NCBI GenBank assembly: GCA_019054805.1
Contig: JAHQIY010000017.1
Location: forward strand, 1,984,001 to 2,048,000
Length of the DNA stretch: 64,000 nt
Reading direction: 5' to 3'
From: Brachionus manjavacas
Lineage: Eukaryota > Rotifera > Eurotatoria > Ploima > Brachionidae
Shown: positions 1 to 64,000 of the stretch, piece after piece
How positions within the stretch are numbered: the first letter of the stretch is position 1
Layout: each line of letters begins with the position of its first letter
Notes under the pieces: generated by a model
The model's database searches: none
The model's input: the letters and a program-made list of their open reading frames with translations, nothing else
Told to the model about the DNA's origin: nothing
Position numbers and translations under genes: made by a program

Positions 1-2
1 TA

Positions 3-2325
3 TTATTCATTCATCGATTCATCAAGTTTTTCTTCTTGTTGATCACTGATGACGATTTCTTCGCTTTGTGATTTTTTTTCTTCCAATTCCTTGAGCTTCG
101 CCTGATATTGAGCGTTGGTTTTGAGACTTTTTTCCGAATTCAATCGATCCTCTTCTTTGATTTTTCTTGTCATTTCATCAATGACTGCTTTATCAACACT
201 TAGAATGCTCAAAAAAAAGCTTCTTGTTGGCACATTGATAAGAGGACGAATAGTCGCTTTGCCCAGCCAAGCAATAAATGAAATATTCAGCTCATCAGCT
301 AAACCAGCGCTTGGTGTTTCTGGTTTTGTAGTCAATACAAAACTTCCATACAATCCATTACACTGGTCTTTAATTTGCTGTTGTACATCATCAGACAATT
401 CGCTTATCGCTGGCATCGACTCGCTGAGTATTTTAACCAAATCAGATCTTTGTTTAAGTCGAACCAGCCGTTTTGTGAAATAATTTATCACTATATCGAT
501 GCCCTCTTGAAGTACCCTTAGCTCACAAGCGTCCTGACCTTTTATTTCAGCTCGAGAAAAGATCGGTACACCCATATTAATGAACTTTATTCGATCACCA
601 TTACTCTCTGTCATTTGACGTATTTCTTTGGACACAAAATAAATATTTTTTATATTTTCATTCTTTTTGTTTCGAGTGAGCAGCTGACCAAGAGGAAAAT
701 CGTCCCGAATTCCGAAAAAATTCCTTTTTAAAAAAAAAAATTCAAGAAGTTTTATTTATTTTTAAATTTTAATTTTCTAAATTAAACAAAAAAAATTACT
801 TGACTTTAGGCCAGTCTTGTTGTAAAAATTCACTTGATAAGTCCATAAATTGAAAAGGATTTTCTTCATATACATGCTTTAATCTTTTTGCCGGCGGAGC
901 TTTCATGGTTCGAGAGGCATCAGCGTCTGGCGGGTTCATTTCCGTAGTGACTTTGGCATCTGACAAATACTCCTTGTCCAAGTCGATGTGATTTACAATT
1001 GGTAATTTTCTAATCAAAGTAATGAAAAAGCCTCCAGTGTCTTGGTGATGCGGCAAAACTCGGATGCATCTATCCAAGTGTAATCTTTTGGCCACAGATT
1101 CCTCAGGCGGAAACATGTGCGGTCTCAACAAATTCGAATATTGTTTATGTTGTTCAATATCTTGAAAATTTTCAAAAATTTCACCTTTTTTTCCCATAAT
1201 ATTCCACTTTAAAAGCCCATTAACTGTTTTTAGACCTGGCAGTTTATCTCTGGCATCCACTATTTCAATCTGGTCTTTGAAACTTTCCAGCAAATTATGC
1301 ACCACAGATTCATTCTCTACAGGGTTTAGCGAGCATGTGCTGTAAACCATTAGACCACCAGGCTTCAATAGCTCAACGGCTCGTTTAGCTATTCGGAATT
1401 GTATTCCGTGCAAATTGCATGCATGGGAAAAATTCCACTTTGTCCAAATGTCCACATTTTTGCGGAACGTTCCATCACCGGAACAAGGCACATCGGCCAG
1501 GATTCTGTCATACATAACACTTTTATTGGCACTTTCTTCCAGATCGACTCTAAAATTTGGCAAAGAACTAGAGTCATGATTGATAATCATAAAGTTGGGG
1601 CTCTCAAGTCTTTTGAGCTGATGCATGAGTAAATAGCATCGCTTATTTTCCAAATCATTGGCAACTACGAGCCCACTGGGCACATAATTAGTCTTGTCTT
1701 GATGCAAGAACTCGATCAATTGGGCTGTTTTGGAGCCTGGCGCGGCACACATATCCAATACTTTGTGATCAGGATTGACATCTAATAGCAAAGGAGGAAT
1801 CATACTGACTGCTTCTTGGCGACTCAGGTTGCCATTTTCGGTCTGATTAATCAGAAATTTTTTAAATTCATCAAAATGTTTGTTCTTGCGTACATCTTGA
1901 CGAGATAAATTAACTTGCCAAGCTAACTCGTTGGGGTACCAAGATAGGCATTTGTAAATTTTAGAGTCATTTGAGTCATTTGAGAGGTTTATGACCAGAG
2001 AAGCGCCTTTTTTTGATGAAGCTTCAACCACCTCATTTTTGTTTTCAGTAGTCACTTCGTCCAAATACTTGAAGTGTTTTTCTTTAATAATCCGGAGGGT
2101 TTCCAAAGCATAACTTTTGTAAGATGTGATCCGAAATGTGAGTGGAAGTGGTTGCTGTAGAGTGTGTAGAAATAGATCGAACTCTGATTCTGGCATTAAA
2201 TTCAGCTGCTTGTAGTAGAGTTCGAACAAAGTATTTTGCTTTATGATGGTGTCATATGAGCCCTGCTTTTTGCTAAAGTCACCTTTTTCGGTGTTTTTGC
2301 TTCTTCGATTACGTTGTCGGCCCAT
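3..2325 (-). CDS. NSUN2: tRNA (cytosine-5-)-methyltransferase NSUN2, complete, two exons
   Basis: Exons on the minus strand are 2325-800 and 723-3, giving 748 codons plus stop; human NSUN2 is 767 aa. The protein is a nuclear/nucleolar SAM-dependent enzyme that makes m5C in tRNAs and other RNAs. Visible landmarks are the start MGRQRNRR, the SAM-binding motif DMCAAPGSKT, the motif IV cysteine in DVPCSGDGT (about Cys281) and the motif VI cysteine in STCSLNP (about Cys331). The C-terminal exon carries the NSUN2-specific tail (LLTR...VSKEIRQ, KFINMGV, WLGKATIRP). The 76-nt intron (724-799) has a GTAATT donor and an AAAAAG acceptor; joining it turns two apparent ORFs into one frame through WPKVK-NFFGIRDDFP, matching the human order. 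Without splicing the first ORF would stop just after the catalytic domain. The start codon matches the human N-terminus. Identification is very secure. Confidence 0.96.
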
Positions 2326-2689
2326 TTGGTTAGTTTTTTTTTCTAATTTTCAAGTAAGTTTTAAAATTTGAATTTATTTTTCAAAATGTTCAACACATGG
2401 CTTTGCAAATTAAATTATTCGCTCAAAATTTATAATTGAGAATTTTAAATTTCGAGCTAAATGTTAAGAAAGTTCAATGAAAAAATTCAATTCAAATAAA
2501 TAAAATAGAAATTTCGTAAAAAAGAATTTTAAATAATGATTAAATTTTTTTTTGGTAGAATGAGGAAATTCTTTTAGCTGAATTGAAAAATATTATCAGC
2601 ATATCACAAAATCAGAATCAAACTTATAATATTTATTATTATAGTTTTTCTTTAATGTTAATAAACTTGATTTTGTCATTCAAAGTGTC
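2326..2689. other. AT-rich intergenic spacer
   Basis: This is the region upstream of NSUN2. It is AT-rich with homopolymer runs. I see no ORF, RNA gene or clear promoter motif. Confidence 0.6.
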
Positions 2690-3204
2690 CTTAGACACTC
2701 AAAGGTAGTAGTAGTAGTTTTGATTGTAGCTGGCTAGCCAGCGAGTGTGCTGAAAAGGCACACTAAGACAGCTGATGTGATTGATTTCTGCTCATCCAGC
2801 AATAAATGCCTGCTTTAAAGCTGTTAACATTGGGGGCTTCAACTAATTTATTTGGCAGTGAGTTCCATATGTTAGCGGTTCTGTTGAAAAAAAAGTTATC
2901 TCTATGTTGGAGCCTCGAAATTTCTATGTGATATTTGAGGCAGTGACCTCTTCCTTTGATTTTTGTGACATTAAAATTGTTGCTTTTTTTCAATCAATTC
3001 TATTCAATTCATGAACTTGTATAATTGAATTAGATCACCTCTTTTTCTTCTTTCCACCAGATTTGCAATGTTTAAAGCCTTCAATCTGCTTTCATACGGT
3101 TTGTTTCTAATTGGAGAAACAAATTTCGTAGCTCTGCGTTGAATCCTTTCAACATTCTCACATTCGGACTTAAGAATTGGAGACAAGTTCATAAATAATT
3201 TCAC
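2690..3204 (-). mobile_element. LINE fragment (CR1/Jockey-like, C-terminus of reverse transcriptase ORF plus 3' tail)
   Basis: Two adjacent reading frames (3204-3004, then 2993-2763) encode the conserved C-terminus of a non-LTR retrotransposon polymerase: VERIQRRATKFV, then ERRKRGDLIQLYK, then FFFNRTANIWNSLPNKLVEA and NSFKAGIYCW. These are hallmark C-terminal motifs of CR1/L2/Jockey-type LINEs. The frame changes once between the two parts (about 2994-3003), so the copy is dead. It is 5'-truncated near 3204. The 3' end, near 2690-2725 on this strand, carries an (ACT)n-type microsatellite and a small hairpin before it. Clade assignment is only approximate. Confidence 0.85.
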
Positions 3205-3513
3205 AATTAAAGACTTCTAAGATTTTTGGTGTTGGAGAATCACGGGTCTATCCATCAGCATTTAAAACAAAATTGAACTTTAGCATTTGAAAATTTAAAT
3301 AATTCAAACTAAACAAAATTGGATTTAGACAGCGTAAATTAAATATTACATCAGAATTCTTTAATTAAAATAAATATTTCTTTCAAAAAAAATTTTTGTT
3401 CTAAATTTATGGAAAATAGACAATTCACTACAGATACTATAGATACCATTTTAAGCTTATTTGATAATTAAAAATTTGTATAAATTTTTAAAAAGTTAGA
3501 GAAGAAATTATTC
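3205..3513. other. AT-rich spacer between two LINE fragments
   Basis: Apart from plain AT-rich sequence I see nothing here. Confidence 0.5.
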
Positions 3514-5045
3514 CGGCATAGACCGTGTTCACCCTCTTGTCGTTAAAAACTGTACCAGTGCCTTTTCAGAAGCATTCAGCGTCATCTTCAGTCAATCCTT
3601 CGCAAGCGGTAAAGTTCCGGATGCCTGGAGACTAGAGCAAACCAGCCCCATATTCAAGAAAAAAAGCAGAAGCTCTCAAGGTAACTATAGACCTATCTCC
3701 CTAACTTCGGTGCCTTGTGGAGCGTATGGAGCGTATGATGGAGCGTATTGTGAGAGATTTCATATTGGAGCACCTCTACAGCATCAACATTATCGCTTCT
3801 GAACAGCATGGTTTCGTCTTGAGGAAGTCAGTTGTCAATCTTCTAGAGACTGTGGACCACAATCTTCTAGAGACTGTGGACCACAATCTTCTAGAGACTG
3901 TGGACCACATTAGTGCTGGCATCGACAACGGGTTTCATGTCCTCGTAGTGGTCCTCGACTTCGCCAAAGCCTTCGACAGAGTTTGTCACTCCCCTCTCAG
4001 AATTAAGTTGATCAAATGTGGCTTCTATCTCAGAATAATCGAATGGATCAGCGACTTCTTGTCCGATAGGCAGCAGCGCATTGTGATTGGGAAGCACAAG
4101 GCGGAATGGATTGATGTGACGAGTGGCTTCCCCCAAGGCAGTGTTCTAGAACCTCTTCTATTTATCATTTACATAAACGACATGCCTGAAGCGGTAAGCC
4201 ATCTGGTTTAGCTTTTTACGGACGACAGCAAGCTAAACGCCACAGTTAGTAGTAAAAACGACCTCTCACTTCTTCAGAATGACCTCAACGCACTCATGGA
4301 ATGGTTCAACATTTTGCGCATGCTCTTTAATGTCGACAAATGTAAGGTGATGAACTTCAGCAGAACGAACTGGAAAAAATTAATTCTGAACTAGTCATAG
4401 GTGATTCCGAAGACAGCAGCACTCTGAAATATGTCGGAACCGAAAAAGACCTCGGAGTTACCCTCTCACCTAACCTGTAATTCTCCACCCACATTAGAAT
4501 CCAGGCCAACAAGGCTACCGCCATCCTCGGACAGCTAAAGAGAACATTTAGGTACTGGACCGTTGACACGTGCAGGATCCTCTACTGTGCCTACGTGAGA
4601 CCCCACCTTGCAGCAGCAGTCTGGTCTCCTCACAGTAAGAAGGACATCAAAATCCTCGAATCTGTGCAACGAAGGGTCACCAAGCTAGTGAGCAGATACA
4701 GGAACTTGAGCTATGCTGATCGCCTCGCTGTCTTGGGACTCACGACACTTCAGGAGCGCCGTATAAGAGGAGACATGATCCAGCTGTTCAAATTCTATCG
4801 CGGTGACAACGCCGTATTCCGGGTGAAACCTATGGAACAATGTAACTCTCTCTCTCGCAAGCACGACCAACCGGCAATATTAGGGGACACAGGAAAAGAC
4901 TTTCTGGCCAAGTCACGACCAAATGTCTGCAGCGAGCTAACTTTTTCACCAACAGAGTCATCGATGAGTGAAACGCCTTGCAAAGCATAGAGTCATATTT
5001 TGTGACGAATTTAATAAAATACTCAATTAAAATACTCAAGTCTTT
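3514..5045 (+). mobile_element. LINE fragment with most of the reverse transcriptase domain (CR1/Jockey-like)
   Basis: This block is noticeably richer in G+C than its surroundings. In order it encodes the RT N-terminal part (NYRPISLTSVPC, split over frames near 3650-3720), the fingers/palm (LDFAKAFDRV, about 3951; GFPQGSVLEPLLF, about 4122), the catalytic FTDDSKL motif (about 4210; the usual FADD has become FTDD) and the C-terminal region (SVQRRVTKLVSRYRNL, ERRIRGDMIQLFK, about 4650-4800). In-frame stops and frame changes separate these pieces. A 24-bp unit inside the RT region is present three times in tandem (about 3835-3908), repeating LLETVDHN. No 5' UTR or endonuclease domain is present, so it is 5'-truncated. 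It is a dead LINE copy. Confidence 0.9.
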
Positions 5046-6670
5046 TTTTGTTAAGTTTTTAAAATAATGAAGAAGAGTAAAAAAATAATGCAAAGAAAAC
5101 AAATTTTTAGAGTGATTTTTATAATCGAGTGATTTATAAAAAAAAATTAAATTAAAAGTCTAATTTAAAAAACATGAGAATAGCAAAACTTTAGAAAAGA
5201 CTAAAAAAGAGATTAAATGAGCTAAATTGGTTACAGTTTGATTTGTTGAACCCTTTGAAAATACAGCGCTACATACTGAAATCAAGTTTTTTATTGCTTT
5301 ATTCTTAATTAAATTCTTATAAATAAGGTATATAAAAATAAGGCCAAAACAAAATTTTGATATGTAAAATAATTTATTTAAAATTAAATTTTAATCTTTG
5401 ATTTTTAGATAATTTAAAAATCCTTCCATTTAGAATTTTCTAAATTATTAATAGAAATTGTTTTTTTTTGTCGCCAAATTTTTTGATTAATTTTATATAT
5501 TCTTTTACAATTAAATTTAAATTTTTTACATTTTAAGTTGAAAAAAAAACAAAATAACAAAAAAGTAATAAAAGATCAAAAAATAACCAAAAAAAATAGA
5601 AAAAAAAAATCCAGATTGTAAATATTGAAAATAGAAAATAAACTAATTTTAACAAAAAATTTATACCCTTTAATATTGTTTATTATAGACCATGGAAAAT
5701 AACTAGAGCATTGATTGATCAAAAAAATTTGACCTTAGATCTTATCGTAAGTCTATTTATTATGATATTAAAATTTCAAAACAAAAGTTCACTAGTCATT
5801 TAAAAAGAAAGATTGATTTAATTTTCGTCTAAGTATTTGATATTATCCTTTTTTAAGATAAAGCTTAAGTCTTATTTTAAATAAAAATAATTCGATTCTT
5901 GTTTTTTTGTAACAAATTGTAATTGAATTTTTTGCAAGAACTGTTTAATAAAACAGATTGAATAACCAAATTTTTAAGTTTCAAAAAATAAATGCACTGT
6001 TTATTTTCGTACAAAAATTTCAATTATAAAATTTTAACGACTGAATTCAAAATTATTTTAATAGCGATGACATAATTTTATCAATTAGGAAAAAAAATTT
6101 ACAAAATGCAAAAAATATTATAATTAAAATATATCATACAGACAAAAAATAGATAAATTTAAAAATATTTACTTTTTTAAATTGCTTTATTCGATAAAAA
6201 ACGCTTAGTCAAGATAGAAAATCGCTTATTGAAAATAGGCGTCAAATTACAGTTTTTTTGGTCACTTTGAAATATCTAATAAAGGTAATATTGTAATGTT
6301 TAAAAATTTATTTTTTATATAAATTTAGTTGTGAAAGTTTATCTAAAAATTATTAAATTTTTTTATCTTTTCTAGAACCAACAATTTTGAATAAATTACA
6401 AAATTAATTTTCAAGCATTTTTTTTGTTGATACTTTAAAGCCAAAATTATTATACTTATTCGTGATTAATTAAAAAATTTTAAATTAAAGAAATTTTGAT
6501 TATTTTAAAAAATAATACTAAATTAATTTACAAAATTAAGAATAAATTTGATCAAAAACTTTCTATAAAATTCACCATTGAAAAGAATAAAAACAAATTT
6601 TTAAATTGAGATTTCAACAAAAAAAAACAATTCCAAATAAAAAAAACCTTTTTAATTAATAGAACAAATA
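5046..6670. other. AT-rich intergenic region
   Basis: About 1.6 kb of AT-rich sequence with poly(A)/poly(T) tracts lies between a LINE fragment and the VPS9 gene. I could not recognise any ORF, RNA or structured repeat in it. Confidence 0.6.
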
Positions 6671-8083
6671 TCAGGAATTTTCGATTAAATTTAAAGCCGC
6701 CTTAAAAGTAGTCATAAAATAGCTTAATTCATCTAGATAGGTAATCGAATATGATTTGTGACATTTGAATTTGGCCAACAGACCCGATTCTTTGGCTTGA
6801 GAACTAAAATTGAACTTATCAAGAAAAAAAATTATAGATTTAAAACATTTAATGTCTGTTAACAACAAAATAAATGCCATCAACGGTATCAAAATTTCGC
6901 TGGTGAGTACATAATTAATCTTACCATGTTTCTGACTTAGAATTGTCATTTCGTTTCCGAGCAAGTCCACGCTAATGCGCAAGCACTGCTGTTTTTCAAA
7001 GGGATTATTCAAATAAGCCAATTTTTTTATCTCTTTGAGCACAGATTTAAAGTTAACATCGAACAATTCCTCATCTAGTTGGAAAAAATCCCTGCATAAA
7101 AGAACCCATTTGCTGTTTTGGCCATACTCCTCAAGACAAAGCTTTGATCTGAGGGCACAAAATTTGATCAACAAATCCGAGTCCTGTTCAGTATTCAATC
7201 TGACAATGCATGGCCAAATTTTGCCAAACAAACACCCAATTATCGATATCTCACATGACACTAGAACAATCAGATCTATCTGCTGAAAACTCGGCAAATC
7301 ATTCAACTTGGCCTTAAACTTCATCTCCAGCTCAAATGACTTAAAAAATAAACACACAAATTTTTCGTATATTCTTTGCATATTTAAAACACATTCATCC
7401 AAATGACTCTCGAGAATTATGTAGGTTTTTTTGAATAGATCTATCTCTTCTAAATAATCGTCACCAATGCACTTTTTCTGAATTCTAAGCATTCCTGTGC
7501 TGGCCGAGTACTCATTCACAAGACACACAGTATTGTGCATAAAATCAATGCATTGGCCAAAAGTGCATACTTCTTGTATAGATGAGACTTTTAGGATGCC
7601 GTGATCTAAGCTGACAAGCTTGGAATGCCGGCGGTCATGTTTGGCTTCGCTTTCCATTTTAGCATTTATCTCTTTATTTACAATTAGAATTTTGTAAATT
7701 TCATTTTGGTCATTGTAGCCCTCTTGAATGCTTAGAAGCTTCAGATAATGGCAAGCTCTGAGTCCATTGACGAATATGAGAACACTTGGTGGGTCCGAAT
7801 CGTTCAGTGTAAGATAATAGCTCGGTGTGATAATCGGCGGGTCGCTGATTGGTATGAACTGGTTTTTTAGATAGGGAGATGGAAGAAAAAGGTGCCTTTC
7901 GACCAGCTCGTCGTGGTTTGACGCCTCTCGAGAATGGGTCAGCACTTCTAATGGACAAACAACCAAGCCTTGCTTGTCTTGAACAAACTTGAATTTTGAG
8001 CGAAATTTGGTCGAATCTAGAAGATTAAAGAAAAAAGATCTATCGTAATTGTAGACATCATTTTCGTTGTCGATCAAATCCAT
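6671..8083 (-). CDS. VPS9-domain protein similar to the N-terminal half of ANKRD27 (Varp)
   Basis: A single 470-aa reading frame with no introns. The N-terminus (SFFFNLLDSTKFRSKF followed by KQGLVVCPLE) resembles the start of human ANKRD27/Varp, and the C-terminal third resembles its VPS9 domain: EIKKLAYLNNPFEKQQCL, ILIPLMAFILLLT, FNFSSQAKESG and ELSYFMTTFKAALNLIE. VPS9 domains are guanine exchange factors for Rab5/Rab21-type GTPases on endosomes. The conserved tyrosine that contacts Rab is present (ELSYF). The usual acidic pair before LLP is reduced to SE, so exchange activity is uncertain. Varp continues with two ankyrin blocks that bind VAMP7, Rab32/38 and retromer; here the ORF stops right after the VPS9 domain and no ankyrin coding is visible downstream. 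It is either a short VPS9 protein or a truncated orthologue. Confidence 0.75.
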   Translation of the reverse strand: MDLIDNENDVYNYDRSFFFNLLDSTKFRSKFKFVQDKQGLVVCPLEVLTHSREASNHDELVERHLFLPSPYLKNQFIPISDPPIITPSYYLTLNDSDPPSVLIFVNGLRACHYLKLLSIQEGYNDQNEIYKILIVNKEINAKMESEAKHDRRHSKLVSLDHGILKVSSIQEVCTFGQCIDFMHNTVCLVNEYSASTGMLRIQKKCIGDDYLEEIDLFKKTYIILESHLDECVLNMQRIYEKFVCLFFKSFELEMKFKAKLNDLPSFQQIDLIVLVSCEISIIGCLFGKIWPCIVRLNTEQDSDLLIKFCALRSKLCLEEYGQNSKWVLLCRDFFQLDEELFDVNFKSVLKEIKKLAYLNNPFEKQQCLRISVDLLGNEMTILSQKHGKINYVLTSEILIPLMAFILLLTDIKCFKSIIFFLDKFNFSSQAKESGLLAKFKCHKSYSITYLDELSYFMTTFKAALNLIENS

Positions 8084-8335
8084 GAGGAAAAAATCAAATT
8101 TTAAATAATATTTATTAATAAATTAAAAAAAATATATTTAATTTATTCGAGTTTTTTAAATAATCATGTGATAAATAAATTATTTTATACTCACATTTTT
8201 TTTCATCTTATTCGGAAAATAGTATGTGTAGTCGAATTTGTTATAATTTTTTTAGCTAAATGATAACACTTTTTTTTGTTAATTAAGAGTTTATTTTAGG
8301 AAAAAAATATGTTTAACTATTCAAAAATAGACAAG

Positions 8336-8408
8336 GCCCGGTTAGCTCAGTCGGTAGAGCGTGAGACTTTTAATCTCAAGGCCAAGGGTTCGAGCCCCTT
8401 ATCGGGCG
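8336..8408 (+). tRNA. tRNA-Lys (anticodon TTT), copy 1
   Basis: The 73-nt cloverleaf folds fully: acceptor GCCCGGT/ATCGGGC, D arm GCTC/GAGC, anticodon stem TGAGA/TCTCA with loop CTTTTAA (anticodon TTT, 8369-8371), T arm AAGGG/CCCTT with TTCGAGC loop, discriminator G. It has no intron and a T-run follows for Pol III termination. It is identical to three other copies in the window. Confidence 0.97.
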
Positions 8409-9484
8409 AATTTTTTGCTTTTAAGCTTTCTTTTTGTTCAAATATTTCTCATGAAGAAAAAATGAAGCAGGCTCAATTTTTCAATAGGTGCTATAAAAAA
8501 TTTTAACCAGCAAATTCAGTAAATAAATTATTTGATTTTTATTTCAAAAATGCAACACTATAAGGTAATACTTTCATTGATTTGATAAAAATGTATCAAA
8601 AATAGTAAATAAATAAATTTTTGCTGATACCAATTACCTAATCATAAAATACTGTAACAAATTTAAAACTTGACTTGACATTCATTGAAATTAACCCCCA
8701 GCGTACATTTGGATGAAGCCTGATCGGACAGCCTTCTCTTGTGCCCCCTCATTCCACTTAAATATAAATTTAACAATTGAGTTATATGATTGTTTTCTGG
8801 TTATCAGCTTTTGAATCAAAGAAATAAGCTTTCATAAATAAACATTGAAAAAATAATGTTCTTGTATGAAAAAAAGATTTGTGATTTTGTTTTAGTACTA
8901 ATTTAATACTCAGTCTTACAATATATCTAAATTTTGTAATTTGATGGTCTATTTTTTTCTTATCTAATATTTTTATTAGATTTTCTACAAAATACAAATT
9001 TTCTACTAAAAATTCTCTCTCTGTTCTCAGATATCTTGCATCCCTCATAATATCCCACTATCCCTAAATGTCTTACTCTATGAAAGATATCTCAATTATC
9101 CTTTTAAAACTATTTTTCCTTGATAATATACTAATCCCAAGTTAAATTATTTTTAGTCAACTAAAATTTAATCAGCTTAAATTTAATGATTAAAAAATGA
9201 TTTTTTGATGAAACTTTAATGAATTTGCAATATAATTGAGTCCCATTTTTTTGAAGAATCATTTTAAATTTTCCTTATGAAATCTTTAAAGAATCTCTTT
9301 CTAGAATTTGAATTGACTGGAAATTCAGTTTTATAAGTTCTTTTCACAAAAAAAAACAAAACAAGGAAAGAGAGCTTTTACTAAGCCTTTTTTCCTTTCT
9401 TTCCAATTAGTAATATCAAAAAATTTAAAATAAAATGTTTTTCCTATGGATATTTTATTAAAATAAATAGATCTAAAATTTTAT
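8409..9484. other. Intergenic region with a GC-richer patch near 8694-8756
   Basis: Mostly AT-rich. A 60-bp stretch around 8694-8756 is much richer in G+C than its neighbours and looks like a remnant of a repeat, but I could not assign it. No gene is visible. Confidence 0.5.
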
Positions 9485-10147
9485 TTAAAACGGTGTTTCA
9501 GGTCTGGCTTTCAGATAAGCTGCCAATTTTTCATTTGATTCTACTGTTTTTCGCACAGCCAAGATTTTTGGGAATTTATTCAAAACATTTGCACTCAAAG
9601 TCAAAATAATTGAAGTTACATCAAAAAGATGCAGATCAGACCATTTAAGAGAGTTTCCAACTGAAAAGCCTTCGGTTCCATAAAGACTAATAAGTTTTTC
9701 TATTCTTTCCAAATTTACTAATGCATCTTCGGCCAAAAATTTAGATACAACTGTGTCGCGATCCTCAGTTGCTTTGAATACTTTCAAATAGTATGCATTT
9801 TGTAAATCACTCACTGTATCAACAACAACATCAGTTTTGACTTGCTCAAGTTCATCATTTCCAGCCATGTTAAATCTCTTAGCAAGCATTCTGGCATAAG
9901 CGATACTTTGTGGTATTTTTTCACCATCAACTGTTAAGTATGGAAGCTGACCAAGTGGAGCCTCTTTTTATTGTTAAATTAATAAAAAAAAGGTTTATTT
10001 ATCAAGAAAATACAAACCAGCTTTTGCTGTTCCAGGCCAATCAGTTACCCTCTCATCTTCAAAAGGGACACCAGCAGCAGAAAAAATTAAACGGGTCAAT
10101 TCAGCACGACCGCGTCCATTGAAATATGTCAATTTATAAGATGGCAT
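9485..10147 (-). CDS. Sigma-class glutathione S-transferase, copy A
   Basis: Minus-strand exons 10147-10018 and 9963-9485 (202 aa), with a 54-nt intron (9964-10017; GTTTGT donor, AAAAAG acceptor, phase 1). The product is a cytosolic homodimeric enzyme that conjugates glutathione to electrophiles or isomerises prostaglandin-like substrates. The N-terminal thioredoxin fold begins MPSYKLTYF with the catalytic Tyr at position 8, followed by [12 protein letters not shown]; the cis-proline region is APLGQLPYL; the glutathione-binding Gln-Ser is in [10 protein letters not shown]. The all-alpha C-terminal domain ends KARPETPF, the common sigma ending. It is nearly the same protein as copy B, which lies about 1.1 kb away in the opposite orientation, with two tRNA-Lys genes between them. 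The downstream exon alone would look like a partial gene. Confidence 0.93.
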
Positions 10148-10323
10148 TGTAATGTTTAAATTTTATTTTTCAATAATCATAAAATTTTGAATTTATAGTA
10201 AAGTTTATAGATAGACAATGAATAAGCAATTTTCAAAATTTTCTTCTCGATTTTTCTAAAATTTTTTTTATCAATCTTAAATCATGTTTTTTCAACAAAG
10301 AAAGCAGATTTTAAAAGATGCAA

Positions 10324-10396
10324 GCCCGGTTAGCTCAGTCGGTAGAGCGTGAGACTTTTAATCTCAAGGCCAAGGGTTCGAGCCCCTTATCGGGCG
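10324..10396 (+). tRNA. tRNA-Lys (anticodon TTT), copy 2
   Basis: Identical 73-nt cloverleaf to the copy at 8336. It lies between the divergent GST copies A and B and is followed by a short T-run. Confidence 0.97.
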
Positions 10397-10705
10397 AATT
10401 TTTATTTTAAAAATTAAATTTTTAAATTTATTCCACATTAGGCTTTTTTCCGAAATTCTGCTCACTTGTTTTTGGTTTATTTTTATCACAAAATTTATTA
10501 TTTAAAACGAATTTATATAAAATATGAGATCTAAGCTTTAATGATAATATACGTTCACAATAGTTGTAACTTCTAAGTTAAAAAAGGTTTAAATTCAATT
10601 GATTTTTTTTTGGAAAGGAAAAAAATAGACAGCTTGGACGTTTTGCATTTTTTGAGCATTACCTAAAAAAAATAAAAAATGAAATAATAAATTAAAAAAC
10701 TGTAA
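10397..10705. other. Spacer between two tRNA-Lys genes
   Basis: AT-rich sequence with no recognisable gene. It lies inside the interval between the GST A and GST B start codons. Confidence 0.5.
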
Positions 10706-10778
10706 GCCCGGTTAGCTCAGTCGGTAGAGCGTGAGACTTTTAATCTCAAGGCCAAGGGTTCGAGCCCCTTATCGGGCG
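10706..10778 (+). tRNA. tRNA-Lys (anticodon TTT), copy 3
   Basis: Identical 73-nt cloverleaf. The bases just before it (CTGTAA) also match those before the minus-strand copy at 16696, and both have AATTTTTATTT directly after, which points to a fairly recent duplication that included flanking bases. Confidence 0.97.
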
Positions 10779-11214
10779 AATTTTTATTTTTTTTATTTCT
10801 AAGTAATTTAAAAATCAATTTAATTAGATTTCGCATTAAAAATTGTAAGTTGGTCCAGTTATAATTTTTCTGAACTTTTAAATTTCAAGCGACTTTCTTT
10901 CAGATTGAATCAATTTTTGACTGCAATTTTTTTTAAAATGTAATTATTGCTTTAAAATTAAAGTTCTTTTAACAGCTTCCCCTTTTTTCTAATTTTTACA
11001 TAATGAGAAAACATTAATATTTTATCTCTGTAGACAAAATTATGATAAATTTGAAAAATAATCTTAGTTTCTTTCCATTCATTTTTTTCACAAATATAGA
11101 AATATAAAAAGCTCTTCAGTTTAAAATGGTTGCATTGTAAAATTGCTAAAAAAAATATCTTTAAATTTTAAAATAGATTTCTGTTGAAATTTAGAATTTA
11201 GAAAATTGAGTAAA
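10779..11214. other. Upstream region of GST copy B
   Basis: AT-rich sequence of about 430 bp from the third tRNA-Lys to the GST B start. I see no clear regulatory motif. Confidence 0.5.
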
Positions 11215-11883
11215 ATGCCATCTTATAAATTGACATATTTTGATGGACGTGGTCGTGCTGAATTGACCCGATTAATCTTTGTGGCTGCTGGTGTTCCTTT
11301 TGAAGACGAAACTTTTCCTTTCTCAGAATGGCCTGGAAAGTTTAAAGCTGGTTATTTTCTTTTCAAAAATCTATTAAAAATAATAATTTTTTTATACACA
11401 GAAACACCACTTGGACAAGTTCCATTTTTGACTGTTGATGGTGAAAAAATACCACAAAGTATTGCTTTTGCAAGAATGCTTGCTAAGAGATTTAACATGG
11501 CTGGAAATGATGAACTTGAACAAGTCAAAACTGATGTTGTCATCGATACAGTAACTGACTTACAAAACGCTCACTATTTGAGAGCGTTTGATGAAACTGT
11601 GGAAGATCAAGGTCCTTTGATTGCCAAATTTTTGGTTGAAGAAGCGCCAGTTCATTTGGAAAGAATAGAAAAACTTATTAGTCTTTATGGAAGCGAAGGC
11701 TTTTCAGTTGGAAACTCTCTTAAGTGGTCTGATTTGCATGTATTTGATATAACATCATCAATGCTAAAATTAAATCCGACCATTTTGGATAAATTTCCAA
11801 GAATTCAAACTGTTAGAAAAACAGTTGAATCAAATGAAAAGATAGCAGTTTATTTGAAGGCTAGACATGAAACTGATTTTTAA
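11215..11883 (+). CDS. Sigma-class glutathione S-transferase, copy B
   Basis: Exons 11215-11350 and 11402-11883 encode 205 aa. The 51-nt intron (GTTATT donor, ACACAG acceptor, phase 1) sits exactly where it does in copy A, after KFKA and before TPLGQ. The intron has no in-frame stop and is a multiple of three, so the unspliced reading frame stays open. I chose the ATG at 11215 rather than an upstream TTG because MPSYKLTYF is the conserved sigma start. Tyr8, [12 protein letters not shown] and the IPQSIAFAR Gln-Ser motif are all present. Compared with copy A it differs mainly around the end of exon 1 and in helix 5. AATAAA signals follow within 90 bp. It is expected to be an active cytosolic GST. 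Confidence 0.93.
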   Translation: MPSYKLTYFDGRGRAELTRLIFVAAGVPFEDETFPFSEWPGKFKAGYFLFKNLLKIIIFLYTETPLGQVPFLTVDGEKIPQSIAFARMLAKRFNMAGNDELEQVKTDVVIDTVTDLQNAHYLRAFDETVEDQGPLIAKFLVEEAPVHLERIEKLISLYGSEGFSVGNSLKWSDLHVFDITSSMLKLNPTILDKFPRIQTVRKTVESNEKIAVYLKARHETDF

Positions 11884-13134
11884 AATCATTCTGGTCTAGT
11901 GAAGTAAAATTTATTTTCAAATATTTAAAAAACTTTTATGTTTAAAAATAAAATGATTAAATAAAATTTTTTTAATTTGTTATGCCCAAATTTTAGATTT
12001 AAAAATCATTGAGTTTAGTCGGGTTAGCTATCATATGAATGTATAATATACAATCAGACAAAATTACTATCATAAAATGATAGCATAATTTATGATAGTA
12101 ATATTTTTTAATTAAAAATTATTGATTGTAATTTTTATTATTTTTGTATGTTTATAAAATAAAATCAAAGGAAAATTACTTAATATTAATCAATTTACAT
12201 TTTAATCAAAAATATTCTTATTTATATAGATTTCTGTTGATATTTTTATAGAATTCGTGATTTTTTCGATCTTTTAATTTCAAATGTTTACTTTCTTGCA
12301 TCAATTTTTAAATCTTAGTTTGAAAAAGAATGAAAAATCAACAAATTGAATGGACAAAAAATAGATCCTAATTTTATTACCAAAAACAAAAATTTAAATT
12401 AAAATTAAATTAAATTTTTACAAAAATTTACTCACTTAAAAATTTAAAAAAGTACTCTAATATTAAAAAAAAAGTTTATTATAAAGCTCCCTTCATTTTG
12501 CAAATAATTTGGTCATGTTTTTTAAAAGTGTTGAGGCTTTACCTCGGGTTTGTTAAATGCTATCTGTAATCTTAACTTTTATTTTGGCCAAAAATTCAAA
12601 CAGTATTTCTTTTTTCAGTACTTTTCTATCTGTTATGTGCAAGGAGCTTCCATATGTGACCTTTTAGTCGGCCACTTCGGCAAACTAGTCTTGCTTAAAG
12701 ATTGTTTATTATTATTATTGTTATTTTTACTTCAGGTTTAGTGTTTACTGGGACAGCTCTTCGATGGCCGAAGAACTTATGGTGAAAACCAGAGTTGTTT
12801 CTCATGATCTCACGGTCATGTTTAGCAATAAAAAATGACTGGAAAAATGCTATGACAGTAGTTGAGAATTAGGCGAAAATTTTCGTGGTCTTCCATTCCT
12901 AGAATAATTACTCTACATTAATCGAGAAACAGGAAAATTTATTGATACATTTTTAATTATTTTAATTTATTAATTAATTTATTGGTTTATTAAATTAATC
13001 GTTAATTTGATTAATTTGTAAAATTGGAGAAAAAATTGACTTTGGGATCTCGGAACTTCGAGTCATCAAGATTAAGACAATTTATTATTTTTTTAATTTA
13101 AAAATATAGTAATTCAGGGTTGAACCGTTAATGG
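11884..13134. other. Intergenic region with a hairpin and a possible LINE 3' tail
   Basis: A perfect 13-bp inverted repeat, TTACTATCATAAA (12064-12076) against 12089-12101, lies about 180 bp after GST copy B. Around 12640-12725 a GC-richer stretch ends in a (TTA)n run, like the LINE tail at 38.8 kb, suggesting a small 3'-end fragment. Otherwise it is AT-rich without genes. Confidence 0.45.
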
Positions 13135-13880
13135 GGTAAAACCGTGAATTCTTCTTTGAATGACTTTAACTTTTCTTTGAAAAAAATTTTTCTATTAAAT
13201 AAAAAAAAAATATAAAGAACGTCTTTGTTAATAAAAATGACCAATAAAAAAGAATTTTTTATTTTTTTTATTTCAAAAAAAAACTTTTTGATAATTGGTA
13301 AAAATTTGAACAAAGAACACTGTTGTATGTATTTTTTGATGCTGATTACGAATTTCTTGTTGAAAAATTCAAAATTTAACCGATTTTCTGTTATTTTAAA
13401 ATAAAATAAGTTTAAGAAAAAAATGGGATTGGGGTTAAACCGCTAATTTCATTTATTGCAATAAATTGTGTGAATTTTCTATTTGATTGATATTTAAAAA
13501 AAAAACTTTTTAAAAATGCCGAGAAGTTACTTCCAAAAAACCCATAAAGCTTATAGTGAAGAACCTTTACAAATAGCCATTGCTGAAATTGAAGCTAAAA
13601 TATTAAACAAACATCAAGCTTCTGTGCGTTTTAACATTCAACACTTAACGACCGAATCAATGAAAAGTATAAAAGACCTGCAAATGGTAAAGGTGCGACC
13701 CCATGGATCCCTAAAAAATTTGAGACGCTTTTAGTTGAAGAGATCAAACAATTAGCTGATTGGGGTCATGGTATTAATTTTGCTAGCATTGGTATTAATT
13801 TTGCTAAAATAGTATACATATATTTTCTTATACTTTTTTTTGTATTTTAATTGCTTGAATTTATGAAATTCACGGATATA
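13135..13880 (+). mobile_element. pogo/Tigger-like DNA transposon remnant
   Basis: The reading frame from 13516 begins MPRSYFQKTHKAYSEEPL and continues through IEAKILNKHQASVRFNI, which matches the N-terminal pipsqueak/CENP-B-type helix-turn-helix of pogo-superfamily transposases. It then shifts frame: from about 13690 another frame reads TPWIPKKFETLLVEEIKQLA and DWGHGINFA, the next expected segment. The catalytic DDE domain is absent, so this is a broken 5' part of a transposase. Short inverted sequences CCGTGAATT (about 13139) and AATTCACGG (about 13869) could be terminal repeats, but they are short and that is only a suggestion. Confidence 0.65.
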
Positions 13881-13984
13881 TTTTTTTTATAAAAAAAAAA
13901 AAAAAAAAAAAAAGTTATTTATAAAATATGTAAAATAAGTTATTTAAAAATTGTATCTAAAGATAGCTTATTTGAAAAAAAAAA

Positions 13985-14080
13985 AAGGGCAATTGGCTGT
14001 TAAAGTGGGGCGTCTACGTGCGCCACTACTTGGAGACTCAAGTCTCCCACAGCATTTATAGTACTACTACTACTACTAAC
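13985..14080 (+). mobile_element. LINE 3' end with (ACT)n tail
   Basis: A short GC-richer segment contains an imperfect hairpin (GGAGACT...AGTCTCC, about 14030-14049) and ends in a TACTACTACTACTAC microsatellite. That is how several LINE 3' ends in this window finish. No coding part remains. Confidence 0.45.
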
Positions 14081-14289
14081 TGATTACCAATTTCTGAAAT
14101 GTCACCAAAGAATCTTTTACATGTTATAACAGCGTGTCAGTAAATACTGTACTTTATTTTTTTTAAATAATAATTTTATTGACTTGCTGAAATTAAAAAA
14201 TTAAATTCAAAATAGACCCTTCGAAATTGTCTATTTTTATACTATGAAAAAATTCATTCAAAAATCAACAAAAAAAACGAAAAATATCC

Positions 14290-14560
14290 AAAAAAAATTA
14301 TCTTCATCAACGAATTCTGGCCCGACTTGGAGAATCCTGCAAATTTGCCTGAAGCTAGATCTTTTAAAGATTTTTGGTCAATATTGAAAGAAAAACTCTA
14401 CGAGAATGGCTTGGAAGCGAAAACACTTCATAAATTGAGGCTCAGGATACTAAAATTTCTGCGTCAAATCAGCATAACATCCCTACTGATCCTAATGGAA
14501 GGTATTAAAATTCGGATTGACAAAATTCGAAGAAATAATATAAAAGAAAAAAGTTTTTAA
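14290..14560 (+). mobile_element. Tc1/mariner-type transposase C-terminal remnant
   Basis: From about 14310 the sequence reads WPDLENPANLPEARSF, then DFWSILKEKLYENGLEAKT, LHKLRLRI, and LILMEGIKIRIDKIRRNN. This is the pattern of the C-terminus of a Tc1/mariner DDE transposase (W-P-x-x-S-P-D-L-N-P-I-E, then W..LK..VY). The third catalytic residue region is altered (EAR where NPIE is expected). Only about 80 codons remain and no terminal repeats were found, so the copy is dead. Confidence 0.7.
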
Positions 14561-14762
14561 ATATCTTTCCATCAGTCTTCATGCTTTAAAATGATTAAGT
14601 TGTAACCTTTTGAAAAAATTCTGCAAACTTTGTCTTCACCCGTTATAAATGTTTAATTTTTTGTTCCAGATACTTGTTAAACTTCATTCGGCATCATTAA
14701 TAGATCATTTAAATTTAAGATTTTTTTTCAATTTCTAAGTTTTATTATGAAAAAATTTTTTT

Positions 14763-15688
14763 TTAACTCAAAAGTATCATTTTTTGCATCTTTCTTCTAT
14801 TGTCTAGAAAGCATTTCAAATTTGGATTTTCTTCAACTTTATTTCTATTTTTTTTCAGTTTGGGATAATTATCCAAAACAAATGAGTCCAATTTTATCAC
14901 ATTGCTTACTAAATCATGAATGAACAAATCGGCCACAGTTAACTAAAAAAACAAAATTGAAAATAAACTTAAAGGTATTATTAAAATTTAAAATCACCTG
15001 ATTCCCAACAGCATATCCATTTTTGCCAAATTTGTCAATCAAAATCTCTACATTCCTTAAAAAATCCCCAGCCACATGCTTCAAAAAGTTTTCAATAATT
15101 TCTTCTTTTTCATCAGTTGGGAAGAGAACTTCTGGAAAAACATACGCTGCCAAAAGATCCATAAAATCTTTGCACAAATCGAGAACAAAATCAACTTTGA
15201 CTATTTCATAACTATCACTACCAGCTAAATTCATTTCTCTGGCCAAATATCTAGCGATTGCCATCGATTGAACGAGAGTCGACTCTTTATCTATCTCCAA
15301 ATTAGGCAGCTGTTCCAATGGAGTTTCTATTAACAAAAATCAAACTCATTTTTTTATTATTAGATAATTTACTTTTTTTTTTAGTTCGCCAATCTGTAAA
15401 ACCGATTCTTTCATCATTAAAATCAGTATTCGAAACAGCGAATATTAATCTTAAAAGTTCTCCCCTTCCAGTAAAATCAAAATAGTTAAGTTTGTAATTT
15501 CTTGGCTCTACTGATGTTTGGCTTGAAGCTAGGGTTGAATTTTTTCTTGAATTGTTAGACACAAATTCTGACACTTGGTCAGCTTGGTCATCAAATTCAT
15601 TTTCAATGCTATTGTCTGAAATACGTCTCTCTGAAGTTTTTTCTTTTTCAGGTTCTATAGCCTGAATTTTTGAAGAACCACAGCCCAT
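14763..15688 (-). CDS. Sigma-like glutathione S-transferase with an N-terminal acylation leader
   Basis: Three minus-strand exons: 15688-15373, 15326-14998 and 14942-14763 (274 aa). Introns are 46 nt (phase 1, at the same place as in GST A/B, before TPLEQLP) and 55 nt (phase 0, after GYAVGNQ). The first ~65 residues are unlike normal GSTs: MGCGSSK, then acidic and Ser/Asn-rich sequence. MG at the start with Ser at position 6 fits an N-myristoylation signal and Cys3 a palmitoylation site, so membrane anchoring is likely. The GST fold follows: YKLNYFDFTGRGELLRLIF with the catalytic Tyr, and LVQSMAIARYLA with the Gln-Ser pair. The C-terminal domain continues to LTVADLFIHDLV. The tail diverges from the usual RPETPF ending. 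Enzymatic activity is plausible but unproven. Confidence 0.85.
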
Positions 15689-16098
15689 AGTTTAAGATTT
15701 TAGGCATATTTCTTTTTGTTTTTGTTAAAATTTTAGAAGTTGCGTACAAAAGATTAGATAAAAGAGTTTTTAGTATCATAGCAACATAATCATTTTGGCA
15801 ATATAAGTATCTTTTTTTTAAGATAAAAAAGAAAAGGTAAAATAATAAATTCAAATTTATAGTCGGTTCTAAACAAATGTCAAATTGATAAAAAATTTAA
15901 ATAAAATAAATCTCTTTTCTATTTATCAAAAAATATTCAGATCAGAATTTTTATCTTGTCGTCGATTTTGATAATTATGCCTCATCTTCCCTTAAAATAA
16001 TATGATTTACAGATTTAAAAGGAAGAGTTAAAGAAAATTTTTTTAATACTTTTAAAGATAACATTTTTCTTTTTTAAAAAAAAATTTAAATTAGCTTA
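15689..16098. other. Upstream region of the acylated GST gene
   Basis: AT-rich sequence of about 400 bp up to the MITE. I see no gene. Confidence 0.5.
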
Positions 16099-16339
16099 CA
16101 GTGCCGGAAAACTTGTCACATCATTACATATGATATCATATGATTTCATATGATATCAGCTAATATCAGGAAAAAAATATTTTACAAATTTTTACATATA
16201 AAAATTCAAATTTTAATTCACCTGATATTATCTTATATCAAATGATAATAGCTGATATCAGCTGATATGAGGAAAGTTTAAAAAAATGATATCAAATGAT
16301 ATCAGATGATATGATGTGACAAGTTAATTTCCGGTACTG
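16099..16339. mobile_element. 241-bp MITE with CAGT termini and TA target duplication
   Basis: The left end CAGTGCCGGAAAACTTGTC and the right end (reverse complement CAGTACCGGAAATTAACTTG) form imperfect terminal inverted repeats of about 28 bp, flanked by TA on both sides (16097-16098 and 16340-16341). The interior is built from ATGATATCA-like words, so the whole element can fold on itself. CAGT ends with a TA duplication are typical of Tc1/mariner-mobilised MITEs. There is no coding capacity. A partial relative seems present near 56411-56460. Confidence 0.85.
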
Positions 16340-16504
16340 TATTTGGACGGATTAATACAAGGAAAAACAAGATTAAATAAGTTTGGGAAAAAATTGAAAA
16401 TTATTTTAATTTTGATTTTGATTTTTACTATTTAAATTGTAAAATTTTTTTGATTTATTTTTTATTTTATCTAATTTAATTTAATTTTAATTATATTTTT
16501 TTAT

Positions 16505-16556
16505 TCTGAAAGAGGAGTTGCTCGTTGTAGATAAAATAATAAATAAATAAATAAAA
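16505..16556 (+). mobile_element. LINE 3' tail with (AATA)n
   Basis: TTCTGAAAGAGGAGTTGCTC followed by an (AATA)n run matches, in the opposite orientation, tails at 43684, 55118, 56290 and 56490. It is a solo 3' end of the same LINE family. Confidence 0.55.
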
Positions 16557-16695
16557 AATTTTCAGTTTAAAATTGATTCAAGGTGAAAGAAAATGACTTG
16601 AAAATTTTAAAGTTCAGAAAAATTGATCAACTGGATCAAATTACAATTTTTTTAAATGTGAAATTTAATTAGATATTTTTTTTTAAATAAAAATT

Positions 16696-16768
16696 CGCCC
16701 GATAAGGGGCTCGAACCCTTGGCCTTGAGATTAAAAGTCTCACGCTCTACCGACTGAGCTAACCGGGC
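16696..16768 (-). tRNA. tRNA-Lys (anticodon TTT), copy 4
   Basis: Identical 73-nt cloverleaf on the minus strand. The flanks (CTGTAA before, AATTTTTATTT after) match copy 3 at 10706. Confidence 0.97.
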
Positions 16769-17838
16769 TTACAGTTATTTACTATTTTATTAGATTGTTT
16801 AATTGTTTATTATTTTGAAAAATACTCATAAAATAAATAATTTTCACTTAAACTAGAGTATTTTTGTTAAAGAAAAATTATAACAAATGTAAATATTTTA
16901 AATTTTCATAAAAAAAAAAACTGATTTGATCGATTATTTAAGTATCAATTCTATTTTTTTATTTAAAAAGAATAAATTTATTTGGTTCAAAACCGATTTT
17001 TGAATAAAAATAATTAATAAAGAATTTCTTAACACTGAAAGTTCCAATTTTTTTCATCGTTAAGATCCAAAAAGTCTTAAAAAATTTTTCTCATAACATT
17101 AAATGGAAAAAATATATTTTTTTGGTTATTCTAATCTTATATTTTATAAATTTTTGTTTTTATTAAAATAATATTAATAAATTAATTCAAGCAGCCTTAA
17201 TTTTGCCGAATTTTTGAAAAAAATAATTAGAATATGGATAACAATAATAGAGCTCATTTTTTTTTTACAATTAAGAACAGTCTTATTTACGTCGTAACAT
17301 TTCTTATTTTTATTCTACAATTATTTGGAATTATGAATATAATAATGATTTATTAGTTAATTAAAATATTTCAAAAATTACTGAATCTAAAGAAAAAATT
17401 AATGAAAAGCATTAAAAATTCGGTTTTAAGTCAAAATTAATATAGCACTTTGTGTTTTAAGATTTTTTTTTATTATAATTTTGTTTAAGTTACTCAGGCA
17501 GTGTCCTTCCTAATTTTTTTTCCTTACAAACAGTTATTGTGACTTAGGGATTTCGAAATTAATCTACTTCCAAGAAAAAAAAAAAGAAGTCAAGTAATGT
17601 TGAAGTTTATGGTATATTTTTAATGCTCAAAATGATCAAACCAAGTTTTAATTATTAAATAAATTGTTATTATTTGAAATAATAATTGCAGAGGTATATT
17701 TTTGGATTTAACATTCTTTATTCAACCTTAAGGTAAACTCTGCATTATCAAAATTATTATTGCAGAGTGCACACCATCTAAATGATACAATTTTAAGTGA
17801 ATTATTTTTTGTAGACTTATGCAGAGTTTGCCTCTATA
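16769..17838. other. AT-rich intergenic region
   Basis: About 1 kb of AT-rich sequence. I see no genes or repeats that I can define. Confidence 0.5.
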
Positions 17839-18729
17839 CAGCGGTTCTAATAAAATCGTAACGCAGTTCGGCCGGCCGGCGCGGCCTCGGCCATTTTGTC
17901 GGCCCGGCGCGGCCTACAAACGGCGCAGGCGCGGCTTTCGATGGCGTCGGCGCGGCCGGCCTAGTCGGCCAAGTTGTTCGGCCATGTCGGCCAAGTTGTT
18001 CGGCCATGTCGGCCATTTCGGCCAAGGGGTTCGGCCATCTCGGCCGGCCTAGTCGGCCAAGTTGTTCGGCCATTTCGGCCAAGGGGTTCGGCCATTTCGG
18101 CCAAGTTGTTCGGCCATTTCGGCCATTTCGGCCAAGGGGTTCGGCCATCTCGGCCGGCCTAGTCGGCCAAGTTGTTCGGCCATTTCGGCCAAGTTGTTCG
18201 GCCATTTCGGCCAAGTTGTTCGGCCATTTCGGCCAAGTTGTTCGGCCATCTCGGCCGGCCTGGTCGTCAAAGTCGGCCAAGTTGTTCGGCTATATTTTGT
18301 TAGTTTAATTTTGATACCGCTATTAAATTTTAAATTTTATTCGTGGAGTGTTTTACTCTTTTTTGTATCTTCAAATAAAATTTAATAGCGGTATCAAAAT
18401 TAAATTAACAAAAGTAATTAAAATTTTTTGGATCAAAAAAAAATTTTAAGATAAAAATATTAAAGTTTTAATAAAATGTGAAATGGTAGACATGGCCGAA
18501 CACCTTGGCAGAAATGGCCGATATAGCCGAACAACTTGGCCGACTTTGACGACCAGGCCGGCCGAGATGGCCGAACAACTTGGCCGACTTGGCCGAACAA
18601 CTTGGCCGACTTGGCCGAACAACTTGGCCGACTTGGCCGAACAACTTGGCCGACTAGGCCGGCCGCGCCGACGCCATCGAAAGCCCCGCCGGCCGGCCGA
18701 ACTGCGTTACGATTTTATTAGAACCGCTG
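17839..18729. mobile_element. GC-rich foldback-type DNA element with inverted minisatellite arms
   Basis: The ends are inverted copies of about 45 bp, starting CAGCGGTTCTAATAAAATCG at the left and ending with its reverse complement at 18729, flanked by TA (or TATA). Inside each end is a tandem array of a roughly 22-bp GC-rich unit built on TTCGGCCAAGTTG and TTCGGCCATTTCGGCC. The left arm (about 17860-18297) and right arm (about 18490-18690) carry the unit in opposite orientations, so the element is one large palindrome. The AT-rich centre has its own inverted repeat (about 18296-18332 against 18375-18413). This is the architecture of foldback transposons: long terminal inverted repeats made of tandem repeats. 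No transposase is visible, so it is non-autonomous. The G+C contrast with the flanks is extreme. Confidence 0.85.
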
Positions 18730-19149
18730 TATATAACAAAGTATTTTAAATCCAAAAATGTATCTCTGCACTGATTTTAAGAAATAACAATTTATTTCAT
18801 AATTAAAGCTTGATAAACTTCAAAATTCCTAAAAACAGATACTTCTGATACTTTATTTTAAATTCGTCAAAATGATAGATTAAAGTATTAAATTATCTAT
18901 AAATAATAAAACCTTAATATTCTAAAAAAGTATCGAATTATTGATTTAACCTTTTTTTAAAATTCTAAAAAAGGAATGTATAAATAAGTTCTTAATTGAG
19001 CTAAACAAGCTTATTCTTGAGACACTTACACTTCTAATAAATTTCTTAAAATAAAATTATTTTATAATAAAAAATTATTTGAATAAAAAGTGATTGACTA
19101 GCTGACTATTAAGTTTTTGATTTAATCTAAAAAAAGTATCAAGGTATCA
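18730..19149. other. AT-rich spacer
   Basis: AT-rich sequence between the foldback element and the 3' end of a LINE. No gene is visible. Confidence 0.5.
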
Positions 19150-20282
19150 AATATGATTCCTAATATTTATTTATTTTTTTATTGAATTGAATTAACCTCC
19201 TTTAAGGAGAAGTAAAAAAAAAAAAATATATAAAAAGATTTTTTGTGTTTTTGTGTTTTTTTAAAAATGAAAAATTATTACCTAAAAATAAAATTACAAA
19301 AAATAAAAAAGGAACATTAGTTGGAAAATAGAAAAAGGCATGAAAGTTAGAAAGCAAGATAATTTGGACCAAAATTTATGAATTTCTTTTATTTTGAATT
19401 AGCTCGTTTAGGAGAGTTCTGAAATGTTTTGATTTTAAATTGCATAGACATAACCAAATTGAATCAGATATACCATCATTAGAAATCAGATTAATCTTAA
19501 GATTTTCTTTAAGTTGGTTTGTATTTACTGTAATTTTTGAGGTTTCAATTTTAAAGTACTTGGAAATAAGAACCAAGTCAGAGGAAAAAGATTTATTAGA
19601 GGGGGGTCATTAAGCATATATTTTAAAAATTGTGATGATAGATAATTATATTTAATTGTATCAATAAAAGTTAGTTTTGAAAATAGATAAAGTTCATCAA
19701 AGTTGAAAACTTTCAGTACTTTTAAGACTCGTGATATGTGACAATAGGCTTTTAAACCAAACATTTGTCTAATTAAGTTGTTTTGTAATTTATTTATTGA
19801 ATCCTTTGTGGTCGAATTAAGAGTGAGAGCCTCAAGACCATATGTGAATTTAGATAAGCAATATGTTTTGTATATAAATGATTTGAATTTAGGTGAAGAG
19901 GAAGGACTATTTTTAGGCAGAAGATACGAAATTCCAAAAAAGATGCTCTGAACTTTTTTAAAATTTATAATTGCCTGTGTGTTAAAGTCAAGATTAGAAT
20001 CTTTAATAAATCCTAAGTATTCTAACTGATTTGCTTCTTTAAGTTCGGATCCATTAAGGTGAAATAACGACTTAAATAATTGAATGCCAAAGTTAACAAT
20101 TTTTGTTTTATTAAGGTTAAATTTTTTTCTCCATTTATTCTCATAAGTCCCACAAATATCCAAAAGCATTTGTAGATGGGAGTCAACTAGGCTTATTAAG
20201 ACTATATCATCTGCGTAGACAATGATAGAAACATTAAGATTTTTATAAAGAGCTCCAAGTTCATTGTTAAGGCATTCTATTA

Positions 20283-22104
20283 CAGTACTGCTACGATACA
20301 GTGATTTTACTAAAAATTACGTGTTTTTACTAGATTTTACGTAAAAATCGGAAAAAATCTGTGAAATTACGTAAAAATACTAAAGTAAAATAATGTAAAT
20401 TTACCAGATTTTACGTAATTTTACGTAATTTTACCGGATTTTTCGTCAATTTTGGTAATCTTCAAAAGGGCCAAAAAAAGTCCAATTTTTTATTTTTTTA
20501 TAAATTTTATTAAAAAAAAAACAAAAAAAAAAAAACGTTTTTTTACGTAATTTTACGTAATTTTTTATTATAAAATGGTAATTTTAAGTAAAAAAAAGTA
20601 AATTTTAGTAAAAAACACTAGTAAAAAATAAAGTTTTTTAAATTAACGCTAATAGCTAAAGTTTTAATGGTCAGACCAATCACCATTTTTATCTATAACA
20701 AGAGCCAACATCTAGAGAAGAGGTTTTTTTTTGTAATTAGTCTATTTAAAAAATATTTATTGAAAATAAGCTGAATCTCTTATATTTTTAAGCTTTTCTA
20801 ATTAAAATATTGAGTTCAAACTTATTAGCTTTTAAAAATCATTTTTTTTTAATTTTAAATAGGCTAGCTAAAATGATTAAACTTAAATTTAACTTTAAAA
20901 ATCATTTAAAAATGAAGTATGTTAAAGACACCATTATTTCATTTGCGCATGAGATTAATAATAAAATTTTGGTTGTTCAAGCCAAAATAGAATCAAACAA
21001 AGTTTTCAAAGTTGTCAAAAAAGGTAAGAGTCACAATTGTTCTTTTTTAAGCTAAAAAGAGAATAAACTTTTTCTTAATATTTTGCTTCGTTTAACTAAA
21101 GTATGTTTTTTTTTAAAGAGCGGAAAATTAATAAATGACTTAAAGTCTACACATCAAGATGCATTAGAAAAAACTCTCTGCAACCTAAACCAAAATATTG
21201 GAATACTAAATTCGAATGTTATAAAAATAAGAGATGACAATACAGCAATCAAAAATTTTATACTAGATTTAGAATCTGAAAGTTCTAATAGGTCACCAGG
21301 TGTTAAGAGAAAAGCTACTGAAAGTTTAAATGATTCTATTGTCGAAACTGATGTCCATATTAGTGAAACTATTTGTAATAATTAATTTATTTTAAACCAT
21401 TCAACTATTTAATAATATTTTTTGGTAAACAATAAGTTGTTTACAAACCGTTTGAGAAACGAAATTGAAAAACGTTTCGGTGAAGATCCTGGGCAGACAT
21501 TAAGTTTTTATGAAAAAATATCCGAAAGATATGGATGAAATTAAAAGTAACAAATAGTATATTATTTAATATGTATAGAAAAATAAATAAAATCATTTAA
21601 TTTAAAAGAAGACTTGTTAAAATTGGTTCCACAAAATTCAACATTCAAAGAGTCTTGGAGAAAAGCTTGTGATTGTTTTAAAAATGATAGAAATAAAAAG
21701 ACAAAATAGAATATACTAATTTTTATGTTCTGATCACATTCAAAAGATTTTTTTTAAATTACTAAAATTTACTTTTTTTTACTTAAAATTACCATTTTAT
21801 AATAAAAAATTACGTAAAATTACGTAAAAAAACGTTTTTTTTTTTGTTTTTTTTCATAAAATTTATAAAAAAAATCAAAAAATTCAAAAATTCACCAAAA
21901 ATTGGACTTTTTTTGGCCCTTTTGAAGATTACCAAAATTGACGAAAAATCCGGTAAAATTACGTAAAATTACGTAAAATCTGGTAAATTTACATAATTTT
22001 ACTTTAGTATTTTTACGTAATTTCACAGATTTTTTCCGATTTTTACGTAAAATCTAGTAAAAACACGTAATTTTTAGTAAAATCACTATATCGTAGCAGT
22101 ACTG
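20283..22104. mobile_element. 1.8-kb DNA element with ~330-bp terminal inverted repeats, inserted in a LINE
   Basis: The left end begins CAGTACTGCTACGATACAGT and the right end is its near-exact inverse (…CGTAGCAGTACTG at 22104), with TA duplicated at 20281-20282 and 22105-22106. The inverted repeats continue inwards to about 20612 and from about 21762, and are full of TTTTACGTAA-type words. The unique middle has three open stretches on the plus strand (see separate entry) but no recognisable DDE transposase. The CAGT terminus and TA duplication point to Tc1/mariner-type mobilisation, while the long inverted repeats are foldback-like. The arms are still very similar and the host LINE frame is intact around the site, so insertion looks recent. 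Confidence 0.85.
20870..21385 (+). CDS. Hypothetical coding segments inside the long-TIR element
   Basis: One open stretch (about 20870-21017, MIKLKFNFKNHLKMKYVKD to FKVVKK) ends at a good splice donor, GTAAGAG. A second (21114-21385) follows a TTTTTAAAG acceptor-like site and reads SGKLINDLKSTHQDALEKTL, then SPGVKRKATESLND, and stops at ICNN. A further open piece near 21430-21530 contains KRFGEDPGQTLSFYEKI and another near 21600-21705 contains FKESWRKACDCFKNDRNK. The composition looks protein-like and the spacing suggests introns, but the frames at the best splice sites do not join cleanly and I recognise no domain. It could be a captured host gene fragment or an unfamiliar element protein. 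Confidence 0.3.
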
Positions 22105-22450
22105 TATAAGATCATCAATATATATGTTAAAAAGAAATAAAGATAAAATAGCTCCTTGTTTTACACCAGTTTCAATTTTGAAGGATTTTGTTGTTAGATT
22201 ATTTGGAAGAGATAAAACAGCTAGGGCTGAGTTATAATAAATCCTAAGCAATACCCAGTAGGAAGTATGCAGTCTCTTTAATAGTTTATAGAATAAGCCA
22301 TCACGCCATATCTTGTCAAAGGCCTTTTCTGCATCCAAAGATGCTATCCTACATCCAGAGCCCCTATTGATGTAGTTAAGAGTTGTTTCTTTCAATACAA
22401 AAATGGCATGGTTACAAGAGGTTTTTTTCCTAAAACCAAATATTAGCATT

Positions 22451-22814
22451 AGTATTCAAACGTCGAACAAAACATTAATTTTAGAATCAAAACAAAAATC
22501 TGTATCAGCTTTCTATTAAAAAAAAAATCTCCTAGTTAATTTTACCAAGTTCAGCTAATGGTTTCACTTGATAAAAAAATTTTAATTAAATTTAAAATTA
22601 AGCGAGAACTTCAATATTAGTTTTGATTTTAAAAAAATTCATACATTGACTTGGACCAAAAATTGCGACTTAAAACCAAGTTTGAATTTAGGATGGTTTT
22701 TGAACTCGATAAAAACTTGATCTAATTTTTTTAAAATTAAAATTTTTGATAAGCTTTATTAAGAACTAATTTTTTTACTAAATTAAAATTTCGTAATATT
22801 TTTTTTTGACTGAT
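22451..22814. other. AT-rich spacer
   Basis: This lies between the LINE 5' truncation point and the orphan acylated-leader gene. I see nothing in it. Confidence 0.5.
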
Positions 22815-23135
22815 TTAGTCTTGTTGAACAACTTTTATTTGATCAACATTTTCGTTTTGCTCTTGTTCATTTGGAGTCGACTGTTGTTCATTATTTTCTT
22901 CTAAATCATTTTGAGTGGGATGTTGTTCGGCATTTTCGGCTAAATTAATGTTCAATACATATTGAGGAGGCTGTTGTCCGTCATTTTCTTCCGAATCATT
23001 TTGGTCTTTTACACTAGTTTGGCTCTTTTTTACCGAAGTTTTGGATAGAGAACGCTGTTGCGGGCCGCTTTGATTTTGATTTGACTGAGTCGTGGGCTCA
23101 ACGACATTTTCTGATTTTGAAGAATTACAACCCAT
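22815..23135 (-). CDS. Small orphan protein with an N-myristoylation/palmitoylation-type start
   Basis: A single 106-aa frame starting MGCNSSKSENVVEP and ending VDQIKVVQQD. Gly2, Cys3 and Ser6 fit dual acylation. The remainder is Gln/Asn/Glu-rich and lacks hydrophobic segments, so it is probably disordered. Two imperfect internal repeats are visible (AENAEQHPTQNDLEENNEQQ and the following TPNEQEQ stretch). Its start resembles the leader of the GST at 15688 (MGCGSSK). It is transcribed away from GST copy D, with 340 bp between the two start codons. I cannot assign a function. It may be a detached GST leader or an independent membrane-tethered peptide. AT-rich surroundings contain no GST-fold exon downstream on this strand before the LINE. 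Confidence 0.6.
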   Translation of the reverse strand: MGCNSSKSENVVEPTTQSNQNQSGPQQRSLSKTSVKKSQTSVKDQNDSEENDGQQPPQYVLNINLAENAEQHPTQNDLEENNEQQSTPNEQEQNENVDQIKVVQQD

Positions 23136-23475
23136 TTTGAAAAATTCCTTTAATTAAAAAAATTAAAAATTTAAACCTTGCAAGTCAATTTTATTTATAC
23201 ATTTATAAGTTTAGATAAGATAGACCAAGTTTACAATTACCTTTTACCACCTAGGCAACATCGTTTATTGGTATAATTAGAATTTTGCTGAAAAACATAG
23301 CAACAGATAAGAATTTTTTTAATTACTAATATTTTGAAAAAATAAATTTTTTGTTCGAATGACTTTACTAGTAATTTTAAAGCTCAAGCTCATGACAAAA
23401 AATCATGTGCCATTTAGATAAGTTATAAAAACCTATAAATACATAATAAAACGAAAGAAATAAATAAAATTCAAA

Positions 23476-24145
23476 ATGTCTGATTACAATTTAAAATACT
23501 TTAATCTAAGAGGACGCGGCGAAATTATTAGACTTATTTTCGCAGCTTCTGGCAAGAAATACAATGATGAAAGAATTGAATTTGAGCAATGGCCAGCACG
23601 AAAAAATCAAGCACCACTTGGTCAACTGCCGTATCTGAAAGTTGGCCCAGTTGAATTGCCACAATCATTGGCCATTGCTCGGTTTGTGGCCCGAGAAACT
23701 GGCCTGGCAGGAAAAACTAGTCTCGAGCAAGCCCAAGCCGATGCTGTTGTCGAAACAATCATGGAACCGGTCAATTATTTCTATTCCAATATATTTAGAA
23801 TTCAAGATGCTGATGAAAAAGTAATTTAAAAATAAAAAAATTAGAATAAAAATTTTATTATTATTTTTAAAGGCCGAAGCTTTTAGGACGTTTCTTAAAG
23901 AACAAGGAACCAAAGGAGCCCAAAATGTGGAAAAGTTGATCGGAATGTACGGCTCGAATGGTTTTTCAGTCGGAGATTCTCTGACTTGGGCCGATTTGGC
24001 TATTTTTGATGTCATTTTTTCACTATTGAGCAAGCATCCAGAGTTCTCGGAAAAATTTCCAGTATTGAATGCCGTTTACAGCAATGTAAAGGCCAATCCA
24101 GGTGTTGCTGAATATGTCAAAAACCGACCAGAAACCCCTTTTTAG
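23476..24145 (+). CDS. Sigma-class glutathione S-transferase, copy D
   Basis: Exons 23476-23820 and 23873-24145 (205 aa), 52-nt intron (GTAATT donor, TTAAAG acceptor, phase 0) after QDADEK and before AEAFRTFL. This intron position differs from copies A-C, and the A/B intron is missing. The product has MSDYNLKYFNLRGRGEIIRLIF with the catalytic Tyr at position 8, [23 protein letters not shown] with the glutathione-binding Gln-Ser pair, LAGKTSLEQAQADAV, and ends NRPETPF. All key sigma residues are kept, so it should be active. It is followed after 192 bp by copy E on the same strand. Confidence 0.94.
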
Positions 24146-24337
24146 ATTAGTTTAATTATTATTAGATTTTATTAATAAAATTATTTTTAGCACACTTTCG
24201 ATGTATCCTTGAAAAAATATTCCAATTCAAATTTAGAAAGGAATTTCTGTTATTTTTGCCACATATTTCAACTTAGCATGTGTGGTATAAATAACTGGTT
24301 TGAAAGCTAGCCAAATAATTTAATCAAAAATTTTAGC

Positions 24338-25030
24338 ATGACTAGCACAGAAAACAAGTACGTACTAAACTATTTTAATAAACACGGAAAAGTCGAACTG
24401 TGTCGTTTGATATTCCACTGTGTTGACGCAAAGTATGAGGATAATTTCATTGAAAATTATACAGACTCGGACACTAGTTTGGGCTTCATGCCGTATCTGC
24501 AAGTAAATGAGGACAAGATTCCATTGATTTCGGTTATTTGCCGATACTTGGCCAAAGAGTTTAATTTGGCCGGGGACAATCACATCCACCAGGTAACTTG
24601 TGAATTTCATTTTTGTCTGGTTTAAGCAGATTTGGACTTTTTTCAGGCCAAGGCTGATGCTATTGCGCAGACAGTAATGCTTTTGATTGACACCTATTAT
24701 CGAAATGTTTTCAACATTGAGGACATTGACACCAAAAAGATCAATCTAAAGGACTACTTGAACAATGATGTTGAAAGTGCTGCGGATACTATAGAAAATT
24801 TAATCAAATTGTACTCAAATAATGGCGATTGGTGTGTTGCCAACAAATGCTCATATGCCGATTTGTTTGTTTACGAAATGGCTAAGCATTACTTTCCATC
24901 GGATACTCAGTTTACCGAAAGATTTCCTCATATTTACAAAATAAAGCACAATGTGGAGGAAAAATCAAAAGTGTCCGACTACGTTAAGACCAAGGCCTAT
25001 CAACAGTCCAAGATCGAGAGAGAATTTTAA
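24338..25030 (+). CDS. Divergent sigma-like glutathione S-transferase, copy E
   Basis: Exons 24338-24592 and 24647-25030 (212 aa), 54-nt intron (GTAACT donor, TTTCAG acceptor, phase 0) after NHIHQ and before AKADAIAQTV. It starts MTSTENKYVLNYFNKHGKVE, retaining the catalytic-type Tyr in LNYF. The normally invariant Gln-Ser that holds the gamma-glutamyl group of glutathione has become Ile-Ser (IPLISVICRYLA), and the RGR motif after the Tyr is HGK. The C-terminal domain is recognisable (ENLIKLYSNNGDWCVANKCS, then YADLFVYEM) but the tail is extended (KAYQQSKIEREF) in place of RPETPF. It is likely to have altered or lost glutathione binding, perhaps a structural or ligand-binding role. Upstream there is a 192-bp gap to copy D. 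Confidence 0.88.
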
Positions 25031-26255
25031 AATTTTAACTTTTTTCAATAAATATTTTTAAATTAATTTTTAGATTTTTTCATAGAATTTTTTCAGATAT
25101 TCACCAAGTTTTGTTAGAGTTTAAGTGACAAAATTACTAAAATAAACACATTTTAAATTTCTCTGTTTTAAATTTTCAAAAATACAATTAAATTTTTGCA
25201 AGGATTAATTTGTACATGTTAAAAAAAGTAACTCAAAAATTAAAAATTCATTTATTCTGATAAAACCCAGTGAGAAATTTTATCAAATTTGAAAAAAATT
25301 CCTTTGATTATTTAAATGACTTATGAAAATTAAATTAAATTTAAATAATAAATAGTGTTTGTTGTGATAATACTTTCATTATATTAGCTTTTTTTGATTA
25401 AAATTCATGTATAATTTTGACATAACTAAAAAAAGGACCCTAAAATGTTGAATTATTTTGCATTTGAGAATAATTAAACGAGCTGCTTGCTAAAAAAAAA
25501 GATAATATTTAAAAAATATTAAAATGACATTAATCTAAAATTTTAAACCAAAAGTTAATTGTCAAATTTTTAGATCTTTTTTACACAAAAAATTCTTTTT
25601 ATTTTTTTAAAAATTTGTAAAAATTTAACAAAGCAGTTTAAATTAATTTATCGCAAATTTTTATTGAAAAATCTTCCCATGACAATTCATGTCAACGTTG
25701 AAAAATAGACAGTGTTGACATATTTTGTGCCTTCCAAAATTATTTGTTGTCCATAACCACCACACACTCGAGTCTGGCAAAAGCATATTCAATTCTTGGT
25801 GAGCACACAATTTGAAAATTATCTACCTGTTGTTTTGAAAAATTAATTTGGATAAAAATTGCTAATCTTTATCTAAAAAATTATTTGTTCGACTATACAT
25901 GTACCAAGAAATAAAACTTCGATTGTTTCGATTGAAAATTTAATTTTAAATAAAAACTCTAGACTTGAACTATACACATTTTATTGTGTGTTGTTCAAAC
26001 AAAAAAAATTGTGAAAAAAGAACGTAATCATCCGAATTTAGTGCCATGTCACTATAGAATCTTTTACATGTTATAACAGCGTGTCTTTAAAATAGAACAG
26101 TGTAGATTATGATTAAAATTTATAATTGATGTTTTGAAATAAATATTTAAATTTTTATTTATCTTTTAATGACACTATTCTGTGCTAAAAGCATTTAAAA
26201 GAAACGATCCGCAGATTTAGAATGATGTAAATTGATATTAATTAGTCTAAAACTT
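25031..26255. other. AT-rich intergenic region with a 40-bp repeated motif
   Basis: Positions 26046-26085 repeat, with only two or three differences, the sequence at 14099-14138 (core AATCTTTTACATGTTATAAC). The rest is AT-rich with no gene that I can see. Confidence 0.5.
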
Positions 26256-26259
26256 TTTT

Positions 26260-26900
26260 ATGATCTTTTTCAATAAAAATATTAATATTCCGGTTAAAAC
26301 AAATTTATGTGGAAAAAATATACAAGCTGTTACTAAAAAAGTTCTTTTAGATTCTAAAATAGATCATGATTTAAATCTTCCAAAAATTGCTTGTAGTATA
26401 TCTATAAGTGTCAACTCAAAATAGTTCAGAATTAAAATACTTTTCTATCAATTAACATCAGTAAAAATATAGTTTTTCAAATTTTTTATTTTGCTTTATT
26501 TTGATTATTGCTCACCTCTTTTGTGTTATTTATCAAAAGATGCAATAATTAAACTGGCTAAAAGCTATTATTTTTCAATATTTAAGTTACATAAATTCAA
26601 ATTTTATTCTCAAAACTTCAGCGATGTAGGCAATTTTTTAGAAAAAAACAATATGCTTTTCAGTATAGATTTTTTTTTCTTATAAAACAATTTTTCATCA
26701 TAATACAACGATATATCTTTAAGTTCCATTGTATAAAAATGACTCAAGATATTTAAGCCATAATTTTAGGAATAGAATGAATCTAATCGAACTAATGTCA
26801 AAAACAATTAAGGGAGAAAAAACATTTGAATGTTTTTACTAGAGATTAATTAATGGCTTTGTGGTCAAGAGATCAATGTTTAAGCTTTCAATATTTAATA
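26260..26900 (+). mobile_element. Degraded LINE fragment (polymerase C-terminus)
   Basis: The frame at about 26485-26680 reads LYFDYCSPLLCYLSKDAIIK, then SIFKLHKFKFYSQNFSDVGN and FLEKNNMLF. The stretch at about 26765-26900 reads NRMNLIELMSKTIKGEKTFE and INGFVV. Both resemble the C-terminal segments of invertebrate LINE polymerases, such as the family at 19-22 kb. Several stops and frame changes separate them. Family assignment is tentative. Confidence 0.5.
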
Positions 26901-27259
26901 ATATTAACTTAATTTTTACAGATTTTGTAAAAAAAATTTAAAAATTTAAATTTAAACATTAAAATTCAAATTTTTTCAACTTTATTTTTAATTTTTTTTA
27001 CACACAATTAAACTTAACTATAAAAATGTAAATTAAAATTTTATTTTGAATAAATGAAGTGTTAGTCGGTCTTTTATGGACATGGACACTGTTGATTAAC
27101 CTTGAAACTTGAACAAGTCAAGTATTTTAAAAGTTGTCGTATTCATATTTTAGGCAACAAAAAAAATTTTCTACGGATTAAATTAAATTTCCAATTTTGA
27201 AAATTTAATAAATTATTTTATTGATTTTTTTTGCTTTTAAAATGAGCAATTTTATAAAA
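26901..27259. other. AT-rich spacer downstream of the KCTD gene
   Basis: AT-rich sequence in which I see nothing. Confidence 0.5.
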
Positions 27260-27690
27260 TTAATTTCTTATCATACTTTCTAGATAAAAAACAAGTGCAT
27301 TTAAATTGAAGAATTTAGCTTCTGTAAGCAAAGTCTTGAACAGAGCGGCCTTTTGATCAGCCATCAGTTTGTGAACGTCCAGTTGTTCAGCTCGCAAATA
27401 CTGCAGTACATATGTGAACAAATCTGGGCTACGATCTATAAATAACAAATCTAAACAAAAAAAAGAAAATTTTTAAAACAACCCCAAACTATTAAAATAA
27501 ATTATAATAGATTATAGAAATTATTTTTGTTATTTCTAATGAAATGTTTCGTTCGCTTACTATTTTTGTCTTTGCCAAATGGATGACTTCCATTTACAAT
27601 CTTAGCAAATATCGAATCTTTATATTTAGTCAGAGTATTCAACGATGTTGTAAATATGTGACCACCAACATTTATTTCCAAAGCATCCAT
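27260..27690 (-). CDS. Short KCTD-type BTB (T1) domain protein
   Basis: Minus-strand exons 27690-27561 and 27450-27260 (106 aa) with a 110-nt intron (GTAAGC donor, TGTTTAG acceptor, phase 1). It starts MDALEINVGGHIFTTSLNTL, the classic T1/BTB opening (V-N-V-G-G-x-x-F-x-T), then SIFAKIVNGSHPF and, after the splice, LLFIDRSPDLFTYVLQYLR, typical of KCTD proteins (FIDRDGxxFxxVLxYLR). KCTD proteins usually serve as Cullin-3 substrate adaptors or oligomeric regulators. This one ends after the BTB domain (YLESMIRN), with no C-terminal substrate domain, so it is shorter than most family members. It is divergent from lipoyl synthase, with 55 bp between the start codons. Confidence 0.85.
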
Positions 27691-27745
27691 TTTAAATTGT
27701 CTTTAAACAAAATTTTAGATTTTATATAATGAAAAATTGGTTGCC
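27691..27745. promoter_or_regulatory. 55-bp bidirectional promoter/5' UTR interval between KCTD and LIAS
   Basis: The two start codons are only 55 bp apart, so both 5' ends and any core promoter must overlap here or reach into the coding regions. No TATA-like motif stands out because the whole interval is AT-rich. Confidence 0.5.
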
Positions 27746-28849
27746 ATGAAGAGCCAAATAATTCTAAGCCAAAGTTTGAGAAGCCTGAACAACAAGCTGA
27801 CTGTCCAATTTCCAGTTAGATATCAAAGCACAGATAAATTGCAAGACTTGAAGAAAAAGTTAACAGATGGACCGGATTTCAAGGATTTTCTCAACCCCAA
27901 TGACAGGTATGATGGACTTGTTTTGAAGAGGACTAGCCGTGAGCGACTCAGATTGCCGCCATGGCTCAAGACACAAATTCCAATGGGAAAAAATTATGCC
28001 AAGCTAAAAGACTCTCTCAAAGGTCTAAAGCTGAACACGGTCTGTGAAGAAGCAAAGTGTCCGAATATTGGTGAGTGCTGGGGTGGTGGTGAGAATCAAA
28101 CAGCAACAGCTACTATAATGATCATGGGTGACCAATGCACTCGAGGCTGCCGATTTTGTTCAGTTAAGACTAACAAAGCCCCGCCACCGTTGGATCCAAT
28201 GGAGCCCGTGAATACAGCCAAGGCCATCTCGGACTGGAATCTCCATTATGTGGTCTTGACATCAGTTGACCGCGATGATCTTTCTGACCAAGGTTCCAAC
28301 CATTTCGCTCAAACAGTACGAGAAATCAAAAAATTAAATCCGGATATCTATGTTGAATGCTTGACTCCGGATTTTCGCGGCGAAGAAAAATGCGTTGAAA
28401 CCATCGCCTTGTCTGGTTTAAATGTGTTTGCACATAATGTTGAGACTGTAGAACGACTACAATGGCTAGTGCGAGACCCAAGGGCTAGTTATAAACAATC
28501 TATTGATGTTTTAGTGAATGCTAAAAAGTTTAATCCAAAGTTGATCACCAAAACTTCGATAATGCTTGGTCTTGGTGAGACAGATGAAGATGTGATGAAA
28601 ACAATGGAAGATTTGAGACAAAATGGGGTAGATTGCCTCACTTTTGGACAGTATATGCAGCCGACTAAAAGGCACTTGAAAGTGTCTGAATTCGTGACAC
28701 CTGAAAAATTTCAGCATTGGAAAGAAGTCGGTGACAAAATGGGATTTCTTTATACCGCCAGTGGACCGCTTGTACGATCTTCATACAAAGCTGGCGAGTT
28801 TTTCATCACAAATGTTCTGAATCAACGAAAATCTGAAGAAATTAATTAA
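27746..28849 (+). CDS. LIAS: Lipoyl synthase, mitochondrial
   Basis: An intronless 367-aa frame. Radical-SAM enzyme that inserts two sulfurs into protein-bound octanoyl groups (on GCSH and the E2 subunits) in the mitochondrial matrix. The N-terminus is rich in Ser/Gln/Arg with few acids, as expected of a mitochondrial targeting peptide, followed by a YQST segment. Auxiliary 4Fe-4S cluster ligands are in [12 protein letters not shown] (about Cys100, 105, 111), the radical-SAM cluster ligands in CTRGCRFC (about Cys131, 135, 138), and the C-terminal RSSYKAGE motif supplies the serine ligand. Other family blocks ([39 protein letters not shown]) are intact. I chose the ATG at 27746; an in-frame upstream TTG is not needed. 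Length and motifs agree with animal LIAS. Confidence 0.98.
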
Positions 28850-29132
28850 TTTTTATTTGTTAGCTACACATCAAAATTTTAGTTATTTTTTCAATAGTAA
28901 ATAAACAAAATAAATAAAAATTTAAAAAAATTAAATTTTATTTAATAATTTTTGTTTTTAAAAAAACATTTTTTGTAAATTAGATTTTTAAATAAAAATT
29001 AAAAAAAACTCGATCAAAACTAAATGATTTCTAAAAATTTTATTTTCAATTTTGTTTAATTTTTTCTCCATTTTTGTAGAGGTTTATTCAATAATTTTGT
29101 TTAAAGACTGAAGACAAAATGGTGTTTTAACT

Positions 29133-29335
29133 AGTGATGTTGGTTTTGCTTGGTTTTGTGGTAAGCAAATTTTGATTAGCCAAATATTGGTTTTCCAAAA
29201 ATTTGGTTGACCAAAAATTCGGTTAGCCAAAATATGTTAACCAAAAATCTGGTTAGGCAAAATTTGGTAAACCAAAAACCGGTTAGCCAAAAATTGGTTA
29301 ACCAAAAATTCGGTTAGTCAAAAATTAAATTAAAA
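29133..29335. repeat. Minisatellite of ~16-bp units related to GGTTAGCCAAAAATT
   Basis: About ten imperfect units built on GGTTAACCAAAAATT / GGTTAGCCAAAAATT lie in tandem. A few units in the inverse sense (AATTTTGGTTAACCAAATTT and onward) occur about 620 bp later at 29955-29997. The pair could mark the ends of an 860-bp non-autonomous element, but no clear target duplication was found. Confidence 0.65.
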
Positions 29336-32300
29336 TTTGTATTTGTAAATTTTATATTCGGTTTAAGTTATTCAAATAAATTCTTATTTAATAAAAAAAT
29401 AATTCATTTAAATGATTTATTGAAAAGGATCCCTTATACTTTTACAAAAATAAAATTAAAATTTAGCCAATTTTTGTTGTGAAATTTTTTTCAGAATTTT
29501 GAAGAATGCTTGAAAGCATTGTTCAACTTTAGTAGCTTTGTTGTTTTACTCAAAGAAATTGTTTAATTGTTTTTTGGCTAGGAGGAGAAGTCCGACAGAA
29601 TTATGTAGAAGACTAAACAAGTCGCTATGACTAAAAATAACTCAGTACAGATTTTTTAAGCTAACGAGTAAGCTTTGAAAATTAATTTGCGATAAAAAAA
29701 AAGATACAAATTAGATAGAATTGTTAATAAACAAAAGGACTGTAAAAAAGTTTAAGGAGCTTCATCACAAATTTTTAAAAGAGAGCTTTATTGGTTTATT
29801 TTGTTCAACGAGCCTTTCCTAGACTCATTTTTCAAATCTCTTTAGTTTTAGTTTCAATAAAAAACAACTTTTAGACCAAAATCGTCTAAAAGAAAAATTA
29901 CCAGATGTGTTCGACTGGATTTAATATGAATAACTAAAAATTAAATCAATTACCGAAATTTTGGTTAACCAAATTTTGGCTAACCAGATTTTTGCCTTAT
30001 TCAGTTTAATGACTAAACTAAAAATAAATTTAATAAATTAAATTAATTTAAGTCATTTATGTTTTGTTCAAATTTACTGAAAAATTAAAGCTTGTTCTTA
30101 ATTTTGGTCAATTTTAGGTCTTTCTTAGGACTGTTTATTTCAATCAAAAATATTTTCACAAATTAACACTGAGCGGACCAGCGATACCAATTCGACACTT
30201 TTTAAAAATTCTAATTTAATTTTTAGTTAACCATCAATCATATTTACATTTTTTAATATTTGTTTTAAAACTTTAATAACGGTATTGTAAATATTCTGCA
30301 TATCAACCCATCAACTTTAGTAAATAAGTTTTCGGTAACGAAATATTACATATTTTATTTATTTTCTGATGACTTTCTCTCTTTTCAAAATTTTTTTAAT
30401 TTTTGGGACCAAAAAATAAAACATACTTAACCAACATTTTGGATCATTTAAATTTTAAAAATATTAGATATTTTCGTATTTTTGAGTTTTAAAAAAGCAA
30501 AAGGGAGCTTATATATTGAAAAAATATTTTATATGTCAAATAATATGTTTAATTACTTGAAAATAATTTAAATAGATTTAATTTTTTTTGGTGAAAAATA
30601 AAGACAAACTATTGCCCTTTTGTTATTATCAAACTGATGATAATTTTAATCAGGGGTAGATATCTAAATTATTTTATGATTATCTTTTTTTTTGACAATT
30701 AGTAAAAGAATTATCAAAAAATAGATTTAAGTTAACTTTTTCGGAGTAGTGAGGAGTAAAGGAATTGTAGTTTTAGCATCTCGATAAAACTAAAAAAATT
30801 TTTCCTTCCTTTTTAAAGGTAGAGACGAGATTAAAATTTATCTTAAAACTCGCAATTTAAATATTTTTTTTAGTTTAAAATTTGTGGTGGTAATTTGTTC
30901 ACAATAAAATAATTACAAGAGTCTAATAATTTTGTGAACAAACCCAAGATTGGTGGTCTGAAGAAATGAGAGTGCATTGATAAAAAAATCAAATTATTTT
31001 TTTTAAACATTTACTTAAAATTGACTTAAATTTAATTTATTTTTATTTATTTCAAAAATTTAGTATGCTAAAAAGTTTTTTGATTGTTGAAAAAAAGGAA
31101 GGTATTTTTTCAGTAAAAAATGTGCTATCAAGTAAAGTATGCTGGAATGAAAAATGGGTGTGCTGTAAAGTTTCATTAGTATGTTAAAAAGCTTTGATAG
31201 TATGTTGGCCAAGTAGACCCAGAAGTAAATACTTTCAAAGCGTTACATTTGATAAGAACTTCAGTCTCAAAAGAATTAATTTAAAAGAAAAAAAATTAAA
31301 ATATATTGAACAAAATTTATATTAAAGTGATTATATCAATTGGATAAAAATATTTTTTTTTAATTAATTTTTTTTAAAGACTAATAACCACGATATAACT
31401 TTTTCTAGCAATTATTGAAACACTCAAAGATCAAAGTAAATCAAGGGGTTCATTCAAAAAAACGAAAAATTTATCTTCATTTACATTTAGAAAATTTAGA
31501 ATCAAAAATTGAAATTAGTAAATCAAACAACAATTAATAAATCCCACTTCAACTAGAAAATTTACAAATTGAAAAAAGGAAATAATTTCGAAAGTAAAAT
31601 TGATGATCATTTGAAACATTTACTAAAATGCAAATAATTTAACAAAAAAAAATTAAATTAATCAGAAATATTGTTGATTTTAAAAGGCTAGCATACATTT
31701 CTTAATCAATCCAAACCAATTTAAATCAATTGTAAAATATCAGATGAAACAAAAATTTCTTTTATTTAGATCTGAGTTAAATTTATTAAGATTAATTTCT
31801 AAGGAAAAAGCTTTTCAAACTTTTATAAATCGGAAAAAATAAGATTCGAAATAGACAGCGGATTTACGTTGATTTTTTAATTAATGAAATACAAAGAAGT
31901 GGAAAAAAATCTAGTAAAAAGGTAAATGAGAGAAAAACAATAAAATAAAACAATTGAAAAATTTTCTTCAAAAAATTTTTCTAATTTCTAATTCTAATGA
32001 ATGAAAGTAAAAACAAAATATTTTTTATTTCCAAATAAAACGAAATCTTGAGTATTTTTCGCAGAAATTCGGACAAACCAGAAAAAAAAAAAAATGTTAA
32101 AAAAAAGGTAAAAAAATACTTAATGTATATTTCCTGATAAATAGTACAGTATGTTTTTATTTAGAAAAAAGAAAGTTGTTTATTTATTTTTTAATTAAGC
32201 TAATTTATTATGAAATTAAAATATTCTCTAGTATCTCTTATCTTTTCTTACAATAAATCTTTATACAATTACACATTTTTTTTAAATATTAATAAGATTT

Positions 32301-33353
32301 ATGCCAATATTTTTGAATCTTCCAGTCGACAAAAAATCCTAATGAAATGATTATTCGATTTTTTTTATTCAATTTTTTATCCAATTTTTTTTGGGATAAA
32401 AATTTTTAGATTATAATTTAAGAGAAAATAATTGCAGCTTAAAAAATTAAGAAAGCATGAAAAAAATATTTTATCTTCAATTTTTTTGGCTGAATTTTTC
32501 AAAATTTAAAATTTCTAATGAAATTTTGATAAAGAAAAAAATTTTTTAAATTTATTAATTCTATTTGAATCCTAAAGATTAAATATTTCAAGCTATTGAT
32601 AAATTCATTTAAGGAATTTAGAAAAAGCCACTTTTTCGCTATTGATTTAATTCCTGGAAAAATTCTCAACATCCAACAAAACAATTAAGGCTTTGACGCA
32701 AGATATTAATTCCTTTTATTCACTCGAACCTAATGTTCTATTGTTCCATAATTATTCAATGAAAAATAGTATTTTTTTAAATAAAAAACTAAGTCTTTTC
32801 GAAAGCATAAACAGTTCAAATTTCTTTTTTTAATCAATTTCGAGGAAAAATCGTCACTTGAATTTAATCAATGATTGAAGTTTTTCAGGTTGGCTAAATT
32901 AAAATTTGTCTTTGTATTACATGAATTGTTTGCCACTATTCAAAATTATTAAAAAGTTTTATGTAAGCTTTATCAAATATCAACGTGGTATTGCGGTGGT
33001 AAAGTTTAGATCATTTCTTTTTTTTATTAAATTTTTTATTAGATAAAAAATAAATTCCTTTCTGATCTAATATAAGTAATTAGATGCTCAATGAAAGAAT
33101 ATTTTTTTATTTAGCTTTAACATTAATCATAATTAAAAACGTCTTTCATCAGTGTCTACGGAATGTATGCTAAATTGTAGGCTTATCGAATTTAGCCGAA
33201 AAATAACTTGCCATAAGATAAAACTGGAATTAATCTATTTTGATTATAACTTTGTGTTTATAAAATTTAAAGAAACTAAACAATAAGGATTTATTAAAGA
33301 TAGAACGCAATAAAAAGCAGCTCTAGGTCTTTAAGATAATTCTAAAATAAAAA
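29336..33353. other. Long AT-rich gene-free region
   Basis: Besides the inverted minisatellite units near 29955-29997, this 4-kb stretch is AT-rich with long A/T runs. I found no coding region, RNA gene or clear mobile element in it. Confidence 0.55.
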
Positions 33354-34550
33354 TCATATTTGAACCAGGTTGTTTCTGATCTCAATGGTGAACCAATCAG
33401 GCAGCCTTTGGATTTCTTTGTAGCGTGAATTTTGAATGCTATAGTAGTCAAGAACGTCTAATGAACCGAAAATGGCAGCACCAAGCCATGCTGTGTAATT
33501 TTCGTGACTTGGAGTCTTGTGATAGCTCAGCTTTTGTGCAGAGAATACACTAGGATGCTTTTGGATGAGAAAATTAATTTCTCTTACCAAACGAGGCTTT
33601 AGGCCCTCAAGCATACAGCCACCACCGGCCAGAACCACATTTGAGGCGAATTCTTTTTTCAAATCTATGGGCGTTTTGGACAGAGTGTCCAGAATTAAAT
33701 GCTGCAAGCATTGATCCGGATCGATTTCATTCTTGAAAAAAATTTCACAAGCCATCTCTCTCACTTGTCCAGGTATGTGCATAATCAAACTGTCAAGATT
33801 GTAGTCACAATCAGGAGCAAACTCAAACTCCAAATCAGTAAATGAATCAGTTTTTTTCAGGTCCATTTCTTGGTATATCTTTTGAGCCCTGTCAAAACTA
33901 GTCACAAAGCAGCATTTTAATTTTATGTCCTCGAGAACGCTTTCTGTCAGAGCAGGTCGACTGGACAAGCTGGAAAACAATGCCTTTTCGCCATTAACAG
34001 TTACCATAGAGTACTTTTCAATCAAGGTTTTCAAATGTTCATGCAAGTGTTGAGCTCCTAGTTTGGCAAACGAGCATAAATTTGTCAATGAATAACCATC
34101 GCTTATTGGCATTAGTTGACAATCATTGTAGCCAAAGTCGACTACAAGTGCCCGGCTGATTCCTAGAGTATATGTACAAGCAAGATGTGTTGGAATACAG
34201 AGAACAGATATTGCATGAAAATCATTGAACAGAACATCAGCCAGAGTATGCCGGAACTCACTAGCAGTCAAAATTGATTCTACAATTACAACCTTGCGTT
34301 CTCTTGAATTGGCATTCAAAATCTTGTAATAAATACTATATAAAAATTCTATTAACATTTCCTTGAGCGTTTCAAGCCCATTTGGTAATAATTTATAATT
34401 GAACAAAGATTGGCTCTCTGAATTGAGAGTAACTTGAGTTGGAATGATCGCGTGAGGAGCTGGTTCGCCTGCGAATCCGCACTTGGTGTAAGCTTGACCA
34501 ATGTCAATTACTATGGCAGGCTTGTCTGCAAAAGGTTCAAAAAAATTCAT
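33354..34550 (-). CDS. ACTR10: Actin-related protein 10 (dynactin pointed-end subunit)
   Basis: An intronless 398-aa frame. ACTR10 (Arp11 in vertebrate dynactin) caps the pointed end of the Arp1 filament in dynactin and helps cargo and membrane attachment of dynein. Recognisable segments are AIVIDIGQAYTKCGFAGEPA (actin phosphate-1 loop), RKVVIVESILTASEFRHTLA, ALVVDFGYNDCQLMPI (phosphate-2 loop, with Gly-Tyr in place of the actin DSG pattern, as in human ACTR10), SVLEDIKLKCCFV, NVVLAGGGCMLEGLKPRLV and YTAWLGAAIFGSLD near the C-terminus, ending after IPDW-like LPDWFTIE. Human ACTR10 is 417 aa, so length fits. The first ATG is used and matches the human N-terminus closely. Confidence 0.95.
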   Translation of the reverse strand: MNFFEPFADKPAIVIDIGQAYTKCGFAGEPAPHAIIPTQVTLNSESQSLFNYKLLPNGLETLKEMLIEFLYSIYYKILNANSRERKVVIVESILTASEFRHTLADVLFNDFHAISVLCIPTHLACTYTLGISRALVVDFGYNDCQLMPISDGYSLTNLCSFAKLGAQHLHEHLKTLIEKYSMVTVNGEKALFSSLSSRPALTESVLEDIKLKCCFVTSFDRAQKIYQEMDLKKTDSFTDLEFEFAPDCDYNLDSLIMHIPGQVREMACEIFFKNEIDPDQCLQHLILDTLSKTPIDLKKEFASNVVLAGGGCMLEGLKPRLVREINFLIQKHPSVFSAQKLSYHKTPSHENYTAWLGAAIFGSLDVLDYYSIQNSRYKEIQRLPDWFTIEIRNNLVQI

Positions 34551-37413
34551 TTTTTTTTGATTATGTGTTCTGTGAAAATATATGATTAGTTCTCGTTAAA
34601 AATTATTTATCTAAGTTAACATTAGTTCTAAGTCGGTGAATTAAAAAAAAATTCAAGGCTTTTTTATTTCTCGAGAGTTATTGCTAATTTATGATAAAAT
34701 GAATAAAATTTTAAACAAATTTTAGGTGAAAAGTTAAAGAAAAGACTGGCTGATTGGTATCTAGATATGGTAATTGCTGGAGGACAGAGAGGTTTTGATT
34801 AAAAAATTTTAAATTAATTTTTTTTAAATAGAAGATGTAGGAATAAAAAAAATTGAAAATTTTCATTTACGATTTTTAAAATGTAAATGACTTTCTACTA
34901 ATTGATCATAGAAAAAATTTTATTTTTAGTTGAAAAATAATTAAATGTCTATTTTGTTTTTTTTAAGCATTTAAAATTTTTTATCTTTCAAATTAAATGC
35001 AAAGCCTGAGTTGATTATCATGCAAATATTATCTTACAATTTTCTTTTATCTTTGTTCATCAATATTTTTTATAAATATGAGTGAAGAAAATTTTTAATA
35101 GCTTTAAATTTAATTTGTTTAGGTCAATAAAATATTTCTTTTAAAGCAAAATAAAAATCTTGGTGAAAATAAAATCGATTAATTTTATTAAAAAAATATT
35201 ATAGTTTATAGTTTGATTCTTAACAAATAGTAAACATTTCTTTCTAAATACTATTTACTTGATAATTTACATTTTTAGCAGTTTTTAAGAGGCAGCTACT
35301 TGACGAATAGCTTTAAGAAGGTCTTACTTGTCAAATTTATTTAATATTTTTTAACTCTAAATTTTTTCTCTTGTTTATTTGCTTAATTTTGGAATTAATT
35401 TTTGTCAGTCTCTTATGACTAAGAATTTATAATTGCTTGTGTTTTATTCAAGTTATTTAGGTCTTTTCAAAAAAAATTTTAGCTCAATAGTTTATTTGAG
35501 CTTAAAACTTTTGGTTGACAGAAGTAAATTTTAAAGACAGGATTGATTAATTTTAGAGCTTCTGAATGAATCATGTTAAATTAATAAGTCATCGGAGTGT
35601 TATAATACAACTGATTAAGTTGAGTAATTAAATTTCTATTTGTTACCTGACTATAATTACATTCAATTTTATTTTATAATAAAAAAATATTTCTCTTTTT
35701 TTTAAAAGACTAAATTATGTGAGTTCGTGCTTTAACGCAATTTTTACCAATGGAAAATATTTGACAATTTGTTCAAGCTATTTTTATTGATTTTGAAATC
35801 ACAGCCAAACTCTTGAGAAAAATCTTAGATTGTAATGTTTAATTTTTATTGTTGCTTTAAACATTGGTTAGGATTATGAAAAAAACAAATTATTTATTTA
35901 AAGCTTTGGACAGTTCGGGAAGTATAAACCATTATTTTTATGGTCATGGTTCAAACTATAAAAATAAATTTTAAAATTTTTAAAATTATTTCGAAAAAAA
36001 AATTAAAAGTGGTGGCTTAGAGGATAAATGAACAGCTTATCACGTAAAAATGATCAAATTTAAGTTAGGATTTTATTTTAAGACAATTTAAAAAAAGAAA
36101 GAAATCTAAAAAATTTCTTGAATTAATTAACTTAATAACATGAGTTTATCATGCAAAATGATAAATTTGACTCTTTATTTTTTCTACATTTTATCATGTT
36201 TAGATGATTTTTTCAAGAATAAGATGGTTAAATAAAAAAGAATTATTCTTGGTCAAAAAAATTTAAACACTTTTAATAAAAATTCACAAAAATTTAATCA
36301 AAAAAACAAATTGAAGATAGAGATATTAAAATAGTTGTTGTTTTATCATAAAGTATTCTTTCAAAAACAAGTTAAGCAAATAATATGATCTCTTTTTTGA
36401 TCAAAAAATTTTTATAAAAACGATTAAAAAGTTTGGAATTAAAATTGATAAATGACAAAAAAAATTTTAACAAAACTTAACAAAAATTTCAAGGTAAGAT
36501 TTTAAAAGTGGTGACTTACAGGGTAAATCAACAACTAGTGAAGGAAGTTGTTTCGGAAAAGTATACTTAAATGTTACTGAAAAAAACGAAACTTTTGTGA
36601 TTTATAAAATCTTCAGAAATTTAAGATTCAATTTAATAAAATTTTGGATTTTTAATTTTTCTCATCTGAAATTCTTTCTCTCTATGTAAACTTCTTCCAT
36701 TATCTCAACTAAAAAGTTTCTTTTGGCATTAAACATTTATATTCAGTGTTTCTGTTTTTAACGTGAAATATCGGTGCCAAGTACACTAAAAAGCTAAATT
36801 TGATTTTAAAATAATCATTAATCACTTTTGAATTTTCAAAACCTGTACAAATAAGTTTGTTAAAAAAACAGACAAAGCAAGATGGATTGCAGTGTGATTT
36901 TCCAATATTGATTTAAAATAAAGTAAATAAAATAAATTAGAAAGAAATGCAAACAAGTTCAGAGCTTGGTTTTTAAACTAAATAAATAGAATAAACGCGA
37001 ATACTCTGTTCAAGGAAATGGTGAAGAGAAAAAGAAATAATAATGTTCGCCAAAAAGTATTAGTTTTTCAACTAAGTTGAGTTAAAATAGCAAAAACTAG
37101 TAAGTTATTGATTAGTTCTGGTTTGACGTCAATTAAGATGTTTAAAAGCATGCCAAAATTATGGCTGTTTTTAAAGTTGAAGTTTTCAAAAATAAATTCA
37201 AATCTCAAAAGAATCTTAATTTATTTTAATTAGCAGCAGCTTATTAAATAAGAACTTGAAAAAAAATTTTTGAAAAGAAATTAATTCACTAAGAGCTTGC
37301 GTACTAGGTTTGTTAAGAAAAAATCTAATTAAATAATGTTTAATTTTTTAAATATCTAATACAATAATTTTCCAATTTAGATAAATGTCTTTTTAAATTT
37401 TTTGGGAAAAAGA
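34551..37413. other. AT-rich gene-free region
   Basis: No coding region recognised. It includes one copy of a ~215-bp duplicated segment (36240-36456, separate entry) and two related short stretches about 500 bp apart (AAAAGTGGTGGCTTAGAGG near 36006 and AAAAGTGGTGACTTACAGG near 36505). Confidence 0.55.
36240..36456 (+). repeat. Duplicated ~215-bp segment, copy 1
   Basis: Nearly identical to 38838-39047 (for example ATTTAAACACTTTTAATAAA and GTTGTTGTTTTATCATAAAG occur in both, same order and spacing). No coding potential or terminal repeats are visible. Confidence 0.85.
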
Positions 37414-38103
37414 ATGATTAAAGAAAATGCGGGATCGCATAGTGTTAAAATGGACAGTTGTGAGAGTGTAAATGGTGAAAAAGTTGGCTCTAGACGACAC
37501 AAAGAAATTGTATCTGACATATTTCGGGCTTCGCGAATTCGCCACAATTCGCTCAAGCTGCCAAAATGTAAAATTTCCCGAGGACTTCTAATGGCCATCG
37601 TGCTTTTTATTCTATTTTCTATTTTGATCATTTGGTTCATATTTTCTAATGATGCGATCGAGGAAAACAAGGACTTTAAATGGCAAAAGTCTTTTGGTAA
37701 AAACGACACAGTAGATTTTCCACTCTATGACTATGCTCTATCGAATGATAAATTGAATTTGTCCAACAAGCTTTTCATTCTTTTTACAACTGTTTTCATT
37801 GTCTTGGCCATTGTGTCATTCGTTTTTATAGGTGCATTAGTTCATTATTTTCAAAAGCCGAAATTTTACAATTCGGGTTCTAGATCACAAAGTATTGTCT
37901 CTTCCATATTTTCTCATCACAATCATCATAATCACTTGTATTACCTGGACAGGGACATATTTAGAGAAGACCAAATGGAAAGAAAAAAAAGGGGAAAGAA
38001 AAAAAGCAAGCGAATACACGAAAAAATTAATGAAATAGCCAGTGCTGAAAGAAATATTCTCACGAATCCAACAATTATAATAAACGAAATCGAATCTATG
38101 TAA
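37414..38103 (+). CDS. Two-transmembrane protein of unknown family
   Basis: About 229 aa from the ATG at 37414 (an in-frame TTG lies 12 bp upstream; ATG preferred). A basic cytosolic-type N-terminus (RRHKEIVSDIFRASRIRHNS) is followed by a first membrane segment (LLMAIVLFILFSILIIWFIF, about residues 59-79), a short polar loop with NDT and NLS possible N-glycosylation sites, and a second segment (FILFTTVFIVLAIVSFVFIG, about 120-142). The tail holds a His cluster (FSHHNHHNH), a strongly basic run (RKKRGKKKSKR), and ends IINEIESM. Positive charge flanks both segments, so both termini are probably cytosolic. A splice-acceptor-like TTTTTTGGGAAAAAG just upstream leaves open an upstream exon. No family recognised. 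Confidence 0.7.
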   Translation: MIKENAGSHSVKMDSCESVNGEKVGSRRHKEIVSDIFRASRIRHNSLKLPKCKISRGLLMAIVLFILFSILIIWFIFSNDAIEENKDFKWQKSFGKNDTVDFPLYDYALSNDKLNLSNKLFILFTTVFIVLAIVSFVFIGALVHYFQKPKFYNSGSRSQSIVSSIFSHHNHHNHLYYLDRDIFREDQMERKKRGKKKSKRIHEKINEIASAERNILTNPTIIINEIESM

Positions 38104-38502
38104 AGAATTACGAAAATATATGAGCTTTTATATATAATGTGTAAAGTTAATTTTTTTAAATTTTATAATGAAATAAAAAAAATAATTGTTTTCTATAATT
38201 TTCAAATTTAATTAATTTAATAATCAAAACTAGGATTGATTTTAGACATATTACATCAATGATAGCCCCACTATCCTGGTCTGGTTTAAAATCGAAAAAG
38301 AAAAAAAAAATCCGAAAAATTTTAATATACAAAATATTTAAGTTTATTTGCTACCATCGGTGTAAAATCGTATAAAACAGGACAATTCTAGTAATTAATG
38401 ATTAAATTTCACAGATAAAGTCAATCTTTAATAAACCAAGCAAGTAGGGTGGACATTTTTTGCTACATTAGAAATATTCTATTGTTTAATGATCAAAATG
38501 TT
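38104..38502. other. AT-rich spacer
   Basis: AATAAA-type signals follow the two-transmembrane gene within 80 bp. Beyond that, AT-rich sequence with nothing recognisable. Confidence 0.5.
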
Positions 38503-38836
38503 ATCATTTAACATTATCACAAATCGTGTCACTAGAGAGCGGTACAGCCTACATGAGACAGTAATCAGTGCGTCTACTGTAAACCAGCTCAAGAACATTC
38601 TCGATGCATGGAAGTATTCCGGCGGACATGGGATCCCGGAGCCCCTGTGTAACTAGGCCCTTATTACTCAACGACCACCGGGCAGCTGCGCCGTCTCAAC
38701 TCCAAGTGTCTTAGAAAGCCACACCAAACTATTTTCTGAAAGTCACCGTAAAGCAGACACCATAAACGACTTCCTTAGTAAGTTGTCTCACCAAGCCTGC
38801 TTGCTGTTGCTTATTATTATTATTATTATTTACAAG
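38503..38836 (+). mobile_element. LINE 3'-end fragment with (TTA)n tail
   Basis: A GC-richer block encodes a short C-terminal piece (RYSLHETVISASTVNQLKNI, then LDAWKYSGG), which resembles the end of CR1-like polymerases where NAFKNRLDAHW normally appears, followed by a 3' UTR and a TTATTATTATTATTATTATT microsatellite. It is strongly 5'-truncated. The sequence that follows directly is a copy of 36240-36456. Confidence 0.7.
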
Positions 38837-38837
38837 A

Positions 38838-39047
38838 GAATTATTCCTGGTCAAGAAAATTTAAACACTTTTAATAAAAATTCACAAAAATTTAATCAAA
38901 AAAACAAATTAAAGATAGAGATATTAAAAAAGTTGTTGTTTTATCATAAAGTATTCTTTCAAAAACAAGTTAAGCAAATAAAAAATTTTTTTTGATCAAA
39001 AAATTTTTATAAAAACGATTAAAAAAGTTGGAATTAAAATTGATAAA
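38838..39047 (+). repeat. Duplicated ~210-bp segment, copy 2
   Basis: Second copy of the segment at 36240-36456, beginning within two bases of the end of the LINE tail. Confidence 0.85.
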
Positions 39048-41439
39048 TAAAATCCTGTGGAGTTCTTTTAAAATTAAAATTGCTGTAAATTTTTTTATTC
39101 TTTCATAATTGCTTAATATAATAGTTTTAAGTAAAATTCAGAAATTTAAAATAAAAAATAAATTCAAATCGATTATTTAAAAACTTTCATTTTTTTGTAT
39201 AAAAAAACTTGAAATAACTCAAAAGGCCATTAGATGATGATTACAAGAGAGCTAATTAAAAATTGTCCTGGAAGCTCTAATTTTATTAAAAACAGGAATT
39301 TTAAACGACTGGAAGCATCAATTAAAAATGCTTTTAATGCAAACACATTTAACTTGATACTTTTTTTATGTACTAAAAGAAGAAGGATTGTAAAAAATGC
39401 CAAAACCTTACGGCTCAACTCGACTTGATTAAATTGCAGTTTCTTCTACTCTTAATTTTAATTCTAAATTCCTTATGAGTTATTTTATTTATTCTATATT
39501 TTTTTTAATTTTTTTGATTTTTAATTCTTTGATTTGTATTGTTTAATCTGAAATAGCAGTGTAAGAAAAGTTGGGCCAGAACTTAATCTGTCCTTTTAGC
39601 CAAAATTATTAAAAATTTTTGGATTTTTTTTTTAAATAAAATAAATTTCTTAAAAAATAAAATCAAAAAATCAAAATGTTTTTTTTTTAATTTAACTACC
39701 TTTATTTTTATTTTAAAGGCAATGAAGCATAAATTAGAATCTATAATGTTTTTTTAAAACAAAAAATTCCAAACTCTTCAGCAAACTTTTTATAAAAAAA
39801 TGTCAGAATGCCACTGTTTTAGTGATAATGATTTTCCTTTAATTTTGAATTTTCAAACCCTGTTTTTGTAAAGTATTAGTTTTTTTTGTTTCATTCAGAA
39901 TAATTTTTTCAAAGGATTTACAATTTGAATAAAATCTTTTTTTTATATTAATTTTCTTTTGTATTGAATATTTGTTTTTTCTCTATGTTTCTCGAAGGAT
40001 GCATATTAACCCGTTATATCAGTAATTAAATTGTCATATGAAAATAAATAAAATGGTCATTTGGATAATTAAATTAAAGATTTTAATTAATTAAATGTTT
40101 AATTATTAATTTTAATTGATTTTTTTAATCAATGATATGATGGCTTAATATTTTATTTTTTTTAAATGTCTTTTAACCTTAATATCATATTAAATTATAT
40201 TTTCATAAATTTCTCCTAAACTATAATCGATTGTCAGAAAGCCCGTATAGCCAAATAATTTGCGTGTTGGACATGCAAGTATAGGATCGAGTGTTCAAAA
40301 CCGAATGAGGGTGAAAAAATATTGAAAATATCTCTTCAATATGGGACCAATTTTTTAACTCCTTTAATCAAAAAAAAAGAATGTTCATAGATAAGGGAAA
40401 ATTATAATCGATAGTGATCCCTCTGAAAGTAATAAATCTTAAGTCATTTATTAAAAGTTCTTATTTTGAAAACTTTCTGTAGGCTGAATGTTTTAGAGAT
40501 TAAAATTTTTAATCAAGCAAAAAAATTAAAAATAAAATTAAAGTTCGTTTTTTTTTAATTTGTGAATAATTGCAAAAATTACCCTCAAACTGATGAAAAT
40601 CCTTTTAAGTAATTATTTTTTTTCAAAGTTGGCTTAAGAGTGTAGATTGTTTTGTATAAAAAAAAAAAACATTTTTTATTGAAAATCTAAAAATGACCGG
40701 GAAAAGGCATTGCGAATTTTGGAACAAAGAACAAAATTTTTATAATTATATAACTTTTTTACCACGAGTCTAAAAATTGTTATGCAAAATTTATCAGTTG
40801 ATACAAACTTTGTACCACTCAAATTAAGTCTCTGCAAAAACTTTGCAAGTCTGCTGAGCACTAAATGTATTAGAAAATCATTAAAATATTAAATTGCAGA
40901 CACTAAATTTTGGTGGGACATTGTATCAGCTGAGCACTTTGAATAACAAATTTTAGATTCGTAGTAAAAAATTATTTATTAAATAAAAATTTTAAAAATA
41001 AAAGTGACCAAAAAAAGTCTTGATTGGTTTTTACTAGATGTTTTGATAACTTCTTCTTTTGAAAATTGGCGACATTTTTGATCTTGATATATTTTTTTCA
41101 TAAATCAAACTTTTGTGCTTTTATTTTTCTAAAATTTTCGTTATATCTATAATTGAAATTCATAATAAAGTAATAAAGAGAAAAAATTTTAAAACGAAAA
41201 TGATTTGTTTTTTAATTTGGTTGTCAGTAAAAATAAACTAATAGAGAAAAAATATGAAAGATATTTGGCTGCAATTCAAATAATCATTCAAAAAGTTTTT
41301 GAAATTGATTTTTTTATTGACAAAATCAATATCAAATTTTAATATTTAATTTCAAAATGACAAGTTTAAATAACTCATTAACAAATGAAAAAAAAAATTT
41401 GAATTTTAGTTAAGATTTTAATATTTAAAAATCTAAAAG
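39048..41439. other. AT-rich region, no firm gene
   Basis: Short frames on both strands near 39230-39428 overlap head-on and have no recognisable features. A tRNA-like sequence lies at 40241-40312 (separate entry). Otherwise nothing is seen. Confidence 0.5.
40241..40312 (+). other. Degenerate tRNA-like sequence (possible SINE head)
   Basis: It has an A-box-like TATAGCCAAATAATTTGCG, a stem TGCGT/ATGCA around the loop GTTGGAC, a B-box-like GTGTTCAAAACC and a weak acceptor stem GCCCGTA/TGAGGGT. The D and T stems pair poorly, so it is not a working tRNA. It resembles heads of tRNA-derived SINEs, but no body or tail could be defined. Confidence 0.35.
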
Positions 41440-41805
41440 ATGGAACTACCCAGAGACTCAAAATCTATTTTCAATTATCCCAAAGCTCCACTGAATTCTG
41501 ACGAATGGCCTGTTGTGACCATCATATCAGTATGCTTCATAGGTATTTGGGCTCTATTGATTACATTCTTAAAAATAATGACTTCAACTGAAGAATATTT
41601 TGATGAAAATAAATTCGATTTGATTATGTTCAAGCCGTCTGCCAAAATAATTGGCATAGGATGCAGAAAATTGTTCGACAATAGTCCGGTGAGTCGACAC
41701 AATGTTAAAGTAATGACTCAATCAGGCTTTGATATTTCTAAAGTACCAATTTCAACCAACTATAATAGAAGATTCAGCTTAGCTTCAAATTGCTCAGTTT
41801 ATTAA
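41440..41805 (+). CDS. Single-pass membrane protein, unknown family (paralogue 1)
   Basis: 121 aa starting MELPRDSKSIFNYPKA. One membrane segment, VVTIISVCFIGIWALLITFL (about residues 25-44), is followed by KIMTSTEEYFDENKFDLIMF, KPSAKIIGIGCRKLF and a polar tail ending SLASNCSVY. No signal peptide is visible. It is a clear paralogue of the next gene: the FIGIW...KIM segment, N-K-F-D-L-I-M-F-K-P-S-A-K, the G-R-x-I/L-F block and the T-Q-S-G-F-D block all align. I do not recognise the family. Topology is probably N-terminus outside/lumenal, long tail inside, but charge bias is weak. Confidence 0.65.
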   Translation: MELPRDSKSIFNYPKAPLNSDEWPVVTIISVCFIGIWALLITFLKIMTSTEEYFDENKFDLIMFKPSAKIIGIGCRKLFDNSPVSRHNVKVMTQSGFDISKVPISTNYNRRFSLASNCSVY

Positions 41806-42058
41806 TCAAATTTAGATCTAAGTATCAAATTATTTTCAAAATTTTTTTGTTCTTAAAATCAAAATAAATTTTGATCTTTTTTTTTTTGATTTAAAATATC
41901 AAATCTCTAATTTTTCTCAAAAATTAAACATCATAAATTAGAAGTGTTCATTATTGTCAATTTCACAACCATTTAAAAAAAATTAAAATTTATCCTTATA
42001 AAATCAATAAAATTTTATTTTATTTCTTTTTTTTTTAAATAAAAACATAATCGCTTAA

Positions 42059-42604
42059 ATGTCTAAAAATCTAATCATCATGCCAAACATTCTAGTGTTT
42101 TTTACCAAAAAAGCGGTATCAAGATTTTATTTGTTTTACTTAGTAAATGAATTTTGTCGGACCATAGTAGATGCACACTTATCCCCAATTGAAGTTCCAG
42201 CATACCAAAACGAAAGATGCAATGTTCCGATTAATAATCGAACTAAAAAAGAGGCTCATGAATTCATACCAGTTCCAACAATAGCTGGCTTTATATTCAT
42301 CGGCGTTTGGCTTGGATTTATTTTGATAGCCAAAATAATGTACAATTCATCTGATCAATACAAGATAAATAATCGATTTGACTTGGTGATATTTAGACCA
42401 GCGGCCAAAAATTCTCTAATAGGCCCAAGGCGCATTTATAGCAATAACAATGTAAATACGCAGAATATTAATGCTGCGGCAACTTCTGGAATCGATTTGA
42501 CAGTGTTAAACATCAGAAATACCTACAAACCTGCTTCAAATTCAAACTCAAATGAAAATGGTAATTTCAGCTCGGGCACAAGTCTCAACAAAATGAGTAT
42601 TTGA
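42059..42604 (+). CDS. Single-pass membrane protein, unknown family (paralogue 2)
   Basis: 181 aa. The membrane segment IAGFIFIGVWLGFILIAKIM (about residues 75-94) precedes NNRFDLVIFRPAAKNSLIGP, RRIYSNNNV and ATSGIDLTVLNIRNTYK, each matching paralogue 1. The N-terminal region is about 50 residues longer than in paralogue 1 and contains a moderately hydrophobic stretch (NILVFFTKKAVSRFYLFYLV), possibly a signal anchor or read-through of an unrecognised first intron. The tail is Asn/Ser-rich (NSNSNENGNFSS). It lies 253 bp after paralogue 1 and ends 54 bp before the 3' end of convergent YARS2. Confidence 0.65.
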   Translation: MSKNLIIMPNILVFFTKKAVSRFYLFYLVNEFCRTIVDAHLSPIEVPAYQNERCNVPINNRTKKEAHEFIPVPTIAGFIFIGVWLGFILIAKIMYNSSDQYKINNRFDLVIFRPAAKNSLIGPRRIYSNNNVNTQNINAAATSGIDLTVLNIRNTYKPASNSNSNENGNFSSGTSLNKMSI

Positions 42605-42658
42605 TTAAAAGAAAAAATTTTGAGAATTTTTTTATTATTTAAATAAAAAAATATCTAA

Positions 42659-45600
42659 TTATGCCATCCATTTTATGAGATAATAATTTTTTTTTCCTAA
42701 AAAAAAAATTTTTAATTTTAAAATTTTTTTCGATTTTCAAATTTTGATTACTTACCAACTCTTATAATGGTTATGTTGTTGGTTAAAATATGTTGACCAT
42801 AAATTAGTGACTCTTGGGGATTGGTAATAAGTGTACCATTTATTCTAAATCCTCCAGCTTTAATAACCGCAGCGGCATCTTCAATGTTTCGAAAGCACTG
42901 AGCCTCCACGGCACATTCGAGCACACTCATCTCTGGCGCCATATTTAAGGTAACTGACGATGCACCTCTAAAAGTGCTCTCAACTTCTTTGTCAGTCATT
43001 TTGGCTAAAGATTCCCTATCACTGTGAAAAAAAGCATTTGTGCATTTGATTGCTGAGTCCAGACCTGACTCTCCATGAACCAAAATTGTAAGCTCTGAGG
43101 CAAGTTTTCGCTGTGCCAAAAACTTCTCGGGACTTTTTTGATGCTTAAGCATCAAATCTTCTATTTCATTTATTGGTAAAAAGGTGAACAATCTCAAATA
43201 AGTCTCGACCATTTGGTCTGAAGTGTTGTAAAAAAATTGATAAAAATCAAAAGCACTGAACATGTCTTCTTCTAGCCATACGGCGTTTCCAGCTGATTTT
43301 CCCAGTTTGTCACCTTTTTCAGAAGTTATAATTGGCAGGGTCAGTCCGAAGATTCTCTTGTCGGGTTTCAATTTTGAGATAAGTTCATGACCTGTTTTGA
43401 TATTACCCGTTTGGTCATTTCCTCCTATCTGATGATAAAATGGAAAAAATAATTCATTTCATTTTTTTTTAAAAAGACTTAAAAATAAAATGAGCCTTAT
43501 ATTTCGCAAGAAAAATTGTCAAAGGTTACCATTAAGTGTATTTGATGGGAAACGAATCGATTGAATGGAAATTATATTCAATGTATATTATAATAAAAAA
43601 AATAATTTGAGTCAGAGTTGGTCAAAAATAAAAAGTCAGACTTGATTTAGGTGATATAATAGTAGCATTCGATTCTAATTATTTATTTATTTGTTTATCT
43701 GTATCGAGCTAAAGCTTTTTGAGTTTTAAAAATAAAATTTTTGAATAATTTGATTTTTTTTAATTTTAGTTTCTGAAAGCGAATTTAAACAAATAAAATA
43801 ATTAACTAAAATTGATCCTAATAAAAATTTGGAAAGATTTGTTAATGTTTTGGGTTTCAGTTCCCATTCCTTATTATTAGATATTAGATAAATATTTTAT
43901 TATTTTAAGTTTTGAATTACAGCACTCTTTTAAATCTTTCATCATTGGACCAAATGTAAGTCTTGAGTCAAAAGTAATGCCTAAGAATTAAACTTTTTCC
44001 TCAGATTTAGATTGTTACTGTAAATTTAAGCTCTAATTTTATTTTAAATTTTGTTTTTCCAAAGATCATGTAACAAGACTTTTCAGCTGATCATTTTGGA
44101 AAGCTGATCATTGTTCAACTTCTTTTTGATACTGATTAATTTTCTTTCTTATTAAAAACAAAAAATGGAGCCAACTTATCTGCAAAAAGAATAGGATATT
44201 GTAAGTTTGTTTTATTTCTTTTTGGTATGTCATTAATGAAAATTCTAAAAAGAAGTGGACTAATTACTGAGTCTTGTGGGACCATTGCTTTTATTGGATA
44301 TTGATCACTTTGATGTTCATTTACATTTATTTTTAAAGATCTTGAATTAAGAAATAAGCTAATCCATTAAATAAGAAAGAAGTTTAAATCTAGTCAATTT
44401 ATAGATTAGTCCATCATGCCATACTCAATCAAAAGCTTTGGATTTGTCGAAATATACAAAACAGACCTTTTTCTTTATATTAAAAGACCTTTCTATTTTT
44501 TTAATAAGAATATACCAAAACTTTCTGCAGTGGAGCTATGCTTTCTAAACCCAGATTGTTCATTAATAACTGATTTTTCGAAATGGAGAAGTTCCCAATT
44601 AACTTTTTTAAAATTAAGACTATTATTCAAGGGTTTAACTAAAATAGAATGCTCAGTTGATATACATGTTTGAAAAGCAAAGTGATCACTTAACATGCCA
44701 TGGTCTATTAGAGCTTTGAAATCGAGTACGCTATCCGAGATTGATGATGCTATTAAGTGAAGATCAAGAACTTCAAAGTGTTCAGTTTTAAATCTATTGT
44801 ATGTTGGTGTTCTGTCATCGATTACAGAAAGATTGAGATTGCTAAAAATTTCCTCAAATCATTTTCATTTTTTCCAAAATACCCTAAACATTATTTTATT
44901 TATTTATCTATCTATTTTGATTTTAAGTCCTTGTTTTCAGGCTTTAGATTGAATAAAAATTGAAATTTAGATTAAGAGTAAAATAATTAAAAAGACAAAA
45001 AATAATTCTTGTACCTGTCCATTGTTTCTTAAGGACTTTTTTTAGAATATCGAAAAAGGTATTAAGTGCCAATGAGCCAAAGCAAAAAACTTAACTGAAA
45101 TAAAAATTTACAAAAAAAAAAATTTCCCTGATTACTTGAATTTTTGATAAATTTTTCGGAAAAATTTTAAACAAAAAATATAAATCACTTTTGATTAATT
45201 TCAGACTTAAGTGACAAAAATTTTAGTCAAAGTCAAGAATTGATAAAAAAAATATTTAAAAGAATAATTGCTGTTGATTTATAAACAACTCTTTTTAATT
45301 AAAAATGAATAGATTTTTTTTTTTTGCTAATTAATTAATGTATCTTTACTTAAATACTTATGTCCACCTCAACCAAAATTATTTTTTTTTCAAAAATATT
45401 AATGCTCAAAAAGACCAAACTTATTTTTTCATTCATTTGATATTTAATGCCTTTAAAAATTACCTGAATAGTACAGTTGTAAGTGTCTATTAAATGATAC
45501 CAATCGTAAGCCTGAAATAGTTGATAGGAAAACTCGGTGTAATTGATTCCTTCTTTAGATTTTATCCGAGTTTCTATTCTTAAAATTAGTTAAGATTAAT

Positions 45601-46748
45601 AAATTTGTTCTTATTGATTCATGATATAACTTGCTGTTTTCGTGACAGTAAATCACCCATTCTTAGATGCTTAGCGTACAACGACATAAATTTAATTACG
45701 TTCATATTTTCGTACCATTTAATATTATTTAAAATTCTGAAAATAATTAAAAGAATTACAGTCATAATTTGACTTTTTTGATTATTGAGTCATTTTAGGT
45801 AAAATTACACAATTTGACAATATTTTTCTTTTCTTAATTTAGCGTAAAATAATAATTTTGTTACGGACGTAAACAATTAATAAAAGGTAATGTTCCAAAA
45901 AAGAAAAAATATCATAATCATTGTGAATTTTCATCTAAATATAAATTGATTTTAACTCAAAAATATAAAATTTAGCTTGATAATTGAAAAAAAGATTTGA
46001 ATTCTGATAATAACTAAAAACTATTATAAAGGTTCCACTACTTTTTTCGGAAATTTACCTTTTTAATTTATTTTAAAAAATCGTAATTTTACCTAAAATT
46101 AACATGTCGCCTTAATTTAAATGATAATTTTTGTATTACTTTAGTTTTGGTAAAGGTGTTGGATTATTTCGCTTCCAAATATGTTCTTCATGATTTTGGA
46201 ATATTTTAAGTATATTTTTTTGAATTCGATTTGAATTATTTACAATATCGCTTGAATCTAAAATCATTCTATCATAAGTTTTTCCAGATGGATCTCCAAT
46301 TAAAGCAGTTGCTGAACCAATCTTTAAGATCAGACTTGAATTTTTAACCCTAAAACAAAATTAAATAATTACCAAAGCTATGGGGTTATGACCCCTTCTT
46401 TGGCAATGTATAAGCATAATTATCGCAATTAGATTTCCAATATGAAGGCTTGATGCTGTCGGATCAAATCCACAATATACTGATTGAACCCCACTTGACA
46501 TTAACTTGTCGAATTGATCACTTGTTTAAAAATTTAAAGAAATTGAAAAATTTAAAAATGATTAAAAAATTTTCCAACTTTTTATTTGGAAATATTCCGA
46601 CAATTAGACCACGATTTTTTTCCTGCAGAATATTTCGGTTTTCAAATCCGCTCAGAGTTACATTGGAGCGTATGGAGCTAGTCAAAACTTTTTCCCTGAT
46701 TCTTCCATCAGTAAATATTTGATTTAAAATCCTTAGGTTTTTAATCAT
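42659..46748 (-). CDS. YARS2: Mitochondrial tyrosyl-tRNA synthetase, seven exons
   Basis: Minus-strand exons: 46748-46579, 46520-46373, 46321-46140, 45736-45635, 45578-45464, 43428-42756 and 42696-42659. Together they give 475 aa; human YARS2 is 477. It charges mitochondrial tRNA-Tyr. Class I motifs are visible: SLHIGN (HIGH box) after [26 protein letters not shown], the tyrosine-specificity helix [22 protein letters not shown], and [12 protein letters not shown] (KMSKS box). The C-terminal S4-like RNA-binding part ends [14 protein letters not shown], formed only by the last splice. The 56-nt intron 45579-45634 has a GC-AG donor (CA/GCAAGT), required for the frame and the human-length join LLSRKQIETR. 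The 2,035-nt intron (43429-45463) contains a LINE; the 403-nt intron contains a TIR element. Other introns are 51-59 nt. Confidence 0.93.
43676..44995 (-). mobile_element. LINE inside a YARS2 intron (same strand as the gene)
   Basis: On the minus strand, degraded RT motifs can be read: FDKSKAF followed by [10 protein letters not shown] (about 44450-44395) and [19 protein letters not shown] (about 44290-44225). The 3' end, at about 43735-43684, carries the CTCGATACAGATAAACAAAT type end and (AATA)n tail shared with four other tails in the window. In-frame stops are numerous, so the copy is old. It accounts for most of the unusually long intron. Confidence 0.8.
45792..46099. mobile_element. 308-bp TIR element (MITE-like) inside a YARS2 intron
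   Basis: Perfect 17-bp inverted repeats, ATTTTAGGTAAAATTAC (45792-45808) and its reverse complement (46083-46099), bracket AT-rich non-coding sequence. Without it the intron would be about 95 nt, close to the local norm. No clear target duplication is seen, so family is undetermined. Confidence 0.6.
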
Positions 46749-48144
46749 TTTCAAAAATTCAAATTATTGCTGTTTTTTTTTATTTAATTTAAATAAATTG
46801 AATGCAAGATTTCAATTTTTCAAGATTCTAACAAAACTATCTTGAAAAATGTTTGAATAACTCAAAATATTTATGAAATTTTTTTGGATATTTTAAATTG
46901 AAGTCAAGTAAGAGTTACTTGAGTTCAAATCTTCGAAGAATTTCTTATCTTATGACGATCATCACAAAAGCCGGTCTTATTGGAAATTGGCTTATTTGAA
47001 AGTCGAATAGGAGTACAAAGTCATCATTACATAGATTTCGAAGAACTGCTTCTTAAAAGGATTATAAGCATGTCCATTTTCAAAGTTTCTATTTTTTTCT
47101 CTCTCTTAACCAAATCTTAATAAAAATTCAGAAAATTCGGTTGTTTTTTCAAAATTATCTCCTGTCAGCGCTTGTACTCTTGTATAAATTTTTAAATTTT
47201 AAGATACTTACAGTTTGCCAAGACTAACTTTTATTCACACATGAATCGGCTATTTCCATTTCTTACCACTAGGAGCATGTTGATTCATCATTTCAAATGA
47301 TTAATTCAGCGCACTCCAGAAGCTTAGCTTCTTCTGACTGCAATTAAGTGTTACATTTTGAATTTTAATTAATCGATAAGAGTTTTTCCCAGTCTCCAAG
47401 GTGAAATAGGGCGGCAATTCCGGATGAGGCTACTGTTAGAGCTATTTTGCTTTTAGATCTAGACTTAAATAAGACTGTTTGTTCATTAGCTGTATCTTTT
47501 AATCTTTATTGTTCAAAATATTTTGAGGAAAATTAAATCAATGATCAAAAATATATTACTAAATCAATTTTTAAATGAAGAATTTTTTTTGAAAATATAA
47601 ATGAAAAGTGAATGATTATTATGGTATCATTAAAAATAAAACCGGATATAAATCCCAAAAGTTATTTTAAAAGGACAATTTTTTTCCATATTTAAATATC
47701 TAGCTAGTTGAATTAAAAAATTTAACCTTTTTAGAAACAAAAAAATTTATCTTCAAATTCAGAATTTAAAATGAATAAAACACTCTGATTTTGATTACAA
47801 AATTTTTTTCTCAACAAAAAAATTCTAAGACCACGGTGAATTGATCCAAGATTTTCATTATCAAGCTTCAAATACCAATATGTATTCTGTTAATTTAGTA
47901 ATCTTGGATTTGATATCAGAAATTATTTCCAATTAAAAATTCAACCCATAGCATAAAATTTTAGATCAAAAATTAATTTTTGACTAAAGGGATGATGCTC
48001 GAGTAAATTTTTTATTTCAAATTCAAATCAAAATGATACAAATTTTTTTTCAATTGACCTATCTTTTTTTCATTTAAAAAAAAAAGAACAAGCTAACGAA
48101 TGTTATTTTAAAAATCATTATTAAATAATATAGTTTCTTAGTCC
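46749..48144. other. AT-rich intergenic region
   Basis: Upstream of YARS2. A moderately GC-richer patch near 47210-47460 (with AGAAGCTTAGCTTCT near 47321) may be a repeat remnant. Around 47620-47830 the sequence resembles 55290-55950 (both contain AAAAAAATTTATCTTC and an ACCGGAT motif upstream). No gene is seen. Confidence 0.45.
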
Positions 48145-49265
48145 AGATATCTAAAGGGGTTTTATTATAATAATAATACTAATAATAATATAGTATAATA
48201 ATTTTTTGAATAATATAATAATAATAACAATAATTGCTATGCTTATTCATGAAGTTCGGACAAGCCAGACTATAAGCAATATTTTAGTCTTTCAAAATGC
48301 TAACTTTTTTGTTTTTAAATAGATCAATTGTTTTTGATTCTATTACTTCATTTGTTGATTGGTTCCAATCACTAAAACCCTGTTAGTAAAAAAAACTGTA
48401 CCACGGCAAACGTTTTTTTATGAGTTCTTTTCTTAAACTATAGATTACCTCTAGCATTATACGCATTTTTACTTTCTAATGGTTCTCTGCACCAATTTAG
48501 CTAATCAAGTTCAAGTATGAACTTTTACATTTGTATTAAATCACCGCGTCTCCCCTTGTTGACAGTGTTGTTAAGCTCAATATTTTAAACCTCTCCATAT
48601 AGTTTAAATGACCAAATCCATTAATGCTTTGTGTTGCTCTTCTCTGTATTCTCTCAAGTATATCTATATCTTTCATCAAGTATGTATTCGATACCGAGAC
48701 AACATATTCAAGATGAGATCGATCAAGGCTTGTTTAAATTTTTTTAATAATTTTTTTTAATAATATCATGGTTATTGAAACCATTTAAAATTTGTCCTAG
48801 AACTCTGTTTGATCTTGCCGATGATGTACTTATTTGTTAACACCATTTCATATCGATTTTTATTGTGACTCCCAGATATTTCTGTTCATAGGTCTCTGTC
48901 AACTTGTGAACTTCATTCTCTTCTGATTTAAAATAATAATTTTTGAATTTTTTCTACCAGTATGCATTATTTCACATTTCACGATGTTAAGGTTCATCGA
49001 CCATTCACTGCACCACTCGAAAAGACTATTAATATTTACTAATATTTAAGGCTATTAATAGTAAATATTAATAGTCTATTAGTCTTGTAATTTCTCTTTC
49101 ATCATCTTTTCAATTACTTCATTAAATTTACAGTATCTTGCAATCATCTGCATTCAGAGAAAATCTTCCTCTCAAGTCATTAATAAAAATTACCAAGAGC
49201 AGTAGGCTAAGTACAGAGCCTTGAGGGACCCCACTTATTCTAAAGGGTTAAGGCTTTAATGGGTT
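48145..49265 (-). mobile_element. LINE fragment with (TAATAA)n tail
   Basis: Minus-strand translation gives SGVPQGSVLSLLLLVIFIND and LNADDCKIL near 49230-49130 (RT palm; ADD of the active site kept). Near 48700-48560 it gives LEHVVSVSNTYLMKDIDILE, then RIQRRATQSINGFGHLNYME and RFKILSLTTL, the usual C-terminal block. The 3' end runs into a TAATAATAATA-type tract at 48160-48230. It is 5'-truncated near 49265 and carries several stops. Confidence 0.82.
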
Positions 49266-49408
49266 TTCTGTCTGTTTTGCCATAAAAATTAACCCATTTA
49301 TCCTATTTACCCATTAATCCCTTAGATTAATCCCATTAGATATCACAACTAAGAAACTTTACTATAAACTGATATTCTTTAATTTGTTTTTATGGGAATA
49401 GTACAAAG

Positions 49409-49767
49409 GTTCGCAAAAATTATGTTCGCAGACAAAAATATGTTCGCACATATATGCCCATGTAATTTTACTCTTTTACGTTTTTTGAAGTAATTGCGTA
49501 ATTAAAATTTGTAATTTTAAAAATTATTAAAAATGAATTTGAGATGCGGTAAAGTTAAAGACGAGCGACTACCCGTAAAAAAAGAATCATCAAGTAAATA
49601 AGCAAATAAGAAATTCAATACCAACAAAATCTTTTTCTTATTTAATTTTAGTAATTTTTGATGTTTTTTTATTCAATAAAATTGATCAAAAATCAAAGTA
49701 TTTTGCTAATTTTTTAATGTTAAAATATCTTATTTGAACATTTTTCGCGAACATAATTGTTGCGAAC
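49409..49767. mobile_element. 359-bp TIR element with GTTCGCA termini
   Basis: The left end GTTCGCAAAAATTATGTTCG (49409-49429) and right end (49747-49767, reverse complement GTTCGCAACAATTATGTTCG) form 21-bp inverted repeats with one mismatch. A further TATGTTCGCA word lies inside the left end. The interior is AT-rich and non-coding. The target duplication is unclear. Probably a non-autonomous DNA transposon. Confidence 0.65.
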
Positions 49768-50337
49768 ATACGTACTACTGCCGTTTTTATAGTTTGTCAA
49801 AAAAGGCTAGTCAAAATCCCAAAATTAGTGTGATATTTGGGGTTACTGCTGACAAAGCTGTTAAAAAAAGGGGCGAAGGGGTTAGCCTCTTAAGCTCTCA
49901 TCCGATCAACCCATCGTTCCAAATAAGTGAGTCAAAACTTAAGGAAAAAGGGTGATAAATTTTGATCTGAGTTTTTACGCCATACTTAGATTAAATTTTA
50001 AATAACAAAATAATATTTCAACTATATTTCAGCTATATAATAATATTTCAACGGTTATTCTATCTAGCAATAAATATTTTCATCCTTTTTTCTAAAATAT
50101 TATCAACTTTTGCCATCAAATTTCATAATTAATAATTTTTTAAAGCCTTTTCTATTAATAAATTCTGATTCTATTAATTTTCTATTAATGATCATTCACT
50201 TAAATTTCCCATAATTTATTGTCCTTGCAAGTTAAACCAAACCGCTTAAATGAATCAACGATAGATATTTAACTTAAAATTTTATTTCCATGTTCTGAAA
50301 AATTATGAAAAAAATTGTCTAAATTGTAAATACTAAG
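49768..50337. other. Spacer, with one unassigned open stretch
   Basis: An open stretch at about 49790-49955 (SQNPKISVIFGVTADKAVKK) is slightly GC-richer than the surroundings but I cannot assign it. The rest is AT-rich. Confidence 0.4.
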
Positions 50338-53296
50338 TTATTTGGTAACTTTTAATTCAGTAACAACAGTGTTTTTGAGACCAACATGTGCTCGATACCT
50401 GGCTAGGTCGACTCGTGTCACAATTCCAACAACATTGTTTCTCTTGTCTACAATAATTAGGTGTCTAAGGCCAAGACCACGAAAAAGTCTAAAAACCCTT
50501 GGCAAATTTGAGTCCTCTGTGAGAGAATACGGCGCTAAATTCATATAAGGTCTGAGATCTAGCTCATAATTCTTATAACAATCGTCGATATGAATGTTTT
50601 TAATATCTATATACCTTGGATAATATTCGCGAAAATCTTTAGGCTTTAGCAATAGATCATTATTTAAATAACAATTTTTCTTTAATAAAGTAATCAATTG
50701 ATGCCTTAAAATAAGTCCTTTTAAAAGACCAAAATGTGTGGAATCAGACGCTTGACATTCATCAACAATAGGATAACCATTATGTTGTGTTTTGTTCAAA
50801 ACATGTAAGATGTGTCCAACTGTTTCTTTTTCTTTTAAAACCACTACTGGATGACTCATTACATCTTGAATATTTAGCTTTTCGGTAGTTGCCGGGGGTC
50901 TGAAAAAAAAAAATTGAAATTAGAATCAAAATTTGTCTTGACTTACTCCCAATCCAGAAGAGGGATTCCGCTTAGACTTATGTGCATGTCAAAAATACCT
51001 TCATTGAACAAATCACCGGTAAGTTTGGCTGCCAGGACAGAGAACATAATTGGAAGACCCAGAGAAATATCACCTGTTGCTTCGGTCAATATAACAGTCA
51101 AACTAAGAGTCATCCTTAGCAATCCAGCTAATGTGGACGCAGCGCCAATCAGAGCATATTTGCCGGGATCTACATGCAAACTTGTGAAGAAATAAGACAT
51201 TCCAAGTCCCACTAGACGTCCCCAAGCGGCTCCTGTTAGAAGACTTGGTATAAATAGACCGCCTGGAATAGCCAGGCCATAGGTCCATACAGCTAGAAAA
51301 AAATAGGCTATGCAAAATGTTCCCAAAGTAATAGGGTTAAATGATCCGAGCGGATTATGAAATAGTGATCTTAAACTATTCTCAGGTGTTTGAAAAAAAA
51401 GACCGGACATGGCATTGTATTGACCATCATCACAAAATAATTGCACTGGATATTTTGACACTAGGTCACGACCTATCGGCTGGCAATCTTTGTTTACAAA
51501 AAAACTAAGCAAAAATCCGATAACTGCCGATGTGGACGCAACCAAGAGACACTCAAGTATATTGAGTAGTTTATTTTCGACATACCGGTTACGAAATTTG
51601 GTCAGTTTAATATTTAAATAATTGAATAAGGCGCCTACTAGGCCTCCAAATGAGCCCATGAGGATAAAAATTGGAAGTTCAAACCAAGAATAGTTGGTGT
51701 TTTGAAATCTGCCAAAGTTTAGTAAACCAGGATTTGACAAGTCTCCAAAATTTCCTTTAATTAGACTCAAAAATATATTCAATGTAAATGTGCTCACCAT
51801 TGACCCAAAAAACTTAAAAATTTTTTGAATAGATTTTTTGATTTTCTTCTGGAATTAATAAATGGTTATTTACAATGCGCCAAGTCAAGCTTTGATTCCA
51901 AAACGAAGCTCCTTCTTCCAAACTAAACAAAACTCCACCAACTGGTGCACCAAAAGCTGCAGCGACTCCTGCCGCTGCTCCGCCTGAAACAAAATCTCTT
52001 TTTTCCGTATCGGATCGATAATATTTAAAAATCTTAATAAAATTTAGTAATTGGAAATTTTTTTGAGGTGCTTATCAATTTTGTTCACTTTCAAATTATA
52101 TTTATATTTATTTTTTACATTGAATTTTTCTAGTATTAATAATATGAGAATTAAATAAATAATTTTTTAGAGTAAAAGAGATTTTTGATCAGAAAAAATT
52201 GTAAAAAATTTTACCTGTAAGGTAATTTAAAAGATCAGATATTAACAAAATTGAATAGACTATTTTATATTTTAAAATTACATTCAAATCAAAGCCGAGC
52301 GACGAAGAAGCTCCTTGTGATATTCCGGCAGCGATTATAGCTCCACTATGAATCATGGGACCCTCTTTACCACAAGCAAGACCACCCAAAACTGCAGCGG
52401 CAATTCCAAGTACTTTGGAAATCAAAGTCTTAATGCGAATTACTTTGGGAATTTTGACTCCATTTAGATAACATTTAACTGTTGGTATTCCACTTCCTCT
52501 GGATGCTGGCTAAAAAAAATATAACTAAAATAAAAAAGATGTATAGGTCAATTTCCAATTACAGCTAAATAAACCACTAAAAGAACAGACATAAGACTAA
52601 ATCCAATATTTGAGCCGATCCATAGAACTAGTGGCTTCCACAAACATCCTTCCGGTGTACATTCTGTAATGCTTTTGGCAATAAGTGAATACTTGATTTT
52701 TGAAAAAATTTCCACTAAATAATCGATGGTCACACCAATTAGTCCAGTACATATACCAACTAGAAACATAACAATCCATCTAGATAAATTTTTAACAAAA
52801 ATACTCTAAATTCTGCAAATTAAAAGGAATATTATAGAAATAAAAATTTTAATTTTACATTGGCAGATTTTGGCTCCTTGTTCATATCTATCATGTTATA
52901 AATTTTGTCATAATCCAAGCTCTGATTAAAATTCTAATTAGAACTTTTGCTTATAAATATTAAACATATTTACTTCATAATTGTTTGACAAGAATTCGTG
53001 GTCATTCTGCTTCATGGCTTCAAGATAGCATGCTGAATTTTCAAAAAGGTTTTGAATAATAAATTCTCCCGAACTGTCAGCATTTATGGAAGAATAGGTT
53101 AGCTTTTAAAAATTTTGAATTTTATTCAATACCAGAGAAAACCATGCTAATCTCAGCCGAAGGTGGCTTGAAAAGCGTCGCAAAAAAATATAATTACATT
53201 TTTATTATTTTGTAGCAGATTTGTATCCTCATCCTCGTCTAAACATTCGTTATCAAAAAAAACTACTTTTTTCACTTTTAATTCTTTATCCGACAT
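50338..53296 (-). CDS. CLCN7: Chloride/proton exchanger of the ClC-7 type, eight exons
   Basis: Minus-strand exons: 53296-53198, 53102-52974, 52921-52859, 52805-52563, 52509-52282, 52032-51874, 51812-50947, 50899-50338 (782 aa; human ClC-7 has about 805). It exchanges chloride for protons in late endosomes and lysosomes, in vertebrates with the OSTM1 subunit. Signatures are [10 protein letters not shown] (selectivity loop), [10 protein letters not shown] with the gating Glu (about 227), [16 protein letters not shown] with the proton-path Glu (about 293-294), [12 protein letters not shown], and a C-terminal CBS pair (VMSHPVVVL, then [18 protein letters not shown] and [12 protein letters not shown]). 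Gating and proton glutamates mark it as an exchanger, not a channel. The cytosolic N-terminus has an acidic DEDED stretch and leads to YESLDYD, as in ClC-7. Introns are 47-249 nt; the exon 2 start (LTYSS) is the least certain. Confidence 0.93.
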
Positions 53297-53508
53297 TTTT
53301 ACTTATCCATTTGAATTAATAAAATTAAAAAAAAAAAGATTTTATTTTTTGGCAAAAAATTGATCATATGACTATTTTTTTCAATACTTTAAAAGATGTT
53401 GCAAAATTTTAAAAACATTTTCATTAAATTTCAGACTAGACTGAAATCTTAGCATATATTAATAAAAAATAATTTAATTTAAAATAATTTTTGTGTTTTT
53501 TTCCTCAA
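53297..53508. promoter_or_regulatory. 212-bp divergent promoter interval between CLCN7 and PPIL4
   Basis: Start codons of the two divergent genes are 212 bp apart and nothing else lies between. No specific motif is recognised in the AT-rich sequence. Confidence 0.45.
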
Positions 53509-55046
53509 ATGTCAGTAGTGATTGAAACATCCATTGGTGACTTGGTGATCGATTTATACGTAGACGAACGTCCAACATGTATTCTTTTATTATTTTCTTC
53601 TAATAATTAATTAGTTAATTTTTTTAATAAAAGGTTGCAAAAATTTCCTAAAACTTTGTAAGATAAAATTTTACAATTTTTGTCTTTTCCATAATATACA
53701 GGTAATTTTAAAAAATAAATTTTTTGTTGAATTTGGCTAAAATTATCCAAGGAAAACTACATAGCCCAAACAGGAGATCCTACCGGGACAGGTAGAGGTG
53801 GAGAGTCAATTTTTAGGTAAGTAGAAGATCAATTGCTTTCGAATGAATTTTAATGCAATTTTTTGAAAGTTTTGTGTATGGGGACCAAGCTAAGTACTTC
53901 GAGATGGAGCATTTTCCTCTAATAAAGCACAGAAAGATGGGTACAGTGTCAATGATAAACAATGGAAGTGATTTTCACGGTTCCCAATTTTTAATAACTC
54001 TGGCTGATAGCATTGATTATTTGGATGGCAAGCATACAGTTTTTGGCGAAGTGGCCAAAGGGTTTGAAGTACTTCAAAGGCTTAATGAGTGGATATGTGA
54101 TAAAGAAGGACGGCCCTATCAGGACATTAGGATTATGCATACAGTCATTTTGGATGACCCGTTTGAAGACTTTGCGGTTCTTAGTCCCGAAAATGGTCGG
54201 GCCTCTCCTGAACCAACAGAAGATCGCATCCAAAGCGATCGGATACGAATTGACGAAGAAGTTGACCAGCTTGAGGGAATGAGTCCGGAAGAAATTGAAA
54301 AATTCATGAAGCAAAGAGAGGCTAAAACCAGAGCTCAATTGCTTGAAATTATTGGGGATATTCCCGATGCGGACATAAAACCACCTGAAAACGTGCTTTT
54401 TGTGTGCAAATTGAATCCGGTGACTACAGATGAGGATCTGGAGCTTATTTTTTCTAGATTTGGCAAAATAAATTCATGTGAAGTGATTAGAGACAAGAAA
54501 ACAGGCGATTCTCTATGCTATGCTTTCATAGAGTTTGATCGTCAAGAAGACTGTGAAAATGCCTACTTTAAAATGGACAATGTTTTGATTGACGATCGTC
54601 GCATACACGTCGACTTCAGTCAATCGGTTGCCAAAGTAAAGTGGAAAGGCAAAGGAACTGGAACTGGCTATTTTGAGGATAATAGAAGTTTTAGAGATGA
54701 GATTAAAAGAGAAGAGAGCAAACAAAAATTTAAATTCACAGATAAATCTCGACGTGGTCACGGGTACAAGTTGATTTTTGATGAAGAAAATCGAGATATT
54801 GAAAAATATGAACCAGATACAGAACGCGCTTATAGATACCGTGGACATGAATCTTCAAATGCAAGACATGATGATAGAAAGAGAGATAGACGAGAAAAGA
54901 GCAGAGATAGAAATCGTAGTAGAGATAGAAACAGGGAAAAAGAATCAAGAGGAGATAAATATTACAGAGATTCGCATAAATATCGGCAGAGCGATCGTCG
55001 AAGAAGTAGAGATCGTGATGAAAAAAAGTATTATCGGAGAAAATAG
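53509..55046 (+). CDS. PPIL4: Peptidyl-prolyl isomerase-like 4 (cyclophilin with RRM), four exons
   Basis: Exons 53509-53578, 53634-53701, 53752-53816 and 53870-55046 (459 aa). Introns are 55, 50 and 53 nt. Nuclear spliceosome-associated cyclophilin. The cyclophilin domain (about residues 1-163) starts MSVVIETSIGDLVIDLYVDE and includes QTGDPTGTGRGGESIF, GTVSMINNGSDFHGSQFLIT and YLDGKHTVFGEV. The RRM (about 239-318) has LFVCKLNP (RNP2) and SLCYAFIEF (RNP1), followed by the near-invariant DDRRIHVDFSQSVAKVKWKG. The tail is Arg/Asp/Glu/Ser-rich (REKSRDRNRSRDRNREKESR). Cyclophilin active-site residues usual in PPIA are largely replaced, as in human PPIL4. The first splice adds one extra Cys (TCCKNF) relative to human, so that boundary is the least certain. 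Confidence 0.93.
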
Positions 55047-56802
55047 TTCAATTTTTGTCTCATTTAGTATCTCAAAAATTTTGTAAATAAAATTTAAAAA
55101 ATTAAAAAGTTTTGGAATTTATTTATTTATTTATTTGTAAATCTGTACCGAGCTAATGCTCTTTCAGAATAAAAACATATAAATTAAACAATAAAAAAAT
55201 AAAAATAAACAAAATTAAAAAATAAGTTAAATAAAATAAAATGAAAAAGATAAATAAAAAAAATAATTTGGAAGACAACTTGATGTTTCAGATGGTATCC
55301 ATTAAAGACAGAACCGGATGTGAAAATTTAAAAGGACAGTTTTTTCGAATTTTTTTTATTTTTTTCATTATTTATTGTTGATTCAAAGTCACATTGACAA
55401 GATTTAAATTTGACAAAAAAGAAAATAAAAAAAATAAAAATTCAGTATGGTTTAAAAAGATTATAAAATATCACATTTGAATAAATATACAAAGATTATA
55501 CACGAGCAAATTCTACTTTGAGAAAATCAGTTAGTAATTTGTGCCAATAAAAGATATTAATCTCTTCATTGACTCTATGATAAATTTAATTGAATCCACT
55601 AAGCCAGTATTTAAGCATTTAAAGCTGAATTCAATCAGAACTTTTACCACTTTTGGCTGATAGCCAAGGCAATTGATATACAATCGCTTCTCAATTGAGC
55701 GCAAAATGATGTATTTTTCTTGCTGAAGATCTCATTCACTCTTATGTAAAGAATAGTTTAGCTAGTTAAACAACAAGGATCCCTAGTCAGTTTTTCAATG
55801 GAAAAAACTTTGGGCTTATTGTAAATTCGATAAATAAATATCTTGCTATTTTATAACAAAAAAATTTATCTTCGTTTTCATAATTTCCAATGAAAAAATT
55901 GCCTGATTTTAAAAACAAAATTTATTTTTTTCACCAAAAAAATCTCAAAAAATACCTGAAGAAGAAGAAACTAACATTGACAATACTTTGAAAAATGGAA
56001 CGAAATGGGTTAGACTGAATGACGGAAATTAGTCTTAGAAAAATGATAAATTTTAATCACAAAGTAAGACCAATAAGTTTTGCTACAAGTTAAATTTAGT
56101 TACACTTAGCATCTGGATCTTGTAAAGTATGTTGCAAAAATTTAGAAATCACTTTATTTATTGAATAAAAATAAAAACACTAATTTGGAATTTTTTTTTA
56201 TCAATTTGACATATCACACTCGGCATAAAAATATAATTAACTTTTAAATATTTATAATCAAAAAACTTCCTGTAAAAATTAAAAAAATATGATTTATTTA
56301 TTTATTTGTTTTCTGTAGCGAGCTAGAGCTCCATCAGAATTAATTATAAAAAAATAAAGTAAATAAGCTAAAATAAAATGTAAAGAAAGTTAAAAAGACA
56401 TATATTTAAATAGGGTGTTACATGTGACATATCATTACATAGCTGATACTTCAGGAAAAAAAGAGGAAATAGTAAGGTAGCAATTATTATTATTTATTTG
56501 TATATCTGTACCAAGCTTAAGCTCCTTCAGATTAAATAAAAAAAAGGTTGAGTTGAACAGACAGACTTTAATCAGAAGAATGATTCACTTAATGCGCAAT
56601 GTTCATTAATCGGTTATTGTAAAAAAAATATAATATCATTTATTTAATGTTTATTATTTTTGTTTTTACATAAGAAATTAATGGTAACTTTAATTAGTTA
56701 ATAACTTAATTAAAAACACATTCGAAAACGAAAAATATTTTTATTAGTTTAAATATTGATAAAAATTTGACTTGTGAGTTTCTTTTGTCATTTTTTTAAT
56801 TT
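55047..56802. other. Repeat-rich AT spacer with three LINE 3' tails
   Basis: Minus-strand LINE tails with (TTTA)n followed by CTGTACCGAGCTAATGCTC or a close variant lie at about 55118-55175, 56290-56345 and 56488-56545. A partial copy of the 16.1-kb MITE seems present at 56411-56460. The stretch 55290-55950 resembles 47620-47830. No gene is seen. Confidence 0.6.
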
Positions 56803-57550
56803 TTAGACTTCAGTTTTGAGTTTTCTGCAAAATATAGCTGTAATTATAATAGAAATAACGTTAAAAATACCAAAAATAATCTATAAAAAAATAAATAATA
56901 AAAACATTTAAATTTTATGTTAAATTTACCAACGAAACGCCTATAACTTCAATAAAGTGTCCAACATATAAAGTTATAGGTTCCCTGCAAGCCAGATCAA
57001 ATAAATCAGTCAAATCATTTTGATCACAAACTTCTGGATTTTTACAACAGCTTATAGGAACAATTATAGTTTTCTCTGATACAATGTAGTCATTTATACC
57101 ATTCCAGCCACAACATTTAAAATATTGCTGCAAATGATCTCTTTTGGCTTCGTTGCTGGAATTTACAGAAAAATCACTTTGATATAAGTTGTTGAGTGAT
57201 CTTATGTACTTGGTATTGTTACGAGCCGATAGAGCAACAGCACCTATTATTATTTGAACTAAAAATAAAATAGACATACTTCCAGCATAAGCCACAAGAA
57301 ATTTATATTTTTCTTTAACTCCGGCATAAATGCCTGCAACTCCGAGTATGATAAATAAAATACCAATGATTATGCTTAAAATAGATCCTGCAGGAATAGA
57401 GTAACCAGCAATGGTATCGTTTAGTCTGGTAGCATTTATTTGACTTTGAATTGATGAAGCTATAGCTAGCAATACAAGACCACTTAGAATTATAATCACG
57501 TCCGAAACAATAACTGAATATTTTAGAAATTTTTTAACATTAAACGGCAT
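56803..57550 (-). CDS. Tetraspanin
   Basis: Minus-strand exons 57550-56930 and 56880-56803 (232 aa), 49-nt intron (GTAAAT donor, TTATAG acceptor, phase 0) just inside TM4. Four membrane segments: about 11-33 (YSVIVSDVIIILSGLVLLAI), 53-76 (SILSIIIGILFIILGVAGIY), 86-107 (AYAGSMSILFLVQIIIGAVA) and about 202-225 (IIFGIFNVISIIITAIF, supplied by the second exon). The large extracellular loop has the hallmark CCG (YFKCCGWNG), then CC and further Cys for disulfides, and NxS/T sites. Cys near the membrane (IFCRKL) could be palmitoylated. Without the splice, the protein would stop in mid-TM4. Specific orthology among tetraspanins is not clear. Confidence 0.92.
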
Positions 57551-58199
57551 TTTTACTCAAAAATTTTTTTAATTTTATTACTTTTTTTAAATGAATATTA
57601 AAAAAATAGATATTTTAATCTTAAATTTTAAAGTCTTCTAAATTTGTTTCCTAAAATATTTAAGTAACCAAAATTCCATTTATATTAGTCATTCTTAAAG
57701 CCAGGGTTCTAGTTTAAGCTAATTTTAGAATATGAAAGCAAATTAATTTTAGAGATTTTTAATAATTATTTTTTTAGGCTACATATTTATTTAGTCAAGC
57801 TGAATTAGAGGAAATTATGTCTATTTAAAAAAATTTTTCATGGAAAATCTTCAACGCAATAACCTTAATAAATGGGATAAATTCAAAATTTTAAATTAAC
57901 ACGTAAAAGGTTAATTTTTTCGTGTGTGAATAAAGAATAGCTAAACATCGATCAAAAGTCAAAAAAATAAAAGCCACATACTTATTAATTAATAATCTTC
58001 GGATAAAAAAAGAATAAAAATAAATTAATCAAAAAATTTAAAAATACAAGTTATTAAAATAAAAACTTTAAAAATATAACTTCTATGTTTAAAATGGATC
58101 AATAATTTTTGTATAAAAAAAGAAAAATTCTTAGGAAAAGAGAGAATATTTTGATTCTGGAAGATAATCATATTTAACAATTGAAATTTTGACTGGATA
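57551..58199. other. AT-rich spacer between tetraspanin and satellite
   Basis: AT-rich sequence in which nothing is recognised. Confidence 0.5.
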
Positions 58200-61100
58200 A
58201 AACAACACTCAGTGACTTGAAAACTCAGTGATTGGCAATCACTTGCAACTTTCGCATGCGAAAAAATTTTCGAATCATTGACCTTTTTCAATAATTCGAA
58301 AAATTCATAGCAAAAAACCTATTTGAATAACTTAAAAAAATGTGTATTTTGCTCTTTTTCGAAGTCCCCTAATATCTTGTACTTTTAACTTTTTGGACTC
58401 CTGCAAAATGTATCATGTAGAACTTTTTGCGCTCTTGAATTTGAGCTTTTAATCATTATCGTAGCTAAAAAATTGACCATTTTGCAGTGATTTGATAACT
58501 CAGTGATTGGTAAAAGCTTTCAAGTTTCGCATGCGCAAAACTTTTCAAATGTATAACCTTTTTTTGATCTGTAGAAGCCAAAGTCAAGAAAATTTCAAGA
58601 TCTTTCTAGTGTTAACTTCGGTTTTCTATTATTCGAAAAATTCATTGCAAAAAACCTATTTGAAAAACCTAAAAAAATGGGTTTTTTGCTCTTTCTCGAA
58701 GTCGCCTAATATCTTGTACTTTTAACTTTTTGGACTCTTGTAAATTCTATCATGTAGAATTTTTTGCGTTCTTGAATTTGAGCTATATATCTTTATTGTA
58801 GTTAAAAAATTGACCATTTTGCAGTGATTTGAAACATCAGTGATTGGTAAAAGCTTTCAAGTTTCGCATGCGCATAACTTTTCAAATGTATAACCTTTTT
58901 TTGATCTGTAGAAGCCAAATTCAAGAAAATTTCAAGATCTATCTAGTGTTAACTTCGGTTTTCTATTATTCGAAAAATTCATTGAAAAAAACCTATTTTA
59001 GTAACTTTAAAAAATGGGTTTTTTGCTCTTTTTCGAATTCGCCAAATATCTTGTACTTTTAACTTTTTGGACTCCTGCAAAATGTATCATGTAGAACTTT
59101 TTGCGCTCTTGAATTTGAGCTATTAATCATTATCTTAGCTAAAAAATTGACCATTTTGCAGTGATTTGAAACATCAGTGATTGGTAAAAGCTTTCAAGTT
59201 TCGCATGCGCATAACTTTTCAAATGTATAACCTTTTTTTGATCTGTAGAAGCCAAATTCAAGAAAATTTCAAGATCTATCTAGTGTTAGCTTCGGTTTTC
59301 TATTATTCGAAATATTCATTGCAAAAAACCTATTTGAAAAACTTAAAAAAATGTTTATTTTGCTCTTTTTCGAAGTCCCCTAATATCTTGTACTTTTAAC
59401 TTTTTGGACTCCTGTAAATTGTATCATGTAGAACTTTTGGCGTTCTTGGATTTGAGCTATTAATTATTATTGTAGTTAAAAAATTGACCATTTTGCAGTG
59501 ATTTGAAACATCAGTGATTGGTAAAAGCTTTCAAGTTTCGCATGCGCATAACTTTTCAAATGTATAACCTTTTTTTGATCTGTAGAAGCCAAATTCAAGA
59601 AAATTTCAAGATCTATCTAGTGTTAACTTCGGTTTTCTATTATTCGAAAAATTCATTGCAAAAAACCTATTTGAAAAACTTAAAAAAATGGGTTTTTTGC
59701 TCTTTTTCGAAGTCCCCTAATATCTTGTACTTTTAACTTTTTGGACTCCTGCAAAATGTATCATGTAGAACTTTTTGCGCTCTTGAATTTGAGCTATTAA
59801 TCATTATTGTAGTTAAAAAATTGACCATTTTGCAGTGATTTGAAACATCAGTGATTGGTAAAAGCTTTCAAGTTTCGCATGCGCATAACTTTTCAAATGT
59901 ATAACCTTTTTTTGATCTGTAGAAGCCAAATTCAAGAAAATTTCAAGATCTATCTAGTGTTAACTTCGGTTTTCTATTATTCGAAAAATTCATTGCAAAA
60001 AACCTATTTTAATAATTTAAAATAATGTGTATTTTGCTCTTTTTCGAAGTCGCGTAATATCTTGTACTTTTAACTTTTTGGACTCCTGTAAATTGTATCA
60101 TGTAGAACTTTTTGCGTTCTTGGATTTGAGCTATAAATTATTATCGTAGTTAAAAAATTGACCATTTTGAAGTGATTGGGAAACGCTTTAAAGTTTCGCA
60201 TGCGCATAACTTTTCAAATGTACGACCTTTTTATTATCTGTAAAAGCCAAAGTCAATAAAATTTCAAGATCTTTCTAGTGTTAACTTCGGTTTTCTATTA
60301 TTCGAAATATTCATTGCAAAAAACCTATTTGAAAAACTTAAAAAAATGTTTATTTTGCTCTTTTTCGAAGTCCCCTAATATCTTGTACTTTTAACTTTTT
60401 GGACTCCTGTAAATTGTATCATGTAGAACTTTTGGCGTTCTTGGATTTGAGCTATAAATTATTATCTTAGTTAAAAAATTGACCATTTTGCAGTGATTGG
60501 GAAACGCTTTAAAGTTTCGCATGCGCATAACTTTTCAAATGTACGACCTTTTTTTGATCTGTAGAAGCCAAATTCAAGAAAATTTAAAGATCTATCTAGT
60601 GTTAACTTCGGTTTTCTATTATTCGAAAAATTCATTGCAAAAAACCTATTTGAAAAACTTAAAAAAATGGGTTTTTTGCTCTTTTTCGAAGTCCCCTAAT
60701 ATCTTGTACTTTTAACTTTTTGGACACCTGTAAATTCTATCTGTAGATCTTTTTGCGTTCTTGGATTTGAGCTATTAATCATTATTGTAGTTAAAAAATT
60801 GACCATTTTGCAGTGATTTGAAACATCAGTGATTGGTAAAAGCTTTCAAGTTTCGCATGCGCATAACTTTTCAAATGTATAACCTTTTTTTGATCTGTAG
60901 AAGCCAAATTCAAGAAAATTTCAAGATCTATCTAGTGTTAACTTCGGTTTTCTATTATTCGAAAAATTCATTGCAAAAAACCTATTTGAAAAACTTAAAA
61001 AAATGTGTTTTTTGCTCTTTTTCGAAGTCGCGTAATATCTTGTACTTTTAACTTTTTGGACTCCTGTAAATTGTATCATGTAGAACTTTTTGCGTTCTTG

Positions 61101-64000
61101 GATTTGAGCTATAAATTATTATCTTAGTTAAAAAATTGACCATTTTGCAGTGATTGGGAAACGCTTTCAAGTTTCGCATGCGCATAACTTTTCAAATGTA
61201 TAACCTTTTTTAGATCTGTAGAAGCCAAAGTCAAGAAAATTTCAAGATCTTTCTAGTGTTAACTTCGGTTTTCTATTATTCGAAAAATTCAACGCAAAAA
61301 ACCTATTTGAAAAACTTAAAAAAATGGGTTTTTTGCTCTTTTTCGAAGTCCCCTAATATCTTGTACTTTTAACTTTTTGGACTCCTGCAAAATGTATCAT
61401 GTAGAACTTTTTGCGCTCTTGAATTTGAGCTTTTAATCATTATCGTAGCTAAAAAATTGACCATTTTGCAGTGATTTGAAACATCAGTGATTGGTAAAAG
61501 CTTTCAAGTTTCGCATGCGCATAACTTTTCAAATGTATAACCTTTTTTTGATCTGTAGAAGCCAAATTCAAGAAAATTTCAAGATCTATCTAGTGTTAAC
61601 TTCGGTTTTCTATTATTCGAAAAATTCATTGCAAAAAACCTATTTGAAAAACTTAAAAAAATGGGTTCTTTGCTCTTTTTCGAAGTCCCCTAATATCTTG
61701 TACTTTTAATTTTTGGACTCCTGTAAATTGTATCATGTAGAACTTTTGGCGTTCTTGGATTTGAGCTATTAATCATTATCTTGTATTAAAAATTGACCAT
61801 TTTGCAGTGATTTGAAACATCAGTGATTGGTAAAAGCTTTCAAGTTTCGCATGCGCATAACTTTTCAAATGTATAACCTTTTTTTGATCTGTAGAAGCCA
61901 AATTCAAGAAAATTTCAAGATCTATCTAGTGTTAACTTCGGTTTTCTATTATTCGAAAAATTCATTGCAAAAAACCTATTTGAAAATCTAAAAAAAATGG
62001 GTTTTTTGCTCTTTTTCGAAGTCCCCTAATATCTTGTACTTTTAACTTTTTGGACACCTGTAAATTCTATCTGTAGATCTTTTTGCGTTCTTGGATTTTA
62101 GCTATTAATCATTATTGTAGTTAAAAAATTGACCATTTTGCAGTGATTTGAAACATCAGTGATTGGTAAAAGCTTTCAAGTTTCGCATGCGCATAACTTT
62201 TCAAATGTAAAATCCTTTTTTTGATCTGTGGAAGCCAAAGTCAAGAAAATTTCAAGATCTATCTAGTGTTAACTTCGGTTTTCTATTATTCGAAAAATTC
62301 ATTGCAAAAAACCTATTTGAAAAACTTAAAAAAATGGGTTTTTTGCTCTTTTTCGAAGTCGCCTAATATCTTGTACTTTTAACTTTTTGGACTCCTGTAA
62401 ATTGTATCATGTAGAACTTTTTGCGTTCTTGAATTTGAGCTATTAATCATTATCTTGTATAAAAAATTGACCATTTTGCAGTGATTTGAAACATCAGTGA
62501 TTGGTAAAAGCTTTCAAGTTTCGCATGCGCATAACTTTTCAAATGTATAACCGTTTTTTGATCTGTAGAAGCCAAAGTCAAGAAAATTTCAAGATCTTTC
62601 TAGTGTTAACTTCGGTTTTCTATTATTCGAAAAATTCAACGCAAAAAACCTATTTGACAACTTTTAATAAATGTGTTTTTTGCTCTTTTTCGAAGTCCCC
62701 TAATATCTTGTACTTTTAACTTTTTGGACACCTGTAAATTCTATCATGTAGATTTTTTTGCGTTCTTGAATTTGAGCTATTAATCATTATTGTAGTTAAA
62801 AAATTGACCATTTTGCAGTGATTTGAAACATCAGTGATTGGTAAAAGCTTTCAAGTTTCGCATGCGCATAACTTTTCAAATGTATAACCTTTTTTTGATC
62901 TGTAGAAGCCAAAGTCAAGAAAATTTCAAGATCTTTCTAGTGTTAACTTCGGTTTTCTATTATTCGAAAAATTCATTGCAAAAAACCTATTTGAGTAACT
63001 TTAAAAAATGGGTTTTTTGCTCTTTTTCGAATTCGCCAAATATCTTGAAATTTTAATTTTTTGGACTCCTGTAAATTGTATCATGTAGAACTTTTAGCGT
63101 TCTTGAATTTGAGCTATTAATCATTATCGAAGTTAAAAAATTGACCATTTTGCAGTGATTTGAAACATCAGTGATTGGTAAAAGCTTTCAAGTTTCGCAT
63201 GCGCATAACTTTTCAAATGTATAACCTTTTTTTGATCTGTAGAAGCCAAAGTCAAGAAAATTTCAAGATCTATCTAGTGTTAACTTCGGTTTTCTATTAT
63301 TCGAAAAATTCATTGCAAAAAACCTATTTGAAAAACTTAAAAAAATGGGTTTTTTGCTCTTTTTCGAATTCCCCTAATATCTTGTACTTTTAACTTTTTG
63401 GACTCCTTTAAATTGTGTCATGTAGAACTTTTTGCGTTCTTGAATTTGAGCTATTAATCATTATTGTAGTTAAAAAATTGACCATTTTGCAGTGATTTGA
63501 AACATCAGTGATTGGTAAAAGCTTTCAAGTTTCGCATGCGCATAACTTTTCAAATGTATAACCTTTTTTTGATCTGTAGAAGCCAAAGTCAAGAAAATTT
63601 CAAGATCTATCTAGTGTTAACTTCGGTTTTCTATTATTCGAAAAATTCATTGCAAAAAACCTATTTGAAAAACGTCAAAAAATGGGTTTTTTGCTCTTTT
63701 TCGAATTCGCCAAATATCTTGAAATTTTAATTTTTTGGACTCCTGTAAATTGTATCATGTAGAACTTTTAGCGTTTTTTAATTTGATATTAATCATTATC
63801 ATGTATAAAAAATTGACCATTTTGCAGTGATTTGAAACATCAGTGACTGGTAAACGCTTTCAAGTTTCGCATGCGCATAACTTTTCAAATGTATAACCTT
63901 TTTTTGATCTGTAGAAGCCAAAGTCAAGAAAATTTCAAGATCTATCTAGTGTTAACTTCGGTTTTCTATTATTCGAAAAATTCATTGCAAAAAACCTATT
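58200..64000 (+). repeat. 337-bp tandem satellite array, running off the window edge
   Basis: Equivalent points recur every 337 bp (for example the words TTTCGCATGCGCATAACTTT and GTGTTAACTTCGGTTTTCTA), giving about 17 units up to 64000. The first unit (58200-58500) is divergent and lacks the middle third, as expected at an array edge. Units at about 60168, 60492 and 61148 are shorter: CAGTGATTTGAAACATCAGTGATTGG has been reduced to CAGTGATTGG, consistent with deletion between the two CAGTGATT words. Each unit contains a short open frame of about 72 codons, which I regard as non-coding because the unit length is not a multiple of three. The strand is arbitrary. Each unit contains the palindrome CGCATGCG. 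Confidence 0.96.

Follow-up and report, generated by a model that had tools for sequence, protein, structure and literature searches.

A probable non-autonomous foldback transposon with a TA target-site duplication, GC-rich arms and a readable birth junction in Brachionus manjavacas

Two foldback elements, Tetris of Drosophila virilis and Tm1 of Meloidogyne, are placed in Mutator, or suggested to belong there, in the available parts of two papers (PMC4079207, PMC3169594), and most foldback elements seem Mutator-like, with exceptions, according to the accessible text of the Tetris paper (PMC4079207). Mcmar, which is mentioned in a portion of PMC3169594, is a Tc1/mariner-like element with 355-bp ends made of direct repeats and palindromes. 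TA duplications are described in the available sections of PMC12730594 for PHISTA and ESTA, fungal PHIS and EnSpm-like lineages. Here we describe an element with foldback architecture and flanking TA in a stretch of 64,000 nucleotides from Brachionus manjavacas (the window; positions given without a contig name are window positions). We conclude that it is very probably a non-autonomous foldback (MITE-like) DNA transposon that was internally shortened from a larger element with long inverted ends.

The element occupied positions 17839-18729 exactly, 891 bp from the first base of CAGCGG to the last base of CCGCTG. A TA lay directly outside each end, at 17837-17838 on the left and 18730-18731 on the right, as read from the sequence and from the empty sites described below (six of them aligned at the left TA). 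The terminal inverted repeats, at 17839-17881 on the plus strand and 18687-18729 on the minus strand, were perfect for 43 bp, with the first mismatch at position 44 and three mismatches over 50 bp. They form the outer parts of two GC-rich arms of unequal length, a left arm of 452 bp (17839-18290, plus strand, 63% GC) and a right arm of 239 bp (18491-18729, minus strand, 61% GC), which enclose a palindromic AT-rich centre (18291-18490) of 17.5% GC; the window as a whole has 28% GC. The left arm contained 15.2 copies of a 22-bp unit (17957-18290, plus strand, 74% match), within which a higher-order repeat of 110 bp was evident (17965-18235, 96% match), and the right arm contained 6.7 copies of the 22-bp unit in the opposite orientation (18515-18661, minus strand, 83%). 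Arm-to-arm inverted similarity was 95.9% over 145 bp, and the density of CGGCC/GGCCG was 62.9 per kb inside the element versus 0.24 per kb in the remaining window. The centre was itself inverted-repeated, 38 bp at 97%, around a loop of 45 nt (18332-18376). A 10-bp inverted repeat lay at the palindrome centre, with its inner stem copy ATTAAATTTT at 18322-18331 (plus strand), and the left AT-rich stem was about 107 bp shorter than both the right stem and the stem of a sister copy on contig C14. These boundaries, the TA-flanked inverted ends, the opposed 22-bp arms and the inverted-repeated centre had all been given by an earlier sequence-only reading; the boundaries proved exact and the other features were confirmed, with the unequal arm lengths and the shortened left stem as corrections.

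Folded as single-stranded DNA, the element gave -387.3 kcal/mol, whereas 20 shuffles gave a mean of -155.4 kcal/mol (sd 4.3) and none of the 20 folded as well. Four places in the window contained exact inverted 20-mer pairs separated by less than 1.2 kb, with 163 seed positions in the element versus 17, 9 and 1 at the others. The palindromic fold of the element is beyond chance. Inside the element are three open frames that reach 110 codons or more, one of them extending into the centre; all are readings of the minisatellite, and a gene of its own was thereby ruled out.

Several other features were observed in the window. Four tRNA-Lys(TTT) genes of equal Rfam score lie within 8.5 kb, at 8336-8408, 10324-10396 and 10706-10778 on the plus strand and 16696-16768 on the minus strand. 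A 15/30-bp minisatellite with GGTTAACC-type units occupies 29166-29326. From 58285 to 64000 runs a 337-bp tandem satellite (17.1 copies, 92% match), which continues off the end of the window; contig C17 extends for about 29 kb beyond this point, and the satellite is possibly subtelomeric.

The sequences on the two sides of the element, 17642-17722 and 18812-18735, are inverted copies of each other (82.7%), and the element therefore sits within an older palindromic repeat. By this inverted similarity and by matches across the joined flanks, we assigned 17600-17838 (plus strand, the last two bases being the left TA) to part of this older, MITE-like repeat and 18732-18814 (plus strand) to the right remainder of the interrupted repeat. 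A genome search with the two flanks joined by one TA returned 83 alignment rows from the 40 places scored among 478 candidates. In these, 37 places besides the window spanned the join continuously, with 79-89% identity, and one match, at C8:1388307, ended short of the join. Six of the 37 junctions, among the best-scoring, were read out, and all six lacked the element and had the length expected from a single TA. At the position of CTCTATA-element-TATAT in the window, they read CTCTAGATTT or a similar sequence; the local TATATATA leaves it ambiguous which TA was duplicated, but not that the duplication is 2 bp long. All of these empty sites are paralogues elsewhere in this genome rather than the orthologous locus of another strain or individual, and it is in this form that the flanking sites without the element, on which the transposon reading had been made to depend, were found. 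The window palindrome is a real insertion with a 2-bp TA duplication.

The ends of the element are dispersed through the genome. The 20-base tip occurred exactly 24 times, two of these being the window element, and the 28-base tip with up to three mismatches occurred 70 times; the reversed-pattern control gave 0 in both searches. With a 25-base tip, two free positions and up to three mismatches, we found 129 occurrences (66 forward, 63 reverse) in the 114-Mb genome, versus 0 for the reversed control, so that the end recurs elsewhere, as a transposon reading had required. A TA abutted 42 of 45 inspected ends, duplicated loci counted in, the exceptions being C2:7132850, C3:3693463 and C33:446737; TA makes up 8.8% of the dinucleotides in the window. 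Complete paired elements numbered 14 and measured 240-3174 bp, with TA on both sides in 13 of them; two of the 14, both on C17, agree in length and flanks, as if a single segment had been duplicated. Ten further pairs, chosen among the ends listed, had TA on both sides in seven cases and on the right side in all ten, and two of the three failing pairs (C4 and C9) match in length and in their four flanking bases, which may mean that one locus was duplicated. In all, a flanking TA was missing in 4 of 24 pairs. Yet another pair among the ends listed lies at C3:4466715-4467090. The element ends are one dispersed family.

Two local arrangements of such ends were observed besides. At C6:39327 (minus strand) and C6:49128 (plus strand), identical ends 9.8 kb apart face outward, perhaps through an inverted duplication. 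At C17:709184-709526 and 721549-721891, two 343-bp relatives lie 12.4 kb apart with the same flanking bases, and the tandem unit in their arm is also GC-rich but differs, measuring about 33 bp.

Larger relatives share subterminal sequence with the window element. An element of 3174 bp at C3:3690290-3693463, with TA on the left only, matched both the centre and the ends of the window element, and its arms of about 115 bp are already GC-rich. Further matches to the centre and ends were three C4 copies spaced 13.5 kb, C8 copies and C11:1182886. The largest stretch, from C11:670362 to about 684730 (about 14.4 kb), has long inverted ends that are 94.8% identical over 576 bp; it is an interval, possibly with nested insertions, rather than a proven intact element. 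The right tip is missing in the C11 interval, and the left tip is missing in the one C4 copy that was printed. A 148-aa open reading frame near one relative end had 24 matches in the genome, some of them pieces of one locus, with in-frame stops in 18 of the 24, and as it stands it had no Pfam match. Short, divergently oriented open stretches adjoin it in the C4 copy, and these exon-like stretches matched no Pfam family. On our reading of the frames, the 148-aa frame and the divergent stretches would be parts of intron-bearing genes.

The surroundings of the large relatives contain other mobile sequences. Both sides of the C11 interval (C11:669070-670382 and 685000-685766) look by eye like one retroelement, with integrase-like and chromodomain-like stretches, and an open reading frame to the right of the interval matched the Pfam family Rhabdo_glycop_FD (E 1.2e-05). 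The three C4 copies (C4:3803183, 3816712 and 3830265, about 13.5 kb apart) have an open reading frame for a reverse transcriptase (Pfam RVT_1) beside the large relative.

Taken together, the window element has the features by which foldback elements and MITEs are recognized: inverted ends that are shared and dispersed, a TA duplication with empty sites, self-complementary ends of tandem repeats, and no transposase gene of its own. The suggestion that it is a foldback transposon thus held, on dispersed ends, TA at nearly all inspected ends, empty sites and larger relatives. It may be pictured as a shrunken copy reduced to two inverted ends, opposed to each other with a short loop between them. 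This copy inserted into a TA inside the older repeat, with a TA left on each side. A transposase made elsewhere would bind the shared 26-bp end, perhaps together with the arms' oriented CGGCC repeats, and would move the element by cut and paste.

How the palindrome arose can be read at its centre. The C14 sister (C14:1025687-1026520) has the same central junction as the window copy, although it is without one terminal repeat and shows TA at one end only. In both copies the loop leads into AAAATTTAAT (18377-18386, plus strand, in the window), after which the sequence doubles back with AGCGGTATC, complementary to the inner stem. At nine other ends the same bases occur, with one change in C8, and continue into TTTCCAAATT or a close variant of it, so that AAAATTTAAT marks the point of divergence and constitutes a junction microhomology. 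The nine ends (three on C11, two on C3, three on C4 and one on C8) represent five loci: a single interval supplies two of those on C11, and duplication accounts for the C3 set and the C4 set. The junction alignment had 17 rows, with six chance anchor matches left out. The two stems of the C14 copy, compared from the junction outward across the AT-rich part and into the minisatellite, agreed at 230 of 240 positions. The C14 copy adjoins an open reading frame that by eye resembles a LINE reverse transcriptase, and the window copy lies in the palindromic repeat. Because the same junction is found in two copies with unrelated flanks, the palindrome was, most simply, formed once and then mobilized.

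The C11 interval carries the same 10-11 bases at both ends as a direct repeat, and a deletion between these ends, as in aborted gap repair, would give exactly this junction. We therefore think that the palindrome could have originated when a parent lost the sequence between 10-11-bp matches located in its two long inverted ends, and that the minisatellite was lengthened later through slippage or unequal exchange. Another possible birth is snap-back, in which a single end primes fold-back DNA synthesis on the same 10-11-bp match, instead of a deletion joining the two ends of such a parent. In its favor, the 10-bp inverted repeat and its 45-nt loop sit precisely at the centre, and the stems are nearly identical. 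Angel MITEs are reportedly a precedent for MITEs born from hairpins. Events at short inverted repeats have a precedent in yeast, where the available parts of PMC10622511 report fold-back priming at an imperfect 11-bp repeat (6-bp spacer) and a 5-bp repeat (35-bp spacer), mostly in cells deficient in Sae2 or Mre11. However, 10-bp inverted repeats are common in the window (2.9 starts per kb), and the C11 interval, which is of the parent type, holds both ends inverted, so that a microhomology deletion explains the product equally well. Because deletion in a parent with long inverted ends accounts for the same junction, we no longer prefer snap-back as the origin, though it keeps a real, if smaller than even, chance of being correct.

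The contrast in base composition between the element and its host, called unusual in the earlier reading, is not confined to this copy. The outer 150 bp (or half the element if shorter) had 39-67% GC versus 18-31% in the flanks in all 14 paired elements. CGGCC exceeded GGCCG in the left half of 14/14, and GGCCG equalled or exceeded CGGCC in the right half of 14/14, with several counts of only 1-4. GC-rich ends are common to the paired elements examined. In other transposons, subterminal protein-binding sites look like oriented repeats beside the tips. Because the oriented, tip-adjacent repeats of the arms resemble such sites, the arms may by analogy constitute a putative binding platform that would tolerate amplification or select for it. 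Alternatively, GC-biased gene conversion acting inside the palindrome could have produced the GC-rich arms as a by-product, in which case they would not be functional repeats; the inverted arms are indeed alike, as conversion would produce (95.9% identity). We consider this improbable because the extreme tips and the stems of the centre, although equally palindromic, have remained AT-rich. In addition, GC richness is already present in the short arms of the 3.2-kb relative, and four members with GC-rich ends have an inverted coverage of 0.17-0.24, that is, little self-complementarity past the tips.

Membership in Mutator has the architecture in its favor, since composite inverted ends with variable tandem repeats are described in the available text on Tetris and Tm1 (PMC4079207, PMC3169594). 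These elements duplicate 8-10 bp, whereas six empty sites fix the duplication here at 2 bp, TA; where 8-11 bp would be expected of Mutator, this length rules membership out, and a Mutator-type foldback is accordingly a very remote prospect. That a minisatellite was inverted and amplified in place without ever moving, as the expanded tandem repeats of the arms and the recent-looking 110-bp unit might suggest, is hardly credible given the 129 recurrences of the end, the TA flanks, the C14 sister in unrelated flanks and the empty sites of exact length, which rule it out unless they are excision products.

Accepting that the element is a non-autonomous transposon, we looked for the source of its transposase. 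Of the other copies, empty sites and autonomous partner that had been hoped for, the genome search by the end supplied the copies and the search with the joined flanks the empty sites; in the larger relatives, gene fragments but no transposase were recognized. Profiles for DDE_3, DDE_1, Transposase_21, DDE_Tnp_4 and Transposase_1 detected genes elsewhere and none convincingly between these ends, when the coordinate lists were compared by eye. DDE_3 (150 of 410 candidates scored), DDE_1, Transposase_21 and Transposase_1 had no match within the large relatives, and Pfam searches with the open reading frames of the large relatives and their neighbours found no transposase. By eye, two DDE_3 matches lay within 5 kb of an end among the ends and DDE matches listed: a fragment at C1:5884160, with the unpaired end C1:5882150 at a distance of 2 kb, and a match at C3:4463478, outside a complete 376-bp pair. 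DDE_Tnp_4 gave one weak fragment of 82 positions in the C11 interval, which occurs with identical score and extent at 12 other places, none of them near a listed end by eye. Transposase_21 had two matches in the genome, neither near a listed end, and divergent lineages may escape this model.

The Tc1/mariner superfamily targets TA, and the 2-bp TA duplication found here is a target feature of Tc1/mariner/pogo. TA targeting is compatible with Tc1/mariner and also with PHISTA/ESTA-like lineages. Going further, these may be the ends of a large transposon that targets TA, carries what look like two or more genes with introns and has a transposase beyond the five models searched; its CGGCC arrays would serve as a protein-binding platform, and palindromic derivatives would still arise by microhomology between the long inverted ends. 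We offer this foldback lineage outside Mutator and P, in an AT-rich genome, as a speculation that is probably wrong in its full form.

A literature search yielded no paper that we recognized as describing the element, a result that is no proof of absence. The available parts of the sources allow the following comparisons. Like Tetris and Tm1, the window element has long composite inverted ends with tandem repeats, non-autonomous forms and MITE-like relatives; unlike them, with their 8-10-bp target duplications, it is flanked by a duplicated TA, and its repeat unit is 22 bp and GC-rich versus about 220 bp in Tetris. With Galileo, of the P superfamily, it shares foldback ends, which in Galileo lengthen via internal tandem repeats and recruited inner sequence, but Galileo makes 7-8-bp duplications and has ends of more than 4 kb in its longest copy. 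Mcmar likewise combines foldback-like ends with membership in a TA-targeting superfamily, whereas no Tc1/mariner transposase is linked to the ends of the window element. PHISTA and ESTA share the TA duplication, and the CMCT lineages mostly end in 5'-CA..TG-3', as the window element does (PMC12730594). It differs in that no Transposase_21 lies near its ends and no convincing DDE_Tnp_4 between them, and in having foldback arms, of which the available text makes no mention for PHISTA and ESTA (PMC12730594). The practical consequence is modest, in that an odd GC-rich hairpin is explained as mobile DNA. Since parent-type ends, breakpoint and daughter palindrome are all preserved in this genome, one can read at base resolution how a palindromic MITE was born. 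We rate the element as a foldback family with TA duplication, GC-rich arms and a readable birth junction, of a generally known kind; because the empty sites fix a 2-bp TA duplication, foldback architecture is found in a further lineage, too.
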